From NCBI GenBank assembly GCA_019351895.1, contig JABBOH010000020.1, positions 1 to 64,000 of the forward strand: a stretch of 64,000 nucleotides of DNA. The letters run 5' to 3'. This document shows, one piece after another, positions 1 through 64,000 of the stretch. The translations under genes and the position numbers were made by a program. Within the stretch, counting starts at the first letter, position 1. Each line of letters opens with the position of its first letter. This DNA is from Pseudomonadota bacterium (GTDB taxonomy: Bacteria; Pseudomonadota; Alphaproteobacteria; Acetobacterales; Acetobacteraceae). The notes under the pieces are model-generated. The model had not been told where the DNA came from. It saw only the letters and a list, made by a program, of their open reading frames with translations, and did not search any database.

Positions 1-681
1 ATCGAGGTCGGTGAGCGCGCGCATCTGACGCACGGGCGGCTGCAGCAGGATGCGGCGGAAGCCTTCCACCTCGGCACCATCTACGTCGATACGGCGGCGG
101 AGGGCGTCTATGACGGCTTTTCGCTGGCCCTCGGCGCGCGGCTGGGCCGGACCGAGATCCATGCCCGCCTTGGCGGGGCGGAGGCAGCGGTGCATCTGAA
201 CGCTGCGCAAATCATGGGCGGCACGCAGCTCAGCGACTTCACGACCGCCATTGCGCATGACGCGCCGAATTGCGCGTCCCGCCAGACCGTGAAGTCGGTG
301 TTGAGCGGCCATGCCCGCGCGGTGTTCCAAGGCCGTATCGAGGTCGCGCGCGTGGCGCAGAAGACCGACGGCTACCAGATGAACCAGGCGCTGCTGCTCT
401 CTCCGCACGCTGAGATCAACAGCAAGCCCGAACTCGAGATCTACGCCGACGACGTGAAGTGCAGCCATGGCGCGACGGTGGGTGCGCTCGACCCTGAGCA
501 GTTGTTTTATCTGCGCAGCCGCGGCATTGCCGCCGATGCGGCGCGCATGATGCTGGTGCGCGCCTTCCTGACGGACGCGTTCGAAGCGGTCACGCATGAA
601 GGCCTGCGCGCGGTGTTCGAACATGCGGTCGAAGGCTGGTGGGCCACCACCGGGCAGGCTGCGGAGGTTCCTTCGGCATGA
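1..681 (+). CDS. sufD: SufD, Fe-S cluster assembly scaffold subunit (5'-truncated)
   Basis: The reading frame is open from base 1, so the gene begins upstream of the window and only the C-terminal 226 residues are visible. The ORF track starts it at an internal ATG (190). The visible part is the beta-helical SufB/SufD core, with family-typical stretches such as TDGYQMNQALLLSPHAEI and CSHGATVGALDPEQLFYL; the His of CSHGAT corresponds to the conserved cluster/interface region. SufD works with SufB and the ATPase SufC in the cytosol to build Fe-S clusters on a scaffold. The stop codon overlaps the sufS start (ATGA), so translation is probably coupled. Confidence 0.95.
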   Translation: MEVGERAHLTHGRLQQDAAEAFHLGTIYVDTAAEGVYDGFSLALGARLGRTEIHARLGGAEAAVHLNAAQIMGGTQLSDFTTAIAHDAPNCASRQTVKSVLSGHARAVFQGRIEVARVAQKTDGYQMNQALLLSPHAEINSKPELEIYADDVKCSHGATVGALDPEQLFYLRSRGIAADAARMMLVRAFLTDAFEAVTHEGLRAVFEHAVEGWWATTGQAAEVPSA

Positions 682-1922
682 ACGTCATCATCCGTCCCGC
701 GCTTCGCGCTATCGCGACCGTGCGCGAGGATTTCCCCATTCTGTCGCAGTCAGTGCGCGGCAAACCGCTGGTCTTCCTCGACAGCGCCGCCTCCGCCATG
801 AAGCCGCGCATCGTGATCGACGCCATGGTGCAGGCGATGGAGACGCAATACGCGAACATCCACCGCGGCGCGCATTGGATGAGCGAACGCACCACGGAGG
901 CGTTCGAGGCGACGCGTGATTCCGTCGCCCGCCTGATGAATGCCTCCTCGCGCGAGGAAATCATCTTCACGCGCAACAGCACGGAGGCGATCAACCTTGT
1001 CGCCCACAGCTACGGGCGCGGCGTGATGAAGACCGGGCAGGCGGTGGTGATCTCGGAGATGGAGCACCACTCCAACATCATTCCCTGGCAGCTGCTGCGC
1101 GACGACTATGGCATTGAGCTTCGGGTCGTGCGCGTCACCGACAGTGGCGAGCTCGACATGGAGCACTTGGCTGCTCTGCTGGCGGATGGCCGTGCGGGTC
1201 TGGTTGCAATCACCCATATGTCCAATGTCCTCGGCACCTACACGCCGGCGGAGCGGATCGTCGCACTCGCGCATGAGCATGGGGCGAAAGTGCTGCTGGA
1301 CGGCTCGCAGGCTGTCGTCCACCGGCAAATCGACGTGAAAGCCTTGGATGCCGACTTCTATGTCTGGACGGGCCACAAGCTTTACGGCCCGACCGGCATC
1401 GGCGTGCTCTACGGAAAGCGCGAGTTGTTGGAGAAGATGCCGCCTTTCATGGGTGGTGGCGACATGATTTCGTCCGTGACCTTTGAGCGTTCCACCTGGG
1501 CGCGGGTGCCGCACAAGTTCGAGGCTGGCACGCCGGCGATTCTTGAGGGCATCGGTCTCAACGCGGCCATCGGCTATGTCGAGTCCGTGGGCTACGAGGC
1601 GATCGCGTCGCATGAGGCGGCTTTGACGGAGCATGCGCTGGCGAAGCTTTCCGCGGTCGAAGGGGTAACCATCCTGGGCCAGGCGCAGGACCGGGGCGGT
1701 GTTATTTCCTTCACGCTCGAAGGCGCCCACGCGCATGATGTGGCGACATTGCTCGATCGCTCGGGAATTGCCGTTCGGGCGGGGCATCATTGCGCCGAGC
1801 CGCTGATGCAGCGCTTCGGCGTCGACAGTACCGCTCGGGCGAGCTTCGGGCTCTATACGACGCTCGCGGAGATTGATTTCCTGGCCGAGACGCTCGGCCG
1901 CGTGCGGGCGTTTTTCGCCTGA
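678..1922 (+). CDS. sufS: SufS cysteine desulfurase (class V aminotransferase fold)
   Basis: A 414-residue PLP enzyme that removes sulfur from cysteine and passes it to the SUF scaffold as persulfide. The PLP lysine lies in TGHKLYGPTG (about residue 234) and the persulfide cysteine in RAGHHCAEP (about residue 372). Both are where SufS-type group II desulfurases carry them, and the length is normal. The ORF track start at 639 adds 13 residues that overlap sufD; the ATG at 678 overlaps the sufD stop and puts the protein at the usual N-terminus. The gene is third in a suf operon whose sufB and sufC are presumably upstream of the window. Confidence 0.96.
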   Translation: MNVIIRPALRAIATVREDFPILSQSVRGKPLVFLDSAASAMKPRIVIDAMVQAMETQYANIHRGAHWMSERTTEAFEATRDSVARLMNASSREEIIFTRNSTEAINLVAHSYGRGVMKTGQAVVISEMEHHSNIIPWQLLRDDYGIELRVVRVTDSGELDMEHLAALLADGRAGLVAITHMSNVLGTYTPAERIVALAHEHGAKVLLDGSQAVVHRQIDVKALDADFYVWTGHKLYGPTGIGVLYGKRELLEKMPPFMGGGDMISSVTFERSTWARVPHKFEAGTPAILEGIGLNAAIGYVESVGYEAIASHEAALTEHALAKLSAVEGVTILGQAQDRGGVISFTLEGAHAHDVATLLDRSGIAVRAGHHCAEPLMQRFGVDSTARASFGLYTTLAEIDFLAETLGRVRAFFA

Positions 1923-1942
1923 TGCGCCAGGAAGAGGATAGG

Positions 1943-2338
1943 ATGATGGATCAGACACCCAAGCTGGAGACCGCTGAGGACCCGGCCGTGCATCACGCCT
2001 GGACGCCCGAGGGCGAGGTGCCGCCCGCGACCAAGACGGTGGACGAGGATGAGGTCATCGGCGCCATCGCAACGGTGTACGATCCCGAGATCCCGGTGAA
2101 CATCTACGAACTCGGGCTGATCTATGCGGTCGACATCGCCGATGACGGCAAGATCAAGGTCGAGATGACGCTGACCGCTCCGGGGTGTCCATCGGCCCAG
2201 GAGTTGCCGGTCATGGTGCGTGAGGCGGTCATGGCGCTGCCGGGCGTCACGGCCTGCGAGGTGGAGACGGTCTGGGATCCGCCCTGGGATATGAGCCGCA
2301 TGAGCGACGAGGCCCGCCTCGCGATGAACATGTTCTGA
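1943..2338 (+). CDS. sufT: SufT, MIP18/DUF59-family Fe-S maturation factor
   Basis: A 131-residue protein with the MIP18 (DUF59) fold: DPEIPVNIYELGLIY followed by TLTAPGCPSAQELP, which holds the conserved cysteine. SufT proteins help load or transfer Fe-S clusters onto client proteins and are commonly the next-to-last gene of alphaproteobacterial suf operons. The track start at 1922 overlaps the sufS stop by one base, but AGGAAGAGGATAGG directly precedes the ATG at 1943, so I prefer that start; 1922 remains possible. The stop overlaps the upstream candidate start of sufA. Confidence 0.9.
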   Translation: MMDQTPKLETAEDPAVHHAWTPEGEVPPATKTVDEDEVIGAIATVYDPEIPVNIYELGLIYAVDIADDGKIKVEMTLTAPGCPSAQELPVMVREAVMALPGVTACEVETVWDPPWDMSRMSDEARLAMNMF

Positions 2339-2349
2339 TGGAGGCCGAG

Positions 2350-2754
2350 ATGAGTGTGACGACCGAGACGACGACGACGGCGTCCGTAGCCGCCAGTCCA
2401 TTGCCCAAGCCCGCCCGCCGCGCCCTGCCGCCGCTGATGCGCTTGACGGAGGCCGCCGCCGCGCGTCTTGAGAAGATGTATGCGGGCGCTCATGCGGGGA
2501 TGCTGCTGCGCATCAGCGTCAACACCAAAGGCTGTTCCGGGATGGCGTACGATATGAGCTGGGTGGATGCGCCGGGCCCGACGGACGAGGTGGTCACCGA
2601 CCGCGGCCAGACCGTATTGGTCGACCGCAAGGCGAGCCTGTTCCTGATCGGCACCGAGATGGACTACACGGTCGACAAGCTCACCTCGGGCTTCACCTTC
2701 ACCAATCCGAACGAGAAGGGTCGCTGCGGCTGCGGAGAGAGCTTCCACGTCTGA
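2350..2754 (+). CDS. sufA: SufA/HesB-type Fe-S carrier (A-type)
   Basis: An A-type Fe-S carrier of 134 residues with the three conserved cysteines: TKGCSGMAY in the middle and CGCGESF near the C-terminus. Such proteins receive clusters from the SufBCD scaffold and deliver them to apoproteins. The N-terminus is a Thr/Ala/Pro-rich extension of about 35 residues before the HesB core starts at LTEAAAARLEKM. GGAGG five bases before the ATG at 2350 supports this start over the overlapping ATG at 2338. It is the last gene of the operon, and dihydropyrimidinase converges on it 38 bases further on. Confidence 0.93.
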   Translation: MSVTTETTTTASVAASPLPKPARRALPPLMRLTEAAAARLEKMYAGAHAGMLLRISVNTKGCSGMAYDMSWVDAPGPTDEVVTDRGQTVLVDRKASLFLIGTEMDYTVDKLTSGFTFTNPNEKGRCGCGESFHV

Positions 2755-2792
2755 TGGGATAGCGTTCGCGCCAGGGCGGTGACCCCGGCACG

Positions 2793-4301
<1,509 letters not shown>

Positions 4302-4306
4302 TCATA

Positions 4307-4349
4307 GCTGATGCGCTCCGTTGACAGGCCGACGCGCTTTCATCAGCAT
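4307..4349 (+). promoter_or_regulatory. Candidate promoter and inverted repeat between hydA and preT
   Basis: The 143-base gap between the divergent pyrimidine genes holds TTGACA at 4321-4326, with a weak -10 candidate (CAGCAT, 17-base spacer) and a Shine-Dalgarno GAGGGG before preT. A perfect 7-base inverted repeat, GCTGATG (4307-4313) and CATCAGC (4341-4347), brackets the -35 and overlaps the presumed -10. That placement suits a repressor or activator site. No regulator gene lies next to it. Confidence 0.4.
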
Positions 4350-4375
4350 CCCGCTTTGGACGGCGAGGGGTCTGG

Positions 4376-5710
4376 ATGTCGGCAGGGCTAGGTGACGGTG
4401 AACGGAGCGTCAGGCTGACGGAGGCCGAGATCGCAGCGAAGCTCGGCGAAATGGCGCTGGCGCTGACCCCGGATGAGGCGCGGGTCGAGGCGGACCGTTG
4501 CTACTACTGCTACGACGCCCCCTGCGTGGAAGCCTGCCCCACGGGCATCGACATCCCCGGTTTCATCCGCAAGATCGGCACCGGCAATGTCCGTGGCGCC
4601 GCCGTCACCATCCTCGAGAGCAATATCTTCGGCGGCAGCTGCGCGCGCGTCTGCCCGACCGAGGTTCTTTGCGAAGAAGTCTGCGTGCGGGAAAAGCAGC
4701 AGGGCAGGCCGGTGACGATCGGCTCCTTGCAGCGCTTCGCGACCGACTTTCTCATGGAGCGCGGCGAGCATCCCTTCGCCCGAGCGCCGCTGACCGGCAA
4801 GCGCGTGGCCGTGGTCGGCGCGGGACCGTCGGGCCTCGCCTGCGCCCATCGCCTCGCCACGCTCGGCCATCAGGTGACGGTGTTCGAGGCGAGGCCGAAG
4901 CCCGGCGGCCTCAATGAATACGGCATCGCCGCCTACAAAGTGGTGGATGACTTCGCCCGCCGCGAGGTGGAGTTCATCCTGTCCATCGGCGGGATCGCCA
5001 TCGAATACGGATCGCCGCTTGGGCCGGACCTCACGCTCGACAGCCTGCGGGCGGACTACGACGCAGTATTCCTGGGGCTCGGCCTCTCGGACCCGAACGC
5101 CTTGGGCATTGCGGGCGAGGACCTTCCGCATGTGCGGGACGCGCTGGGCTTCATCGAAACGCTGCGTCAGCTACCGACGGAAGCGCAGGCGGCCGCCATC
5201 GGCCACGTGCTCGTCATCGGCGGCGGCAACACCGCGATCGACGCGGCGACACAGGTGCGGATGCTCGGCGCCGAGACGGTCACGATCCTCTACCGGCGCG
5301 GTCCGGAGCAGATGGGTGCCACCAAGGTCGAGCAGGACTGGGCGCAAACCCACGGGGTGACGATTCGCCACTGGCTCGCCCCCGTCGCGATCGAGCAGGG
5401 CGCCGTCGCCCTCGCCAGAACGCGGCTGGCCGATGGACGGTTGATCGTGACGGAGGAGGTTCTGCGGCTTCCAGCGGATCTCGTGCTGAAGGCGGTCGGG
5501 CAGAGTTTTGCCGACGGGCCGCTCTCGACGTCGCGCGAACTGCCAGCCTTCGCCCGGGGCCGGATCGCTATCGACGGCGACTATCGGACTTCGCTCCCGG
5601 GCGTTTTTGCGGGCGGCGACTGCGTGGGCCGGGGCCCGGACCTCACGGTGCAGGCTGTCGCCGATGGCCGGGATGCCGCGCACGCCATCGACCGCTTTCT
5701 CTCAGACTGA
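4376..5710 (+). CDS. preT: NAD(P)-dependent dihydropyrimidine dehydrogenase, FAD/Fe-S subunit PreT
   Basis: A 444-residue flavoprotein subunit of the bacterial dihydropyrimidine dehydrogenase that reduces uracil or thymine using a nicotinamide cofactor. The N-terminal Fer4_20 domain has cysteine clusters CYYCYDAPCVEACPTG and CARVCPTEVLCEEVC. The FAD Rossmann motif VAVVGAGPSGLACAH lies near residue 142, and the nicotinamide-binding GGGNTAIDAATQ near 280. The C-terminus GVFAGGDCVGRGPDLTVQAVADGRDAA is typical of this glutamate-synthase-like family. The preA start lies 16 bases after the stop. Glutamate synthase small subunit is the main alternative, but the neighbours argue against it. Confidence 0.94.
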   Translation: MSAGLGDGERSVRLTEAEIAAKLGEMALALTPDEARVEADRCYYCYDAPCVEACPTGIDIPGFIRKIGTGNVRGAAVTILESNIFGGSCARVCPTEVLCEEVCVREKQQGRPVTIGSLQRFATDFLMERGEHPFARAPLTGKRVAVVGAGPSGLACAHRLATLGHQVTVFEARPKPGGLNEYGIAAYKVVDDFARREVEFILSIGGIAIEYGSPLGPDLTLDSLRADYDAVFLGLGLSDPNALGIAGEDLPHVRDALGFIETLRQLPTEAQAAAIGHVLVIGGGNTAIDAATQVRMLGAETVTILYRRGPEQMGATKVEQDWAQTHGVTIRHWLAPVAIEQGAVALARTRLADGRLIVTEEVLRLPADLVLKAVGQSFADGPLSTSRELPAFARGRIAIDGDYRTSLPGVFAGGDCVGRGPDLTVQAVADGRDAAHAIDRFLSD

Positions 5711-5726
5711 ACCACGGAGACCTGCC

Positions 5727-7025
5727 ATGGCCGACCTCTCCGTCAACTTCGCGGGCATCCGATCGCCCAATCCGTTCTGGCTCGCCTCGGCGCCGCCGAC
5801 CGACAAGGAATACAACGTCGTCCGCGCGCTGCGTGCCGGCTGGGGCGGCGTGGTGTGGAAGACGCTCGGCGAGGACCCGCCCATCGTCAACGTCTCCAGC
5901 CGCTATGGCGCCATCAGCTACGGCGGCAGCCGCGTCATGGGCTTCAACAATATCGAACTCATCACCGACCGCCCGCTCGCCGTGAACCTCGCCGAGATCA
6001 AGTCGGTCAAGCGCGCCTTCCCCGACCGCGCGATCGTCGTCAGCCTTATGGTCCCGTGCGAGGAGGCTGCCTGGAAGGCCATCCTGCCGCTGGTGGAGGA
6101 GACCGGCGCCGATGGGATCGAACTGAATTTCGGCTGCCCGCATGGCATGAGCGAGCGCGGCATGGGCTCGGCGGTGGGGCAGGTGCCGGACTATGTCGAG
6201 ATGGTCACCCGCTGGTGCAAGCAGCACACGCGGATGCCGGTCATCGTCAAGCTGACGCCGAACGTCACGGACATCCTGCAGCCCGCGCGCGCGGCCCATC
6301 GCGGCGGGGCGGACGCCGTCTCGCTCATCAACACCATCATGTCGATCGTCTCCGTCGATCTCGACCTGATGGCGCCGACGCCCGTGGTCGGCAGCATGGG
6401 CACGCATGGCGGCTATTGCGGGCCTGCGGTGAAGCCGATCGCGCTCCGCATGGTGGGCGAGATCGCGCGACAGGGAGACATGGCCGGCTTGCCGATCTCC
6501 GGCATCGGCGGCATCTCCACCTGGCGCGACGCGGCCGAGTTCATCGCCATGGGGTCGGGCACCGTGCAGATCTGCACCGCCGCGATGCATCACGGTTTCC
6601 GCATCATCGACGATCTGACGGAAGGGCTGTCGAACTGGATGGACGGCAAGGGCTACGCCCGGCTGCGGGACTTCCAGGGGAAGGCCGTGCCGAACTTCGT
6701 CCACTGGGAAGACCTCGACATCAACTTCAAGACGCTGGCGCAGATCGATCAGGACCTCTGCATCCAGTGCGGGCTCTGCCACATCGCCTGCGAGGACACG
6801 GCGCATCAGGCGATCGCGGCGCTCCGCGTAGACGGCGGCCGCCGCTACGAGGTGATCGACGAGGAATGCGTCGGCTGCAACCTCTGCTCCCACGTCTGCC
6901 CGGTGGACAACTGCATCACCATGCATCCGGCGGAGACGGGCCTTCCCTTCGCGACCTGGAAGGAGCATCCGAACAACCCGTTGAGGATCGCCACCGATCC
7001 GCTGAGCACGAAAGCCCTGGCATGA
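5727..7025 (+). CDS. preA: NAD(P)-dependent dihydropyrimidine dehydrogenase, catalytic subunit PreA
   Basis: A 432-residue FMN TIM-barrel subunit that reduces the pyrimidine ring. The first about 330 residues are a dihydroorotate-dehydrogenase-like barrel (ELNFGCPHGMSERGMGSA, PVIVKLTPNVTDI). The C-terminus carries two 4Fe-4S motifs, CIQCGLCHIACEDTAHQ and CVGCNLCSHVCPVDNC, which link to PreT. ACGGAGACC precedes the ATG at 5727; the track ORF start at 5508 lies inside preT and is a frame extension. The stop overlaps the next gene (ATGA). PreT, PreA, the hydantoinase and the following amidase together make a complete uracil-to-beta-alanine route. Confidence 0.95.
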   Translation: MADLSVNFAGIRSPNPFWLASAPPTDKEYNVVRALRAGWGGVVWKTLGEDPPIVNVSSRYGAISYGGSRVMGFNNIELITDRPLAVNLAEIKSVKRAFPDRAIVVSLMVPCEEAAWKAILPLVEETGADGIELNFGCPHGMSERGMGSAVGQVPDYVEMVTRWCKQHTRMPVIVKLTPNVTDILQPARAAHRGGADAVSLINTIMSIVSVDLDLMAPTPVVGSMGTHGGYCGPAVKPIALRMVGEIARQGDMAGLPISGIGGISTWRDAAEFIAMGSGTVQICTAAMHHGFRIIDDLTEGLSNWMDGKGYARLRDFQGKAVPNFVHWEDLDINFKTLAQIDQDLCIQCGLCHIACEDTAHQAIAALRVDGGRRYEVIDEECVGCNLCSHVCPVDNCITMHPAETGLPFATWKEHPNNPLRIATDPLSTKALA

Positions 7026-8296
7026 GCGTCTCGACTAACCCCGCGCCCAATCTTCGTATCGATCCCGCCCGGCTGTGGGACACGATCATTGACACCGCGA
7101 AGATTGGGAGCACGCCCAAGGGCGGCATCAAGCGGCTGACGCTGACCGATCTGGACGCCGAGGTACGCCGCTGGTTCATCGCTGGCTGCGAGCAGGCCGG
7201 TTGCACCGTCACCATCGACGATATGGGCAATATCTTTGCCCGCCGGCCTGGCAAGGATAACAGCCTGCCGCCCATCGCCATCGGCAGCCATCTCGACACC
7301 CAGCCCACGGGCGGGAAGTACGACGGCATCATAGGGGTGCTTTCGGGGCTCGAACTGCTCCGCACGCTCCGCGATGCCGGATACGAAACGACGCATCCGA
7401 TCGAGGTCATCGACTGGACCAACGAGGAGGGCTCGCGGTTTGCGCCGGCCATGCTTTCCTCCGGGGTCTTTGGCGGCCAGTTCACCCGGGAATGGGCCTA
7501 TGCGCGGGAGGATCGCGACGGCATCCGCTTTGGTGACGCGCTCACGGGCATCGGCTTCGTGGGCGAGGAGCCCTGCGGCCAGCATCCGCTTGCCGCGCAT
7601 TTCGAGCTGCATATCGAGCAGGGGCCGATCCTTGAGGCCGAGGACAAGGTGATCGGCGTCGTCACCGGCGTGCAGGGCATGCGCTGGTACGAGGTGACGG
7701 TCAGCGGCAACGACAGCCATGCGGGATCGACGCCCATGCATCTGCGCCACGACGCGCTGCTGGCCGCGGCGCGGATGATCGAGGCGGTCAATCGCATCGC
7801 GATGGGCCATGCGCCGAACGCCGTCGGCACGGTCGGCTTGATCGAGGCTCGGCCAAACAGCCGCAACGTGATCCCGGGCGAGGTCTTCCTCACCATCGAC
7901 TTCCGCCACCCGGAGGATGCGGTGCTGGAGGCGATGGAGCAGGAACTCCATGCGGCGCTCGGGTCGGTCGCGGACGCAAGCGCGGTGACGCACGTGCTCA
8001 CCCGCATCTGGAACTCGCCCGCGGTGCGGTTCGACGCCGATTGCATCGCGGCCGTCCGCGCCGCCGCCGAGCAGGGCGGCCATCCGCATCGCGACATCAT
8101 TTCGGGTGCGGGGCACGACTCCGCCTACATCGCGGCCGTGGCCCCGACCTCGATGATCTTCGTGCCCTGCGCAGGCGGTGTCAGCCACAACGAACTCGAA
8201 AGCGCCGAGCCCGAGCACGTCGCGGCGGGCGCTAATGTGCTGCTGCATGCGGTGCTCGCCATGGACGCGACGCTCGCCGAGCGTCGCGGCCCGTGA
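7022..8296 (+). CDS. Zn-dependent amidase, N-carbamoyl-beta-alanine amidohydrolase (beta-ureidopropionase type)
   Basis: A 424-residue M20-family hydrolase of the HyuC/AmaB type, which splits N-carbamoyl amino acids to amino acid, CO2 and ammonia. Metal and catalytic residues are seen in GSHLDTQPTGGKYDG, DWTNEEGSRF, HIEQGPILE and GAGHDSAYIA. The dimerisation domain insert is present (NDSHAGSTPMHLRHDA). In this operon the natural substrate is most likely N-carbamoyl-beta-alanine or its methyl analogue, the product of the neighbouring hydantoinase; allantoate or L-carbamoyl amino acids are alternatives within the same family. The true start is the ATG overlapping the preA stop; the 813-residue track ORF is a frame extension. 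Confidence 0.92.
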   Translation: MSVSTNPAPNLRIDPARLWDTIIDTAKIGSTPKGGIKRLTLTDLDAEVRRWFIAGCEQAGCTVTIDDMGNIFARRPGKDNSLPPIAIGSHLDTQPTGGKYDGIIGVLSGLELLRTLRDAGYETTHPIEVIDWTNEEGSRFAPAMLSSGVFGGQFTREWAYAREDRDGIRFGDALTGIGFVGEEPCGQHPLAAHFELHIEQGPILEAEDKVIGVVTGVQGMRWYEVTVSGNDSHAGSTPMHLRHDALLAAARMIEAVNRIAMGHAPNAVGTVGLIEARPNSRNVIPGEVFLTIDFRHPEDAVLEAMEQELHAALGSVADASAVTHVLTRIWNSPAVRFDADCIAAVRAAAEQGGHPHRDIISGAGHDSAYIAAVAPTSMIFVPCAGGVSHNELESAEPEHVAAGANVLLHAVLAMDATLAERRGP

Positions 8297-9132
8297 GCAC
8301 GACCGCAACCAGGACAGTGGCGGCGCCGGAATTCGTGCCTCCGGCAGCCGCCGCTCCCGGTATTGCTGTCAATGCGGAGAAGCTGTCGATCCGTTTCGGG
8401 GAAGGCGAGGGTGCGACCGTCGCACTCGCCGATATCGACCTCACCGTTGGCCGGGGCGATTTCGTTTCGTTGATCGGGCCGTCCGGCTGCGGCAAGACGA
8501 CGCTGCTGCGGGCAATCGCCGATCTGGTGCAGCCGACATCCGGCACCCTGCGCGTCAACGGCATGACGCCGGACCAGGCGCGGCTGGCCCGCGCCTATGG
8601 CTACGTCTTTCAGGCGCCGGCCCTGCTGCCGTGGCGGACGGTTGCCCGCAACATTATGCTGCCGCTCGAGATCATGGGGATGGCACGCGCCCGGCGGCGG
8701 GCGGAGGCCGCGCAGTATCTGGACCTCGTCGGACTCCGCGATTTCGCGCGCAAATTCCCTTGGCAACTGTCCGGCGGCATGCAGCAGCGGGTCTCCATCG
8801 CGCGCGCGCTGAGTTTCAAGCCGAGCCTGCTGCTGATGGACGAGCCCTTCGGCGCGCTGGACGAGATTACCCGCGACGGCCTCAACCTGCATCTGCACGA
8901 CCTTTGGGCGCGGACGGGGCTGACGGGCGTTTTCGTAACGCATTCGATACCCGAGGCGGTGTTCCTCTCGACCCATATCATGGTGATGTCGGCGCGTCCC
9001 GGCCGCGTGGTCGAGGTGATCGAGAGCACGCTTCCCCGCCGCCGCAGGCTCGAGGATCGGGAGACGCCGGAGTTCCTGGCGCTCTCGCGACGGGTGCGCG
9101 ACGCGCTCCACCTCGGCTACGGGCATGTCTGA
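8293..9132 (+). CDS. ABC importer ATPase (nitrate/sulfonate/taurine-type)
   Basis: A 279-residue ATPase with Walker A GPSGCGKTTL, Q-loop YVFQAPALLPW, signature LSGGMQQR, Walker B LLLMDEPFGALDE and switch His in VTHSIPEAVF. The spacing and sequence match the SsuB/TauB/NrtD class that works with NMT1/THI5-like binding proteins. Translation starts at a GTG overlapping the amidase stop (GTGA), and its stop lies past the start of the next permease, so the transporter is co-expressed with pyrimidine catabolism. A pyrimidine, dihydropyrimidine or hydantoin substrate is inferred from the context only. Confidence 0.92.
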   Translation: MSTTATRTVAAPEFVPPAAAAPGIAVNAEKLSIRFGEGEGATVALADIDLTVGRGDFVSLIGPSGCGKTTLLRAIADLVQPTSGTLRVNGMTPDQARLARAYGYVFQAPALLPWRTVARNIMLPLEIMGMARARRRAEAAQYLDLVGLRDFARKFPWQLSGGMQQRVSIARALSFKPSLLLMDEPFGALDEITRDGLNLHLHDLWARTGLTGVFVTHSIPEAVFLSTHIMVMSARPGRVVEVIESTLPRRRRLEDRETPEFLALSRRVRDALHLGYGHV

Positions 9133-10012
9133 AAGCGCCGTCCGGAAAGCGACGGGCCGCATCCTGCCTATCCCGACGGTCGTGCTCGTGATCCTGATCG
9201 CCTGGTACGCCGGGGCCGTCTGGCTCAACGCGCCGCAGGCGGAGGCGCTGATGGACCCTGACCAGCCGCACGGCTTCTGGACCCTGGCGCAGGCCTGCTG
9301 GTCGATGGACCGGCCCGTGCTGCCGGCGCCCGACCAGATCGTATCCGCGCTGATCGACAGCGTCTTCGGCTACCCGTTGTCCTCGCCCCGGAACCTGCTG
9401 CTGCAGGCGGGCTACACGGCGGAGGCGGCGGGCGTCGGCCTTCTCGTCGGCCTTGCCTTCGGCGTCGCGCTCGCCATCGGCATCATCCATGTCCGCACCC
9501 TCGACCGCTCGGTCATGCCCTGGGTGATCGCGAGCCAGACCATCCCGATCCTGGCGATCGCGCCGATGCTGGTGGTGGCACTTGGCGTCATGGGCATCAC
9601 TGGCCTGACGCCCAAGGCGGCCATCGTCGCCTATCTCACCTTCTTCCCCGTGACCGTCGGCATGGTGAAGGGCTTCCGCACGCCCGACCCGCTGCAACTC
9701 GACCTCATGCGCACCTATAGCGCGGGGCGCGGGACCGTCTTCGCCAAGCTGCGCTGGCCGGCCTCGATGGCCTTCCTGTTTCCGAGCCTCAAGGTGGCCG
9801 TCGCCTTGGCGGTGACGGGCGCGATCGTGGCCGAGATGCCGACCGGGGCGCAGGTGGGGCTCGGCGCGCGGCTGCTCGCCGGCAGCTACTACGGGCAGAC
9901 CATGATGATGTGGAGCGCGCTGATTATGGCCAGCCTGCTCGCCGTGTTCGGCCTGCTTTTGGTTTTTGTATCGGAACGACTGCTCATCCTGCGCCGCGGA
10001 GGGCGGCTGTGA
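9125..10012 (+). CDS. ABC importer permease (BPD_transp_1) 1
   Basis: A 295-residue inner-membrane permease with an N-terminal membrane segment (ILPIPTVVLVILIAWYAGAVWL), a periplasmic loop of about 70 residues and then five to six segments. The cytoplasmic coupling loop reads DLMRTYSAGRGTVFAKLRWPASM and has the EAA-like pattern of the SsuC/TauC class. It starts within the ATPase gene (8-base overlap) and its stop overlaps the second permease. With the next gene it would form a heterodimeric channel, a less usual arrangement than the single-permease homodimer of SsuABC systems. Confidence 0.9.
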   Translation: MSESAVRKATGRILPIPTVVLVILIAWYAGAVWLNAPQAEALMDPDQPHGFWTLAQACWSMDRPVLPAPDQIVSALIDSVFGYPLSSPRNLLLQAGYTAEAAGVGLLVGLAFGVALAIGIIHVRTLDRSVMPWVIASQTIPILAIAPMLVVALGVMGITGLTPKAAIVAYLTFFPVTVGMVKGFRTPDPLQLDLMRTYSAGRGTVFAKLRWPASMAFLFPSLKVAVALAVTGAIVAEMPTGAQVGLGARLLAGSYYGQTMMMWSALIMASLLAVFGLLLVFVSERLLILRRGGRL

Positions 10013-11019
10013 CGGCGACCGCGGCGAGCGGGACGGCTGCAGGCGGGGCGGCTGCCGCGACTTCAAGCGGCGCGGCGCGGGCCGCGCAGCGTGGCGGCGC
10101 CCAATGGATCATGGCTGCCCTCGCCATGCTGTTCTGCACCCTGGCGCGGATCAATCTGGACAGCTTCGGCGGCATCCCCTGGATCATGGGCGGCGTCGGG
10201 CTCGTTCTGCTCGTCGCCGCGATGGCGCTGTTCGCCCGCGGGGAGAGCCGGGCCGACCGCCTGGCTTCGCCGATCCTGTTCGGCCTGATGGTAATCTGGC
10301 TGTGGGAGATGCTGGTGGTCGGGCTGCACGTGCCCTTCGTCATCCTGCCGCCGCCTTCCAAGATCGTCGAGGCGATCATCGGCAACCTGCCCATCCTTTG
10401 GATCGATTTCCAGCAGACCTACCTGCATTCAGTGCTGGCGGGCTACGCGATCGGCTGCGGCGCGGGCTTCTTGATGGCGCTCGCAATCGATCGGTCGCCT
10501 TTTCTTCAGCGCGGCCTGACACCGATGGGCCAACTCATCAGCGCCATGCCCATCATCGGCGTCGCGCCGATAATGGTCATGTGGTTCGGTTTCGGTTGGC
10601 CGTCCAAGGCCGCCGTCGTGGTGCTGATGACGGTTTTTCCGATGCTGGTGAATACCCGGGCAGGGCTTGCCTCAAGCGAGGCCATGGAGCGCGACCTGAT
10701 GCGCACCTACGCCGCTGGTTACTGGCAGACTTTGCTGCGCCTGCGTCTGCCCGCCGCCATGCCCATGATCTTCAATGCTTTGAAACTGAACTCGACACTT
10801 GCGTTGATCGGTGCTGTTGTCGCCGAATTCTTTGGCACTCCGACGAGAGGGATGGGTTTCCGGATTTCCACTGAGGCGGCGCGGATGAACCTCGACATCG
10901 TCTGGGCAACGATCACCGTGGCGGCCGTCGCGGGCTCGGTCAGCTTCGCCGCGATCGCGGCAGTCGAGCGCCTCGTGACGTTCTGGCATCCGTCGCTGCG
11001 GTCGGGGGAAAAGGCCTAA
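10009..11019 (+). CDS. ABC importer permease (BPD_transp_1) 2
   Basis: A 336-residue permease paralogous to the preceding one: its coupling loop is DLMRTYAAGYWQTLLRLRLPAAMP. The first 34 residues are an Ala/Gly-rich tail of low complexity before the first membrane segment (WIMAALAMLFCTLARI). An extra pair of membrane segments precedes the transport domain. The start is the GTG at 10009 that overlaps the previous stop (GTGA); the track start at 9910 lies well inside the upstream gene. It probably pairs with permease 1 for import of the same substrate. Confidence 0.9.
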   Translation: MTATAASGTAAGGAAAATSSGAARAAQRGGAQWIMAALAMLFCTLARINLDSFGGIPWIMGGVGLVLLVAAMALFARGESRADRLASPILFGLMVIWLWEMLVVGLHVPFVILPPPSKIVEAIIGNLPILWIDFQQTYLHSVLAGYAIGCGAGFLMALAIDRSPFLQRGLTPMGQLISAMPIIGVAPIMVMWFGFGWPSKAAVVVLMTVFPMLVNTRAGLASSEAMERDLMRTYAAGYWQTLLRLRLPAAMPMIFNALKLNSTLALIGAVVAEFFGTPTRGMGFRISTEAARMNLDIVWATITVAAVAGSVSFAAIAAVERLVTFWHPSLRSGEKA

Positions 11020-11098
11020 GCCCAAACCCTGCCACGGGCGGCGGCATCAAACTTGCTCGTAACCAGCCAGTCGGGCTGAAGCTTTGGGAGAAACTGTG

Positions 11099-12124
11099 AT
11101 GATGCAACCTTGGAGGCAGCGGTGGCTCGGCATGGCCGGGGCGGCGCTCCTCGGCCTCTGCGGCGCGTGGGCGGCGGCTCCTGCGGCTCAGGCCGCCGAT
11201 CCGCTGACGCTGCAGTTGAAGTGGGTCACACAGGGGCAGTTCGTCGGTTATTACGTGGCCCTGGCAAAAGGCGTCTATAAAGCCGACGGCTTGAACGTTA
11301 CGATCAAGCCCGGCGGTCCCGACATCAACCCGGATCAGGTTCTGGCCGGGGGCGGCGCCGACGTGGTCATCGACTGGATGCCCTCGGCACTGGCGACGCG
11401 CGAGAAGGGCGTCGCCATCGTGAACATCGCCCAGGTGTTCCAGCATTCGGGCATGGAACTGACCTGCCGGCGCGACAGCGGCATTCGCACACCTGCCGAT
11501 TTCAAAGGCAAGACGCTCGGCGTCTGGTTTTCCGGCAACGAATATCCGTTTCTGTCCTGGATGGCGAAGCTCGGCTATTCGACCGATGGCGCACATCCGG
11601 ACGTGACCGTGCTGAAGCAGGGCTTCAACGTCGATCCGCTGCTGCAGAAGCAGGCGGCCTGCATCTCGACGATGACCTATAACGAATACTGGCAGCTGAT
11701 CGAGGCGGGGATGAAACCGTCGCAGCTCATCGTCTTCAAGTATCAGGCCGAGCATGTGGCGACCCTGGAAGACGGGCTCTATGTGCTGCAGAGGTCGCTC
11801 GACAATCCGGCGATGGTCGGCAAACTGGCCCGCTTCCTCAAGGCGTCCAAGGAAGGCTGGCAATACGCCGAAGCCCATCAGGCGGAGGCCGTGAAAATTC
11901 TTCTGGCTGCGGATACCGCCGGTGTGCTGACCAAGCAACATCAGACGCGCATGGTCGAGGAAGTCGTCAAGTTGCTTGGGACCACGCCCTGGGGCTATCT
12001 GCAACCAGCGGACTACAAGCAGACAGTGAGTGAACTTCTGTCTAGCAAATCGACACCTGTGATCTCGAAGGCCCCTGCCGGTGCCTATAGCTATGCCGTC
12101 TGGGATAAAGCCTTCAAGAAATGA
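11099..12124 (+). CDS. ABC importer substrate-binding protein (NMT1/THI5-like)
   Basis: A 341-residue periplasmic protein with a Sec signal peptide cleaved near residue 32 (PAAQA-ADPL). The mature start LKWVTQGQFVGYYVALAKGVYKADG is typical of the NMT1/THI5 class, whose members bind thiamine-pyrimidine precursors, riboflavin, sulfonates and similar small molecules. GGGAG lies eight bases before the ATG at 11099; the track start is a TTG 15 bases upstream. The resemblance to pyrimidine-precursor binders and the operon position make uracil, a dihydropyrimidine or a hydantoin reasonable ligands, but this is inference. Confidence 0.9.
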   Translation: MMQPWRQRWLGMAGAALLGLCGAWAAAPAAQAADPLTLQLKWVTQGQFVGYYVALAKGVYKADGLNVTIKPGGPDINPDQVLAGGGADVVIDWMPSALATREKGVAIVNIAQVFQHSGMELTCRRDSGIRTPADFKGKTLGVWFSGNEYPFLSWMAKLGYSTDGAHPDVTVLKQGFNVDPLLQKQAACISTMTYNEYWQLIEAGMKPSQLIVFKYQAEHVATLEDGLYVLQRSLDNPAMVGKLARFLKASKEGWQYAEAHQAEAVKILLAADTAGVLTKQHQTRMVEEVVKLLGTTPWGYLQPADYKQTVSELLSSKSTPVISKAPAGAYSYAVWDKAFKK

Positions 12125-12141
12125 GACGAGATAATCGATAG

Positions 12142-12170
12142 GGCGGCCGACGTTCGGTCCGCCATTTTCT
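12142..12170 (+). terminator. Intrinsic terminator after the pyrimidine/ABC operon
   Basis: GGCGGCCGA pairs with TCGGTCCGCC (one bulged base, tight loop) and is followed by ATTTTCT. It lies 17 bases after the binding-protein stop and marks the end of the preT operon before the livJ-type gene. Confidence 0.6.
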
Positions 12171-12272
12171 CTGGACTTCTGCGACGGCCCGATGCTTGCT
12201 TGGAACGGCGAGCGTGGCGCCGGCGCAGCCGTATCAATGCGTACACGTTCTGACCTGGAGGATTTTTAAGCG

Positions 12273-13511
12273 ATGATCACGAGACGTTCCGCGGCAACCT
12301 TGCTGGCCGGCACCGCGCTGGGCGCGGCCTTTGGCCTGCCCGGCATCGCCGAGGCTGCCGACAAGGAAATCATCATCGGCATCAACCTGCCGATCACCGG
12401 CGCGGACGCCGCCGGCGCCAAGCGCATGATGAACGGCGCGCTGCTGGGCATTCAGCAGGCGAACGACGCGAACGAAATCCCCGGCTACAAGCTGAAGGGC
12501 CTCGTGCTGAACGATGCGACGGCCACCGCCGGCCAGTATGACCCTGCCCAGGCTGCGACCAACGCCCGCAAGTTCGTGTCGAACCCAAAGGTTCTCGCGG
12601 CGATCGGGCCGGAGATGAGCGGCGCGGCCAAGGCGATGGCGCCGATACTCAGCGAGGGCGACCTCACGATCATCACGCCCTCGGCGACCAACCCCGACCT
12701 GACCAACCCGCAGTTCGCCGCGCAGTACATGCCCGGCGGCAAGCCCGTTTTCTTCCGCACGGTGACGACGGACGCCTTCCAGGGTCCCAACATGGCGAAT
12801 TTTTACGCCGAGACCCTCGGCGTTAAGGACGTCTACATCCTCGACGACAGCGGCGCTTACGGCGTCGGCCTCGCCGACTCCTTCGAGGCTCAGTGCAAGG
12901 CGAAGGGCGTCAAGGTCCTGGGCCGCGATCGCCTGGACCCGACGGCTTCCGACTACACGGCGGTCATGACCAAGATCAAGTCGCTGAGCGCCAGCTCGCT
13001 CTACTACGGCGGCGTCGCCGGCGCGGGCGTCAAGGTCGTCAAGGAATCCTACGCGGTCGTGCCGAACATCAAGAAGGGCGCGGGCGACGGTATGTATTCG
13101 CCCGACGTGACGACGGGCGCCGGCTTCCCCGCCGCCGAGGGCTGGTACGTCACCAACGCTTCCCCGCACATGACGGAAGACCCCAAGGTCGCCGCCTGGA
13201 TCAGCGCCTACCAGTCGGCCTTCAACCAGAGCCCGGACGACTATGCCATCACCTCCTATGACGGCGTGCTGGTCATTCTCGCCGCGTTGAAGAAGGTGAT
13301 CGCCGAGGGCAAGGCGCCGACGCGCGACAACGTTCGCGCGGCCGTTGCCAGTTCCACGGTCGACACGCTGCAGGGCACAGTCTCCTTCGACGCGAACGGC
13401 GACATCAAGCAGCGCGTTGTCAGTGTCTTCCAGATTGTCCACAACCCGGCCTATCCGCTTGACGACACTATCCATCAGTTCAAGTACATCGGCGTCGCGC
13501 CCCAGAGCTGA
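12273..13511 (+). CDS. livJ: Branched-chain-amino-acid-type ABC substrate-binding protein
   Basis: A 412-residue type I periplasmic binding protein (Peripla_BP_6). The N-terminus MITRRSAATLLAGTALGAAF has a twin-arginine-like start and cleaves near AEA-ADKE. The mature domain begins IIIGINLPITGADAAGAKRMMNG, as in LivJ/LivK and the amide/urea binders of this family. CTGGAGG precedes the start. It is followed by a hairpin and then by livH, livM-livG and livF. The substrate cannot be read from sequence; proximity to pyrimidine breakdown makes a degradation-related amide, urea or amino acid as likely as leucine. Confidence 0.9.
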   Translation: MITRRSAATLLAGTALGAAFGLPGIAEAADKEIIIGINLPITGADAAGAKRMMNGALLGIQQANDANEIPGYKLKGLVLNDATATAGQYDPAQAATNARKFVSNPKVLAAIGPEMSGAAKAMAPILSEGDLTIITPSATNPDLTNPQFAAQYMPGGKPVFFRTVTTDAFQGPNMANFYAETLGVKDVYILDDSGAYGVGLADSFEAQCKAKGVKVLGRDRLDPTASDYTAVMTKIKSLSASSLYYGGVAGAGVKVVKESYAVVPNIKKGAGDGMYSPDVTTGAGFPAAEGWYVTNASPHMTEDPKVAAWISAYQSAFNQSPDDYAITSYDGVLVILAALKKVIAEGKAPTRDNVRAAVASSTVDTLQGTVSFDANGDIKQRVVSVFQIVHNPAYPLDDTIHQFKYIGVAPQS

Positions 13512-13524
13512 GACCACCACGACG

Positions 13525-13558
13525 GGAGAGCGTTCCGGTAAGGGAACGCTCTTCGTCT
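13525..13558 (+). terminator. Hairpin terminator/attenuator between livJ and livH
   Basis: A perfect 10-base stem, AGAGCGTTCC and GGAACGCTCT (13527-13552), with a six-base loop is followed by TCGTCTAT, a weak U-tract. Placed 15 bases after livJ and 160 bases before livH, it probably stops or attenuates transcription so that the binding protein is made in excess over membrane components, a common pattern in ABC operons. Confidence 0.65.
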
Positions 13559-13718
13559 ATCGGCGATGTCCTTCCGGACGCCGCATTTTTCGTGCCATAG
13601 CCTAGCCGTCGGCGGCGGTGGAGCGGCCCGCAGAGACCTCCACCGCACGCGGAAGCAGCACGGTCCGCCGCCCTCGCTTCCCCGACACCCCTTCCGATAG
13701 AGCCGGGATCAGAACCAG

Positions 13719-14648
13719 ATGTCGCCTTTTGACCTCCTCCTCCAGCAGATAATCAACGGTCTCAGTCTCGGGTCGATGTATGCCTTGCTCGCGCTCGGCT
13801 TCACGATCGTCTACGGCATCATGGAGCTGATCAACTTCTCCCACTTCAACGTATTCATGATCGGCTCCTTCGTCGCCATGGGCGTGCTGAGCCTGTTCGG
13901 GCTTCAAGGACAGTCGATCCTGATGCACGGCGCGCCGCTCGTCGTCGCGCTCATCGTCGCGCTGGTCGTCACAATGGTCGCCTGCGGATTGCTCGGCGTC
14001 CTCATCGAGCGTGTGGCGCTGCGCCCGCTGCGCGGCGTGCAAGGACCGATGGCGATGATCACGACGATCGGCGTATCCTATGTGCTGTCAAATGCGACGA
14101 TGCTGGCGCTCGGCGCGAACACCAAGAACTTTCCCAATCCCATCCCGCCGATGACATTCCATATCGGCACGGCGCAGATCACTGCCTTCCAGATCGTCAT
14201 CTGGGTTCTGTCGGCCCTTCTGATGGGCGGCCTCTACATGTTCGTGCAGCGGAGCAAGCTCGGCAAGGCGATGCGGGCGACTGCGCAGGACCCGGATGCG
14301 GCGCTGATGATGGGTGTCGAGGTCAACCGCGTGATCATGACGGCGTTCTTCCTCGGCTCGGCCCTCGCCGGCGCGGCGGGTTTCATCTTCGGCCTCTATT
14401 ACAACTTCACCAATTTCGGCATCGGCTTCACCGCCGGCCTGCGTGCCTTCACCGCCGCGGTGCTCGGCGGCATCGGCAACATTCCGGGTGCGATGCTGGG
14501 CGGCATCCTCATCGGCCTGATCGAGGCGATGGCCGGCCAATACGTCGGCGCGAAATGGGCCGATGTGATCATCTTCTCCCTGCTGGTGCTTGTGCTGATC
14601 GCGCGTCCCGCCGGTCTGCTCGGGCGGCTCGCGCCCACCAAATCCTGA
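13719..14648 (+). CDS. livH: Branched-chain-type ABC permease LivH
   Basis: A 309-residue permease, about eight membrane segments, with the LivH signature start QQIINGLSLGSMYALLALGFTIVYGIMELINFSH. The late motif GLRAFTAAVLGGIGNIPGAMLGG is diagnostic for the family. It lies in the inner membrane and pairs with the LivM half of the next protein. The Shine-Dalgarno sequence is weak. The livM-livG start follows 13 bases after the stop, with AAGGAG in between. Confidence 0.93.
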   Translation: MSPFDLLLQQIINGLSLGSMYALLALGFTIVYGIMELINFSHFNVFMIGSFVAMGVLSLFGLQGQSILMHGAPLVVALIVALVVTMVACGLLGVLIERVALRPLRGVQGPMAMITTIGVSYVLSNATMLALGANTKNFPNPIPPMTFHIGTAQITAFQIVIWVLSALLMGGLYMFVQRSKLGKAMRATAQDPDAALMMGVEVNRVIMTAFFLGSALAGAAGFIFGLYYNFTNFGIGFTAGLRAFTAAVLGGIGNIPGAMLGGILIGLIEAMAGQYVGAKWADVIIFSLLVLVLIARPAGLLGRLAPTKS

Positions 14649-14661
14649 AGGAGCCAGGATC

Positions 14662-16755
14662 ATGGACACCATGGACACGACGACCGTCACGCCTGACGCC
14701 AAGCCGGGCCACGAGAACACCAACGCCCTGCACACGGTGGAGGCGCCGCCGGCCCGATGGCACTGGCTGAGCGGGCCATTCGAACGGCCGGGCGTTCGGC
14801 GCGCCACGATCGTGCTGCTCGCCGTGTTCGCGCTCGCCTTCCCCTTCATCACTGGCGATCAGGCCAATATCGACGCCGCCGGCAACGCGACGGCCTATGC
14901 CTGCCTCGCCCTCGGCCTCAACATCGTCGTCGGCTTCTGCGGCCTGCTCGACTTGGGCTATGCGGCCTTCTTCGCCATCGGTGCCTATTCCTTCGGCATC
15001 CTGACCTCCTGGCAGATCACCCCCGAATGGAGCGGTTTCTGGTCGCCCTTCGCCGCCCTCGGCCTCGTGCAGAAGGTCGTGCAGAACGGCCATGCCCTCG
15101 TGCATTTCACTGTATCCTTCTGGATCATGCTGCCGCTCTCGGGCGTCATCGCGGCGTTCTTCGGCGTACTGTTCGGGGCGCCGACGCTGCGGCTCCGCGG
15201 CGACTACCTCGCGATCGTGACGCTCGGCTTCGGCGAGATCGTGCCCATCGTCGCGCGGAACTGGTCCAGCCTCACCAATGGCGCCGCCGGCCTCAACGGC
15301 ATCGCGAGCCCGACCATCTTCAGCTACCGTTTCGGCATCAATGCCACGCCCTACTACTATGTCGGCATCGGTCTGGTCGCCTTCCTGATCTTTGCCAGCA
15401 CGAGATTGCGCGACAGCCGCATCGGGCGCGCCTGGATGGCGATCCGCGACGACGAGATCGCGGCGAGCGCGATGGGCATCAACCTGACGCGCTTCAAGCT
15501 GCTCGCCTTCGGCATCGGCGCAGGCTTTGCCGGCATGTCCGGCACCTTCTACGTCGCCAAGCTGCAGACGGCGACGCCCGACATGTTCGGCTTTCCGGTC
15601 TCCGTCATGATCCTGGTCATGGTCGTGCTCGGCGGCCTCGGCAGCGTCTGGGGCGTCGTGCTCGGCGCCGTGCTGCTGCAGCTTCTGCAGTCCTGGTTCC
15701 TCGGCGACCTGACCCAATGGGTCAACGCCTTCGGCACGCTGATCCACTCGGGCTATCTGAGTTCGATCGACCTCACGCAGGCGAGCGAACTGCTCTTCGG
15801 CATCATCCTCGTCATCATGATGCTCTACCGGCGCGAGGGGTTGATCCCAGCCAACCGCCGCCAGCGCGCGCTGAGCTTCGAGCAGCAGCATGCGACGGTG
15901 CAGATGCAGAAGCGGGCGAGCGACATCACCCTGTCGCAGATCGGCGGCGAGGGATACCGGCACGAGCCGGGCGCCGTGCCGATGCTGGAAATCAATGATG
16001 TGACGGTGCGCTTCGGCGGCCTCGTGGCGCTGAACAAGGTGAACATCACCGTGCCGGCAGGCGGCGTAGTCGCCGTCATCGGCCCCAACGGCTCGGGCAA
16101 GTCGACACTGTTCAACACCATCACCGGGCTCACTCGTGCCGCTGAGGGCAGCATCCTGTTCAACGGCCAGGAGATCATCGGCTTGCCGCCGCACGAGATC
16201 CTGCGCCTCGGTATCGCCCGGACGTTCCAGAACATCCGGCTGTTCGGCACGCTGACGGTCGCGGCGAATATCATGGTCGGCCAGCATGCGCGGCTGAAGG
16301 CCGGGCCGATTTCAGCCATCCTGCGCTCTCCGAAGAACCTGCCCGAGGAGAAGGCTGCCCGTGCATGGATCGTCGAGATCGCGCAGATCTTCGGCAACCG
16401 GCTGGCGCCGCGCCTCACCCAGACGGTCGTCGGCCTCTCCTACGCGAATCGCCGCCGCGTCGAGATTTCACGCGCGCTGGCCTCCAAGCCTCGCTTGCTT
16501 CTGCTGGACGAGCCGACCGCCGGCATGAACACGTCGGAGTCGCTCGAACTCGCGGAGCAGATCAAGGGCCTGCACGCGCTCGGCCTCACCATCCTCATCA
16601 TCGAGCACAAGCTCGACGTGGTGACGCGGATCGCCGACAAGGTCATCGTGCTCGACCATGGCGACAAGCTGACCGAGGGGCTGCCCGACGAGGTCCGCCG
16701 CAATGAGGCCGTGCTGGAAGCCTATCTCGGCCGGGGAGCCGCCGCGCATGCTTGA
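14662..16755 (+). CDS. Fused LivM permease - LivG ATPase
   Basis: A 697-residue fusion. Residues about 50-400 are LivM: membrane segments, ACLALGLNIVVGFCGLLDLGYAAFFAIGAY, and GDYLAIVTLGFGEIV. After a linker of about 35 residues (FEQQHATVQMQKRASD), residues about 438-690 are a LivG-type ATPase with Walker A GPNGSGKSTLF, Q-loop ARTFQNIRLFG, Walker B LLLLDEPTAGMN and IIEHKLDVV. The signature region reads LSYANRRRVEISRAL instead of the usual LSGGQ or LSYGQQR. An N-terminal leader of about 30 polar residues precedes the first membrane segment. AAGGAG supports the ATG at 14662. Confidence 0.93.
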   Translation: MDTMDTTTVTPDAKPGHENTNALHTVEAPPARWHWLSGPFERPGVRRATIVLLAVFALAFPFITGDQANIDAAGNATAYACLALGLNIVVGFCGLLDLGYAAFFAIGAYSFGILTSWQITPEWSGFWSPFAALGLVQKVVQNGHALVHFTVSFWIMLPLSGVIAAFFGVLFGAPTLRLRGDYLAIVTLGFGEIVPIVARNWSSLTNGAAGLNGIASPTIFSYRFGINATPYYYVGIGLVAFLIFASTRLRDSRIGRAWMAIRDDEIAASAMGINLTRFKLLAFGIGAGFAGMSGTFYVAKLQTATPDMFGFPVSVMILVMVVLGGLGSVWGVVLGAVLLQLLQSWFLGDLTQWVNAFGTLIHSGYLSSIDLTQASELLFGIILVIMMLYRREGLIPANRRQRALSFEQQHATVQMQKRASDITLSQIGGEGYRHEPGAVPMLEINDVTVRFGGLVALNKVNITVPAGGVVAVIGPNGSGKSTLFNTITGLTRAAEGSILFNGQEIIGLPPHEILRLGIARTFQNIRLFGTLTVAANIMVGQHARLKAGPISAILRSPKNLPEEKAARAWIVEIAQIFGNRLAPRLTQTVVGLSYANRRRVEISRALASKPRLLLLDEPTAGMNTSESLELAEQIKGLHALGLTILIIEHKLDVVTRIADKVIVLDHGDKLTEGLPDEVRRNEAVLEAYLGRGAAAHA

Positions 16756-17470
16756 GTTCCGCAACGTCAACACCTACTACGGCGACCTGCACGTTCTGAA
16801 GAACGTGAACTACAACCTTGGCGCGGGCGAGATCATCTGCCTGCTCGGCGGCAATGCCTGCGGCAAGTCGACGACCATGAAGACCATCATGGGCATCGTG
16901 CGGCCGACGAGCGGCGAGGTCATCTTCGAGGGGCAGCGCATCGACAAGCTCTCAACAGCCGAGCGCGTGCGTCGCGGCATCGCGCCGGTGCTGGAGGCGC
17001 GACGGCTGTTCCCCCGCATGACAGTGTTCGAGAACCTGGAGATGGGCGCCTTCACCCGCAAGCGCGGCCCCGAGTTCAACGAGGATCTCGATCGCGTCTA
17101 CACGCTGTTTCCCCGGGTGAAGGAGCGTCGGGACCAGCAGGCGGGCACGCTCTCCGGTGGCGAGCAGCAGATGGTCGCGATCGGCCGGGCGCTGATGGCG
17201 CGGCCCAAGCTCATCTGCATGGACGAGCCGTCCATGGGCCTCTCGCCGCTTTTCGTCGAGCAGACCTTCGAGATCATCCAGACCATCAACCGCCAGGGCG
17301 TCACGATCTTCATGGTCGAGCAGAATGCGGCCATGGCGCTGTCCATCGCCCATCGCGCCTATGTGCTGCAGACCGGGCAGGTCGTGCTGTCGGGTCCGGC
17401 CTCCGAGCTGCGGGAGAACGAGCAGATCCGCGAGGCCTATCTCGGCGAGATGCAGGTCGCCGCCGAATAA
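16748..17470 (+). CDS. livF: Branched-chain-type ABC ATPase LivF
   Basis: A 240-residue ATPase with Walker A LGGNACGKSTT, Q-loop/LivF stretch APVLEARRLFPRMTVFENLEMGAF, signature LSGGEQQM, Walker B ICMDEPSMGLSP and the switch region MVEQNAAMAL. It would pair with the LivG half of the fusion; since its signature motif is canonical, one of the two composite ATP sites should be fully competent. The ATG at 16748 overlaps the end of the fusion gene by 8 bases; the track start at 16703 is a frame extension. Confidence 0.94.
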   Translation: MLEFRNVNTYYGDLHVLKNVNYNLGAGEIICLLGGNACGKSTTMKTIMGIVRPTSGEVIFEGQRIDKLSTAERVRRGIAPVLEARRLFPRMTVFENLEMGAFTRKRGPEFNEDLDRVYTLFPRVKERRDQQAGTLSGGEQQMVAIGRALMARPKLICMDEPSMGLSPLFVEQTFEIIQTINRQGVTIFMVEQNAAMALSIAHRAYVLQTGQVVLSGPASELRENEQIREAYLGEMQVAAE

Positions 17471-17477
17471 GCCCGCG

Positions 17478-17969
17478 ATGACGGTTCTCTACGTCGATGG
17501 CGATGCCTGCCCGGTGCGCGACGAGGTCTATCGCGTGGCCGACCGACTGAACCTTCGGGTTTTCGTCGTCGCCAACGGCTCGCGCCCCATCCGCCCGACG
17601 GGGCGTCCCAACGTCGAGATGATCACGGTCGAGGCCGGGGCCGATGTCGCCGACGACTGGATCGCCGACCGCATCGAGGCAGGCGACGTGTGCATCACCT
17701 CCGACATTCCGCTGGCGGCGCGCTGCCTCGCGAAAGGCGCTCGCGCCCTGTCGCCCAAGGGCCACAACTGGACCACGGACAACATCGGCAGCGCGCTGGC
17801 GGGGCGCGCGGTCGCCGAGCATCTCCGGGCGACGGGGATCAATACCGGCGGTCCGGCGGCGCTGACGAAGGAGGACCGCTCGCGGTTCCTGGCAGCGCTC
17901 GATGCGGCCATCCAGTCGGCGCGCAGACGGCCGCCGCCGCGGCTGACGGTGCCGCCCGGAGGCTTTTGA
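17478..17969 (+). CDS. yaiI: YaiI/YqxD family protein (DUF188)
   Basis: A 163-residue member of the UPF0178 family, with the hallmark start VDGDACPVRDEVYRVADR and the stretch TSDIPLAARCLAKGARALSPKG. The fold is PIN/NYN-like, with conserved acidic residues suggesting nucleic-acid processing, but no reaction is established. It begins 7 bases after livF and may be co-transcribed by read-through. The track ORF starts inside livF; the ATG at 17478 gives the canonical N-terminus. It converges on the cyclase gene. Confidence 0.9.
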   Translation: MTVLYVDGDACPVRDEVYRVADRLNLRVFVVANGSRPIRPTGRPNVEMITVEAGADVADDWIADRIEAGDVCITSDIPLAARCLAKGARALSPKGHNWTTDNIGSALAGRAVAEHLRATGINTGGPAALTKEDRSRFLAALDAAIQSARRRPPPRLTVPPGGF

Positions 17970-17984
17970 CCGAGATGGGCCGTC

Positions 17985-18953
17985 TCAGGCCGCGCGGGTG
18001 ATCTGCTCGGCGGCCACGATGCGATCCCGCCCGGCCTGCTTGGCCGCGTAGAGGGCCTGATCCGCCCGTTCGATCAGCACGGTCGGCTCGACGATCGGCG
18101 GCGGGATTGAGACGGCGAGGCCCACGCTGATGGTGACGATGCTGCGCTCCCAGGCGTCATGGGGAATGTTGAGGCTTCGGACGGCGGCGAGCAACTCCCT
18201 CGCCACGGCATGAGCGCCGGCCTCGTCCGTATCGGGGAGAAGGACCGCGAATTCCTCGCCGCCGTAGCGGGCGACGAGGTCGCTCGGCCGGCGGACAGCG
18301 CTCTGCAAAGCGGCGGCGATGCGCTTGAGACAGAGGTCGCCGCGGATATGGCCATAGAGATCGTTGTAATTCTTGAACTTGTCGACATCGACGAGCAGGA
18401 GTGCCAGGCCCCGCTTCATGCGCATCGACCGCTTCACCTCGCCCGCCACCACATGGTCGAACTGCCGGCGATTGGCGATGGCGGTCAGGCTGTCGGTGAG
18501 CGCGATCTTCTCCAGGATGCGCGCCATCTGGTTCAGCGTTATGCCGAGGGTGCGCATGTCGGGCATATAGAGCCCGCCGACATCCACCTGCGTGTCGAGT
18601 TGCCCATCAGCGAGGCGGGAGGCAGCGAAGGTGAGGCGGCGCATCGGCCGCAGCAGCCGGAACTCGATCACGACAGCCATCAGCCCAGCCGCGGCGACAA
18701 CCGAACAAACACCCAAACTCAATTGCCAGAGGGCGGCGACGGCCGCATCGTGCAAAGCCGTTTGATGCCCGTCCCGTTGCAGAATGGTCGCCAGCTGATA
18801 TCGGTCCCGCTCCGAGACGATGAGCAGGATGAGGAGTGGGAGGGTGATGATCGCGATAACGATTGCCGCCCGGGCCTGGACGCCTTGCGGTATCAATCGG
18901 CGCAGCCGGTGACGGCGCGAAGGAAGCGATGTTCCCAGCATGACTATTGCCAT
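17985..18953 (-). CDS. Membrane diguanylate cyclase (GGDEF domain)
   Basis: A 322-residue protein with two membrane segments (about 27-47, AAIVIAIITLPLLILLIV, and 75-97, LSLGVCSVVAAAGLMAVVI). A HAMP-like segment follows (FRLLRPMRRLTFAASRLADG), then a C-terminal GGDEF domain (about 155-320). The active-site motif is GGEEF (VARYGGEEFAVLLPD), and the product-inhibition site RxxD is present as RPSD five residues before it. It should therefore make cyclic di-GMP under feedback control. The periplasmic loop is short (about 27 residues), so a ligand domain is lacking. The track ORF adds 88 spurious residues; no clear Shine-Dalgarno precedes the chosen ATG. Confidence 0.9.
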   Translation of the reverse strand: MAIVMLGTSLPSRRHRLRRLIPQGVQARAAIVIAIITLPLLILLIVSERDRYQLATILQRDGHQTALHDAAVAALWQLSLGVCSVVAAAGLMAVVIEFRLLRPMRRLTFAASRLADGQLDTQVDVGGLYMPDMRTLGITLNQMARILEKIALTDSLTAIANRRQFDHVVAGEVKRSMRMKRGLALLLVDVDKFKNYNDLYGHIRGDLCLKRIAAALQSAVRRPSDLVARYGGEEFAVLLPDTDEAGAHAVARELLAAVRSLNIPHDAWERSIVTISVGLAVSIPPPIVEPTVLIERADQALYAAKQAGRDRIVAAEQITRAA

Positions 18954-19012
18954 ACCATGCTCGGGCCAAGGGAACAGTGGGTTTTTTGGACAGAAGTTGC
19001 ATTGACAGAATT

Positions 19013-19837
19013 TTATGATGCCCAAAGGGCTAGTGCGGTCTCCCGAAGGGTGAGCGCCTCTGCCCAGCGGTCCGTCTGGTCGCGTCCGTCCTCGGCCGTT
19101 ATGGCGTAGGGAGCGGGTCCCAACTCGCAGGTGAAGGTCAGAGTGTCGTCGGCTCCGGCACGCTGGCGCCAGCTGCGGAACCCTGCTGCCCACCAGGTCT
19201 GGAACTGCCGGAACCAATCCTGGTGTTGCGGAAACGAAAGCTCGAGCTGTACCTGATGCGGCCCGGCAACGCGGCCGTGCAGGGCCCAGGCACGCCCCAG
19301 GATCCGGTCGATCATCGCCGCGATATCGTTTCGGACCGGCGGGCTGATTTCCCTTGCGACAACATAATGGGAGAGATCGGCAGTGAAACGGAGCAACGGG
19401 AAGGCGTCCATCAGCGCCATGGTGAACAGCAGATCATTGGTCATCCGGCCGCGATGCGTTTCGATATAGACCGGCACGCCGGCACGCTCGGCCGAGCGGT
19501 GCCAGCCCTCCAGGATCGGCAGGCAATCGGAGACCGTCATCGGGCAGATGTCGGGCTGGACAGTGATGTGATGGCAGCCGAACTCCGCTGCCATCTCCAG
19601 CGCCGGCGCGAGTTCCTCGACGTTGCGGGGGAAGGCCTGGCCCTCGATGCCGAGCTTGTGCCGGCGCAGCAGCGTCATCAGCGGCGCGACATGGTGGCGG
19701 TCGTAGAAATGGTCGGTCACGCCGTCGAAGCCGGCGGCGGCGATGCGCTCGACCTTCTCCTCCAGACGGAGTTCGCGCTCCTCCGACCGCAGGCGCTCCA
19801 TTCCCCAGAGCGACTGGAAGACGAGCAGCTTCTGCAC
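19013..19837 (-). CDS. Sugar phosphate isomerase/epimerase-like TIM barrel (MocC/IolE-like)
   Basis: A 274-residue xylose-isomerase-like (AP_endonuc_2) TIM barrel. Candidate metal/catalytic segments are HHITVQPDI, VYIETHRGRMTND (Glu) and RFTADLSHYVV (Asp, His), followed by a His of ALHGRVAG. It starts at GTG two bases after the stop of the ferredoxin reductase, so it is the last gene of a four-gene operon. Relatives include IolE, IolI and rhizopine catabolism protein MocC. With a moc-type oxygenase upstream, it probably isomerises or dehydrates the demethylated or hydroxylated cyclitol or sugar product. The substrate is unknown. Confidence 0.85.
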   Translation of the reverse strand: MQKLLVFQSLWGMERLRSEERELRLEEKVERIAAAGFDGVTDHFYDRHHVAPLMTLLRRHKLGIEGQAFPRNVEELAPALEMAAEFGCHHITVQPDICPMTVSDCLPILEGWHRSAERAGVPVYIETHRGRMTNDLLFTMALMDAFPLLRFTADLSHYVVAREISPPVRNDIAAMIDRILGRAWALHGRVAGPHQVQLELSFPQHQDWFRQFQTWWAAGFRSWRQRAGADDTLTFTCELGPAPYAITAEDGRDQTDRWAEALTLRETALALWAS

Positions 19838-19839
19838 GG

Positions 19840-21105
19840 TCAGGCGGCCAGGGATTCGGCGGCGAGCAGCGCCTTGAGCTTGACCAAGGGGTCGGCGAGC
19901 GCCGTCTCGGGCGGGTGGGCGCGTCTGGCGATGAGCATCTCGGCGAGCCGGATTTCGCGCGCGACCTTGCCGATCGGCCCGAAGGCGCTGGCACCCACGA
20001 GGCGCCCGTCCCTCAGGTGGAAATGGAGCGTCGTCCCCCCGAGGTCGCGGGTGACGACCGTGTCGCCCTCGTCAGGCAACCCGGCGATCTGCAATGTCTG
20101 GTCGTGCTGGTCGGACCAGAACCAGGGGACCGCGTCGAAGGCGGCGGTCGCGCCGAGCATGACCCGCGCGGCGTGCCGGCCCTGATCCTGGGCATTGCGC
20201 CATGCCTCCAGCCGCAGCCGGCGGCCGCCGAAAAGCGGGTGCGGGAAGCTGCAACAATCGCCGGCGGCGAGGATGTCGGCATCGTCCGTCACCAGCCGCT
20301 CATCGACGCGGATGCCGTTTTCGATCGTGAGGCCCGCCCGTTCGGCGAGGGCGGTCTCCGGGATCGCGCCGATGCCGGCGATGATTGCGTCGCAGACAAG
20401 CCGCGTGCCGTCGGCGAGCACCACCACCTCCGCAACGCCCTCGCGCTCGATCCGGGCGAGGCCGACGCCCGCGATGATCCGGATACCGGCGGCCTCATGA
20501 GCCGCGGCGACCGTGGCGGCGACTGCGGCGGGCACGGCGCGCCCGAGAATACGGGGCGCCATTTCAACCACGGTGACGGAGCAACCACGGGCAAGCGCGC
20601 TGCCGGCGATCTCTAGGCCGATGAACCCGCCGCCGATGACGACGAGGCGACGGCCGGGCTGAAGGCGCGTGCGCATGGCGAGGGCATCGGAGAAGTCGCG
20701 CAGGTAAAGGACGTTGTCGGGACCGGCCCCGGGGAGGTTCAGCCGGCGCGGCCGGGCGCCGGTCGTCAGCAGCAGCTTCGCATAGGGAATGCGCGTGCGG
20801 TCATCGCAGAGCACCGTATGGCCGGACCGGTCGATCCCCGTCACCAATACCCCTGGGACGTGGCGGATGCCGTGGTCGGCGAGTTGCGCCTCGCTGAGGA
20901 TGGTGGCGGCGGCAGGCTCCTCGACCGCGGTCATCGCTGCCTTCGAGAGCGGCGGCCGCTCGTAGGGGAGGCGGCGTTCCTCGCCGATCAGCGTGACCGT
21001 GCCGGAGTATCCCGCCTCGCGGAGGGTCATGGCGGCGCGGGCGCCCGCTTCACCGGCGCCGACGATGACCATTCCGCGCGCCACGTGGGAGGATGCATCC
21101 GTCAT
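19840..21105 (-). CDS. FAD-dependent ferredoxin reductase (MocF-like, rubredoxin/HcaD type)
   Basis: A 421-residue flavoprotein with the FAD Rossmann motif VIVGAGEAGARAAMTLREAGY at the N-terminus, NAD-binding GGGFIGLEIAGSALARG near residue 155, and the C-terminal FAD motif DADILAAGDCC. It resembles the reductases of bacterial dioxygenases and P450s. It would carry electrons from NAD(P)H to the Rieske ferredoxin encoded 8 bases upstream. The track ORF extends 141 residues through the ferredoxin gene in another frame; the ATG at 21105 gives the standard N-terminus. Together with its neighbours it makes a three-component oxygenase. Confidence 0.9.
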   Translation of the reverse strand: MTDASSHVARGMVIVGAGEAGARAAMTLREAGYSGTVTLIGEERRLPYERPPLSKAAMTAVEEPAAATILSEAQLADHGIRHVPGVLVTGIDRSGHTVLCDDRTRIPYAKLLLTTGARPRRLNLPGAGPDNVLYLRDFSDALAMRTRLQPGRRLVVIGGGFIGLEIAGSALARGCSVTVVEMAPRILGRAVPAAVAATVAAAHEAAGIRIIAGVGLARIEREGVAEVVVLADGTRLVCDAIIAGIGAIPETALAERAGLTIENGIRVDERLVTDDADILAAGDCCSFPHPLFGGRRLRLEAWRNAQDQGRHAARVMLGATAAFDAVPWFWSDQHDQTLQIAGLPDEGDTVVTRDLGGTTLHFHLRDGRLVGASAFGPIGKVAREIRLAEMLIARRAHPPETALADPLVKLKALLAAESLAA

Positions 21106-21113
21106 GCGCGGGA

Positions 21114-21428
21114 TCAGGCGAGGTCGACGAGGACGCGCCCGGCCTCGACCTTGACGGGGTAGGTCTTGAGATTGATGCAGGCGGGCGCGCCCTTGGCCTG
21201 CCCGGTCGGTATGTCGAAGCGGCCGTTGTGCTTGGGGCACTCGATTGTCTTGCCCATCACCAAGCCGTCGGCGAGGTGGACGTTCTCGTGGGTGCAGAGC
21301 CCGCCGGTCGCGAAGAAGCGATCGTTCTCCAGCCGGTAGATGGCGAGGGTGACCCCGCCGTGGTCGAAGCGGATTACGTCCTCTTCCTCGATATCGTCCG
21401 CGGCGCAAGCCTCGATCCATTCGCTCAT
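21114..21428 (-). CDS. mocE: Rieske-type [2Fe-2S] ferredoxin (MocE-like)
   Basis: A soluble 104-residue Rieske ferredoxin. The cluster ligands are CTHENVHLADG (Cys-x-His) and CPKHNGRFD (Cys-x2-His). Small acidic Rieske ferredoxins of this kind shuttle electrons from an FAD reductase to a terminal oxygenase, and closely similar proteins accompanying desaturase-fold oxygenases are annotated as MocE. The start at 21428 is the Met of MSEWIEACAADD; the track ORF begins 65 residues too early. It sits between the oxygenase (41 bases upstream) and the reductase (8 bases downstream). Confidence 0.92.
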   Translation of the reverse strand: MSEWIEACAADDIEEEDVIRFDHGGVTLAIYRLENDRFFATGGLCTHENVHLADGLVMGKTIECPKHNGRFDIPTGQAKGAPACINLKTYPVKVEAGRVLVDLA

Positions 21429-21469
21429 GATTGACGTGTCCCTGAGGTGTTTTTGATGGTTCGCGGGCG

Positions 21470-22561
21470 TCAGGCGGCGGTCGCGAGACGATCCGCAGGT
21501 AGCGCCGTCGCCGTGGCCGGCAGAACACGGATCACATGGTAATCCGGATCGCGGCGCTGACGGAGCACCGCCGGGATGATCTCCCGGTAGGCGGCGAGCA
21601 GGCTTGGATAGGCGGGCGGGCATTCCGCCTTGATTGCCTCATGCAGCGCCGGCAGCGCGTGGTAGGGCACCATCGGAAACATGTGGTGCTCCACATGGTA
21701 GTTCATGTTCCAGTAGAGGAAACGCGAGACGGGGTTCATGTAGACCGTGCGGCTGTTCAGCCGATGGTCGAGCACGTCCTCGGACAGCCCGGCGTGCTGC
21801 GTCACGCCAAAGACGATGGTGAGCCAGCCGCCATAGAGCGTGGGCAGCCCGATCAGCATGGCCGGGATCCAGCTGTGCAGCGCCATGCAGGCGATCACGA
21901 CCGCCGCGAGGATCGCGAGGTAGATGCGGGCGGTGCGGAAAACCTTGTGGCGCTCCATCTCTGGGATGAAGGTCGCCTCCTCCGCATTCAGACGGCCCCG
22001 CGCATGCAGCACGAGCTTGCCGAGCGCGAACCACGTCGTCTTGATGGCGAAAAGATTCAGCAGCAGGCCCAGGATGTCGGGTGGGCGCTTGACCGAGATC
22101 TCGGGGTCGCGGCCGACGATGATCGTATCCGTGTGGTGGCGCGTATGGCTCCACCGCCAGACGGTCGGCTCCCGCATGATCATGAAGCAGGCGAGGTTGT
22201 AGACCGCGTCGTTCATCCACCCTGTCTTGAAGGCTGTGCCGTGGCCGCATTCATGCCAGCGGGAGTCCGAGGCCGAGCCGTAGAGCACGCCGTAGGCAAT
22301 GAAGAAGGGAACGGCGACCCAGTGGCCCCAGAGCAGGACGCCGGCGCTGCCGAACAGGATGAGCGCGCCGATCCAAAGCGCCGTGTCGCGGATAGCGGGG
22401 CCGTCCTTGCGGCGCATCAGCTCCTTGAGCTGCTTGCGGGGGATCGGCGTCGTATACCAGGTGGCGGAGGCAAGGCCGCGTTCCTCGGCCCGGCGCGCTT
22501 CCGCGCCGACGAGGCTGTAATCGCGGCCTGCGGCCATCCGAGGCGCGGCGGCTGAGCTCAT
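21470..22561 (-). CDS. Membrane diiron oxygenase of the fatty acid desaturase family (MocD-like)
   Basis: A 363-residue integral membrane non-heme diiron enzyme with the three histidine boxes in order: HECGHGT (about residue 108), HTRHHT (about 140) and HVEHH (about 293), plus hydrophobic segments around 63-95 and 210-248. Members hydroxylate, desaturate or O-demethylate. The rhizopine enzyme MocD, which starts 3-O-methyl-scyllo-inosamine use together with MocE and MocF, is the nearest functional model given the neighbours. CGGAGG before the ATG is strong, so this is the first gene of the operon. Fatty acyl desaturation is the alternative, but a dedicated Rieske/FAD chain and an isomerase argue for small-molecule catabolism. 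Confidence 0.88.
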   Translation of the reverse strand: MSSAAAPRMAAGRDYSLVGAEARRAEERGLASATWYTTPIPRKQLKELMRRKDGPAIRDTALWIGALILFGSAGVLLWGHWVAVPFFIAYGVLYGSASDSRWHECGHGTAFKTGWMNDAVYNLACFMIMREPTVWRWSHTRHHTDTIIVGRDPEISVKRPPDILGLLLNLFAIKTTWFALGKLVLHARGRLNAEEATFIPEMERHKVFRTARIYLAILAAVVIACMALHSWIPAMLIGLPTLYGGWLTIVFGVTQHAGLSEDVLDHRLNSRTVYMNPVSRFLYWNMNYHVEHHMFPMVPYHALPALHEAIKAECPPAYPSLLAAYREIIPAVLRQRRDPDYHVIRVLPATATALPADRLATAA

Positions 22562-22623
22562 TCGATTTCCTCCGTTCTTGCCTCGGCTATATCGCAGCCA
22601 TGCCGGAGGATAATCAGTCCGAT

Positions 22624-22639
22624 TGAGGGTTTCCCCTCA
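22624..22639. promoter_or_regulatory. Candidate operator of the LacI regulator
   Basis: A perfect interrupted palindrome, TGAGGG-TTTC-CCCTCA, lies in the 113-base gap between the divergent oxygenase and lacI-type genes, about 36 bases before the regulator start and 63 before the oxygenase start. It is the most symmetric sequence in the gap, and its position fits control of both promoters. The usual central CG of LacI operators is absent, so the assignment is tentative. Confidence 0.4.
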
Positions 22640-22674
22640 TCCCGGATAGGATCGGGCCCCGATGAGAGGTGGCC

Positions 22675-23688
22675 ATGGAACGCGGGAAGAGCCGGGCGGG
22701 GCTTGAGGATGTGGCGCGCCGCGCCGGGGTCGGTCTGGCGACGGTCGACCGCGTGTTGAACGAGCGCGGCAGCGTCTCGGCGCCGACGGAGCGCCGGGTG
22801 ATCGAGGCGGCCCGCGCGCTCGGGCTGCGGCGGGTGCTGCCCGTTCCGCACGCCCCGCAGGTGCGGATCGAGGTCATGCTGGCGCAGTCTCCGACGCCGT
22901 TTCTGCGGCGGTTGTCGCAAGCCATGGCGCAGGTCGCGGCCACCCTCGACCGCTCGGTCGTCGTGCTGCGCACGAGCATCGACATGAGCGACCCGGCGAG
23001 CGTCGCGCCGCGCATCGCCGCGTGCCGCGCCGACGGCATCATCATCTATTGCGAGGAACACCCGGCCAATGTCGCGGCCATCGCGGCCTCCACCGCGGCG
23101 GGGCGGCCGGTGATCTGCGTGGTGACGGATGTGCCGGATGCGCCGCGCGCGGCCTATGTCGGCATCGACCATGCGAAGGCCGGCCGGACGGCAGCGTTTT
23201 TCGCGGCGCGCTTGGCTCGCCCGCCGGACGCGGCGCTGATTCTGTCGACGAGCATCGGGTTTCGCGCGCACAAGCAGCGTATCGACGGGTTCCGCGAGGC
23301 CATGGCGCTGCATGCCCCCGGGGCTGTGGTGGCGCCCGTGATGGCGACGGCCGACGATCCCGGCCGCGCCTACCACCAACTGACCCGGGCGCTGCGGCAG
23401 ACCGCCGGCACCGTTGCCGTCTACAACACAGGTGGCGGCAACACGGGCGTCGCCGACGCGATCCGCGATGCGGGTCGCCGGTCAGATGTCTTGTTCGTCG
23501 GCCATGAACTCACCGAGGAAAGCGCCGCCCTGCTCCGGGACGGATCGATGGCGGTCGCGATCGATCAGGCGCCCGAGTTGCAGGCACGGCGGTCGATCGA
23601 TCTCATGCTTCACCGGCTGGGAGTGACGCCCGCAGAGCCGGTGGCGAGCGAGATCGCCTTCACGCTCCATACGGCGGAGAACTGCTGA
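22675..23688 (+). CDS. LacI-family transcriptional regulator
   Basis: A 337-residue regulator with the LacI helix-turn-helix and hinge at the N-terminus (LEDVARRAGVGLATVDRVLNERGSVS) and a periplasmic-binding-protein-like ligand domain from about residue 60. This lineage is often tied to inositol- or sugar-type ligands; the actual effector is unknown. GAGAGG five bases before the ATG at 22675 favours it over the GTG at 22669. It is divergent from the moc-like operon with a palindrome in the gap, so local control of that operon is the simplest reading. It converges on the thioesterase gene. Confidence 0.92.
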   Translation: MERGKSRAGLEDVARRAGVGLATVDRVLNERGSVSAPTERRVIEAARALGLRRVLPVPHAPQVRIEVMLAQSPTPFLRRLSQAMAQVAATLDRSVVVLRTSIDMSDPASVAPRIAACRADGIIIYCEEHPANVAAIAASTAAGRPVICVVTDVPDAPRAAYVGIDHAKAGRTAAFFAARLARPPDAALILSTSIGFRAHKQRIDGFREAMALHAPGAVVAPVMATADDPGRAYHQLTRALRQTAGTVAVYNTGGGNTGVADAIRDAGRRSDVLFVGHELTEESAALLRDGSMAVAIDQAPELQARRSIDLMLHRLGVTPAEPVASEIAFTLHTAENC

Positions 23689-23702
23689 CGATCGATCCGC
23701 GA

Positions 23703-24086
23703 CTAGCCGGGCGCGGTGTCCTGGCGGATGGGTCTCGGTTTCCGGTTCTCGTCGATGGCCACGAAGGTGAAGACCGCTTTCGTGACCGGGATCGTTTCGG
23801 TCTGGTAGCGCGTCCGCCGCTCAGCCTCCACCGTGATCTTCATCGAGGTGCGGCCCATCGAAAGCAGATCGGCGTAGAAGCTGACTTCGTCGCCCACCTG
23901 AACCGGCGACAGGAACGCCATCCCGTCGACCGCCGCGGTGACGCAGCGGCCTTTGGCGATGCGATGCGCGAGATTGCCCGCCGCAAGGTCCATCTGCGCC
24001 ATCAGCCAGCCGCCGAAAATATCACCCGACGGGTTGGTATCCGCCGGCATGGCGATCACGCGGATCAGCGGCTCGCGCATTGCCAT
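23703..24086 (-). CDS. Acyl-CoA thioesterase, YciA-type hotdog protein
   Basis: A 127-residue hotdog-fold thioesterase (4HBT). Family motifs are MPADTNPSGDIFGGWLMAQMDLAA, with the catalytic Asp/Asn region, and VTAAVDGMAFLSPVQVGDEVSFYADL. YciA-type enzymes hydrolyse a broad range of acyl-CoAs in the cytosol. It begins 12 bases after the trxA stop, so it is probably the distal gene of a trxA-thioesterase unit. The length is normal for the family. Confidence 0.92.
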   Translation of the reverse strand: MAMREPLIRVIAMPADTNPSGDIFGGWLMAQMDLAAGNLAHRIAKGRCVTAAVDGMAFLSPVQVGDEVSFYADLLSMGRTSMKITVEAERRTRYQTETIPVTKAVFTFVAIDENRKPRPIRQDTAPG

Positions 24087-24098
24087 GCCGGCAAATCC

Positions 24099-24425
24099 TT
24101 AGAGGCTGCGCTCGATCCAAGCCTTGAGCACGCTCTTTGGCGCGGCGCCGACCTGGGTGGCGGCCGGTTTGCCGTCCTTGAACAGGATCAGCGTCGGAAT
24201 ACCACGGACGGCGTAATTATTCGGCGTCTCCGGGTTTTCGTCGATGTTAACTTTGGCGATTGTAATTTTGCCGGCGTATTCGGCAGAGATTTCTTCGAGC
24301 GCCGGTGAGATGGCGCGGCAGGGACCGCACCATTCCGCCCAGAAATCGACAACGACAGGGCCTTGCGCCTGAAGGACATCGGTCGCGAAGCTTGCGTCGG
24401 TTACAGCCTTGGTATTGCCAGCCAT
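24099..24425 (-). CDS. trxA: Thioredoxin 1
   Basis: A 108-residue thioredoxin with the redox motif WCGPC ([18 protein letters not shown], about residues 25-42), the cis-proline in [12 protein letters not shown] and a normal length. It reduces cytosolic disulfides. The true start is the ATG at 24425 ([10 protein letters not shown]); longer track ORFs start upstream without support. In alphaproteobacteria trxA often follows addA directly; here a glycosyltransferase-like gene on the other strand is interposed. Confidence 0.96.
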
Positions 24426-24574
24426 GAGGAGCCTCATCTTCAAGCCGCACCCTTCGGCGCGGGCGTTGGTTGCATAGCAGCGAAGGTGGGGCATCCGAAG
24501 CGCTTGGGCAAGCGTAGGCTTCCGAGGACCAGTGGTGCCGGTAGGGCAGATCCTCGCAGACTGCAGACACAAGG

Positions 24575-25444
24575 ATGCGGGACGTGAGTCTCACGACCAT
24601 CTTGAACGGTTTCGGCATCAGCCTCGGCGACAGCCTGATCGGCCTTCAGGCGCTGCATGCGGCGCGCATGACGGGCGCGATTGAGGGCTCCGTGGTGCTT
24701 GGCCGGACGGAGCCGCCCGCGAAACCGCTGGTGCCGCAACTCTACCGGCAGGCGGCAGGTCTCGCCGAGACACTGCCCATGGCCGACGCCCCCCGGGATG
24801 GCCGGGTCATCGACATCCGCGACTTCGCCTTCGATCCCCTCTTCGCCGAACTCGCGATGATCGACTTCTTTCTCGTCCGGCTCGGACTGCAGCCGGAGGC
24901 CGTGCCGGATGAGCTGAAGCGGATCTCCTGGCTCGCCCCACGGCTGCGGGATCTGCCCGCGCTTCCCCTGCCGCGCGGCTACGTGCTCGTTTGCCCAGAG
25001 GCCTCGATCCGCCTGCGCGATATGCCGGCAGCGGTGCATGAGGCGCTGGTCGAGCGTCTGTCCCGCCGGGGCTGGGGTCCGATCGTCACCCAGGGGCCTC
25101 CGGTTCCCGGCGCGCGCACGATGCCGCTGTGCGACACGATCGAGGCGCTCTGTGCCCTCGTCGCCGGTGCCCGCTGCGTTGTATCCACTGATACCGCGAT
25201 GGTGCATCTGGCGGATGCCTTCTCGGTGCCCTGCCTCGCCATCCTCACGACCCATCGCCCTGCGATGCGGGTGCGGGACTATCCGCTCTGCCGAGCGATC
25301 CGTCTTCCTATCCCCGGTCTGCCGGAGAGCATCGAGTTCGTCCGCGGCGACGAGGATCTGGCCGCCGCCCACGCCGCGTGGTTTCCCGACGGACCGGATC
25401 TCCTCTGGCTCGACCGCGCGCTCGATCAGTTCGAGTTGGTCTGA
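24575..25444 (+). CDS. Glycosyltransferase family 9-like protein (heptosyltransferase fold)
   Basis: A 289-residue protein with a GT9/GT-B pattern: N-terminal [17 protein letters not shown], where heptosyltransferases have GDxLxxxPAL, and the donor-site stretch [22 protein letters not shown], close to the family motif with the conserved His-Leu-Ala. It is shorter than WaaC/WaaF (about 320-350), so the sugar and acceptor are unknown; lipopolysaccharide or another surface glycan is likely. Its last 19 bases overlap the 3' end of addA on the opposite strand. The start has only a weak ribosome-binding site (ACAAGG). Confidence 0.7.
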
Positions 25445-28400
25445 CCGCTGTGCCCTGGGGTGTGCAAGGCCAGCAGCGAGTCGGGCAATACCGCAACCGT
25501 CGCTGTCTCGGTCCAGACGAGGGCGCAACGGACCGGCCGGCCCGGGAAGATGGCGACCAGCAGCGCGCGATAGGCGGCCATCTGCCGTAGATAAAGAATA
25601 GGCGTGCGGGCGATCTCCTCCGGCGGCTGGCGTCCAGTCTTGAAGTCGATCGCGGTGACCGCGCCCGCACACACCGCCAGACGGTCGATGATGCCGGTGA
25701 TCACCACGCCGGCCGTCTCCCCGGCGATCGGGACCTCAGCGCGGCTGCCGGGCCCGAATGCCTCGGCGAGCATCGGGTGTTCGATCACGCCGAGGCACTG
25801 GCCAAGCACGCGCTCGATCTCGTTCGCGTTGAGGCCTGACCCGGCCGGCGCCACGCCCGTTTTGGCCAGGAAGGATCGACCGGCGGCAGCGCGATCCGCG
25901 GCCGGCACATCGGGCAGGTGTTGCAGCAGGGCGTGGATGAGCGTGCCGCGCGCCAGCCGTGGAACCGACATGCCGCTATCAGCCTCAGCCTCGCGCCGCA
26001 CCGGTGAATCCGCCTGCGGGATGGGGCCGAAGGCCGCCTCCTCAGGGCGGCTGGGCGCCAGCGGCCTTGGACGTGCGGGTTCCGGCAGCGGCGGCATGGC
26101 CCGCCAGCCGGGGCCGCGGCCCGTCCACTCGGGAAGGGCGACCTGTGCCGCCGCTGACGCCGCTGTCGTGGCAGCCGACGGCGGCGCGACCACCCGACGT
26201 TGCGGCGAGGACAGCACGTGGCGCGATCGGGGCCAATCGCCCGGGGTCTCCTCCGGCTGCACGCCCAGCCGCTCGAAGCCCCGCCCGATCAGCGTATGCC
26301 AGCTGGGTATCGATGCGGCGGGGCCGCCGCTCTCCCAGCCACAAACAATGAGGCGGTCCTCGGCTCGTGTCATCGCGACGTAAAGCAGGCGGTGATGCTC
26401 CTCGGCCGCGCGCGCTTGCATCATGGTCTGGAAGCGCCGGCTCTCCTCGCAATGCGCGTCGCGGCGTGGGCACAACATGGGCAGGTCGAGGTTGAGCGTC
26501 TGATCCCTCATCCAGAGAAGCTGGGTGCGGTCGGGTGGCGGCCTCGCCGCACTATCCGCCATGATGACGATGGGCGCCTGCAGGCCCTTGGACGCATGGA
26601 CTGTCATGATCCGCACCGCGTCCCCGGCCGCTCCGGGCTCTCGCTTGGCCTCGGCGGTCGATTGCCGAAGCCAGTGGAGGAACCCTTGCAGCGAGGGTGC
26701 GTGGCTCGCGGCATAGGTGAGGGCCGCCCCGAGAAGCTCGTCCACCGGCTCCGCCGCTTCCGCGCCCAGGCGGCGGAACAGCCGCGCCCGCCCGCCGAGC
26801 GCGCCGAGCGCCTGGGAGAGCAAGGCATGCGGGCTCGCATAGTCGGCCCGGGCCTGCAGCGCCTCGAAGAAGTTCCAGGCGGCTGCCCAGTCGGGCTGTT
26901 CATGCGCCCGCGCTCGCAGTGCCTCGTAGAGATGGCGCGGCCCGCGATCGGTCGCGAGTGCCATAAGGCTGTCGTCGCTGATGTCCCCGAGCGGGCTGGT
27001 CAGCCAGCAGGCGAAAGCAAGGTCGTCCTCCGGCAGCAGCAGGCTGTCGGCGAGGGCCATGAGATCCTGCACAGCCGCCTGATCCGTCAGTTCCAGCCGG
27101 TCAAGACCGGCGACGGCGACGCCGGCAGCTTTGAGCTCCCGCACCAGAATGGCGGCGAGAGGCGCGCGCTTCTGCAGCAGCACCAGGATGTCGCCCGGCG
27201 TGACAGGGCGCGCCTGGCTCTCGAGCAGCGTGCCGCCGTTGGTGAGGCGCGCGATCCAATGGGCGAGGCCGCGGGCAAGGCGGCCGGGCGCGGATGCCTG
27301 CCCGAGGTTGGTGTCCGGGATCAGCCAGGGCTCTGGCGCGGGCACCGTTTCGCGGGGTATCAGCGGCCAGAGTTCCACCCGGCCGCCGTCTTCGGGCCGC
27401 GCGGAGACATGCAGCAGCGGATCGCCACCAGCTTCGACGACGCCCTGCGCCGCCTCAGGATCGGCGAAGACGGCGTCGACCAGGGCCAGCACCGGCACGA
27501 CCGAGCGGAACGACACATCGAGCGCACCGTCGTGCCAGCCGCGCCGGGCCTGACGCACGCGGTCCTTGAGGCGAACCCGCCAGTCGTCGAAGGAGCGGAG
27601 ATCCGCCCCCTGGAAGCCGTAGATGGATTGTTTGCGGTCGCCGACCGCGAATACCGTGCGGCCGACGCCGTCCTTGGTCTCACGGCTGCCGGCGCCGGCG
27701 AAGAATTCGTCGGTGAGGCTGCCGGCGATCGTCCATTGCTCGGGCGCGGTGTCCTGCACCTCGTCCAGCAGCAGATGGTCGAGCCCGTGATCGAGCTTGA
27801 ACAGCACCCAGGCCGCGCCCGGATCGTGCAGCAGCCTGTTCGAGTGGCGGATGAGGTCGCCGTAATCCATCAGCCCCTCCGACTGTCGGCGGCGCGCCTG
27901 CTGCCGGAGAACGGGAAGCGCGAGGCGCAGGAAGGCGGCCGAGAGCGTGGCGAGCCGGTCCGCCGCGAAGGCATCGACGAGGGCAATCACCCGCGCCTGC
28001 TCGACTTCGATGACCGGCCAGAGGTCGGGAGCGGCGAGGTCCAGGGTCTTGCCGATGAGGGTGCTGCGCGCGCGGGGCTCACCCTTGTCCGTCAGCAGGG
28101 CAGCCACCCAGCGGTGCCAGTTCTGGCGGCGCGCCTCGTCGGGAGCGGCCAGCCAGTCGAGCATCTCGAGCGCGCGCCTTCCTGCCCCGGCTGGGCCGCG
28201 TTCTGCAATCGTCGCGAGGGTCGCGCAAAGGCCATCCTGGTCGCCGCCTTCGGTCGCTTCCGCCCATAGCGCCGCCTCGGTCCGCCTTGCGCCAAGCGTG
28301 CGGCGTTGCGCCGTGATCAAGGTGGTAAGCTCCGTCGCCAGCAGCCTTTCGGCGCGGTCGCGCGCGCCATCGACCTGACGCAGCAGCTGATCCAGATCGT

Positions 28401-29007
28401 CGACGCCGATCTGTGCGGCCAGACTGTCGACCGCCGCCACCATGCCCTCGGCGTCGTCATGGATGTGGGAGAGGACATGTTCCTGCTCCTCGCGCAGGCC
28501 GATGCGCGCATCGCGCTCCTCGATCAGGCGGAAATGCGGGGAGATGCCGGCTTCAAGCGGAAAGCGCCGCAACAGCGACTGGCAGAAGGCGTGGATGGTG
28601 TCGATGCGCATGCCGCCGGGCAGATCGAGCACGATGGCAAAGAGCGATCGGGCGCGGCGGCGGTTGACGGCGGAGGGCAGCACGGCAAGGTCGGCGAGGG
28701 CCTCGTCGAGTTTCGCGTCAGGCAGGCTGACCCAGCCGCCGAGGCGGTCCTGCAGGCGGAGCGCCATCTCGGCTGCCGCGTTGCGGGTGAAGGTGAGGCA
28801 GAGGATACGGCCGGGATCGACCCCGGCGAGCATGAGCCGCAGCAGCCGGTCGGTCAGCAGCTTGGTCTTGCCCGACCCCGCCGAGGCCGCGACGAAGGTC
28901 GAAACGGTGGGGTCGGAGGCCGCCTTCTGGTGGCCGCTCGCGCGGATGCGGGCGTCGTCGGCGCTCGGCGTCGGCGGCAGCGGGAGGGTCGGTTGTAGAG
29001 CGCTCAT
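25426..29007 (-). CDS. addA: AddA helicase-nuclease, double-strand-break repair
   Basis: A 1193-residue UvrD/Rep-type helicase with a C-terminal RecB-like nuclease. Walker A is VAASAGSGKTKLL (about 40-52), motif Ia LCLTFTRNAAAEMALR, motif II LLLDEVQDTAPEQW and motif III FAVGDRKQSIYGFQGAD. The nuclease motif is AVTAIDFKTGR near residue 1140. With AddB it resects double-strand ends for RecA loading. The length is typical of alphaproteobacterial AddA. The start is 12 bases after the addB stop. A long antisense ORF in this region is a GC-rich shadow. Confidence 0.96.
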   Translation of the reverse strand: MSALQPTLPLPPTPSADDARIRASGHQKAASDPTVSTFVAASAGSGKTKLLTDRLLRLMLAGVDPGRILCLTFTRNAAAEMALRLQDRLGGWVSLPDAKLDEALADLAVLPSAVNRRRARSLFAIVLDLPGGMRIDTIHAFCQSLLRRFPLEAGISPHFRLIEERDARIGLREEQEHVLSHIHDDAEGMVAAVDSLAAQIGVDDLDQLLRQVDGARDRAERLLATELTTLITAQRRTLGARRTEAALWAEATEGGDQDGLCATLATIAERGPAGAGRRALEMLDWLAAPDEARRQNWHRWVAALLTDKGEPRARSTLIGKTLDLAAPDLWPVIEVEQARVIALVDAFAADRLATLSAAFLRLALPVLRQQARRRQSEGLMDYGDLIRHSNRLLHDPGAAWVLFKLDHGLDHLLLDEVQDTAPEQWTIAGSLTDEFFAGAGSRETKDGVGRTVFAVGDRKQSIYGFQGADLRSFDDWRVRLKDRVRQARRGWHDGALDVSFRSVVPVLALVDAVFADPEAAQGVVEAGGDPLLHVSARPEDGGRVELWPLIPRETVPAPEPWLIPDTNLGQASAPGRLARGLAHWIARLTNGGTLLESQARPVTPGDILVLLQKRAPLAAILVRELKAAGVAVAGLDRLELTDQAAVQDLMALADSLLLPEDDLAFACWLTSPLGDISDDSLMALATDRGPRHLYEALRARAHEQPDWAAAWNFFEALQARADYASPHALLSQALGALGGRARLFRRLGAEAAEPVDELLGAALTYAASHAPSLQGFLHWLRQSTAEAKREPGAAGDAVRIMTVHASKGLQAPIVIMADSAARPPPDRTQLLWMRDQTLNLDLPMLCPRRDAHCEESRRFQTMMQARAAEEHHRLLYVAMTRAEDRLIVCGWESGGPAASIPSWHTLIGRGFERLGVQPEETPGDWPRSRHVLSSPQRRVVAPPSAATTAASAAAQVALPEWTGRGPGWRAMPPLPEPARPRPLAPSRPEEAAFGPIPQADSPVRREAEADSGMSVPRLARGTLIHALLQHLPDVPAADRAAAGRSFLAKTGVAPAGSGLNANEIERVLGQCLGVIEHPMLAEAFGPGSRAEVPIAGETAGVVITGIIDRLAVCAGAVTAIDFKTGRQPPEEIARTPILYLRQMAAYRALLVAIFPGRPVRCALVWTETATVAVLPDSLLALHTPGHSGQTNSN

Positions 29008-29019
29008 GGTCTCGCGTTC

Positions 29020-31995
29020 CTATCCCTCGTCGCCAAGTCCGGCCCATTCCGCCATGCGGGCCAGCCGGCCATACCCCGAGTCGCGTGCGGCCCGCCCCGG
29101 ATGGGGACGCGCCAGGTAAGGCTTCGCCGCGTCGTCGAAAGCGGCGATCAAAGCCCGGAGGGAGTCCTCAGCTTGCGCGATCAGGGCCGCCAGTTCGTCC
29201 GGATCGGAGACGGGGCTCGTGACAGCCCCGGGTTCGGCGCCGCCGCGCAGCCGCCAATAGCTCATCTCGGCGGTGAGTCCGGCAAAGTCGGGGCCGAAGC
29301 CCCCAGCCGCCGCCATCGCCGCCTCCAGCGGCAGCTGCGGCGCATGACCCTCGCGCACCCGCTTGTCGGCCGGCACCGATCCGGTCTTGTAGTCGATGAT
29401 GCCGAGGCGGCCGTCGCCGCGCCGCTCGATCCGGTCGGCGCGGCCCGTCAGCAGGAAATCGCCCGCCGGACCCGCAAGTGTCCAGGCGCCACGGACCTCG
29501 GCTCCGATCGCCGTCAACGCCAATAGTGGCCGGCGCGCACTCTCCACCTCCGCGATCCAGTCGGCGATACGCAGAAGCCTTGGCCGCCACCAGTTGGCGA
29601 GCGCGGGTCGCAGCCTGGCCTCGCCGAGCGCGCGTTCCATCGCGACGCGCAGACGCTGCGGCGCGTCGGGCCGCCAGTCGATTCCCGCCTCGTTGAGGAA
29701 GTGCTGGATGGCGGCGTGGACCAGCTTGCCATAATCGGCGGCATCGGTCGCCTGATCGAGCGGATCGAGTTCCCGCAACCGCAGGATGTGACGCGCATGG
29801 ATCGTGTAGGGGTCGGCGAGCCAGGTTTCGATCTCGGTTATGCTGAGCCTGCGCGGGCGGAGGCGCACCGCGGGACGCGGCTCGGGAGGCAGGGCGGGCT
29901 GCGGCGCGCCGTCGGGCTGGTCGAGCGCCCGCGCCCAGCCGAGGGCCGGATGTTCGGGCAGCCGCTGCCCAGCGCCCGCCAGCATAGCCTCCAGGCGTTT
30001 CAGCCAACGCGCCGGAACCGCGGGCGCGCCGGCAAGCCGCCGTGGCGCGCTGAGCACAACGATGGGCGCGGCGCAGGCGGTGGCGACGAAATCATGCGCC
30101 GCCTGACCGATGATCTCCTCGGGTGCCGGGAGCCCGGCCTCGGCGCGCATCCGCCGGCTGAGCCACGGGCCTGGATCCGTCGAGGGCGGCCACACCCCCT
30201 CGACCAAGCTGCCGAGCACCATCACCTCGGCGCTTTGCAGCCGGGCCTCGAGAAGGCCCCAGATGTAGATGCGCGGATGGATGGCGGCGCCATCGGCGAG
30301 GCCGCGAGTCGCGCGGCGTCCTCGCACGACCTGCCCCTCCAGCAACGCATCCAGAAGCCCCGGAAGTACGGATGGCGCCGTCTCGGGCAATGTCTCCAGC
30401 GCCGGCAAAGCCTCCCGGATGGCGGTGGCGAGAGCCTCGCCCTCCTCGCCGGACCAGAGGCGGGCCGCGCCGGTTCGATCCTTGGTGGCCGCCAGGGCCT
30501 CGGCGGTTTCGGCCAGCGCCGCCAGCAAGGTCGCCGGAGATTGGACTGCGTAGCCTTCCATCACCCGCACCAGCGGCAGCAGCGCCGTTTCCAGCCGGTC
30601 GAGCAGCGCGCGCGCCTCGGCCGGCGCGCCGCCCCGAGCGTCACCGCGCGAATGGTCGAGGGCCTGGCGCAGCCCGACCAGCCGGCCCGCGGGACGGGGC
30701 CCGCGCAGGCAGGCAAGCTCCAGCGAGCGGGCGGCGGCGCGGCAGGCGGCGGGCGGCAGGCCTAGCGCGGCCAGCGGGTGCTTGAGCATGGCGAGCAGCG
30801 GCACCGGCGCCAGCCCGTCCGCGACCGCGCGGGCGATCAGGCGCAGGAAGGTCGCCGGCGGCGTCTCCGCCAATGGCTCGCCCGCGCTGTCGTCGGCGGT
30901 GATGCCGAAGCGGGCTAGTTCCGCCACCACCCGTGCGGCCAAAGCGCGGTCAGGCGTGACCAGAACGGCGCGGGCAGCCGGGGTTTCCACGGCGTCGCGG
31001 AGGATCGCGGCGATTGCCAGCGCCTCCTGCTGCTGGTCGGACGGCGTCAGGCGGGTGATGCCGTCGAGTGTCAGCGCGGCCGGCTCCCGCCAATCGCCCA
31101 AGGCGTCGGCGGGGAGCAGGGCGCGGGCGAGGAGCGCCGCCCGCCCGCCCGGCGCCTCGGACGCGCTCCAAGGCTGCACATCATCGCGCCGGGCACCGAG
31201 GCTCGCGAGCAGCCGCTGCATCCCCGCCTGGGGGTGCCCGTGCTGCAGCCCCTGCCAGATGGCATCCGGCATGCTGCGGTCCAGCCCCTGCAGGATGACG
31301 GCACCCTCCGGCAGCGCCGCGACCACGCGCGCCATGTGGGCGAGGGCCGGTCGGCCGGCGGTGATCCCCGCCACCCAGATGGGATAACCGGGTGGCGCGG
31401 CGGCCCAGGCCTCTGCCTGCGCATGAAGCAGGCGGACCTGCCGCGACACGGGGTCCATAAGCCCCTGATCGGCCAGAATAGCCGGCCATTGTTCCGTCGC
31501 GATCGCCAGAAAGGTCAGCGTCTTCTGCCAGTGGGCCGCGAGTTCTTCAGGCACCGCCGCGCGGAGCGCCGTCGCCAGCGGAACCTCTGCCCGCTCGGCC
31601 TCATCCATCAGGGAGGCGAGTTCCCGCGCGAGCCGCCACGTCGCGTCGAGCCCGGCGGTCGGTGTGCCGCTGGCCTGCTCAAGCGCCAGGATGAGACGGG
31701 AGAGCGCCGCGAGGCGCTGCGGCTGCTGCATCGCGGGCGGCAGGCCAAGGGAGGCGGAGCCCATGGTCAGCGCCGCCTCGTCAGGTGCGCCGATGGCCGC
31801 GATGCGTGGCAGCAGGAGGGGCCGGCCATCGGTCGCGCGCAGGAACGCTTCGCCGAGCGCGCGGGCGGCGCGGCGCGTCGGCAGCAGGATCAGGCCTTCG
31901 GCCAGCGGCGCGGAGCCATGGCGGCTCAGCCAGCGCTCGGCCAGCGCGTCGAGGAAGGGCGCGCCTGCATCGACCGACCAGAGGCTGAGGTTCAA
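29020..31995 (-). CDS. addB: AddB, partner subunit of AddAB nuclease
   Basis: A 991-residue protein of the alphaproteobacterial AddB family. The N-terminal half is a degenerate helicase without a clear Walker A (LILLPTRRAARALGEAFL). The C-terminal third is a PD-(D/E)XK nuclease, with SITEIETWLADPYTIHARHIL at its start and the catalytic GRADRIERR...LGIIDYKTGS. Together with AddA it processes double-strand breaks. Translation begins at a TTG that overlaps the stop of the nucleotidyltransferase gene (TTGA), suggesting coupling. No iron-sulfur cysteine set like that of Bacillus AddB is obvious. Confidence 0.94.
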   Translation of the reverse strand: MNLSLWSVDAGAPFLDALAERWLSRHGSAPLAEGLILLPTRRAARALGEAFLRATDGRPLLLPRIAAIGAPDEAALTMGSASLGLPPAMQQPQRLAALSRLILALEQASGTPTAGLDATWRLARELASLMDEAERAEVPLATALRAAVPEELAAHWQKTLTFLAIATEQWPAILADQGLMDPVSRQVRLLHAQAEAWAAAPPGYPIWVAGITAGRPALAHMARVVAALPEGAVILQGLDRSMPDAIWQGLQHGHPQAGMQRLLASLGARRDDVQPWSASEAPGGRAALLARALLPADALGDWREPAALTLDGITRLTPSDQQQEALAIAAILRDAVETPAARAVLVTPDRALAARVVAELARFGITADDSAGEPLAETPPATFLRLIARAVADGLAPVPLLAMLKHPLAALGLPPAACRAAARSLELACLRGPRPAGRLVGLRQALDHSRGDARGGAPAEARALLDRLETALLPLVRVMEGYAVQSPATLLAALAETAEALAATKDRTGAARLWSGEEGEALATAIREALPALETLPETAPSVLPGLLDALLEGQVVRGRRATRGLADGAAIHPRIYIWGLLEARLQSAEVMVLGSLVEGVWPPSTDPGPWLSRRMRAEAGLPAPEEIIGQAAHDFVATACAAPIVVLSAPRRLAGAPAVPARWLKRLEAMLAGAGQRLPEHPALGWARALDQPDGAPQPALPPEPRPAVRLRPRRLSITEIETWLADPYTIHARHILRLRELDPLDQATDAADYGKLVHAAIQHFLNEAGIDWRPDAPQRLRVAMERALGEARLRPALANWWRPRLLRIADWIAEVESARRPLLALTAIGAEVRGAWTLAGPAGDFLLTGRADRIERRGDGRLGIIDYKTGSVPADKRVREGHAPQLPLEAAMAAAGGFGPDFAGLTAEMSYWRLRGGAEPGAVTSPVSDPDELAALIAQAEDSLRALIAAFDDAAKPYLARPHPGRAARDSGYGRLARMAEWAGLGDEG

Positions 31996-32762
31996 CGGGT
32001 CTCGCCTGACACGCGGTCCCGCAGGTCGGCCTCCGCATGGGCCAGATCGGGCGGCGTGGAGAGGTGGAACCAGACGCCGTCATGGACGATGCCGCGGAGC
32101 CGGCCGGCTTCCATCGCCCGGTCCCAGAGGAGGTTCATGCTGAACGGCGGCGGCGGGGCGTCCTGAAAAAGGCGCGGCGACAGGATCTGCACGCCCGCGA
32201 AGATATAGGGAACCTGCTCGTTCTCCTGCGGGCGGCGAGGCACGCCCCACTCGTCAAGCGCGAAGTCGCCCGCGCCCACCTCCGTGATCACCTGGGCGCC
32301 GCGATGCAGCAGCAGCACGGCATCCGCCTCCTCGATCGCCATAGAGTCGGCCAGCCGCCTCAGCGCCAGCACCGGCCCATCCAGCCAGAAGGCGTCGCCG
32401 TTGAGAACGATGAAGGGGCCCGCCCCGAGCAGTCCCGCTGCGAGCGCGGCCGCCACCGCGCCGCCCGTGTTGCGCAGCGTCTCTTCCCGCAGCACCGTGG
32501 CGGCGGGTCCGGCCGTGCGGCCGGCGAGATGAGCCTCGACCTTCTCCGCCTGCCAGTGCGTATTCACGACCACCTGCTCCACGCCCGCCTCGGCCAGCCG
32601 GTCGAGCGCATGATCGAGCAACGGCCGCCCTTGCAGCGCGAGCATCGGCTTCGCCGTGTCCTCGGTGAGCGGCCGCATCCGCGTGCCGAGCCCGGCGGCC
32701 AGGATCATGGCGTGGCGCGGAGGAGCGCCGGTGCGGCCGGGCAGTGCGTCTGATGCGTTCAT
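31992..32762 (-). CDS. Sugar-1-phosphate nucleotidyltransferase (MurU-like)
   Basis: A 256-residue GT-A nucleotidyltransferase with the signature LAAGLGTRMRPLTEDTAKPML and a metal-binding LNGDAFW. In many alphaproteobacteria this gene lies between a sugar kinase (AmgK) and addB, and acts as N-acetylmuramate-1-phosphate uridylyltransferase in cell-wall recycling. Here the kinase gene is missing: the gene overlaps tsaE directly (TCAT/ATGA) and addB at the other end. The activity is therefore inferred from fold and synteny; another sugar phosphate could be the substrate. Confidence 0.88.
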   Translation of the reverse strand: MNASDALPGRTGAPPRHAMILAAGLGTRMRPLTEDTAKPMLALQGRPLLDHALDRLAEAGVEQVVVNTHWQAEKVEAHLAGRTAGPAATVLREETLRNTGGAVAAALAAGLLGAGPFIVLNGDAFWLDGPVLALRRLADSMAIEEADAVLLLHRGAQVITEVGAGDFALDEWGVPRRPQENEQVPYIFAGVQILSPRLFQDAPPPPFSMNLLWDRAMEAGRLRGIVHDGVWFHLSTPPDLAHAEADLRDRVSGETR

Positions 32763-33232
32763 GAGGGTTCCATGAGGTTGCGCAATCGGTCAGGCCAGCC
32801 CGCCAGACAGGCGCGGCGTTGGCCATCGGCCAAGGGCACCAGGGCGATGCGCAGCGCCCCGGGCGGCGTGTCGGCGCCCAACCGGTCGGGCCATTCGATC
32901 AAGGTGATATCGGTGAAGGCTTCGTCCAGCCCGAGTTCGCGAAGGTCGGGGCCGGGCTCGATCCGCCAGAGATCGTAGTGATGGACGATCCCCCGCCGGG
33001 TCTCGTAGCTCTGCACGAGGGTGAAGCTCGGGCTCGGAACATCGAGCACCGGATCGCCCGCCATATCGCGCAGCAGGGCGCGGGCGAAGGCGCTTTTGCC
33101 GGCACCAAGCGGACCGCTGAGCAGGACCGTGTCCCCCGCCCGTAGCAGCGGCGCGACGCGCCTTGCCAGCGCCTCGGTCGCGTCGAGCGTCGGCAGCGTC
33201 AGTTCCAGCGCGTCGGACGAGGAGGCATCCAT
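32759..33232 (-). CDS. tsaE: TsaE, tRNA t6A biosynthesis ATPase
   Basis: A 157-residue P-loop protein with Walker A LSGPLGAGKSAFAR, the family stretch VPSPSFTLVQSYE and the acidic motif HHYDLWRI. TsaE works with TsaB and TsaD to make N6-threonylcarbamoyladenosine on ANN-decoding tRNAs. The track start at 33250 is a TTG; the ATG at 33232 gives the usual length. It is the first gene of tsaE-nucleotidyltransferase-addB-addA, all overlapping or nearly so, and is divergent from the ferredoxin-NADP reductase. Confidence 0.93.
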   Translation of the reverse strand: MDASSSDALELTLPTLDATEALARRVAPLLRAGDTVLLSGPLGAGKSAFARALLRDMAGDPVLDVPSPSFTLVQSYETRRGIVHHYDLWRIEPGPDLRELGLDEAFTDITLIEWPDRLGADTPPGALRIALVPLADGQRRACLAGWPDRLRNLMEPS

Positions 33233-33355
33233 GGCGGGACCATGCCCCAAGGCTGGACGGACCGGAAGGCCGGCGCCTATCTACGGCTGTCTTCCAAAGG
33301 GGATGCGGCCTTCCGAGCGGACGGCCTGTCGGGCGGGCTTGAGGATTGAGGCGGC

Positions 33356-34372
33356 ATGGCTGAGTTTATCAAAACCGACGTGGCGATCGTGGGTGCGGGG
33401 CCAGCGGGCCTGTTCGCGGTCTTCGAATGCGGCATGCTGAAGATGCGCGCGGTGCTGATCGACGCGCTGGACGCTGTCGGCGGTCAATGCACGGCGCTCT
33501 ATCCCGAAAAGCCGATCTACGACATCCCCGCCCATCCGGCGGTCGAAGCCGGCGCGCTGGTGGCGCAGCTCGAGGCACAGATCGCGCCCTTCGGCGCGCC
33601 GCGCCTGCTCGGCCGGCGCGTGATCGGCCTCGCCGGCACGGCAGGAGACTTCACGCTCACCACGGATCGGGGGGACCGGATCGCCGCGCGCGCGATCATT
33701 CTGGCGGCGGGCGCTGGGGCCTTCGGGCCCAACCGGCCACCGCTCGATGACCTCGAAGCCTATGAGGCGACGGCCAGCGTGCAGTATTACGTCCGGCGGC
33801 GAGAGGATTTTCGCGGGCGCCGAGTGGTCATCGCGGGCGGCGGCGACTCGGCGGTGGACTGGGCGCTGGCTTTGAGCGGCATCGCGGCCTCCATCGCCGT
33901 GATCCATCGCCGGCCGAAGTTCAGGGCGGCACCGGAAATGGCCGCCCGGCTCGATGAGGCGGCACGTTCGGGCGCGATTGACCTCGTGATCCCCTACCAG
34001 CTGCACGGTTTGCAAGGGGAGGCGGGCCGTCTGACCGCGGTCGAGGTCGCGACGCTTCAGGGGGAGGTGCGGGTGCTGCCCGCCGACGTGCTGCTGCCCT
34101 TCTTCGGTTTGTCGATGGACCTTGGCCCAATAGCTGAGTGGGGCTTGGCGCTCGACCGGCACCACCTGCCGGTAACGCCCGCCACCTGCGAGACCAGCAT
34201 CCCGGGCGTGTTTGCCATTGGTGACGTGGCCACCTACGTGGGAAAGCTGAAGCTCATTCTGCAAGGTTTTTCAGAGGCCGCGATGGCGGCGCATGCGATC
34301 CATCCGATCGTGCACCCCGGCACTGCTCTGCATTTCGAATATTCGACCAGCAAAGGCGTGCCGGCGGCATAG
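33356..34372 (+). CDS. Ferredoxin--NADP(+) reductase, thioredoxin-reductase-like type
   Basis: A 338-residue FAD enzyme of the thioredoxin-reductase-like ferredoxin-NADP reductase class found in Bacillus YumC and Rhodopseudomonas. The FAD motif is VAIVGAGPAGLFAVFECGML and the NADPH motif VIAGGGDSAVDWALAL. The FAD-adjacent end is GVFAIGDVATYVGKLKLILQGFSEAAMAAHAI. The CxxC of thioredoxin reductase is absent, as expected for this class. It would exchange electrons between NADPH and ferredoxin in the cytosol. GAGG-rich sequence precedes the ATG. The stop lies inside a terminator hairpin. Confidence 0.93.
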   Translation: MAEFIKTDVAIVGAGPAGLFAVFECGMLKMRAVLIDALDAVGGQCTALYPEKPIYDIPAHPAVEAGALVAQLEAQIAPFGAPRLLGRRVIGLAGTAGDFTLTTDRGDRIAARAIILAAGAGAFGPNRPPLDDLEAYEATASVQYYVRRREDFRGRRVVIAGGGDSAVDWALALSGIAASIAVIHRRPKFRAAPEMAARLDEAARSGAIDLVIPYQLHGLQGEAGRLTAVEVATLQGEVRVLPADVLLPFFGLSMDLGPIAEWGLALDRHHLPVTPATCETSIPGVFAIGDVATYVGKLKLILQGFSEAAMAAHAIHPIVHPGTALHFEYSTSKGVPAA

Positions 34373-34393
34373 CGAGCCATGCCGCCGGGTGGT
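34361..34393. terminator. Bidirectional terminator between ferredoxin-NADP reductase and DUF3309 gene
   Basis: A perfect 10-base stem, CCGGCGGCAT (34361-34370) and ATGCCGCCGG (34379-34388), with an 8-base loop is followed by GTGGTTT on the + strand. It covers the last codons of the reductase and lies between two convergent genes. Confidence 0.7.
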
Positions 34394-34549
34394 TTAGCCT
34401 ATGACGAGCAGGACGATGATGATGATGACGATGAGGCCGAGCCCGCCGCCGAGGCCGTAGCCATAGGGGCTGCCGAAGCCGCCGCCGACGAATCCCCAGC
34501 CGCCGCCGAAGAGCAGCAGAAGGATCAGAATGATAAGGAGGATGCGCAT
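34394..34549 (-). CDS. Small hydrophobic glycine-rich membrane peptide (DUF3309-like)
   Basis: A 51-residue ORF too short for the supplied track: MRILLIILILLLLFGGGWGF, then a Gly/Tyr-rich turn (GGFGSPYGYGLGGGLG), then LIVIIIIVLLVIG and TAA. Two membrane segments separated by a glycine hairpin match the DUF3309 pattern common in alphaproteobacteria and some other bacteria. No function is established. An inverted repeat just upstream and a terminator just downstream indicate an independent gene. The antisense ORF in the track (aspartate-rich repeat) is its shadow. Confidence 0.8.
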   Translation of the reverse strand: MRILLIILILLLLFGGGWGFVGGGFGSPYGYGLGGGLGLIVIIIIVLLVIG

Positions 34550-34560
34550 CGAATATTCCC

Positions 34561-34586
34561 GCTAAGTGACTTTCCTGTAACTTAGC
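34561..34586 (-). promoter_or_regulatory. Inverted repeat upstream of the DUF3309 gene
   Basis: GCTAAGT (34561-34567) and ACTTAGC (34580-34586) form a perfect 7-base inverted repeat 12 bases upstream of the DUF3309 start, in a locally AT-rich stretch. It could be an operator or a 5' leader hairpin; there is no T-tract on the minus strand to suggest a spoVR terminator. Confidence 0.35.
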
Positions 34587-34642
34587 TGGGGGCAGTTTTT
34601 CATCTCGCAAGTGGGGCATATCGACGCCGCAAGCGCCGCGTG

Positions 34643-36172
34643 TCAGGCGGCCGGCGGGCTCGCCGTGTGCGTCGCCAACACGGCATCGGTCTCAGAGTCG
34701 ACTTCCTGCAGCCTGACCTCGTAGCCCCATAGCGCAGCGACGTGGCGGAGCGTCGCCTCCGCATCCCGCTGCGCGAGCAACTGCCCAGGCCGGGTGCGAT
34801 GCTGCATCATCAGGCGCCGGTCGCCCGCGAGATCGACATCGACCACCTGAACGTCCGGGTCATGCACCGCGGGGTCGTAGCTCGCGGCCAGACTGCGGCG
34901 GATGGCGCGATAGCCGGCGTCGTCGTGGATCGCGTCGACCAGCAGCGTCGATTCGGACGTATCGTCCAGCAGGCGGAACATCTTGAACCGCCGGATGACC
35001 GCCGGTGACAGGTATTGCAGCACGAAGCTCTCGTCCCGGAAGTTCGCCCAGGCGTGCCGAAGCGTGCCGAGCGGGTCGCCATTGCCCGCGATGTCGGGGA
35101 ACCAGTTGCGGTCCTCCTCCGTCGGGTCGATGCACATGCGCTCGATGTCGCTCATCATCGCGTAGCCGAGCGCATAGGGGTTGAAGCCGGGGCCACCCGC
35201 CGGGTGGTCGAAGTCCGGTTGCATGATCACGTTGCTCGTCGAATGCAGAACTTCCAGAAAGGCCGCGTCGTTGATCTGCCCCGTCTCATGCAGGCGCGTC
35301 ATGATGCGCTGGTGCACCCAGGTGGCGCAGCCCTCGTTCATGAGCTTCGCCTGCGGTTGCGGATAGAAATACTGGGCGATGAGGCGGACGATGCGGATGA
35401 TTTCGCGTTGCCAGGATTGGAGGCGCGGCGCCACCTTCTCGAGGAAGTAGAGCAGGTTCTCCTCGGGGAGACCGAGACGGCGGCGACGCTCCGCGACCGT
35501 GTCCGTCGTCTGCTTTGCCTTCGCGCCGGGCAAGGTCCGCCAAAGATCGTCGAACATCAGCTCGTCGTAGTCGCGGCGCTCGCGCTCCCGCTTCTGGTCG
35601 AGCTTGAGGTTCAATGGCCGGGCTCCGCCATGCTTGTGGACGCCGTGGCGGGAGAGGGCGTGGGCGGCATCGAGCACCCGCTCGACCGCGGCGACGCCGT
35701 GCTGATCCTCGCACGCCGCCACATAGCCGCGGGCGAATTCGAGATAGTCGAGGATGGCCGAGGCTTCCGTCCATTGCCGAAAGAGGTGGTTGTTGCGGAA
35801 GAAGTGGTTGTGGCCGAAGGCCGCATGCGCGATCACCAGCGCCTGCATCGTCGCCGTATTCTCCTCCATCAGATAGCTGATGCAGGGGTTGGAGTTGATG
35901 ACGACCTCGTAGGCGAGGCTGGAATAGCCGCGCCGGTAACTGCTTTCATGCTGCAGGAAGCGTTTGCCGTAGGACCAGTGGCGATAGGTCAGCGGCATCC
36001 CGTGCGCGGTGTAGACATCGAGCATCTGCTCGGAGGTGATAATCTCGATGCGGTTGGGATAAACCTCGAGCCCCAACTCCTCGCAGGCAATGCGTTCGAT
36101 GGCGTCGTAGCTGCGCTGGAGCGTACGAAAATCCCAGTCCGTGCCGTCGTAGAGCAGCCCTGGCTCGGTCAC
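34643..36172 (-). CDS. spoVR: SpoVR family protein (YcgB-like)
   Basis: A 509-residue SpoVR/YcgB protein with the typical stretches HWSYGKRFLQHESSYRRG, EVVINSNPCISYLMEEN and AHAAFGHNHFFRNNHLF. The family is linked to spore cortex in Bacillus and to stress and stationary phase in Gram-negatives; no enzyme activity is proven. The start is the GTG at 36172 overlapping the yeaH stop (GTGA); the track start adds 39 residues. It is the third gene of prkA-yeaH-spoVR, a module conserved across proteobacteria, so the three products probably act in one pathway. Confidence 0.95.
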   Translation of the reverse strand: MTEPGLLYDGTDWDFRTLQRSYDAIERIACEELGLEVYPNRIEIITSEQMLDVYTAHGMPLTYRHWSYGKRFLQHESSYRRGYSSLAYEVVINSNPCISYLMEENTATMQALVIAHAAFGHNHFFRNNHLFRQWTEASAILDYLEFARGYVAACEDQHGVAAVERVLDAAHALSRHGVHKHGGARPLNLKLDQKRERERRDYDELMFDDLWRTLPGAKAKQTTDTVAERRRRLGLPEENLLYFLEKVAPRLQSWQREIIRIVRLIAQYFYPQPQAKLMNEGCATWVHQRIMTRLHETGQINDAAFLEVLHSTSNVIMQPDFDHPAGGPGFNPYALGYAMMSDIERMCIDPTEEDRNWFPDIAGNGDPLGTLRHAWANFRDESFVLQYLSPAVIRRFKMFRLLDDTSESTLLVDAIHDDAGYRAIRRSLAASYDPAVHDPDVQVVDVDLAGDRRLMMQHRTRPGQLLAQRDAEATLRHVAALWGYEVRLQEVDSETDAVLATHTASPPAA

Positions 36173-37449
36173 GCCTGCACCTTCCGCGCGAAAAGCTGAC
36201 GGAAGACCGAGAAGATGTCGCGGCGGTCGGAAACGCGGCTCATCGCCAGGCGCCCGTTGCGCTGGGAGAGCGGGTGGTAGCCCCGCCACAGCTCCGTCTC
36301 GCCGCGGATGACCGCCATCGTTCCGACCTCGATATACGCGAAGTATTGCACGAGCGGCAGGATGTCGTTCTCCAGCATGCCGACCGACTTCTGGGTATCG
36401 CTGCCCGAGTTGTCTCCGTCTGACGCCTGCGCCGCGTAGATGTTCCAGGAGTCCTGCGGGTAGCGCGCCCGCTGGATGCGCATGAACTCGGCGAGCGCGG
36501 TGGATACCACCGTGCCTCCCGTGCGGGGATCGCTGAAGAAGGTCTCCTCATCAACCTCCTCGGCCGTCTCCGTGTGACGGATGAAGACCAGATCCACATG
36601 CTTGTAGCGCCGCTCGAGAAAGACATGGAGGAGCAGAAAGAACCGCTTCGCCAGGTCCTTCATCTGCTCGGACATCGATCCCGAAACATCCATGAGGCAG
36701 AACATCACCGCTCGCGCCGAAGGCTTGGGCACCTGGGTGAAGCGCCGGTAGCGCAGATCGACCGGGTCGATCCAGGGCACGCGCCGCTGCCGCTGCAGCG
36801 CGCTCGCGAGCTCCGCACGAAGTTCGAGAAGCCGATCGGGGGCGTCGCCACTTTCGGCGAGCGCCGCGATCTCGGCTTCCAGCGCCTCGATCTCGGGCGC
36901 TTTCGGCCGCCGCAACCCGATGCGCCGCGCCATGGACTGGCGCATGCTGCGCGCCATGTCGATCTGCGACGGCGCGCCGTCCGTGCTGATTCCGCTGCGG
37001 ATAGGCGCCATCGTCTCCGTCGCGACGATCTGGTTCTTCACCAAATCAGGGAGTTCCAGGTCCTCGAAAAAAAGATCGAGGAACTCGTCCCTGGTCAGGA
37101 CGAAACGGAAGCCGTCCTCTCCATCGCCGCCGGAACCCTGTCCGTCACCGCTGCCGGACCCGCCCCGTCCCCCGGGCGGGCGGGACAGACGGTCGCCGGT
37201 CGAGAATTCCTTGTTGCCGGAAAGGACGACCTGGCGCTTCCCCTTGGTGAAGACGGTGTGGAAGCTTGGCTCGTGCAGGCTGTCCGCGGGGATCGTGACG
37301 GCCTGATCGCGCCCTACCTCCCGCAGGGTGCCCTGGTCGATGGCCGAACGGGTAGCCCGCGCGACCGCCGCCCTGGCCCTCGCCAGCACGCGCTGACGGT
37401 TCTCCAGGTTCTTGCCGTGTGGATTGCGTCTGCGGTCGATGATCTCCAA
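36169..37449 (-). CDS. yeaH: YeaH/YhbH family protein (DUF444, VWA-like)
   Basis: A 426-residue DUF444 protein. The N-terminus IDRRRNPHGKNLENRQRVLARARAAV is basic and a Gly/Ser-rich linker (PPGGRGGSGSGDGQGSGGDGE) lies near residue 95. The C-terminal half is a von Willebrand A-like domain with the metal-site motif CLMDVSGSMSEQMKD. It starts at a TTG 10 bases after the prkA stop, with no clear Shine-Dalgarno, so translation is probably coupled. It is conserved beside prkA, and its E. coli homologue has been linked to nitrogen starvation. It overlaps spoVR. Confidence 0.94.
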   Translation of the reverse strand: MEIIDRRRNPHGKNLENRQRVLARARAAVARATRSAIDQGTLREVGRDQAVTIPADSLHEPSFHTVFTKGKRQVVLSGNKEFSTGDRLSRPPGGRGGSGSGDGQGSGGDGEDGFRFVLTRDEFLDLFFEDLELPDLVKNQIVATETMAPIRSGISTDGAPSQIDMARSMRQSMARRIGLRRPKAPEIEALEAEIAALAESGDAPDRLLELRAELASALQRQRRVPWIDPVDLRYRRFTQVPKPSARAVMFCLMDVSGSMSEQMKDLAKRFFLLLHVFLERRYKHVDLVFIRHTETAEEVDEETFFSDPRTGGTVVSTALAEFMRIQRARYPQDSWNIYAAQASDGDNSGSDTQKSVGMLENDILPLVQYFAYIEVGTMAVIRGETELWRGYHPLSQRNGRLAMSRVSDRRDIFSVFRQLFARKVQA

Positions 37450-37459
37450 TGCGGTGCGC

Positions 37460-39406
37460 TCAGGCCGACTGCTTCACCCGCATATACCATTCGACGAGGC
37501 GGCGAACCTGTCGCTCGGTATAGCCGCGGGAGACCATGCGGTCGACAAAATCATTATGCTTCCGTTCAGTCTCGTTGTCCTTCTTGGAGCCGAAGCTTAT
37601 CACTGGCAGAAGATCCTCCACCTGGCTGAACATGCGCTTTTCGATGACTTCGCGAATCTTCTCGTAGCTGGTCCAGGAGGGGTTCCGCCCGCCATTGGCC
37701 GCCCGGGTGCGGAGCGCGAACTTCACCACCTCGTTGCGGAAATCCTTCGGGTTCGCGATGCCCGCCGGTTTCTCGATCTTGGTCAGCTCGGCATTGAGCA
37801 GTTCGCGGTTGAGCATCTGTCCGGTATCGGGATCCTTAAAGTCCTGATCCTCGATCCATGCATCCGCATAATCGAGGTAGCGGTCAAACAGATTCTGCCC
37901 GTAATCCCCGTAGCTTTCGAGATATGCCTTCTGGATCTCGTTGCCGATGAATTCCGCGTAACGGGAGGCGAGTTCGTCTTTGATGGTCGCGATGTAGCCG
38001 GCCTCGGTCTCGGGCGGAAACTGCTCGCGGCGGATCGCCTGCTCCAGCACATACATCAGATGCACCGGGTCGGCCGCGACCTCCGCCGACGAGTGGTTGA
38101 AGGTGGCCGACAGAACCTTGTAGGCGAAGCGGGTAGAGATGCCATCCATGCCCTCGTCGACGCCGGCGGCGTCCCGGTATTCCTGCATCGTCTTCACCTT
38201 GGGGTCCGTCTCGCGGATATTCTCCCCGTCATAGACGCGCATCTTCGCGAAGGGCTTGGAATTCGCGTGCGGCTTGAGCCGCGAGAGCACGGCGAACCGC
38301 GCCAGCATCTCGAGCGTATGCGGCGCGCAGGGTGCTTCGGCCAGAGCCGATCCTGCGATCAGCTTCTCGTAGATCTTGCTCTCCTCCGTCACCCGCAGGC
38401 AGTAAGGCACCTTGACGACGCTGACGCGGTCGAGGAAGGCCTCGTTTGTGCGGTTGTTGCGGAAGCTTTGCCACTCGGCCTCGTTCGAATGTGCGAGGAT
38501 GATGCCCTGGAAGGGAATGGCGCCGATGTTCTCGGTGCCGAGGTAATTTCCTTCCTGCGTTGCCGTCAGGAGCGGGTGGAGCATCTTGATCGGCGCCTTG
38601 AACATCTCGACGAATTCGAGAAGGCCCTGGTTGGCGCGGTTCAAGCCGCCGGAGAAGCCGTAGGCGTCCGGGTCGTTTTGGCTATAGCTTTCAAGCTTGC
38701 GGATATCGACCTTGCCGACGAGCGCGGAAATATCCTGGTTGTTGTCGTCGCCCGGCTCGGTCTTGGCGACCGCGATCTGCTTCCGCCGCGACGGATAGAG
38801 CTTGACCACGCGGAAGCGCTGGATGTCGCCGTTCATGTCTTCCAGCCGCTTGAGCGCCCAAGGGCTCGCGATGCCGGTCAGCACCCGGCGCGGGATGCCG
38901 TATTTCTCTCCCAGAGCATCGGCCATGGTGTCAGGATCGAAGAGTCCGAGCGGATTCTCGAACACAGGGCTCAATTCTTGCCCTGCTTTCAGGACATAGA
39001 TTGGTTCACGCTCCATCAGCGCTTTGAGGCGTTCGCCGAGCGAGGATTTGCCGCCGCCGACAGGGCCGAGCAGGTAGAGCACCTGCTTCCGCTCCTCCAA
39101 CCCCTGCGCCGCGTGGCGGAAGAAACCGACGATCCTCTCGATCGTCTCCTCCATGCCGTGGAAATCAGCGAAGGCCGGGTAGATGCGGATAGTACGGTTG
39201 AGGAACAGCCGACCGAGGCGGGCATCGCGCGAGGTGTCGACGATCTCGGCTTCGCCGATCGCGCGGAGCATGCGTTCGGCGGGGCTCGCATAGCATTCGG
39301 GATCATCCCGGCACGCGGAGAGATACTCCGCGAGGCTCATCTCGACTTCCCGTGTCCGGTCGCGAAGCGTCGCGTGCAGCGAGAAGATGTCGTCCGGTCG
39401 ATCCAT
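37460..39406 (-). CDS. prkA: PrkA/YeaG AAA+ serine protein kinase
   Basis: A 648-residue protein. The N-terminal AAA+ module holds the Walker A motif LLGPVGGGKSSLGERL near residue 108. The middle carries FSGGLNRANQGLLEFVEMFKAPIK and HSNEAEWQSFRNN, and the C-terminal PrkA domain ends WYMRVKQSA. PrkA/YeaG is reported as a serine kinase, and in some bacteria as a Lon-like protease, acting in stationary-phase and nitrogen stress. GGAG precedes the ATG at 39406; the track start at 39499 is upstream. It is the first gene of the operon with yeaH and spoVR. A 273-base AT-rich gap precedes it. Confidence 0.95.
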   Translation of the reverse strand: MDRPDDIFSLHATLRDRTREVEMSLAEYLSACRDDPECYASPAERMLRAIGEAEIVDTSRDARLGRLFLNRTIRIYPAFADFHGMEETIERIVGFFRHAAQGLEERKQVLYLLGPVGGGKSSLGERLKALMEREPIYVLKAGQELSPVFENPLGLFDPDTMADALGEKYGIPRRVLTGIASPWALKRLEDMNGDIQRFRVVKLYPSRRKQIAVAKTEPGDDNNQDISALVGKVDIRKLESYSQNDPDAYGFSGGLNRANQGLLEFVEMFKAPIKMLHPLLTATQEGNYLGTENIGAIPFQGIILAHSNEAEWQSFRNNRTNEAFLDRVSVVKVPYCLRVTEESKIYEKLIAGSALAEAPCAPHTLEMLARFAVLSRLKPHANSKPFAKMRVYDGENIRETDPKVKTMQEYRDAAGVDEGMDGISTRFAYKVLSATFNHSSAEVAADPVHLMYVLEQAIRREQFPPETEAGYIATIKDELASRYAEFIGNEIQKAYLESYGDYGQNLFDRYLDYADAWIEDQDFKDPDTGQMLNRELLNAELTKIEKPAGIANPKDFRNEVVKFALRTRAANGGRNPSWTSYEKIREVIEKRMFSQVEDLLPVISFGSKKDNETERKHNDFVDRMVSRGYTERQVRRLVEWYMRVKQSA

Positions 39407-39515
39407 AGCGCGTTCTCCAGCCATTCGTCGGCACAGGTGCTGTCGTCTGTCCCCCCGGGGCTTTGCCCCTTTCTGCGGTGCGGGACGGCGGCCCCGCACA
39501 GCCTAGCGCAATAGA

Positions 39516-39576
39516 GTTGAGATTTTCATCAACAACATTTTGTATCAAGCGGCCACAATGAGATTTTTACCTCAAC
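39516..39576 (-). promoter_or_regulatory. Tandem repeat in the prkA upstream region (candidate operator)
   Basis: Two related elements, GTTGAGATTTTCATCAAC (39516-39533) and ATGAGATTTTTACCTCAAC (39558-39576), share TGAGATTTT at a 41-base offset, about four helical turns. Each is itself weakly palindromic. They lie 110-170 bases before the prkA start in a locally AT-rich patch. No convincing sigma-54 site was found. The rest of the 39407-39679 gap shows nothing else I can support. Confidence 0.35.
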
Positions 39577-39679
39577 CGGGCGTTTCTTAAGGAAATTTTC
39601 GGCGTTCTTCCTGCTCCGCCGATGTTTCTTGGGATCTTGTTCAGCCGCCGCAGGCAAACTCGGGGGTGCGACTCCGAGA

Positions 39680-40120
39680 TCAGCTCTCATCAGGCTGCAG
39701 AACGCCTTTTTTCAAGATGATGTTGCCATAAAGTCGCCGCTCGGCTGTGGCCACGACCGCGAAACAGCCACGGACCCGCTCGTAGAAGGCGAAACGCTCC
39801 AGCGGCGTCATCGCAAACTTGCCTTCGCCGTAGTGTTTGACGATCCTCATAAACTCCACGCAAACCGGCGCCGGTTCCTCGGGCGCATGCACCTGGCGCA
39901 TGTAGAAGGCGGTTTCCGTCTCGAAGGCGTCGAGCGGCATCAGCTTGAGGATGGCCTCAGCCATGTGGGTGGCCGTGACACCGTCCGCGCGGACGACGCG
40001 CTTGCCCATGGTGACGGAGGGGAAGTTGGCGTCGACGATGGCGATCTCGTCGCCGTGGCCCATCTGCCGCAGGATGGCGAGCAACTCGGGCGACAGGATC
40101 GGGTCGATATGGCGTAGCAT
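39680..40120 (-). CDS. fucU: FucU/RbsD-type sugar mutarotase
   Basis: A 146-residue RbsD/FucU family protein that interconverts sugar anomers. The catalytic His-Asp region is MGHGDEIAIVDANFPS, and the C-terminal stretch RRLYGNIILKKGVL matches the family. L-fucose is the usual substrate of the FucU branch. It begins 6 bases after the stop of the yoaK-like gene, so it is co-transcribed with yoaK-like and psiE, an unexpected combination. No fucose catabolic gene is nearby. Confidence 0.9.
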   Translation of the reverse strand: MLRHIDPILSPELLAILRQMGHGDEIAIVDANFPSVTMGKRVVRADGVTATHMAEAILKLMPLDAFETETAFYMRQVHAPEEPAPVCVEFMRIVKHYGEGKFAMTPLERFAFYERVRGCFAVVATAERRLYGNIILKKGVLQPDES

Positions 40121-40126
40121 CAGTCG

Positions 40127-40942
40127 TCACTCCCTCGGTTTGGCCGGCTTCGCCGGCACGCCTTGTATAATGTCCGGCCGATGCGGCTCATAGGCGCGGA
40201 TGGCGACGCCCCGCCCCTGGCGGTGCAGATCGATCGCCCGGGCGGCGAGCAGCAGGAGAAGGACGATTGGCCCGAGCAGGCTGATGTAGCCTACATCCGC
40301 CGCCGATAGCCCCCCCGCCACGGCGCCCACAGCGAAGGCTCCGACCGTCATGCCGATGGTTCTCGCCCGGCTGAACAGCTCCCGCTTGTCGCCGGGCGAC
40401 AGCTTGCGTCCGAACCCCGTCAGCCAATGCGTCCACTGGACCGTCGCCTCAGTGACGTTCGTGGTCATCGCGGTCGTCGCGGGCAGGTTGTGCAAGGGCT
40501 GCCGCATGATGGCGTTCTGTGTCGCCATGCCCATGATGAGGATCGTGCCGACCGAGACGCCGGTGAGATCGTCGGTCGACTGGCAGGGCGGCAGCCACAT
40601 GCCGACCAGCAGGCAGCAGCCGAGCAGCGCGGCCTCGAGCAAGAGGGCAAAGCCCAGCGGTGAAAATCGCCGGTCGCTGACGCGCGTCATGATGATGGTG
40701 GCGAGGCCGACGCCGACCATGAAGAGCGGCAGGGCCAGGAACTTCATGATGATGCGCGGGCTGCCTTGGGCGAGCCCGACAGCCATGAAGGCGAGATTGC
40801 CCGTGATATGGGCGGTCAGGAGACCATGCAGCCTAAGATAGCCGAAGGCATCGGAAAAGCCCGCGATGCCGGCGAGAGAGAGGGGAAAGAGGCGTCCGTG
40901 ATCGGCCGTGGGTGCCGCCGGGTCCGGCTCCGTCTCAGGCAT
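40127..40942 (-). CDS. YoaK family membrane protein (DUF1275)
   Basis: A 271-residue inner-membrane protein with about six hydrophobic segments. It contains the DUF1275 hallmarks GFSDAFGYLRLHGLLTAHITGNLAFMAVGL and GMATQNAIMRQPLHNLPATTAMTTNVTEA. Its function is unknown; some relatives affect motility or biofilm. The start at 40942 overlaps the psiE stop by 8 bases; the track start adds 25 unrelated residues. It lies between psiE and fucU. Confidence 0.9.
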   Translation of the reverse strand: MPETEPDPAAPTADHGRLFPLSLAGIAGFSDAFGYLRLHGLLTAHITGNLAFMAVGLAQGSPRIIMKFLALPLFMVGVGLATIIMTRVSDRRFSPLGFALLLEAALLGCCLLVGMWLPPCQSTDDLTGVSVGTILIMGMATQNAIMRQPLHNLPATTAMTTNVTEATVQWTHWLTGFGRKLSPGDKRELFSRARTIGMTVGAFAVGAVAGGLSAADVGYISLLGPIVLLLLLAARAIDLHRQGRGVAIRAYEPHRPDIIQGVPAKPAKPRE

Positions 40943-41435
40943 CGCCGCGGAGAATGGAAGGCTCGACCACCAGCGGCTTCGTGCGGTTGTCCTGGTCGCG
41001 CACCAGCCAATAGACAATGCCGAGCGCGAGGATGGCCGCCGCGACCGCCAGCATCTCCAGCACGTTGATCGCCTTGAGGTCGAGCACGATGAACTTCCGC
41101 AGCGTTGCCAGCAGACCGATGAGGATGATCGAGCGGATCCGCACGATGCTAGTCTGGGTCGCCGTGACGATCAGGAAGGAGCGCTTGAACTCCAGCCCGA
41201 TCAGAACGGTAAAGAACATGCCGAAGAGGCTGGGGTAGATTTCTGGATTGGCGGGATCGAGTTCGCCCCGCAGCATGAGTGTAATGGTCACCAGCACCAG
41301 ATGCCAGGTCGCGAAGCCGATCAGCAGGACGATGATGAGCGTGAGCACGAGCATGATGAGGTGCTCGAAGGTCTCATAGAGCGTGTTGCCGACGAAGCGG
41401 CGGATCGCCGGGCTGACGGGGATGGTGAATTTCAT
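40935..41435 (-). CDS. psiE: PsiE-like phosphate-starvation-inducible membrane protein
   Basis: A 166-residue membrane protein with four hydrophobic segments. PsiE-family features include FEHLIMLVLTLIIVLLIG and the middle motif GLEFKRSFLIVTATQTSIVRIRSIILIGLLATLRKFIV. In E. coli psiE responds to phosphate limitation; a role here is inferred from the name only. GGAG lies before the ATG. A GC-rich hairpin (41455-41474) precedes it, and it heads a three-gene operon with yoaK-like and fucU. Confidence 0.85.
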   Translation of the reverse strand: MKFTIPVSPAIRRFVGNTLYETFEHLIMLVLTLIIVLLIGFATWHLVLVTITLMLRGELDPANPEIYPSLFGMFFTVLIGLEFKRSFLIVTATQTSIVRIRSIILIGLLATLRKFIVLDLKAINVLEMLAVAAAILALGIVYWLVRDQDNRTKPLVVEPSILRGDA

Positions 41436-41454
41436 CGGGCGCGCGTCTCCGGAA

Positions 41455-41474
41455 GGCTGGCTCGTCCGCCAGCC
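41455..41474 (-). terminator. GC-rich hairpin between the MetX-fold gene and psiE
   Basis: A perfect 7-base stem, GGCTGGC and GCCAGCC, has a 6-base loop. It lies between the MetX-fold gene stop (41551) and the psiE start (41435) on the same strand. No T-tract follows, so it may be a weak terminator or part of the psiE leader. Confidence 0.35.
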
Positions 41475-41550
41475 TCAGAGCGATAGCGCACCTGCTTGCG
41501 CCGACCTATAGGGCGCGGCGGGCGTCGGGGAGCGCCGCCGGTCGTCAGCG

Positions 41551-42567
41551 TCAGTCGTCGAGCCAGGCCCGCACCGCCGACCGCAGGAAGCCAAAGTCCT
41601 CCGGGTTCTCGGCAGGTGCGGGCGCCCCAGCGCGATGGCCCCAGATGCTCGGGATCGGCCTCAACTCGGCCGAGCGGAGATGCTGAAGCTCGTGGGCGTT
41701 GTCGGCCACCGGAAAGTAGAGGTCCGTCTCCCCCGGCATCAGGAGCACCCGCGCGCGGATCGCCGCCAGAGCGACCGAGAGATCGCCGCGATAGAGGTCG
41801 TTCGCGCTGATGTCGCCGGCATACCAGGTGCGGAGCTGCGCGTAGAGATCGGCGGCCGCAAGTTGAAAGCCGCTTCCCCAATGGTCGTCCAGGAACTCGT
41901 CGAGCGTCTTGGCGCCCGTGGTGCTGAGATGCAGCCCCGCGCGGTACCAATCCTGGCTCATCGCCCAGCCGGCATAGTTGCGGGTGAAGGCGCGGCGCGC
42001 GGCGCGCGGCTCGGCCGAGAAGCGGCCACCGCCCAGATGCTCGGGCGCGGCCTCCAGAACCGCCATCAGCGCGGCGAGGAAGACCTGGTTGTGCGGCGAG
42101 GTTCGGGCGGAGCCGCAGACGACGATCGCGCGGGCGACCGCCTCCGGCGCCAGCGCGGCCCAGTGGTAGGCCTGCTGCGCCCCCATGGAGAAGCCATAGA
42201 CGCAGGCGACTTCCGTGATCCCGAAAACCTCCTGCAGCAGACGCCGCTGCGCCCCGATATTGTCGGCGCTCGTGACACGGGCCGGATAGTCCGGCGTGTT
42301 CGAGGGGCTGGAGGAGAGGCCGTTGCCGAACATGTCGGGGATCACGATGAACCAACGCCCGGGGTCGAGAAGGCTGTCCGGACCGATCGCCCATTCGAGC
42401 GCCGGGTGCTGAGCCGAGTAGCTCGTCGGATAGACGATGACGTTGTCACGCGCGGCGGACAGGGTGCCATGCGCCTTCCAGGAAAGCCGGGCATCGGCGA
42501 TGCGCTCTCCGGACTGCAGCGGCAGGTCGCCGAGGCTGAAGACGCCGCTCTGCGTGGGCCAGCTCAT
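41551..42567 (-). CDS. Alpha/beta hydrolase of the homoserine O-acetyltransferase (MetX) family
   Basis: A 338-residue MetX-fold protein. The nucleophile is the serine of VYGFSMGAQQAYHW (about residue 130). The acid is in LLMPGETDLYFPVADN, and the base is the His of IPSIWGHRAGAP near the C-terminus. MetX proper acylates homoserine in methionine synthesis, but metW is not adjacent and the sequence lacks the usual ALTGDAH-type N-terminal stretch. A hydrolase or an acyltransferase for another substrate is equally possible. GGAG precedes the ATG at 42567; the track ORF is extended upstream by 55 residues. Confidence 0.82.
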   Translation of the reverse strand: MSWPTQSGVFSLGDLPLQSGERIADARLSWKAHGTLSAARDNVIVYPTSYSAQHPALEWAIGPDSLLDPGRWFIVIPDMFGNGLSSSPSNTPDYPARVTSADNIGAQRRLLQEVFGITEVACVYGFSMGAQQAYHWAALAPEAVARAIVVCGSARTSPHNQVFLAALMAVLEAAPEHLGGGRFSAEPRAARRAFTRNYAGWAMSQDWYRAGLHLSTTGAKTLDEFLDDHWGSGFQLAAADLYAQLRTWYAGDISANDLYRGDLSVALAAIRARVLLMPGETDLYFPVADNAHELQHLRSAELRPIPSIWGHRAGAPAPAENPEDFGFLRSAVRAWLDD

Positions 42568-42784
42568 GGGCGCTCCGATCCTGCCGGTGAAAATAGTTCG
42601 GCCAGCATTGCCTGCCGCGTTGCTTTTGGGAAGTGGCCGTCCCGCGAGCCGCTGGCCACACCGCAGCGTGAAGCGGCGGACCCTGTGGACCGGTCGCGCC
42701 CCTGCCCACTTGCCGGCGTGGCACGTCCCCAACGGAGAGGTGTCGCCTCACCCGAGCGAATTTCGGCACGCAAGGAACCGATAC

Positions 42785-43276
42785 ATGAAGACGATGAACG
42801 AGCTATTCCTCCACTTCCTCAAGGACGTCTATTACGCCGAGCGGCAGATTTCCAAGGCGCTGCCCAAGATGGCGAAGGCCGCGCAGAACCCGCAGCTCCA
42901 GCAGGCGTTCACCGAGCACCGCGAGGAGACACAGCACCAGATCGAGCGGCTGCAACAGGTTTTCGAGGCGCTTGGCAAGCGCGCCCAAGGCGTGACCTGC
43001 GAGGCGATCAACGGGCTCATCGAGGAGTGCGAGGAGCTTCTGGATGAAGCCAAGGAGCCGAGCGCGATGCGCGATGCGGGGCTTATTGCCTGCGGGCAGG
43101 CGGTCGAGCATTACGAGATGGCGCGCTACGGCTCGCTGGTGGCCTGGGCAAAGCTTGCCGGGCAGAAGGATGTGGTGACGTTGCTGGAGCAGACCCTGGC
43201 CGAAGAGAAGAAGGCTGACACGCTGCTGAACAAGCTGGCCAATGAGGGCATCAACAAAGCGGCAAAGGCCGCCTGA
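42785..43276 (+). CDS. Ferritin-like DUF892 protein (YciE/YciF family)
   Basis: A 163-residue four-helix bundle of the DUF892 family. The start is MKTMNELFLHFLKDVYYAERQ, and conserved Glu/His residues occur in TEHREETQHQIERLQ, GQAVEHYEMARYG and LEQTLAEEKKAD, the positions expected for a diiron site. Members respond to osmotic and general stress; the substrate or function is unclear. AAGGAA precedes the ATG at 42785; the track ORF extends 116 residues upstream into the intergenic region. A hairpin follows its stop. Confidence 0.92.
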   Translation: MKTMNELFLHFLKDVYYAERQISKALPKMAKAAQNPQLQQAFTEHREETQHQIERLQQVFEALGKRAQGVTCEAINGLIEECEELLDEAKEPSAMRDAGLIACGQAVEHYEMARYGSLVAWAKLAGQKDVVTLLEQTLAEEKKADTLLNKLANEGINKAAKAA

Positions 43277-43283
43277 CGGTGGA

Positions 43284-43310
43284 GGGCGGGCACCTGTGCG
43301 GCGCCCGCCC
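43284..43310. terminator. GC-rich hairpin between the DUF892 and first SYLF genes
   Basis: GGGCGGGC (43284-43291) pairs with GCCCGCCC (43303-43310) across an 11-base loop. It lies between two convergent genes and could end both transcripts. It lacks a T-run. Confidence 0.5.
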
Positions 43311-43341
43311 AATGCACGGTCGGGAACCGGCTGGCTGCACG

Positions 43342-44100
43342 CTATGGCGCCAGGGCCTCAGCGAGCGAATTTGCCGCGGTTTTCTGCGTCACCTTCCAGT
43401 GCAGAATTTGAGAGGTCGTGACCGCCTTGCCATAGAAAGTGTGGTCCTTCTGCTTATTGGCCTTGATGTCCGTCACGTGGAAACTTGTATTGGGCCGAGC
43501 CATGGTATGTTTTGACCAGACGATAACGTCACCGCCTTTGACCGGGACCTTCGCTTGGCCGGAATATTTGATGACCGCAAGATCGGCGTCCGGACCGACC
43601 GAGATGTTGTCGGCTTTACTGAAGGCTGTGAGCGCCTTGCTTGTCATCAGCATCAAGATCGTTTCGCCGCCAGTCGGGTTGGCCCGCTGTGCTGACTGAG
43701 AGCCCTGTGATGACTGGGCCCCCTGAGACGACAGAGATTCGGGCGACATCCGGCGGAATGTCAGAAAGGCGGGCTGCGTCCATCCTCCTGACCCATTTCT
43801 GACCAGGACGGCCTGCCCATGTTCACCAAGCAGCCCATGGGTCATGGACGGCATGATGAACAGACCTTTGCAACGGGCGATCAGGTCATTGTAATGTGGG
43901 TCCGACCGCAAATCGTTCACGGCTTTCGTAGCACCAGCAAGAACGCCGCGGCTTGCTGCGCCGCCGGAGTTGGTATTTGCGTTGCCACTTGACGCGGGCG
44001 AAGCGGTTGATGGCGCCTGCGCCATAGCGGGAAGGACGGCAAGGCTCGCGGCACTGAATAGCCCAGCTCCCGCCGCTGCCATAAGAATACGCTTTCGCAT
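43342..44100 (-). CDS. Exported SYLF/Ysc84-domain protein, paralogue 1
   Basis: A 252-residue secreted or periplasmic protein. The signal peptide is MRKRILMAAAGAGLFSAASLAVLPAMA, followed by an Ala/Ser/Asn-rich spacer of about 25 residues, then a SYLF (Ysc84) domain from about residue 55: ATKAVNDLRSDPHYNDLIARCKGLFIMP, GGETILMLMTSKALTAFSKADNISVGPDADLAVIKYSG. The domain binds lipids in eukaryotic homologues; the bacterial role is unknown. The loop before GGETIL is replaced by a Ser/Gln repeat (SLSSQGAQSSQGSQSAQ) that the neighbouring paralogue lacks. AGGA precedes the ATG. Confidence 0.9.
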   Translation of the reverse strand: MRKRILMAAAGAGLFSAASLAVLPAMAQAPSTASPASSGNANTNSGGAASRGVLAGATKAVNDLRSDPHYNDLIARCKGLFIMPSMTHGLLGEHGQAVLVRNGSGGWTQPAFLTFRRMSPESLSSQGAQSSQGSQSAQRANPTGGETILMLMTSKALTAFSKADNISVGPDADLAVIKYSGQAKVPVKGGDVIVWSKHTMARPNTSFHVTDIKANKQKDHTFYGKAVTTSQILHWKVTQKTAANSLAEALAP

Positions 44101-44212
44101 CGTGATTGTCCTAGAGTTTTTCGGCGTGCGAGCCGGGTCGCGGATCGCCGCTCTATGTGGATTTCGGCCTGCAGAATGTTGGCGAAGTCAGGGGCATCGG
44201 GGTGTTTGAAAT

Positions 44213-44241
44213 CGGACGGGCGCCCCGATGGCGCCCGTCCG
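44213..44241 (-). terminator. Terminator of the second SYLF gene
   Basis: A perfect 12-base stem, CGGACGGGCGCC and GGCGCCCGTCCG, with a 5-base loop lies 7 bases beyond the stop of the gene ending at 44249. On the minus strand it is followed by ATTTC, so the U-tract is short. It separates the two SYLF paralogues into independent transcription units. Confidence 0.7.
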
Positions 44242-44248
44242 ACCGTCG

Positions 44249-44977
44249 TCAGGAAAGCGTGCTTTCGAGCTGGTCCGCCGCCTGCTGGTGCTGAACCTTC
44301 CCCTTGATGATCTGCGTCGTTGAGACGCTCTTGCCGTAGAAGTTCTTGTCTTCCGGCTTATTGCTCGTGATGTCGGTTGCGCTGACCGTCGCCCCCGCGA
44401 AAGCGCCAGACTTGTTGGACCAGATGATCACATCGCCTTTCCCTACCGGCGCTTGCCCCTTCGCTGAATAATTAACGACTGTCAGGCCGGCATTAGCGCC
44501 GAGGGAGAAGTTGTTGGCCTGCGTGAAATCATGCATAGCCTTGCTGGTCATCAGCAGCATGATGGTTTCTCCCCCCGAACCGCCGGCCTGAGCACCCAAG
44601 GAGATCGAGCCGAGCGTCAGGAACGCGGGCTCGCTCCAGCCATTCGAGGTGCGCCTCACAAGAACGCCCTGACCACCCTTGCCGCCGATGATGAAGCCGC
44701 CTTTCCCCATGCTCGGGATGATGAACATACCTTTGCACTTCGTCATCAGGTTCGCGAAGTGCGAGTCGGACTTCATGTCCTGGACCGCCTTGGTGGCGTT
44801 CTGCAGAAGCCGGTCCGGCTTGCTGGCGTTTCCGCCGTTATTGCCGTTTCTGCTATCGTTGCTGGTGTTCGTCGCCTGATCGTTGGACGTGCTTTGGGCC
44901 ATGGCCGGAAGAGCCGTGAGGCTGGTCGCGCCGATCAAAGTCAAGCCGAGGGCCGCCGTCGTAATAGTTTTGCGCAT
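44249..44977 (-). CDS. Exported SYLF/Ysc84-domain protein, paralogue 2
   Basis: A 242-residue homologue of the neighbouring gene. The signal peptide is MRKTITTAALGLTLIGATSLTALPAMA, followed by an Asn/Ser/Thr-rich spacer (QSTSNDQATNTSNDSRNGNN). The SYLF domain has ATKAVQDMKSDSHFANLMTKCKGMFIIPSMGKGGFIIGGKGGQGVLV and SISLGAQAGGSGGETIMLLMTSKAM, closer to the family consensus than paralogue 1. AAGGAGATCCCT directly precedes the ATG at 44977; the track start at 45289 reaches into the intergenic region. It is probably anchored to or associated with the envelope; its function is unknown. Confidence 0.9.
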   Translation of the reverse strand: MRKTITTAALGLTLIGATSLTALPAMAQSTSNDQATNTSNDSRNGNNGGNASKPDRLLQNATKAVQDMKSDSHFANLMTKCKGMFIIPSMGKGGFIIGGKGGQGVLVRRTSNGWSEPAFLTLGSISLGAQAGGSGGETIMLLMTSKAMHDFTQANNFSLGANAGLTVVNYSAKGQAPVGKGDVIIWSNKSGAFAGATVSATDITSNKPEDKNFYGKSVSTTQIIKGKVQHQQAADQLESTLS

Positions 44978-44992
44978 AGGGATCTCCTTGCA

Positions 44993-45165
44993 TTTGCCGA
45001 GGCAAATTACGTTAGATGCCGTGTCATTTTGCACCATCTCTGCAGTGCGTTGGCGTCCCAGAGATGGCCGATCGAATGTGGGTTTCCAGGGAGCTTCGGC
45101 CGTCCGCACGCATGCGTGTAACATGTGGGCTGCAGGTAATTGCAGATGCAAATCGGCGCACGCGT
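44993..45165. promoter_or_regulatory. Palindrome-rich leader upstream of SYLF paralogue 2
   Basis: The 265-base gap between SYLF paralogue 2 and phnN holds several short symmetric sequences: TTTGCC-GA-GGCAAA (44993-45006, just before the ribosome-binding site), CACGCATGCGTG (45106-45117), CTGCA/TGCAG arms (45129-45144) and CACGCGTG (45158-45165). They could be operators or leader structure of the SYLF gene. No gene was found in the gap. Confidence 0.3.
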
Positions 45166-45242
45166 GACTGTCGCCAACATTACAGACGCGTAAGAGAGCC
45201 GAGGATCCGGGTAATCGAGGTCTCGGCCGCAGCGGTATGCGG

Positions 45243-45839
45243 CTACTCCGGCGCCGGAGCTTCAGATGGATGAGGCAGCGCCTGCACATTCTCCGCGATG
45301 CGATAAAGGAAGTCAGTAAGGGTCGCGACGCCGTGGGCGACGCTGGAGTCGTTCAGGATGGTGAAGACGGACAAGCCCTCAGGCGGCGGTGCTGCGCGTG
45401 CGAGGCGTGCCGCGATATCCGCCGGCGTCTCGCGCGCCCGGTCTCGCAGCCGGGCGGCACGAACCCGCTCAGACGCCGTGATCTCGATAACCGCGACCGG
45501 GAAGCGCTCCGCGGCGCTGACCAGAATGCTGCGGGAGACATTGGCGACGACCGTGCGTCCCGCTTCAAGGTCTTGAACTATATCCGCCGGCACGCCGTAG
45601 TGCAGCCCGTGCGCCTCCCAGTTCAGGGCGAAGCCGCCGGCCGCGCGCCGCGCATGAAAACCCGGCTCGTCAGCGACGTCATGATCTTCTTCCTGAGCAG
45701 GCCGCGTCACCACGCGCCGCACGAAGCGGAAGCGCGCGTCTCCCGCGAGCGCCTGGGCGGCCCCGGACAGCAGCGTATCCTTACCGGAGCCGGACGGGCC
45801 GACCACCAGCACAAGCAGTCCGGGCATCGCGCCGCTCAT
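45243..45839 (-). CDS. phnN: PhnN, ribose 1,5-bisphosphate phosphokinase
   Basis: A 198-residue guanylate-kinase-like enzyme that phosphorylates ribose 1,5-bisphosphate to PRPP, closing the C-P lyase pathway. The P-loop is VVGPSGSGKDTLL, RRVVTRPA is the nucleotide/phosphate segment, and the stretch ALNWEAHGLHYGV matches the family. The start overlaps the phnM stop (ATGA). It is the last gene of phnGHIJKLMN; the gap to the SYLF gene follows. Confidence 0.95.
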   Translation of the reverse strand: MSGAMPGLLVLVVGPSGSGKDTLLSGAAQALAGDARFRFVRRVVTRPAQEEDHDVADEPGFHARRAAGGFALNWEAHGLHYGVPADIVQDLEAGRTVVANVSRSILVSAAERFPVAVIEITASERVRAARLRDRARETPADIAARLARAAPPPEGLSVFTILNDSSVAHGVATLTDFLYRIAENVQALPHPSEAPAPE

Positions 45840-46972
45840 GCGACGCGCTGCCCCTCCCGCCAGACAGCCAGCGGAGCGGCCAGACCCTCGTGCCGCCGCA
45901 CGCGTACAAAATCGGCGCGGAGCCCGACGGCGATCCGCCCCCGGTCCGCAAGGCCCGCGAGCCGGGCCGGACCCGAGGTGACAAGCGCGACCGCCTCCGG
46001 CACCGGCATTCCTGCGTCGGCCGCGACAAAAGCCGCCTCCACCAGGGCACCCGGCACGTAGTCCGATGCCAGCGCATCGACGGCGCCGGCCGCCAGCAGT
46101 TCCGTCACCGCCACGTTGCCGGAATGCGAGCCGCCGCGAACGAGGTTGGGAGCACCTGCGATCACATCCATGCCGAGAGCGCGGGCCCCCTTCGCCGCCA
46201 CCAGACGCACTGGGAATTCGCTGATGCGGATGCCGTCGGCGTGGTTCTCCGCGACCTCCTCCAGCGTCTCGTCATCATGGCTTGCGAGCACAATGGCACG
46301 TCCGCGCACCATTTCCAGCAGGAGGCGGCGGTTGGGGCCTCGCAATTCGAGGCGGCGCGCCCGCAACTCCCCGATTTGCGCGTCCACGTCGGCGAGCGTG
46401 ATGCCGTCGAGCGTCTTGCGCTTCCGGAAGCGGTCGAGATCCGCATACTGGCCAACGCCGGGCGTGTGATCCATGAGGCTCACCATGCGCGTAAGCGGGT
46501 GGGGAACCACGCTCTCGACCAGCCCGAGCATGTTCTGCGCCGGCAACTCGCAGCGGAGATGGAGGAAGTGGTCGGACTTGAACAGTCCGACCGCCGCCAG
46601 CGCCGTGAGATCGGTAACGCCTTCCCGGAAGGTCCGCACGCGGTCGTCGATGTCGAAATTGAGGTTGCCGACGCAAAGGGCGTCGAAGACGGTCGTGACG
46701 CCCGCCGCCGCGCATTGCGCGTCATGGGCGACGAAGGCAGAGCGGGACGGCCAGCGCGCGCCGGGTCGGGGCTGAACCTGCCGCTCCAGATTGTCCGTGT
46801 GCAGGTCGATGATGCCGGGCATCAGGATGTCGCCGCCAAGATCCTGCGCCCCCGGCGCCGCGGACGATCCTTCGGCAATTTCGGCGATCCGGCCGTCACG
46901 GATGACGACCGTCCCCCGCAGCACGCGGTCGGCGAGCACGAGGTCAGCATTGGTCAGGATCGTCTCGATCAT
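45836..46972 (-). CDS. phnM: PhnM, alpha-D-ribose 1-methylphosphonate 5-triphosphate diphosphatase (copy 1)
   Basis: A 378-residue amidohydrolase-fold enzyme that removes pyrophosphate from the ribose-phosphonate triphosphate in the C-P lyase pathway. Metal ligands appear in IIDLHTDNLERQVQPRPG, VSLMDHTPGVGQY and VLASHDDETLEE, and the motif GAPNLVRGGSHSGNVAV is typical of PhnM. It overlaps phnL at its 5' end and phnN at its 3' end. A second, divergent phnM lies at 51533. Confidence 0.95.
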   Translation of the reverse strand: MIETILTNADLVLADRVLRGTVVIRDGRIAEIAEGSSAAPGAQDLGGDILMPGIIDLHTDNLERQVQPRPGARWPSRSAFVAHDAQCAAAGVTTVFDALCVGNLNFDIDDRVRTFREGVTDLTALAAVGLFKSDHFLHLRCELPAQNMLGLVESVVPHPLTRMVSLMDHTPGVGQYADLDRFRKRKTLDGITLADVDAQIGELRARRLELRGPNRRLLLEMVRGRAIVLASHDDETLEEVAENHADGIRISEFPVRLVAAKGARALGMDVIAGAPNLVRGGSHSGNVAVTELLAAGAVDALASDYVPGALVEAAFVAADAGMPVPEAVALVTSGPARLAGLADRGRIAVGLRADFVRVRRHEGLAAPLAVWREGQRVA

Positions 46973-47670
46973 GCGGCGGCCTGCAGCGGGGTGAGGTGGA
47001 ACAGGCGGTCCGCGATGGCGTCGCGCGTCGGCGTGTCATGGACGATGCCGAGAATGGCCGTGCCCGACGCTTTCGCCTCCCGCACCAGGGCCACCACGGC
47101 ATCACGATTATCCGCGTCGAGCGAGGCCGTCGGCTCGTCGAGCAATAGGATGGGATGGCCGCCGATGAAGCCCCTGGCGAGGTTCACGCGCTGCTGTTCG
47201 CCGCCCGAGAAGGTCGCGGGCGGCAGGGCGTGCAACGGCTCCGGCAGGTTCAGCCGGAGCAGCATGGTCCGCGCCCGCTCGACGGCCTCATCATGGGACG
47301 TGCCGCGCAGCGTCAGCGCTTCGGCCACGATCTCCAGCGTCGAGACCCGTGGGACGACACGGAGGAACTGACTGACATAGCCGAGCGTATCGCGCCGAAC
47401 CTCCAGCACCAGACGCGGATCGGCGCCAGCGAGATCGACCCAGTCGCCCCGGTGGCGCGCCAGGATGCGTCCGCCCTCGGCGCGATAGTTGCCGTAGAGG
47501 CTGCGCATCAGGGTGGACTTGCCGGTGCCCGATGGGCCCGAGAGCACGACGCACTCGCCCGCCGTGAGAGTGAGGTCGATATCCCGCAGCACCGGGATGC
47601 GGGTTCCCTTCTGGAGATGCAGGGTGAAGGACTTGGCCAGTCCCTCGGTTCGTAAAAGTGGCGCGCTCAT
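46969..47670 (-). CDS. phnL: PhnL, ABC-type ATPase of C-P lyase
   Basis: A 233-residue soluble ABC ATPase without permease partners. Walker A is LSGPSGTGKSTLM, signature FSGGEQQRVNLARG, Walker B ILLLDEPTASLD. PhnL is a companion of the C-P lyase core complex rather than a transporter. It overlaps phnK upstream and phnM downstream by ATGA junctions, keeping the order of the canonical operon. Confidence 0.95.
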   Translation of the reverse strand: MSAPLLRTEGLAKSFTLHLQKGTRIPVLRDIDLTLTAGECVVLSGPSGTGKSTLMRSLYGNYRAEGGRILARHRGDWVDLAGADPRLVLEVRRDTLGYVSQFLRVVPRVSTLEIVAEALTLRGTSHDEAVERARTMLLRLNLPEPLHALPPATFSGGEQQRVNLARGFIGGHPILLLDEPTASLDADNRDAVVALVREAKASGTAILGIVHDTPTRDAIADRLFHLTPLQAAA

Positions 47671-48455
47671 GCCTGCAACACCGAGCTCACGAGAAGCTGG
47701 GTATAGGGATGCTGGGGATCGTCCAGAACCTGATCGGTGAGGCCGGTCTCGACCACCTGACCGTGGCGCATCACCAGGATGCGGCCGGCGAGCAGGCGGG
47801 CGACCGCGATATCATGCGTGACCAGCACCACCGCGATGCCGAGCCGCGCGACGAGCGACCGGATGAGGTCGAGCAGGCGCGCCTGCACCGAGACATCGAG
47901 GCCACCGGTCGGTTCGTCCATAAAGACGAGGCGGGGATGGGTGGCGAGTGTGCGGGCGATCTGTAGCCGCTGCAGCATGCCGCCGGAGAAGGTGCGCGGC
48001 AGATCGTCGATGCGGTCGGCGCTGATCTCGACCTGCCGCAGCCGGTCGATGGCGGTGTCGCGGATGGAGCCGTAGTGGCGGGCACCCTGCGCCATCAGCC
48101 GTTCACCGACATTGCCCCCGGCGGAGACGCCCATGCGGAGCGCGTCGCGCGGGTTCTGGTGGACGAAGCCCCAGTCCGACCGATGCAGGGCGCGCAACTG
48201 CGGCGCGGGCATCGCGTGGACATCATGCGCGGCGCCCTCCGGGTCGCGATAGATCGCCTGCCCCATGTCGGGACGTGCGCGGCCGGACAGCACGTTGAGC
48301 AGCGTCGTCTTCCCCGAGCCACTTTCGCCGACGATGGCGAGCACCTCGCCAGGCCAGAGCGTTGCGTTCACTCCGTCCAAAGCCCGGATGGAGCCGAAGG
48401 ACAGGCGGAGGTCCCGCGCTTCAAGCAGGGGGGCGTCCAGAAGCGGCGCGTTCAT
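47667..48455 (-). CDS. phnK: PhnK, ABC-type ATPase of C-P lyase
   Basis: A 262-residue ABC ATPase with Walker A VGESGSGKTTLLN, the PhnK-specific insert EGAAHDVHAMPAPQLRALHRSDWGFVHQNPRDAL, signature FSGGMLQRLQIARTL and Walker B LVFMDEPTGGLD. PhnK binds the PhnGHIJ core in E. coli. It resembles dipeptide/nickel transporter ATPases, but the neighbours make it PhnK. Overlaps with phnJ and phnL indicate tight coupling. Confidence 0.95.
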   Translation of the reverse strand: MNAPLLDAPLLEARDLRLSFGSIRALDGVNATLWPGEVLAIVGESGSGKTTLLNVLSGRARPDMGQAIYRDPEGAAHDVHAMPAPQLRALHRSDWGFVHQNPRDALRMGVSAGGNVGERLMAQGARHYGSIRDTAIDRLRQVEISADRIDDLPRTFSGGMLQRLQIARTLATHPRLVFMDEPTGGLDVSVQARLLDLIRSLVARLGIAVVLVTHDIAVARLLAGRILVMRHGQVVETGLTDQVLDDPQHPYTQLLVSSVLQA

Positions 48456-49303
48456 GCGGCTTCTCCCGCCGCTTCGGCGATGTCCCGGCGGCTCGCGCAG
48501 TAGTCGGTGTCGGAACAGACGAACATCCGACCGCCGCGATCATCCGTCAGCACCTCGTCGAGGTAGCTGTCCCGCGCCCCGCAGAGCGCGCAGGGGTGCG
48601 GCGCACGGATGAGACGGAAGGGATGGTCGTCGAAATCAAGCGGACGGACGGAGGTAAAGGGCGGTACGGCATAGATGCGCTTCTCGCGCCCCGCGCCGAA
48701 TAGCTGCAGCGCCGGCATGCGGTGCATCTTCGGCGTGTCGAAGGCCGGGATCGGTGACGGCGACATGAGGTAGCGCCCGTTCACCATCACGGGGTAGTCG
48801 TAGCTGATGGCGATGTGGCCGAAGCGCGCGATGTCCTCGTAGAGCTTCACATGCATCAGCCCGTATTCGGCAAGCGCGTGCATCTGCCGTGTCTCGGCGC
48901 GGCTGGGCTCGAGCTTGGCCAGCGGCTCCGGCAGCGGCACCTGATAGACGAGGATCTGGTCGGCGCGCAGAGGCGTCTCCGGGATGCGGTGGCGCGTCTG
49001 GATGACCGTTGCCTTCGTGGTGCGCGTAGTCGTGGCGACACCCGCCGTGCGGGCGAAGAAGCGGCGGATGGAGACGGCGTTGGTGGTATCGTCAGCGCCC
49101 TGGTCGATGACCTTGAGCACGTCGTCCTGGCCGAGGATGGCGGCCGTCACCTGGATGCCGCCGGTGCCCCAGCCATAGGGCAGCGGCATCTCCCGCGCGC
49201 CGAAAGGCACCTGATGGCCGGGGATCGCCACCGCCTTGAGGATCGCGCGGCGGATCATCCGCTTCGTCTGCTCGTCCAGATAAGCGAAGTTGTAGCCGCT
49301 CAC
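48452..49303 (-). CDS. phnJ: PhnJ, radical-SAM C-P lyase catalytic subunit
   Basis: A 283-residue catalytic subunit that breaks the carbon-phosphorus bond of ribose 1-methylphosphonate phosphate to give methane and ribose cyclic phosphate. The cysteine pattern C-x2-C-x21-C-x5-C is complete (CALC...FVCSDTDYC) and holds the Fe-S cluster and catalytic cysteine. The N-terminus SGYNFAYLDEQTKRMIRRAILKAVAIPG is typical. The true start is the GTG at 49303 overlapping the phnI stop (GTGA); the 633-residue track ORF is an out-of-frame extension through phnI. Confidence 0.96.
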   Translation of the reverse strand: MSGYNFAYLDEQTKRMIRRAILKAVAIPGHQVPFGAREMPLPYGWGTGGIQVTAAILGQDDVLKVIDQGADDTTNAVSIRRFFARTAGVATTTRTTKATVIQTRHRIPETPLRADQILVYQVPLPEPLAKLEPSRAETRQMHALAEYGLMHVKLYEDIARFGHIAISYDYPVMVNGRYLMSPSPIPAFDTPKMHRMPALQLFGAGREKRIYAVPPFTSVRPLDFDDHPFRLIRAPHPCALCGARDSYLDEVLTDDRGGRMFVCSDTDYCASRRDIAEAAGEAA

Positions 49304-50406
49304 GGCGCCTCTCCCTCTGGTGCGGCGTCCTCGCCCGCGGTGCGCCGCATTCGCCGTATCGTTTCGAGTTCGCTCTGGAAGTCGACGTAGTGCGGCAATT
49401 TGAGATGCTCGACGAAGCCGGTCGCCTCGATATTGTCGCTGTGCGAGAGGACGAATTCGATGTCCTGCGCGGGCGCCGTCACATCCTCCCCAAACTCGCT
49501 GGCGCGCATCGAGCGGTCGACCAGCGCCATGCCCATGGCCTTGCGCTCGGCGTGGCCGAAGCAGAGCCCGTAGCCGCGGGTGAATTGCGCGGGCTCGGTC
49601 TTCGAGCCGCCGAACTGGTTTACCATCTCGCACTCCGTGAGGTCGATGCGGCCGATCTCGATGGCGAAGCCCAGCTCCGGCGGGACGATCTCGACGGCGA
49701 CCGCGCCGACGCGGATCTCGCCGACGAAGGGATGTGTGTTGCCGTAGCCGCGCTGGGTGGAATAGCCGAGTGCCAGCAGGAAGCCCTCGTCGCCGCGCGC
49801 CAGCGCCTGCAGCCGCACGTCCCGTCCGGCGGGGAAGGAAAGCGGCTCGCGCGTGAGGTCGGCGGGCGCCGCGTCGCCCGGCTGTTCGGCGCCCATCAGC
49901 CCTTCGCGATCGAGCAGGTCCATGACTCGGGGCATCGCGCGGCGGCCGGTATCGGTGGGGCGGGCGGGCGGGCGCATCTCCGTCTCGTCGAGCCGTTCGG
50001 CGGCGAGGCTGAAGTCCAGCAGACGGTGCGTGTAGTCGTAGGTCGGCCCGAGCACCTGACCGCCCGGGAGGTCCTTGTAGATCGCCGAGATCCGCCGCCG
50101 GATGACCATGGCCGCCGTCTCGACCGGCAGGGAGGAGGCGAAGCGGGGCAGGGTGGTGCGGTAGGCGCGCAGCAGGAAGGCCGCCTCGATGAGATCGCCC
50201 TGCGCCTGCTTGATGGCGAGCGCCGCGAGCCCTGTGTCGTGGCAGGATCCCTCGGCCATCACGCGGTCGACGGCGCGGCCGAGCTGTTCCTCGACCTGCC
50301 GGATACCGAGCGCGGGGATGGCGGGATCGCCTCGCCGCTCGCGCGCGAGCCAATCGTGGGCGGCGTCGATCGCCCGCTCCCCGCCTTTGACGGCGACATA
50401 AGCCAT
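49300..50406 (-). CDS. phnI: PhnI, C-P lyase core subunit
   Basis: A 368-residue subunit of the PhnGHIJ complex, starting MAYVAVKGGERAIDAAH with the conserved RQVEEQLGRAVDRVMAEGSCHD and RRISAIYKDLPGGQVLGPTYDYTHRLLDF. PhnI catalyses exchange of adenine from ATP for the phosphonate to form ribose 1-phosphonate triphosphate. The length matches the family. It starts 4 bases after phnH and overlaps phnJ. Confidence 0.96.
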   Translation of the reverse strand: MAYVAVKGGERAIDAAHDWLARERRGDPAIPALGIRQVEEQLGRAVDRVMAEGSCHDTGLAALAIKQAQGDLIEAAFLLRAYRTTLPRFASSLPVETAAMVIRRRISAIYKDLPGGQVLGPTYDYTHRLLDFSLAAERLDETEMRPPARPTDTGRRAMPRVMDLLDREGLMGAEQPGDAAPADLTREPLSFPAGRDVRLQALARGDEGFLLALGYSTQRGYGNTHPFVGEIRVGAVAVEIVPPELGFAIEIGRIDLTECEMVNQFGGSKTEPAQFTRGYGLCFGHAERKAMGMALVDRSMRASEFGEDVTAPAQDIEFVLSHSDNIEATGFVEHLKLPHYVDFQSELETIRRMRRTAGEDAAPEGEAP

Positions 50407-50410
50407 GGCC

Positions 50411-50983
50411 TTAGCCCTCTCCGATCCTCACGCTGCGAGGCAGCGCCAGAAAGTTGCCGCGCGCGCAGAGCATGAGGTCCAAACCGCGGGGAAAGAGCCG
50501 GTGATTGGCTTCCCATTGCGCGACGAAATCATCCGGCAGTCCAAGTGGGGCTATGACAGCCGGCGCCTCTAGTCCCGGACCATAGAGTGTGAGAGGCCGT
50601 CCGTCCGTGAGCCCCGGCACCTGCAGGATGATCGTGGCGGATGTCTCAGGTGCGGCGTCGCTCCCCGCGAACAGCTCGGCGAGCGGCGGCAAGGCGGTGA
50701 CGCAGAGGAAGGCCGCTTCGGCACGGCTCGGCGCGCGCACGACGCCGGCATGGAAGGCGAGCCAGTCCCAGCTCGGCATCAGCGGCTCGTCCAGCCACAG
50801 GGTGACATCGGCATCGACCAGGGTGAGCAGAACCGCGGCGGTCGCGGGATCGAGCGGGGGCGCCGCGATCGCATGCGACATCGCCGTGATGCTGCCGGGG
50901 CGGGACATGGCGCTCAGTACCGAGCGGAAGCAGGACTGAGCCTCCGCCACCGGATCCAGGAAGCCGGGTCTGTCGAGTGTCAT
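50411..50983 (-). CDS. phnH: PhnH, C-P lyase core subunit
   Basis: A 190-residue PhnH with the family stretches VAEAQSCFRSVLSAMSRPGSI, ALLTLVDADVTLWLD-type core (VLLTLVDADVTLWLDE) and LTLYGPGLE. It is a structural subunit of the PhnGHIJ complex with a PLP-transferase-like fold but no known activity. It overlaps phnG (ATGA) and lies 4 bases before phnI. Confidence 0.94.
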   Translation of the reverse strand: MTLDRPGFLDPVAEAQSCFRSVLSAMSRPGSITAMSHAIAAPPLDPATAAVLLTLVDADVTLWLDEPLMPSWDWLAFHAGVVRAPSRAEAAFLCVTALPPLAELFAGSDAAPETSATIILQVPGLTDGRPLTLYGPGLEAPAVIAPLGLPDDFVAQWEANHRLFPRGLDLMLCARGNFLALPRSVRIGEG

Positions 50984-51435
50984 GACCGCATTGTCGCGAG
51001 GGTGAAGAAATCGACGCGCGTCGCTTCGGCCTCGGCCCGGAGCCGGTCGTCGGCAGCGGCCAATGCGTCCGCGAGAGGGTCGATGACCGTCCGCTCCAGC
51101 CGGGGGCCGGCGTCTGGGTCCTGCAGGGCGGCATCGAGCGCGGCTGCGAGTTCAGCCTTCGGCGCGTCTCGTCCGGCGATATAGGCGTGGCCGGTCAGGC
51201 CATGCTCATTATGGACCGTGCAGCGCGTGACGGTCATCTCGCCGAGGTTGAAGGGCGCCCCGTTGCCGCCGGCCCGTCCCTGGACCATCACCAGACCGGT
51301 TTCCGGACCACGAAGCCGCCGATGCGACGGAAGCGGATCGACCGTCGCGAGACGTGCCTCGATCAGCGGCCGCTCGGCCCGCGCTAGGATCGCCATCCAT
51401 CTCTGCCGGCGGCTGATGAGATCTGGGTTCGACAT
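50980..51435 (-). CDS. phnG: PhnG, C-P lyase core subunit
   Basis: A 151-residue protein starting MSNPDLISRRQRWMAILARA, with conserved GPETGLVMVQGRAGGNGAPFNLGEMTVTRC and a C-terminal helix ending VDFFTLATMR. It is part of the PhnGHIJ core. The true start is the ATG at 51435, preceded by AGGTGA; the track start at 51549 would cross the promoter. It is the first gene of the phnGHIJKLMN operon, with an operator about 15 bases upstream of its start. Confidence 0.94.
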   Translation of the reverse strand: MSNPDLISRRQRWMAILARAERPLIEARLATVDPLPSHRRLRGPETGLVMVQGRAGGNGAPFNLGEMTVTRCTVHNEHGLTGHAYIAGRDAPKAELAAALDAALQDPDAGPRLERTVIDPLADALAAADDRLRAEAEATRVDFFTLATMRS

Positions 51436-51446
51436 CGTCACCTGAA

Positions 51447-51492
51447 ATTCATCTAGATGTCTAGACATTAAGCCGGCCGGCGGTATTGTCAA
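51447..51492 (-). promoter_or_regulatory. phnG promoter with overlapping palindromic operators
   Basis: On the minus strand TTGACA (51487-51492) and TAATGT (51465-51470) with a 16-base spacer form a good sigma-70-type promoter for phnG. The perfect palindrome ATGTCTAGACAT (51457-51468) overlaps the -10, and a second one, CATCTAGATG (51450-51459), overlaps the first. The 15-mer ATTCATCTAGATGTC (51447-51461) recurs exactly in front of phnD. Repression by a dimeric regulator, plausibly a PhnF-type GntR protein encoded elsewhere, is the simplest model. The same region serves the divergent phnM copy 2. Confidence 0.7.
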
Positions 51493-51532
51493 TTGCATTT
51501 GCAAGCCGAAGCGCGACGACGGGGGTAGGACC

Positions 51533-52669
51533 ATGAGCCTGAGCATCACCGGTGGCCGCGCATTGCTTCACGGGCGCGGCCTCGAACCGGCCGACATTCA
51601 TAGCGAGGCGGCGTTGCTCGTCGCTGAAGCGACCTCCGCGCGGCGGCTCGACGCGACGGGCCTGCTCGTGCTCCCCGGCATCGTCGATCTGCACGGTGAC
51701 GCTTTCGAGCGGCAGGTGCAGCCACGTCCAGGCGTCGATTTTCCGATGGATTTGGCAGTGGCCGAGACCGAGGCACAACTCCTCGCCAACGGAATCACCA
51801 CGGCCTTCCATGGCGTGACGCTCTCCTGGGAGCCGGGCTTGCGAAGCGCCCGCGCCTGGACGGCTCTGCTGGAGGCGCTTGCGGCGCATCGCCCCCGCCA
51901 GCTTTGCGATATGCGGGTGCACCTCCGGTGGGAGGCATTCAATCTCGGGGCGCTCGACCTCGCGCTCGCAGCGATCGAAGCCGGTGAGGTGCATCTGCTG
52001 GCCTTCAACGACCACACGCCGTCGATCCTGCGGAAGATGGCCGACCCCGTGACGGGCGCGAAATACAGCGACCGCGCGGGGATGAGCCTGGATGAATTCC
52101 GCGCGCTCGCGACCGAGGTCGGCGCCCGCGCACATGAGGTGCCGGAGGCGGCCCGGCGTGTGGCAAACTCCGCCCGCGCCTCCGGCATTCCGATGGCAAG
52201 CCATGACGATGTGAGCCCTGAGAGCCGCGCGATGTTCCGCGCCAAGGGCGCGCGCATCTCCGACTTTCCGATGAACGAGCCGACGGCTCGTGCCGCGACC
52301 GAGGCCGGCGACTGGGTGGTGATGGGCAGCCCCAACGTGGTGCGCGGCGGCTCGCATATGGGGTGGGCCTCCGCCGCCGCGATGGTCGGCGCAGGGCTGT
52401 GTCAGATCCTCACCAGCGACTATTTCTATCCGGCGCTGCTGCGGGCGGCCTTCGTCCTCGGCGAGCGGGACGGGCTGGCACGGAGTTGGGAGCTTATCTC
52501 GGCCAATCCCGCGGCGGCGGCGGGGCTGCATGATCGTGGCCGCATCGAGCCTGGCCGTCGCGCCGACCTCGTGGTGGTATCCGACACGCCGGCGCCGCAC
52601 GTCGTCGCCACCATCGCCGGCGGGCGGATTGCCTATCTCTCGGCCGAAGGGGTTTCCCGCTTGCAATGA
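51533..52669 (+). CDS. phnM: PhnM-type diphosphatase (copy 2, divergent)
   Basis: A 378-residue second PhnM-family amidohydrolase, with VDLHGDAFERQVQPRPGVDF, FNDHTPSIL, MASHDDVSPESRAMF and GSPNVVRGGSHMGW. It aligns along its whole length with copy 1 but is clearly diverged, for example HGDAFER against HTDNLER. TAGGA precedes the ATG. It is transcribed away from phnG from the shared operator region and converges on phnE. It may be a paralogue with a different phosphonate-ribose substrate, or the main enzyme, with copy 1 as back-up. Confidence 0.93.
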   Translation: MSLSITGGRALLHGRGLEPADIHSEAALLVAEATSARRLDATGLLVLPGIVDLHGDAFERQVQPRPGVDFPMDLAVAETEAQLLANGITTAFHGVTLSWEPGLRSARAWTALLEALAAHRPRQLCDMRVHLRWEAFNLGALDLALAAIEAGEVHLLAFNDHTPSILRKMADPVTGAKYSDRAGMSLDEFRALATEVGARAHEVPEAARRVANSARASGIPMASHDDVSPESRAMFRAKGARISDFPMNEPTARAATEAGDWVVMGSPNVVRGGSHMGWASAAAMVGAGLCQILTSDYFYPALLRAAFVLGERDGLARSWELISANPAAAAGLHDRGRIEPGRRADLVVVSDTPAPHVVATIAGGRIAYLSAEGVSRLQ

Positions 52670-52679
52670 GCGCGTTCCG

Positions 52680-53513
52680 TTAGGCGATCCGCGCGCGCAG
52701 CCAGGCGGAGATACGCTCGGCGCCCATGACGATGATGAAAGTGATGATCAGCAGCATGGAGACGGTGCGGTATTGGAACAGGTTCATCGCGGTCAGCAGC
52801 TGGAAGCCGATGCCGCCCGCGCCGACGAAGCCGAGGATGAGGGAGGAGCGGATATTCTCGTCGAGCCGATAGAGCGTGATGCCGAGCAGCGAGGGCAGCA
52901 CGCTCGGCACGACGGCATGGCTGAAGACGGCGAGGCGGCTCGCCCCCGTCATCGTCAGCGCCTCGACCGGGCCCATGTCCATGTCCTCGATGACTTCTGA
53001 AAAGAGACGCCCCATCATCCCGAGGCTGTGCACGACGATGGCGAGCGCGCCGGGGAAGGGGCCGAGGCCGACGGCGGTGACGAAGATCAGCGCCCAGACG
53101 AGATCAGGCACCACCCGGGCGAGCGCGATGAGCACGCGGGTGGCGTAGTAGACTGGCCGCGCCGGCGTCGTGTTGCGGGCGGCGAGGAGGGCCAGCGGCA
53201 GCGCGAAGACGAGTGCAACGACGGTGCCGAAGATACCCATGTCGATCGTCTGCAGCGCAGGCCACAGCGCGTCCGGCAGCCCGGCGAAATCCGGCGGCCA
53301 CGACCTGTGGAGGATGTCTGCGATGCCAGCGGCGCCCGTGACGAGGTCCTGCGGCCGCGCCTGCACCACGATCGCTGCCTGGATGAACAGCGCGATCCCG
53401 AGGAAGATCATGACGAAGGCGAGCGCGCTGCGGCGCCGAGGCCTGCCGTCTCCGCGCGATCCGGCGCCGGGCGCGCCATGACCGGGCGCGGTCTTGATGG
53501 CTATCCCGTTCAT
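52680..53513 (-). CDS. phnE: PhnE, phosphonate ABC permease
   Basis: A 277-residue permease with an N-terminal polar tail of about 28 residues and about six membrane segments. The coupling region is VEALTMTGASRLAVFSHAVVPSVLPSLLG, and the family motif YRLDENIRSSLILGFVGAGGIGFQL is present. A single PhnE is encoded, so the channel is presumably a homodimer. The start overlaps the phnC stop (ATGA). It is the last gene of phnDCE and converges on phnM copy 2. Confidence 0.94.
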   Translation of the reverse strand: MNGIAIKTAPGHGAPGAGSRGDGRPRRRSALAFVMIFLGIALFIQAAIVVQARPQDLVTGAAGIADILHRSWPPDFAGLPDALWPALQTIDMGIFGTVVALVFALPLALLAARNTTPARPVYYATRVLIALARVVPDLVWALIFVTAVGLGPFPGALAIVVHSLGMMGRLFSEVIEDMDMGPVEALTMTGASRLAVFSHAVVPSVLPSLLGITLYRLDENIRSSLILGFVGAGGIGFQLLTAMNLFQYRTVSMLLIITFIIVMGAERISAWLRARIA

Positions 53514-54277
53514 GCCGCGAGCGTCTCGGTCGTCTTCACGTAGAGGCCGGCGACCTCGGTTTCCTTCACCTCAGCCGGCTTCGTGTCGAACTGGATGCGG
53601 CCGTCCTTCATGCCGAGGATGCGGTCGGCGAAGCGGCGGGCGAGCTCCGGCTGGTGCAGCACGCAGAGCACGCCGAGGCCGTCATCATGCGCGAGGCGAC
53701 GCAGCAGGCCCATGAGTTCCTGAGCGGCATCGGGATCGAGGCTCGCGACGGGTTCGTCGGCCAGCAGCGCGAGTGGCCGCTGCGCCAGCGCGCGTGCGAC
53801 CGAGACGCGCTGCGCCTGGCCGCCTGAGAGCGTTCCGGCGCGCTGTTCTGCGAAAGCTGTGAGACCGACCTGGTTGAGGCAGGTCATGGCGAAGGGTCGC
53901 TCGCTCTCGGGCAGACGGCCGAGCGTGATCGCAAGGCCACGATGCCGGCCGAGCGTGCCGGAGATGACGTTGGCGACGACGCTGCGGCGGCGCACGAGAT
54001 GGGCGTTCTGAAAGACCATGCCGAGGGCCATGCGGGCCTCGGCCAGTTCCCGGCCGGCGAGGCTGCTGATGCGGCGGCCGGCGACCTGGACGCTGCCGCC
54101 GGTCGGCTTCAACATCCCGGCGATGCAGCGGAGCATGGTGGATTTGCCGCAGCCGTTTGCACCGAGGATGACGACGAGTTCCCCCGGCGCCAAAGCGAGG
54201 CTCGTATCCGTCAAGGCCACGCGCCCCGTGGGGTAGCGCATGGCCAAGCCGGATACCGCGATGAGCGGTGCGCTCAT
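53510..54277 (-). CDS. phnC: PhnC, phosphonate ABC ATPase
   Basis: A 255-residue import ATPase with Walker A LGANGCGKSTMLR, Q-loop GMVFQNAHLVRRRSVVANV (typical of PhnC), signature LSGGQAQRVSVARAL, Walker B LALLADEPVASLD and switch His in CVLHQPELA. It energises phosphonate uptake through PhnE with PhnD as the binding protein. It overlaps both neighbours by four bases. Confidence 0.95.
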   Translation of the reverse strand: MSAPLIAVSGLAMRYPTGRVALTDTSLALAPGELVVILGANGCGKSTMLRCIAGMLKPTGGSVQVAGRRISSLAGRELAEARMALGMVFQNAHLVRRRSVVANVISGTLGRHRGLAITLGRLPESERPFAMTCLNQVGLTAFAEQRAGTLSGGQAQRVSVARALAQRPLALLADEPVASLDPDAAQELMGLLRRLAHDDGLGVLCVLHQPELARRFADRILGMKDGRIQFDTKPAEVKETEVAGLYVKTTETLAA

Positions 54278-55182
54278 GAACCCATCTTGTTGAGGTCCAG
54301 ATGCAGAACCTTCACGAGGCTGCGGATGCCGTCGTAGTCGGCGTCTGATGCTGGCACGTAGCCCTTGCCCGAGAGGCCCGTGACCTTCTTCTGGTCAGCG
54401 GGGATGCTGCTGAGGTCGAGATGCGCCAGAACCTCGCTCAGCTTCGCCTTGAACGCGGGCGGCAGATCGCCACGAACCGTGATCGGGTCCTGCGGGATCG
54501 GCCGGCTGGTCCAGAGCGTCGCGAAGTCCTTCGGGTCGTATATCCCCGCGATCTTGGCGGACTCGGTCTCGGAGCTGTTCATCTCGCCCGCCTGCACCTT
54601 GTGATGCAGCAGGGCCTCGAAGGTCGCCGTATGGCTGCCAGAATAGACGGCTTGGACGCCGTGATCGGGATCGATACCCGCGGACTTGAGCGCGTAGGCG
54701 GGAAACAGATGGCCAGAGGTCGAAGCGGGATCAGAATAGGCGAAGGTGTGACCCGCGACGCCCTTCAACGTCTGGATGCCGGAGCCGGGCCAAGTGACGA
54801 CGCTGGCGGTATAGGTGTCCTTGTCGCCTTGCGCGTTCGCATAAGTGGCGACGGCCTGGGCGCCCGCCAGCTTGTGCGCGAGGACGTAGCTCAATGGCCC
54901 GAACTCGGCGGCGTCGATCTTGCCGGCGCGCATTGCCTCGATCGTGGCGGTATAGCTGGTGCCGATCTCGACATTGACCGGGCAACCCATCTTCTCGCTG
55001 ATCAGCTGACCGATGTGGTGGTAAAGCGGAACGAAAGCGGCTGATGCATCGAACGGGATGACGCCGTAGCGGATAACGCCGTGCGGGCAGTCGGTGGCGG
55101 CGAGGGCTGTGCCGCCGGTGCCGAGGAGAGCCGCGAAGCCGAAGAGGGCGGCTCGGTAGGCGCCCTTGATCCTGATGCGCAT
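54274..55182 (-). CDS. phnD: PhnD, phosphonate-binding protein
   Basis: A 302-residue periplasmic binding protein of the phosphate/phosphite/phosphonate type. The signal peptide runs from the ATG at 55182 (MRIRIKGAYRAALFGFAALLGTGGTALA). The mature part shows IRYGVIPFDASAAFVPLYHHIGQLISEKMGCPVNV, AEFGPLSYVLAHK and DPASTSGHLFPAYAL, the ligand pocket loop. The track start at 55227 and the internal Met at 55203 lack a Shine-Dalgarno; AGGGA precedes 55182. It is the first gene of phnDCE, under the shared CATCTAGATG operator. Confidence 0.94.
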   Translation of the reverse strand: MRIRIKGAYRAALFGFAALLGTGGTALAATDCPHGVIRYGVIPFDASAAFVPLYHHIGQLISEKMGCPVNVEIGTSYTATIEAMRAGKIDAAEFGPLSYVLAHKLAGAQAVATYANAQGDKDTYTASVVTWPGSGIQTLKGVAGHTFAYSDPASTSGHLFPAYALKSAGIDPDHGVQAVYSGSHTATFEALLHHKVQAGEMNSSETESAKIAGIYDPKDFATLWTSRPIPQDPITVRGDLPPAFKAKLSEVLAHLDLSSIPADQKKVTGLSGKGYVPASDADYDGIRSLVKVLHLDLNKMGS

Positions 55183-55269
55183 GTTGTCTTGTTCCCTGGT
55201 CATAGGCGCAGGCGATGTGCCGCGCACCTGACGAGCCCGTCTGTAGCGCAGCGGCCGGCAGAAACTTTT

Positions 55270-55284
55270 GACATCTAGATGAAT
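55270..55284 (-). promoter_or_regulatory. phnD operator (same 15-mer as phnG/phnM region)
   Basis: On the minus strand ATTCATCTAGATGTC is identical over 15 bases to 51447-51461 and contains the perfect palindrome CATCTAGATG. It lies about 88 bases before phnD and overlaps a -10-like GATATT. A weak -35 (TGTCGA) lies 16 bases upstream of that. CTAG-centred palindromes are scarce in this GC-rich window, which supports a real operator. Confidence 0.65.
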
Positions 55285-55330
55285 ATCGGGAGGCCGGTCT
55301 GCGTCGACAGGTCTCGCAACGACCGTGGGC

Positions 55331-55912
55331 TCACTCCGTTGCGCGGAAGACGGCCTCGATACGCCGGTCCGGCACCAGCCAGATCATCGCCACGACCGCA
55401 TAGATCAGCTGAGCGACCGCGGTGCTGAGGAAGGCGAGAGCGATGCCGGCGAGGTAGAGCAGCGGCGTCAATCTGCCCTTCCGATCTCGGCCGATCGCAC
55501 GGGCGAGCGGCGAGTCTTTGCCCTGCGTTGCCATGATTGCGCCCTGCATGAGCGCCCAGGATAGTGCCGGCATCAGCAGCGAGACACCATAGGTGGCGGT
55601 GGGGATGGCGGCGAAAGGGTGCTCGCCCATCCAACTCGTCGCGAAGGGGATCAGCGACAGCCAGAACAGCAAATTGAGATTGGCCCAGAGCAGCACGCCG
55701 CTGACCCGCGGCACGAGCTGGAAGAAGTGGTGGTGGTTGTTCCAGTAGATGGCGACGTAGATGAAGCTCAGCGCATAGGCGAGCAGCTTCGGCCCGACCG
55801 GCAGAAGGCCCGCGAGCGATATGCTTGCCGGTGCCCGCAGGTCGAGCACCATGATCGTGATGATCACGGCGATGACGCCATCGGTGAAGGCCGTGAGGCG
55901 CTCGCTTCCCAT
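55331..55912 (-). CDS. TMEM175-like (DUF1211) membrane protein, putative K+ channel
   Basis: A 193-residue membrane protein with about six hydrophobic segments. The N-terminal motif RLTAFTDGVIAVIITIMVLDL corresponds to the RxxxFSDGVFAIxxTLLVLE signature of bacterial TMEM175 channels, and WNNHHHFFQLV follows in segment 2-3. Bacterial members are potassium channels. The local sequence does not show what it serves here. It ends about 40 bases before the phnD operator region and is probably transcribed on its own. Confidence 0.87.
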   Translation of the reverse strand: MGSERLTAFTDGVIAVIITIMVLDLRAPASISLAGLLPVGPKLLAYALSFIYVAIYWNNHHHFFQLVPRVSGVLLWANLNLLFWLSLIPFATSWMGEHPFAAIPTATYGVSLLMPALSWALMQGAIMATQGKDSPLARAIGRDRKGRLTPLLYLAGIALAFLSTAVAQLIYAVVAMIWLVPDRRIEAVFRATE

Positions 55913-56101
55913 CGCAAGACTATTGTCTGCCGGGCCGAAAGGCTCAAGTCCCGTTCATCGGGGGCGGCATCCACGCTCGGGATCTTGCGGCGTCTTGCCG
56001 GCGCGCACCCGGACGGGGCGATAATTTGGCGACACGCCGGGCCACACGCAAAAAAATAACTATCTCAACTTAGGGTGGACTGTCCGTGTAGGAGCGACGC
56101 T

Positions 56102-56605
56102 TTGTCCGAGAGCCGGTCTGCAGAACAGGAACGCATCGAGCAACTGCATGAGCTCGGGGTGCTTAATACACATGAGGACAAGCGGTTTCGTTCTTGCGTC
56201 GATGAAGCGCTCAAAATCTTCGAGGGGGCCACGATTGCAGCCATCACGTTGGTCGATGTCGACCGGCAATGGTTTAAGAGCATTGTCGGTTTTGACATGA
56301 CGGAGACGCCGCGAAACCAATCATTCTGTTCCTATACGATCGAAAGCCGCGGCGTAGTGGTTGTCGAGGATGCGACGAAGGACCCGCGCTTCAATACGAA
56401 CCCGCTGGTAACCGGCGCGCCAAACATGCGCTTCTACGCGGGCGTGAAGCTTGTCAACCGGGTGGGCGCACTATGCGTCATCTCGAACACGCCTCGGCGA
56501 GCCAAGAAGGCCGAGATCCATAAACTGGTCTCGCTCGCCCGGTTCGTGGACATCCAGCTTCTCGCTCACGGAACGCTGCACAACCTCGACAACGTCTCGG
56601 TCTGA
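56102..56605 (+). CDS. GAF-domain sensory protein
   Basis: A GAF-domain protein of about 167 residues. Typical stretches are EQERIEQLHELGVLNTHEDKRF, ITLVDVDRQWFKSIVGFDMTETPRNQSFCSYTI and VEDATKDPRFNTNPLVTGAPNMRFYAGVKL, the pattern of free-standing GAF proteins that sense small ligands or redox state. No output domain is present. The TTG at 56102 has AGGAG seven bases upstream; the track start is a GTG at 56075 with no ribosome-binding site. It converges on the chemoreceptor gene, so a link is possible but unproven. Confidence 0.85.
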   Translation: MSESRSAEQERIEQLHELGVLNTHEDKRFRSCVDEALKIFEGATIAAITLVDVDRQWFKSIVGFDMTETPRNQSFCSYTIESRGVVVVEDATKDPRFNTNPLVTGAPNMRFYAGVKLVNRVGALCVISNTPRRAKKAEIHKLVSLARFVDIQLLAHGTLHNLDNVSV

Positions 56606-56796
56606 TCGGTTCGTTCCGCGCAAGGGCCGAGAGGCGCGCTTCCCTGCGTGACCGGGCAAAGCTGGCGCCGGGTGGCGGGAGGCGCCGGTGAAGACGGCAG
56701 CTGCGCTTGCAGACGCGATGTGTGACACGAAACGCATCCCAAGCAGGAGCGCGAGTTACCCTGTGGATTGTCGCGCAACACCGGAGCCGTCCGCAT

Positions 56797-58689
56797 CTAG
56801 ACAGCCAAGGCCATCACGGTCCTCCCGCTGCCTGTTCGGCCGCTGGCCGGGGACCCGGCGTCCAAGGGCGCGACTTTGAAGCGGTTCGTGAGTTGAACAA
56901 GCTCGGCGGTCTCCTGGTCGAGCGCATGGCTTGCGGCCGAGCTCCTCTCGACCATGGCAGCGTTCTGTTGGGTCACGCGGTCCATGTGATTGACGGCCGC
57001 GTTCACGTCCCCAAGTCCGGTTGCCTGCTCCTGAGCCGACTGCGCCATCTCGGTGACCGAGATCGTAATCTCCGCCACCTGGGAAACGATCCGGTCGAGG
57101 GACTTGCTGGCGGCATTGACCAGACCGACGCCGGTTTCTACCTCGCTTGCCGAGGTCGCGATCAATGTCTTGATCTGCTTGGCGGCATCCGCAGACCGCT
57201 GCGCAAGCGCCCTGACCTCGCTCGCCACGACCGCGAAGCCGCGCCCAGAATCGCCGGCGCGCGCGGCTTCAACACCAGCGTTCAGCGCCAACAGGTTCGT
57301 CTGGAAGGCTATCTCGTCGATAACGCCTATGATCTGAGTGATCTCCCTGGATGAGCGCTCGATGTTCCCCATCGCGCCCGTCGCCTTTCGCACGATCTCG
57401 CCCGACTGTTGCGCGTCCGCCTTGGTACGTGCGACGACGAGGCTGACCTTCATTGCATTTTCAGCCGTCCTGCGGACCGTTGTCGTTAGCTGCTCCAGAG
57501 CCGCGGCACTCTGCTCCAGACTTGCCGCCTGTTGCTCCGTCCGTTTGCTGAGATCGTCGGCACCTTTGGCGATGTCGTTGCTTCCGGAGCTGATCGACCC
57601 AGTAATACCTACGATTTTGAAAACCAGTTCGGCAACTTGTTCCATAGCGGCGTTGAAATCGATCCGCAGCTTCTCGTAGGCGTCCGGCAGTCCGATTGTC
57701 AGACGGAACACAAGGTCGCCGGCCGAGAGCGATTCCAGCCCCTTGCCGATTGATCCCACGACCATCGCGGCGGCTGCCGCTTCGGTTTCCTGCCGCACCT
57801 GTTCGTCTTCTACCGCTCGGCGCGCGGTCGCTTCGCGGTGCTCACGCTCAAGCACCTGCGTACGCAGCGCGTTTTCCTTGAATACCTGTACGGCCTTGGC
57901 CATCTCCCCCAATTCGTCGGCGCGATCCTGCCCAATGATCTGCGTCGCCAGATTGCCCTGTGCCAACTCCCGCATCCTACTCGAAAACGCTTTCAGCAGC
58001 TTTGAAAGCGACCGCCGCGTGAGGACGGCGAGCAAGAGGAAGATCATGAAGAGCGGCAGGAAAATCGAGGCGAGCCAGATGGCGCGACGGATGAGGGCGT
58101 CATCGATGTCGTTGGTATAGAGGCCGGTTCCGACCACCCAATGCCATTCAGGAATCTCGAGCCCAAACGAAGCTTTGGGTTGCGGCGTTCCACCCGGCAC
58201 CTTGGGGAAGTAGTAGAATTGAAGAGCCGGCTTACCGGCGAGTGCGGCGGTGATGATGGGCGCGAAGATCGGTGTGCCGAAAGGGTCTTGAAGTCTGATT
58301 TCATTCCTGCCGATCAGCACCTTGTTCGGATGGGACAACATCACCCCGTCGTTGGTGATAACAAAATAGTAGTTCGTCCCGTCGTAACGGATGGCCTTCA
58401 GAGCGGCGAGCGCATCGTGCTGCGCAGTAGCCAGGGGCACGGCGCCGCTCTCGGCCTGCTGCACGAAGCCTTTGACGATAGTGGCACCGACCTGCGTCAG
58501 GTGCCGCACCTCGTCCTGCCGCGCTTGCTGCGCTTGGCCATAGGCACAGTAAAGGGTCAGCGCGATGCCGCAGACGGCGAGCACCACCCCCGAAAGCGCT
58601 ATGAAGGTAAACTGGCGCGAGATCGAGATGGCGCCGAGCGCCGTCCACGTCCGCGTTCGGCCAGGCCTATCGTTGAGGACTACTGTCAT
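56797..58689 (-). CDS. Methyl-accepting chemotaxis protein with single Cache domain
   Basis: A 630-residue chemoreceptor: membrane segment about 26-48, periplasmic sCache_2-like domain (GTNYYFVITNDGVMLSHPNKVLIGRNE, HWVVGTGLYTNDI), second membrane segment about 206-224 and HAMP (about 225-280). A second HAMP-like linker and the signalling tip IDEIAFQTNLLALNAGVEAARAGDSGRGFAVVASEVR follow. The tip reads NAGVEAARAG, with Gly in place of the more common Ala. No C-terminal CheR-binding pentapeptide is seen. sCache_2 receptors often sense small organic acids. The protein is full length. Confidence 0.93.
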   Translation of the reverse strand: MTVVLNDRPGRTRTWTALGAISISRQFTFIALSGVVLAVCGIALTLYCAYGQAQQARQDEVRHLTQVGATIVKGFVQQAESGAVPLATAQHDALAALKAIRYDGTNYYFVITNDGVMLSHPNKVLIGRNEIRLQDPFGTPIFAPIITAALAGKPALQFYYFPKVPGGTPQPKASFGLEIPEWHWVVGTGLYTNDIDDALIRRAIWLASIFLPLFMIFLLLAVLTRRSLSKLLKAFSSRMRELAQGNLATQIIGQDRADELGEMAKAVQVFKENALRTQVLEREHREATARRAVEDEQVRQETEAAAAAMVVGSIGKGLESLSAGDLVFRLTIGLPDAYEKLRIDFNAAMEQVAELVFKIVGITGSISSGSNDIAKGADDLSKRTEQQAASLEQSAAALEQLTTTVRRTAENAMKVSLVVARTKADAQQSGEIVRKATGAMGNIERSSREITQIIGVIDEIAFQTNLLALNAGVEAARAGDSGRGFAVVASEVRALAQRSADAAKQIKTLIATSASEVETGVGLVNAASKSLDRIVSQVAEITISVTEMAQSAQEQATGLGDVNAAVNHMDRVTQQNAAMVERSSAASHALDQETAELVQLTNRFKVAPLDAGSPASGRTGSGRTVMALAV

Positions 58690-58850
58690 GTCTAACCTTC
58701 AGAGCCGGAAACCTAAGAAGGCCACTGGACCGGCAAGGGAGGCAGCCGTAATGGCGCTTGCCGGTAACTTGACGAGGGCAGATTGCGATCTCGTTAAGTC
58801 AATGAGAGTCATTTGCGGCAGTTCGCCATTGTCAAAGGAGAGCCGTGCCT

Positions 58851-59312
58851 ATGAGCCTCGACTCCGTCCGTGCATTTTTTGCTCAGAAGGCCCCCGACAT
58901 TGCCATCATCGAGTTGGAGACGACGACGGCGACGGTGGCCCAAGCGGCCGACGGTCATGGCGTCCTGCCGGCGCAGATTGCGAAGACGCTCTCGTTGCGC
59001 GTCGGCGAGCAGTACCTGCTGGTCGTGACCAGCGGCACCGCGCGGCTCGACAACCGCAAAGCGAAGGCAGCGTTCGGCGGCAAGCCCCGGATGCTGAGCG
59101 CCGAGGAAGTGGCGGCCGTCACCGGGCATCCCGTGGGTGGCGTCTGTCCGTTCGGACTGCCCGCGCCACTGCCGATATTTTGCGATGTCTCCCTGCGCGC
59201 CTTCGAAGAAGTAGTGCCGGCCGCCGGCTCCACCCATAGCGCGGTGCGCATCCATCCGCTCCGCATGGCGGAGTTGGTCGGCGCCGAATGGGTGAATGTC
59301 TGTCAGGAGTAG
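58851..59312 (+). CDS. YbaK/EbsC-family aminoacyl-tRNA deacylase
   Basis: A 153-residue YbaK/ProX-type protein that hydrolyses mischarged tRNAs, such as Cys- or Ala-tRNA(Pro), in related enzymes. Key stretches are LPAQIAKTLSLRVGEQYLLVVTSG, with the conserved lysine, DNRKAKAAFGGKPRMLSAEEVAAVTGHPVGGVCPFGL and a late His/Asp region. AAGGAG lies upstream; the ATG at 58851 is preferred, though the GTG at 58845 is also possible. A bidirectional hairpin follows the stop. Confidence 0.9.
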   Translation: MSLDSVRAFFAQKAPDIAIIELETTTATVAQAADGHGVLPAQIAKTLSLRVGEQYLLVVTSGTARLDNRKAKAAFGGKPRMLSAEEVAAVTGHPVGGVCPFGLPAPLPIFCDVSLRAFEEVVPAAGSTHSAVRIHPLRMAELVGAEWVNVCQE

Positions 59313-59317
59313 CAAGC

Positions 59318-59338
59318 AGCGCCTTTTAAAAAGGCGCT
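59318..59338. terminator. Bidirectional terminator between the deacylase and the hydroxyproline dehydratase gene
   Basis: AGCGCCTT and AAGGCGCT form a perfect 8-base stem around TTAA, in a T/A-rich context that gives a U-tract in both directions. It lies between two convergent genes, 6 bases after one stop and 15 bases from the other. Confidence 0.75.
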
Positions 59339-59352
59339 CCGAACTTTTCCTA

Positions 59353-60456
59353 CTAGCCGAAGCTCAAAGCGGGGGGCCCGAAACTGTCCGTGAGGGGGAT
59401 CACGCCGAGACCGGGAGCGTCCGACGCCGTCATGAACCCGTTCTTGCGGCGCGGCGCGCCCGTCGCGATCTCGCGTGTGCCGTAGCTGTTGAAATCGGTC
59501 GCCGAGAAACAGAACTCGGTGGGCGTCGAAAGCGCGAGATGGGCGATAGTCGCAGTGACGATGTCCCCGCCCCACGTGTCCTCGATGGTCATTGCAATGC
59601 CGGTCTCGACGCACAGATCGCGGATAAGCCGTGCCTTCGTCAGGCCCCCGACCTTCGAGATCTTCAGGTTGACGATGTCCATGGCATCCTCGGCCAAGCC
59701 GCGCAGCAAGGCCTCGCTGTCCGTGATGACTTCATCCAGGACAAAGGGCAGAGCCGTCCGGCGCCGGATCGAAAGACATTCCTCGAAGGACGCGCAGGGC
59801 TGCTCGACATAGACATCGAGGTCGGAGACGGCGGCGACTACGCGCGCCGCCTCGGCTCGGTTCCAGCCGGTGTTGGCGTCCGCCACCAGCACGTCGCCGG
59901 GTGCCAGAATCGTACGGCATGCGTGGATGCGGGCGATATCCTCATCGGCGTCGCCACCCACCTTGAGCTGGAACTTGGTGTAGCCTTCCGCGCGATAGGC
60001 GGCGACGGAGGCGGCCATCTGCTCGGGCGGCTGCTGCGAGATGGCGCGGTAAAGGGCGATGCGCTCCTGGGCGGCGCCGCCGAGGAGCGTGTGGAGCGGA
60101 AGGTTCGTGACCTTTCCAAGAATGTCCCAGCAGGCGATGTCGATCGGCGCCTTGACGGCGGAATGGCCCCGGAGAGCCGCATCCATCCGCCGGTTGAGCG
60201 CCCCGAGGTTGGTCGGGTCGAGACCGATGAGCTTGGGAGCGATCTCCGCGATTCCCGCCCGTACGCCGCCCGCGAATGCCGGCAGGTAAGCCGACCCGAG
60301 CGGACAGCTTTCGCCGTAGCCGATAATGCCCGCATCCGTCTCCACGGCGACAACCGTCGTGTCGAAGACCTCGACGAAATTGCCATTGGACCAGCTGTAG
60401 CGACCCTCCTTCAACGGAAGGTCGATCTGCCACGCTTTGATCGCCGTGATCTTCAT
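59353..60456 (-). CDS. Mandelate racemase/muconate lactonizing family enzyme, probable cis-3-hydroxy-L-proline dehydratase
   Basis: A 367-residue enolase-superfamily enzyme. The lid domain starts [26 protein letters not shown]. In the barrel the base is in KFQLKVGGD (KxK), the metal ligands in [13 protein letters not shown] and VLDEVI, and the second acid/base in LKISKVGG. The N-terminal [18 protein letters not shown] and the ending [13 protein letters not shown] strongly recall characterised cis-3-hydroxy-L-proline dehydratases. It would dehydrate the imino acid to delta-1-pyrroline-2-carboxylate. GAGG precedes the ATG at 60456; the track start at 60669 is too early. No other proline catabolic gene is adjacent. 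Confidence 0.85.
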
Positions 60457-60614
60457 CTGTCGCCTCATCGGGGCCGAGAGACGGCTGTGCCAGGGCTGCT
60501 CCGCCGCGTCGAGAGGCCGAACACCTAAAAGATGGCCGCGCTGCGTATCGGACCGGATTGGCCTCGCCGCTCCCTGGCGGGAGACGCACCGCGTTATGTG
60601 GTGACCCCGGGGCG

Positions 60615-60643
60615 TTGACAGCGCGCATGATCGCCGCGAAGGT
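60615..60643 (+). promoter_or_regulatory. Candidate thiC promoter
   Basis: TTGACA at 60615-60620 is followed after 17 bases by GAAGGT, a poor -10. The position, about 40 bases before the riboswitch, is right for the thiC transcript. Only the -35 is convincing. Confidence 0.35.
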
Positions 60644-60654
60644 TGGGCCACCAA

Positions 60655-62705
<2,051 letters not shown>

Positions 62706-62712
62706 CACGCGC

Positions 62713-64000
62713 CTAATGCGGCGGGATCATCCAGGGCAGGATGTACTGCTGCAACAGTGCGAGAATGCCGACGAGCAGCGTCATGAACACGCTGTGCTTG
62801 AAGGTGCGGCTGAACACCTTGCCTTCTTGTCCCACGAGATCGGTCACCGAAACGCCGGTCGCGATGTTCTGTGGCGAGATCATCTTGCCCATGACGCCGC
62901 CCGATGAGTTGGTGGCCGCGAACAGCACCGGGTTGAGCTTGAGCTGGTTGGCGGCGACCACCTGCAGATTGCCGAAGAGCGCGTTGCCGGAGGTATCCGA
63001 CCCCGAGAGAAAGACGGCGATCCAGCCAAGGAAGGCCGAGGCCAAGGGGAAAAGAATACCGCCGAGCGAGGCGACCGCCTTGCCGAGCGTGTAAGTCATG
63101 CCGCCGTAGTTCATCACATAGGCCAGCCCGATGATGAAGACGACGGTGATGATGGCGTAGCGCAGCTGCACGAAGGTGCGCAGGAAGCAGCTGATGAAGT
63201 CGCCAAAGCTCACCCGCAGCAGCATGGCGGTGAGGGCCGCCGAGAAGAAGATGGCGGTGCCCGTCGCAAGCGGCTGGAAATCCCAGATCGCCGCGTAGGG
63301 GCGCCCGTAGAGGGTGATGAAGACCGCGTGGTCGAGCCCGGGCCAGGGCACCTTGACCTCGCCGATCGAGAAGATTTTGAAGCTCGTCCAGATGATGACG
63401 ACGGCGGAGACGAGCGCCCAGGGCAGCCAGCCCTGCCAGCCTGATATCTGCGACAGCCGCCCTTGCGCCGAAGTATGATGCTTCATCGCGAATTCAGGGT
63501 TGGGCGCCGGTTTCCAGACCTGAAGGAAAGCGATAGAGACGACGAGCGAAACCAGCGAGGCGAGCACGTCCGTCAGACGGTAGTTGATATAGTTTGCGGT
63601 GATGAACTGCGTGACCGCGAAACTGCCGCCCGCGACAAACAGGAACGGCGCCAGCGCGCGCACCGAGCGCAGGCCGCCGAAGACAAACATGACGTAGAAG
63701 GGCAGGAAAAACGCGAAGAGCGGCAGCTGCCGCCCGACCATCTGCCCGAGCTGCACGTCAGGCAGATGCGTCACCGTGCCAAGCACAGTGATTGGCACGC
63801 CGAGCGCGCCGAAGGCGACGGGCGCGGTGTCGAAGATCAGCGTGTAGGTCAGCGCTTCCAGCGGCGCCCAGCCAATCATGATGAGGACCGACGAGATGAT
63901 CGCGACCGGGGTGCCGAAGCCCGCGATTCCTTCCAGCAGGGCGCCGAAGGAGAAGGCGAGCACGACGAGCACGACGCGCCGGTCGTCGGGCAGATGGTCG
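62713..64000 (-). CDS. lldP: L-lactate permease (LldP/LctP family), N-terminus beyond the window
   Basis: The frame is open to the window edge, so the N-terminal part of this permease is missing and about 428 residues are visible. Typical LctP stretches are LAFSFGALLEGIAGFGTPVAI, GWAPLEALTYTLIFDTAPVAFGALGVPITVLG, SAFLGWIAVFLSGSDTSGNALFGNLQVVAA and SGGVMGKMISPQNIATG, with many hydrophobic segments. It imports lactate (and glycolate in relatives) with protons. The true start lies upstream of 64000; the track start at 63972 is an internal GTG. It converges on thiC. Confidence 0.93.
   Translation of the reverse strand, partial: DHLPDDRRVVLVVLAFSFGALLEGIAGFGTPVAIISSVLIMIGWAPLEALTYTLIFDTAPVAFGALGVPITVLGTVTHLPDVQLGQMVGRQLPLFAFFLPFYVMFVFGGLRSVRALAPFLFVAGGSFAVTQFITANYINYRLTDVLASLVSLVVSIAFLQVWKPAPNPEFAMKHHTSAQGRLSQISGWQGWLPWALVSAVVIIWTSFKIFSIGEVKVPWPGLDHAVFITLYGRPYAAIWDFQPLATGTAIFFSAALTAMLLRVSFGDFISCFLRTFVQLRYAIITVVFIIGLAYVMNYGGMTYTLGKAVASLGGILFPLASAFLGWIAVFLSGSDTSGNALFGNLQVVAANQLKLNPVLFAATNSSGGVMGKMISPQNIATGVSVTDLVGQEGKVFSRTFKHSVFMTLLVGILALLQQYILPWMIPPH

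Follow-up and report, generated by a model that had tools for sequence, protein, structure and literature searches.

A LacI-linked, MocDEF-type oxygenase operon with a putative isomerase that may act on O-methylated polyols

The unit at 19013–23688 of the window (the whole 64,000-nucleotide stretch of DNA that was analyzed) raises the question of whether genes resembling those for rhizopine use serve that purpose here or the breakdown of a different compound. The host is an acid-soil bacterium. ORF and profile evidence confirms the five-gene content and coordinates of the original prediction, with the following parts:

19013..19837, minus strand: TIM-barrel gene ("TIM20" family), GTG start; putative metal-dependent isomerase/epimerase, not MocC
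19840..21105, minus strand: FAD/NAD(P)H ferredoxin reductase, MocF-like; profile matches, 49% identity to a mocR-linked locus
21114..21428, minus strand: MocE-family Rieske [2Fe-2S] ferredoxin; TIGR02377, 64% identity to MocE
21470..22561, minus strand: membrane diiron oxygenase, MocD branch of PF00487; three His boxes, 62% identity to MocD
22624..22639, no strand: palindrome TGAGGG-TTTC-CCCTCA, predicted LacI operator for both directions; unique in the 4.7-Mb genome
22669..23688, plus strand: divergent LacI-family regulator with a sugar-type Peripla_BP_4 effector domain; PF00356 and PF13407, tree

The four minus-strand genes nearly abut, with gaps of 2, 8, and 41 bp, and none of them overlap. 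The three-component oxygenase of the MocD/E/F type is of a kind already known; new here are the palindromic operator, forms of which also precede related operons, and a TIM-barrel family located beside diverse oxygenases.

The oxygenase components and the regulator

The oxygenase matches PF00487 (140 bits, cut-off 29.7) and contains the three complete His boxes expected of it (HECGH at 103–107, HTRHH at 139–143, and HVEHH at 289–293), the histidines of which are invariant across 30 aligned members. The ferredoxin belongs to the MocE family TIGR02377 (164.2 bits, cut-off 136.15), and the reductase, which is linked to MocD/E, matches Pyr_redox_2 (222 bits) and Reductase_C (75 bits). The proposed kinship with MocD, MocE, and MocF is borne out by identities of 62, 64, and 49%, respectively, to the mocR-linked Rhizobium locus L172.

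In the tree, the oxygenase groups with the MocD of the mocR-linked locus in a 15-row clade (support 95/96), apart from acyl desaturases, GntB-like hydroxylases, a CrtR-like protein, and the host's own DesA-type acyl desaturase, which scores 351 bits to DesA. The placement with fatty-acyl or carotenoid enzymes that had been named as counter-evidence was thus not recovered. Against the DesA and DesB equivalogs, the oxygenase scores under the cut-off, with DesB as the sole match (43.5 bits versus 500). The Pfam domain name (FA_desaturase) and this weak DesB match could suggest a fatty-acid-desaturase-like enzyme for lipid or carotenoid modification, but the position of the oxygenase within the MocD family, apart from DesA-type and CrtR-like proteins, and the catabolic partner genes leave this explanation with almost no credence. 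Searches of the PDB by fold with the oxygenase model and by profile returned no useful match.

The divergent regulator is a LacI protein as predicted (PF00356, 44 bits, cut-off 27; PF13407, 121 bits, cut-off 35). The palindrome at 22624–22639 is predicted to be its operator, controlling both directions. It is the sole match in the genome to the pattern TGAKRG-N3/4-CYMTCA, which was derived from divergent regions, and related palindromic sites lie upstream of many relatives, among them rhizobial LacI-linked clusters. A first candidate motif, GATAGAAATTTCTATC, did not match the window sequence. There is no transporter gene within the operon 19013–23688, and no uptake gene can be linked to it because the operator is absent elsewhere in the genome. 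The operator offers a handle for a reporter with a single promoter.

Conserved linkage and the relation to rhizopine genes

Among 79 homologous loci with sufficient flanking sequence, mostly from Rhizobiales, the ferredoxin adjoins the oxygenase in 77, the reductase is present in 71, and a divergent LacI gene in 70. The linkage of these four genes is far beyond chance, and the loss of linkage in related genomes that would have spoken against the original prediction did not appear. LacI together with MocD-E-F is thus the common form, whereas mocR-moc is rare, and the rhizopine-type MocD nests among LacI-linked loci in the tree; the original contrast, in which LacI was the departure from moc, should be reversed. 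The window oxygenase itself is not part of the rhizobial clade in which the mocR-linked MocD is found. The unit belongs to a widespread relative of the rhizopine-use genes, with members in Streptomyces that have neither LacI nor iol-like neighbors.

The window unit is not the moc system. It shares with mocCABRDEF of S. meliloti L5-30 and R. leguminosarum a three-component oxygenase and a divergent regulator, and O-demethylation of a cyclitol would be expected in both. However, LacI (PF00356) takes the place of MocR (NF052281, absent from the window cluster), the fourth gene is a TIM barrel other than MocC, and MocA, MocB, and MocC are lacking; a profile scan of 17985–24572 agreed with the predicted absence of MocA, MocB, and MocR from the cluster. 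The reference locus L172 encodes the rhizopine MocR equivalog (758 bits, cut-off 650) and, unlike the window, continues with PanB-like and PurU genes. As a marker of moc loci, the rhizopine binding protein NF052284 was rejected: its seven best loci (L138–L144), examined with wider flanks (L146–L152), mostly carry MocR or MocC but had no MocD nearby, and they served solely as references for MocC and MocR. When plasmids were searched with an NF052284-type protein, no close relative was found except on one plasmid, of the same group.

The order LacI, oxygenase, ferredoxin, reductase is also found in rhizobial clusters such as SMb20817–20820 of S. meliloti 1021, annotated as LacI-mocD-mocE-mocF (PMC11387232). 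These clusters differ from the window in that the fourth gene is often PanB-like and in that ABC transporter, TIM, and Gfo/Idh genes lie upstream. No physiology of SMb20817–20820 was found in the literature. S. meliloti 1021 is described as a non-producer of rhizopine, and its LacI arrangement argues against true use of rhizopine (3-O-methyl-scyllo-inosamine) by a moc cluster whose regulator has been exchanged. That reading would fit the MocD/E/F similarity and the probable capacity of the host for inositol breakdown, but it is very improbable given that MocR, MocA, MocB, and MocC are absent from the cluster, that MocC is of another family, and that the window oxygenase lies outside the clade with mocR-linked MocD.

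In Pseudomonas syringae strains from woody hosts, a mocDEF-xylA2 cluster lacks mocCABR, like the window, and has a "xylose isomerase" gene after its MocDEF homologs; its authors called it opine/xylose related (PMC5132102). This cluster is likely the arrangement found at L193–L198 (LacI / DES-FDX-RED-TIM20), which differs from the window in its LacI. The window LacI is 27% identical to that of L193–L198 and 31% identical to the rhizobial LacI, both of another clade.

The TIM-barrel protein and its associations

The original prediction had likened the TIM-barrel protein to MocC, a parallel that did not hold. The window protein matched no NCBIfam family at E 0.001, including IolE/MocC TIGR04379, and reached 17% probability against the MocC cluster in a profile-profile comparison, while the MocC of L172 scores as an equivalog of IolE (396 bits, cut-off 290). 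Its score to PF01261 (26.8 bits) is slightly below the cut-off of 31.1. The conserved motifs of TIM20 are ETHR (E126), DLSH (D154/H157), HGR (H187), and CELGP (E238). The fold and a probable E-D-H-E metal site are common to the window protein, the IolE/MocC inosose dehydratases, and the ketose 3-epimerases, whereas it has no significant match to either family and has separate conserved motifs. It is a putative metal-dependent isomerase/epimerase of an enzyme family without a curated equivalog, and offers a direct handle for testing.

The AlphaFold model resembles ketose 3-epimerases and UlaE, the nearest structures being L-xylulose-5-P 3-epimerase and D-psicose/D-allulose 3-epimerases at TM-scores of ~0.6, too low to tell apart the numerous sub-families that share the fold. 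In relatives, TIM20 is located beside PF00487, PF04116, P450, and PhyH oxygenases, including a P450 with a 2Fe-2S ferredoxin (L217) and PhyH with a sugar-type MFS transporter (L192 and L195), while no oxygenase was recognized nearby in 13 of the 39 TIM20 loci that were broadly sampled. Among the genes at paralogous MocD-type loci are those for aldo/keto reductase, DUF4432, Gfo/Idh, and sugar ABC proteins. The model neighbors, these TIM20 associations, and the paralogous loci could point to O-demethylation of a methylated sugar, a hexose or pentose derived from polysaccharides of plants, lichens, or mosses, with the TIM barrel as a ketose 3-epimerase or aldose isomerase in the pathway specific to that sugar. 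This is possible though rather unlikely, as the experimentally studied members of the family, MocDEF, act on a methyl-inositol amine, the TM-scores do not resolve the sub-families, and inositol-type genes follow the related cluster of Acidiphilium.

Cyclitol and C1 genes and the proposed pathway

Acidiphilium has the same five genes, and next to come are genes for a Gfo/Idh protein, nearest to the inositol/D-chiro-inositol dehydrogenase family (355 bits, below the cut-off of 540), and an IolE-like protein (162 bits, below the cut-off of 290). The host genome has a run of iol genes encoding IolD (918 bits, cut-off 715), IolE (393, cut-off 290), and IolB (346, cut-off 205) together with an IolC-type kinase/aldolase and an MmsA-type dehydrogenase. 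No formaldehyde or Gfo/Idh gene adjoins the operon in the window; the host's match to glutathione-dependent formaldehyde dehydrogenase is split over two contigs (458 and 117 bits). S-(hydroxymethyl)glutathione dehydrogenase adjoins TIM20 in three loci, L117, L209, and L210, one with a PF04116 oxygenase, one of the MocD type, and one with the MocE ferredoxin only.

A gene for the formyl-THF deformylase PurU lies close to the oxygenase in 13 loci, the mocR-linked one among them. Betaine demethylation genes often have PurU beside them as well, and amino-acid hydroxylases (GntB-like) occur within the broader PF00487 superfamily, so we considered whether the enzyme might N-demethylate or hydroxylate a betaine-like compatible solute, or simply C-hydroxylate some unrelated carbon source. 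We regard this as improbable since the relatives are surrounded not by betaine genes but by those for Gfo/Idh dehydrogenases, TIM isomerases, ABC transporters of the ribose/sugar type, and LacI proteins that have sugar-binding domains.

Sequoyitol and pinitol occur in conifers. In root exudate of Mimosa, no measured solute exceeds pinitol in concentration, and this exudate raises expression of the mocDEF homologs, iol genes, idhA, and a mocB-like transporter of R. mesoamericanum (PMC5789663). The exudate was a mixture, so that the induction cannot be ascribed with certainty to pinitol, and the authors interpreted it as rhizopine (PMC5789663). In the literature searched, no paper was found that assigns bacterial O-demethylase genes to O-methyl inositols, nor anything closer on pinitol use and diiron sugar O-demethylases.

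O-demethylation of a methylated cyclitol or sugar is favored because of the C1 genes, the inositol-type dehydrogenases, the host iol operon, and the induction by pinitol-rich exudate. On balance, the unit is probably an operon under LacI control for the catabolism of some O-methylated polyol, and the likeliest candidate is a plant O-methyl-inositol such as pinitol or sequoyitol. Points against this reading are the missing transporter, the absence of formaldehyde and Gfo/Idh genes next to the window operon, the Acidiphilium scores below cut-off, the mixed exudate, the Streptomyces members, and the TIM20 loci with no recognized oxygenase. The earlier suggestion of a related but distinct substrate, for example a cyclitol bearing an O-methyl group, agrees best with the findings, although the substrate is inferred. 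Without the compound, LacI would bind the 22624–22639 palindrome and silence both directions, and the compound or its metabolite would release it. Electrons could then pass from NAD(P)H through the FAD reductase and the MocE-type Rieske ferredoxin to the membrane diiron oxygenase, which would hydroxylate the O-methyl carbon to form a hemiacetal that collapses, releasing formaldehyde and leaving the cyclitol or sugar free. The TIM barrel may isomerize or epimerize the product or its keto form, after which a Gfo/Idh-type dehydrogenase and the host iol pathway would complete the breakdown, while formaldehyde would go to the glutathione-dependent formaldehyde dehydrogenase.

More tentatively, TIM20 may mark a modular route, so far undescribed, for polyols that are methylated or blocked in some other way. 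A single conserved TIM enzyme would be combined in it with interchangeable oxygenases of unrelated structure (MocD-type, distant PF00487, PF04116, P450, and PhyH). The oxygenase would be swapped within one LacI clade while the regulator, ferredoxin, reductase, and TIM enzyme are kept; the common substrate would be plant O-methyl-inositol, and rhizobial and Pseudomonas "mocDEF" genes would mostly be mis-assigned to rhizopine. Large amounts of O-methyl inositols can leave plants, as with pinitol in Mimosa exudate (PMC5789663). If the cyclitol reading is right, many "mocDEF" genes of non-rhizopine bacteria would be plant-cyclitol demethylases, with rhizopine use as a rare offshoot, and studies of root exudates and woody hosts would merit re-reading.

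Organization of the operon and a predicted operator

The operon occupies exactly the coordinates of the original prediction (19013-23688), on contig 68 of a 4.7 Mb draft genome; among named species, Acidisoma cellulosilyticum and A. silvae are its closest relatives. Family scans back the assignment made for every gene, apart from the likening of the TIM barrel to MocC, which is treated separately below.

Features of the operon
22669-23688, plus strand (divergent): LacI regulator (family scan)
22624-22639, LacI/oxygenase gap: candidate operator TGAGGG-TTTC-CCCTCA, a perfect 6+6 palindrome
22561-21470, minus strand: oxygenase, promoter-proximal (family scan)
21428-21114, minus strand: ferredoxin, second from the promoter (family scan)
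21105-19840, minus strand: reductase, third from the promoter (family scan)
19837-19013, minus strand: TIM barrel, last from the promoter

The minus-strand genes are separated, in order, by 41, 8, and 2 bp. The flanking genes, encoding a GGDEF protein on one side and a thioesterase and thioredoxin on the other (family scans), look unrelated to the operon, and no uptake gene could be tied to it. At 11084-17470, unlinked to the operon, are genes whose translations resemble a binding protein of the NitT/TauT type and an ABC transporter of the branched-chain-amino-acid type, the latter with permease and ATPase fused.

The LacI-oxygenase gap spans 107 bp, and palindromic sites related to the candidate operator occur upstream of homologues in Acidisoma (TGATGGAAAACCATCA), in loci L193-L198, which appear to be from Pseudomonas (TGATAGAAAACTATCA), and in Phyllobacterium (TGATAGAATCTATCA). 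Of 126 upstream regions, which together span about 54 kb, 31 contained the general form, and the remaining 2.6 Mb of locus sequence contained it 21 times. This roughly 70-fold enrichment is an upper estimate because some of these regions had supplied the form, the regions are related, and two loci were counted twice. In the window's genome the form has a single occurrence, at 22624-22639, and the control pattern, its reverse, likewise has one, at another position. The simplest reading is that the predicted regulator would act purely locally.

Conserved linkage and comparison with rhizopine loci

Among the best 80 genome loci of the oxygenase, mostly from Rhizobiales (counts over 79 or 75), the ferredoxin lies downstream of the oxygenase in 77/79, the reductase does so in 71/79, and a divergent LacI gene lies within 600 bp in 70/79. 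The next gene is PanB-like in 39/75 and belongs to TIM20, the family of the window's TIM barrel, in 2/75. The unit at L116 (Acidiphilium multivorum pACMV1) has all five genes on a conjugative plasmid, where the same IS1380 transposase occurs on both sides of LacI, one copy lying between LacI and the oxygenase.

The oxygenase has three complete His boxes, the histidines being invariant in an alignment of 30 members. Its top curated match is DesB (43 bits versus a cut-off of 500), and confidence in its structural model is modest (pLDDT 77). In a tree that took in the genome's own DesA-type desaturase, a CrtR-like protein, and GntB-like hydroxylases, it clusters with MocD homologues in one supported clade (95/96) and hence not with acyl or carotenoid enzymes, the contrary placement raised with the original prediction. 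In a separate tree it belongs to a clade of Acidisoma and Acidiphilium enzymes (100/99). The oxygenases of L038 and Inquilinus limosus are sisters (100/99); the L038 record carries the title Mycobacterium sp. KBS0706 and probably comes from an alphaproteobacterium that was given the wrong name.

Additional paralogues were also observed. Three Acidisoma relatives (L154, L157, and L162) have a second MocD-type protein (67% identity) beside aldo/keto reductase, DUF4432, Gfo/Idh, TIM, and sugar ABC genes; it lacks its own ferredoxin and reductase and would have to borrow electrons. A fragment of a third (L161, G000:C130, 52%) with an internal TGA lies near a contig end in the window's own genome and is probably a remnant or an assembly break.

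As a putative moc reference we used L172 (G046:C418:5000-24800, R. leguminosarum Vaf-46), whose MocR scores 758 bits versus the equivalog cut-off of 650. Divergent from MocR, it encodes a sugar binding protein and a Gfo/Idh protein; it also encodes MocD, MocE, and MocF (62%, 64%, and 49% identical to the window proteins) and has a MocC-type TIM barrel nearby. Since its MocD is nested within the rhizobial LacI-type clade, and given the frequency of LacI genes at the oxygenase loci, LacI control is the common state. Downstream of mocF the locus continues with a PanB-like gene and with PurU (formyl-THF deformylase). The moc descriptions consulted do not include these two genes, which suggest a dedicated route for the C1 unit that is set free. 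L172 also contains a YdjC-type deacetylase gene, and the binding protein beside its MocR scores poorly against NF052284, the rhizopine binding protein model. Seven other loci (L146-L152) have a rhizopine-type binding protein that passes the cut-off of NF052284, and most of them also carry MocR and/or MocC; mocDEF was not found nearby, and these loci possibly serve scyllo-inosamine only.

The TIM20 family and a proposed exchange of oxygenases

The proposed parallel between the TIM barrel and MocC was rejected, as no NCBIfam model matched and comparing its profile with that of the MocC cluster gave a probability of 17%; the Pfam PF01261 match is borderline only. MocC itself is an inosose-dehydratase-family protein, because that of L172 exceeds the IolE cut-off (396 versus 290 bits). 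TIM20 has 28 invariant positions across 24 diverse members, including E126, D154, H157, and E238, and H187 is present in most; together these form the metal-ligand pattern known for this fold. The structures nearest to the AlphaFold model (pLDDT 81), with a TM of about 0.6 and E down to 4e-10, are L-xylulose-5-P 3-epimerase and D-psicose/D-allulose 3-epimerases, and the modeled structure therefore supports a sugar- or cyclitol-type isomerase, nothing narrower.

TIM20 was identified in 20/399 genomes sampled across the phylum and 25/298 across one order. Among 39 TIM20 loci read for oxygenase neighbors, there were 8 with the MocD type, 4 with a PF04116 hydroxylase, 11 with a distant PF00487 enzyme, 2 with a PhyH dioxygenase, a sugar-type MFS transporter, and LacI, 1 with a P450 and a 2Fe-2S ferredoxin, and 13 with no oxygenase nearby; several loci are closely related, so the pairings are not independent events. 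In L192 and L195, the LacI, PhyH 2-oxoglutarate dioxygenase, transporter, and TIM20 genes are consecutive and form a soluble-oxygenase version of the unit. In L217 (5564-8921; coordinates outside the window are from simple ORF calls), AraC regulator, P450, ferredoxin, and TIM20 genes are consecutive, with a PnrA-like ABC transporter downstream. The window LacI forms one clade (100/98) with the LacI proteins of PF04116-TIM20 clusters, separate from the rhizobial PanB-type clade. This clustering suggests that, within one regulator lineage, the oxygenase was exchanged and the ferredoxin, reductase, and TIM20 were retained. Jiella has both oxygenases (MocD type and PF04116) in one cluster.

Predicted reaction and substrate

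In relatives' loci, though not in the window, the unit is linked to PanB, to PurU (13 loci), and to glutathione formaldehyde dehydrogenase, which adjoins TIM20 in L117, L209, and L210. Formaldehyde/C1 genes of this kind are required by an O- or N-demethylase. On the Acidiphilium plasmid pACMV1, the nearest relative with an annotated neighborhood, the unit has cyclitol genes beside it. An iol run is also present in the genome of the window; it comprises IolD, IolE, IolB, an IolC-type protein, and an MmsA-type dehydrogenase. In R. mesoamericanum, Mimosa exudate induces mocDEF homologues, iol genes, idhA, and a mocB-like ABC transporter; the authors proposed rhizopine, and the top measured solute of the exudate was pinitol at 145 uM (PMC5789663). 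As a methyl inositol present in the exudate, pinitol would be a simpler explanation of the induction. In P. syringae, strains from woody hosts have mocDEF and a xylose isomerase gene without mocCABR (PMC5132102). On the basis of the C1 and cyclitol neighbors, the host iol run, induction by a pinitol-rich exudate, and mocDEF without mocCABR in P. syringae, we favor an O-methyl-inositol over its main rival, an O-methyl sugar, as the substrate on which the window operon would act.
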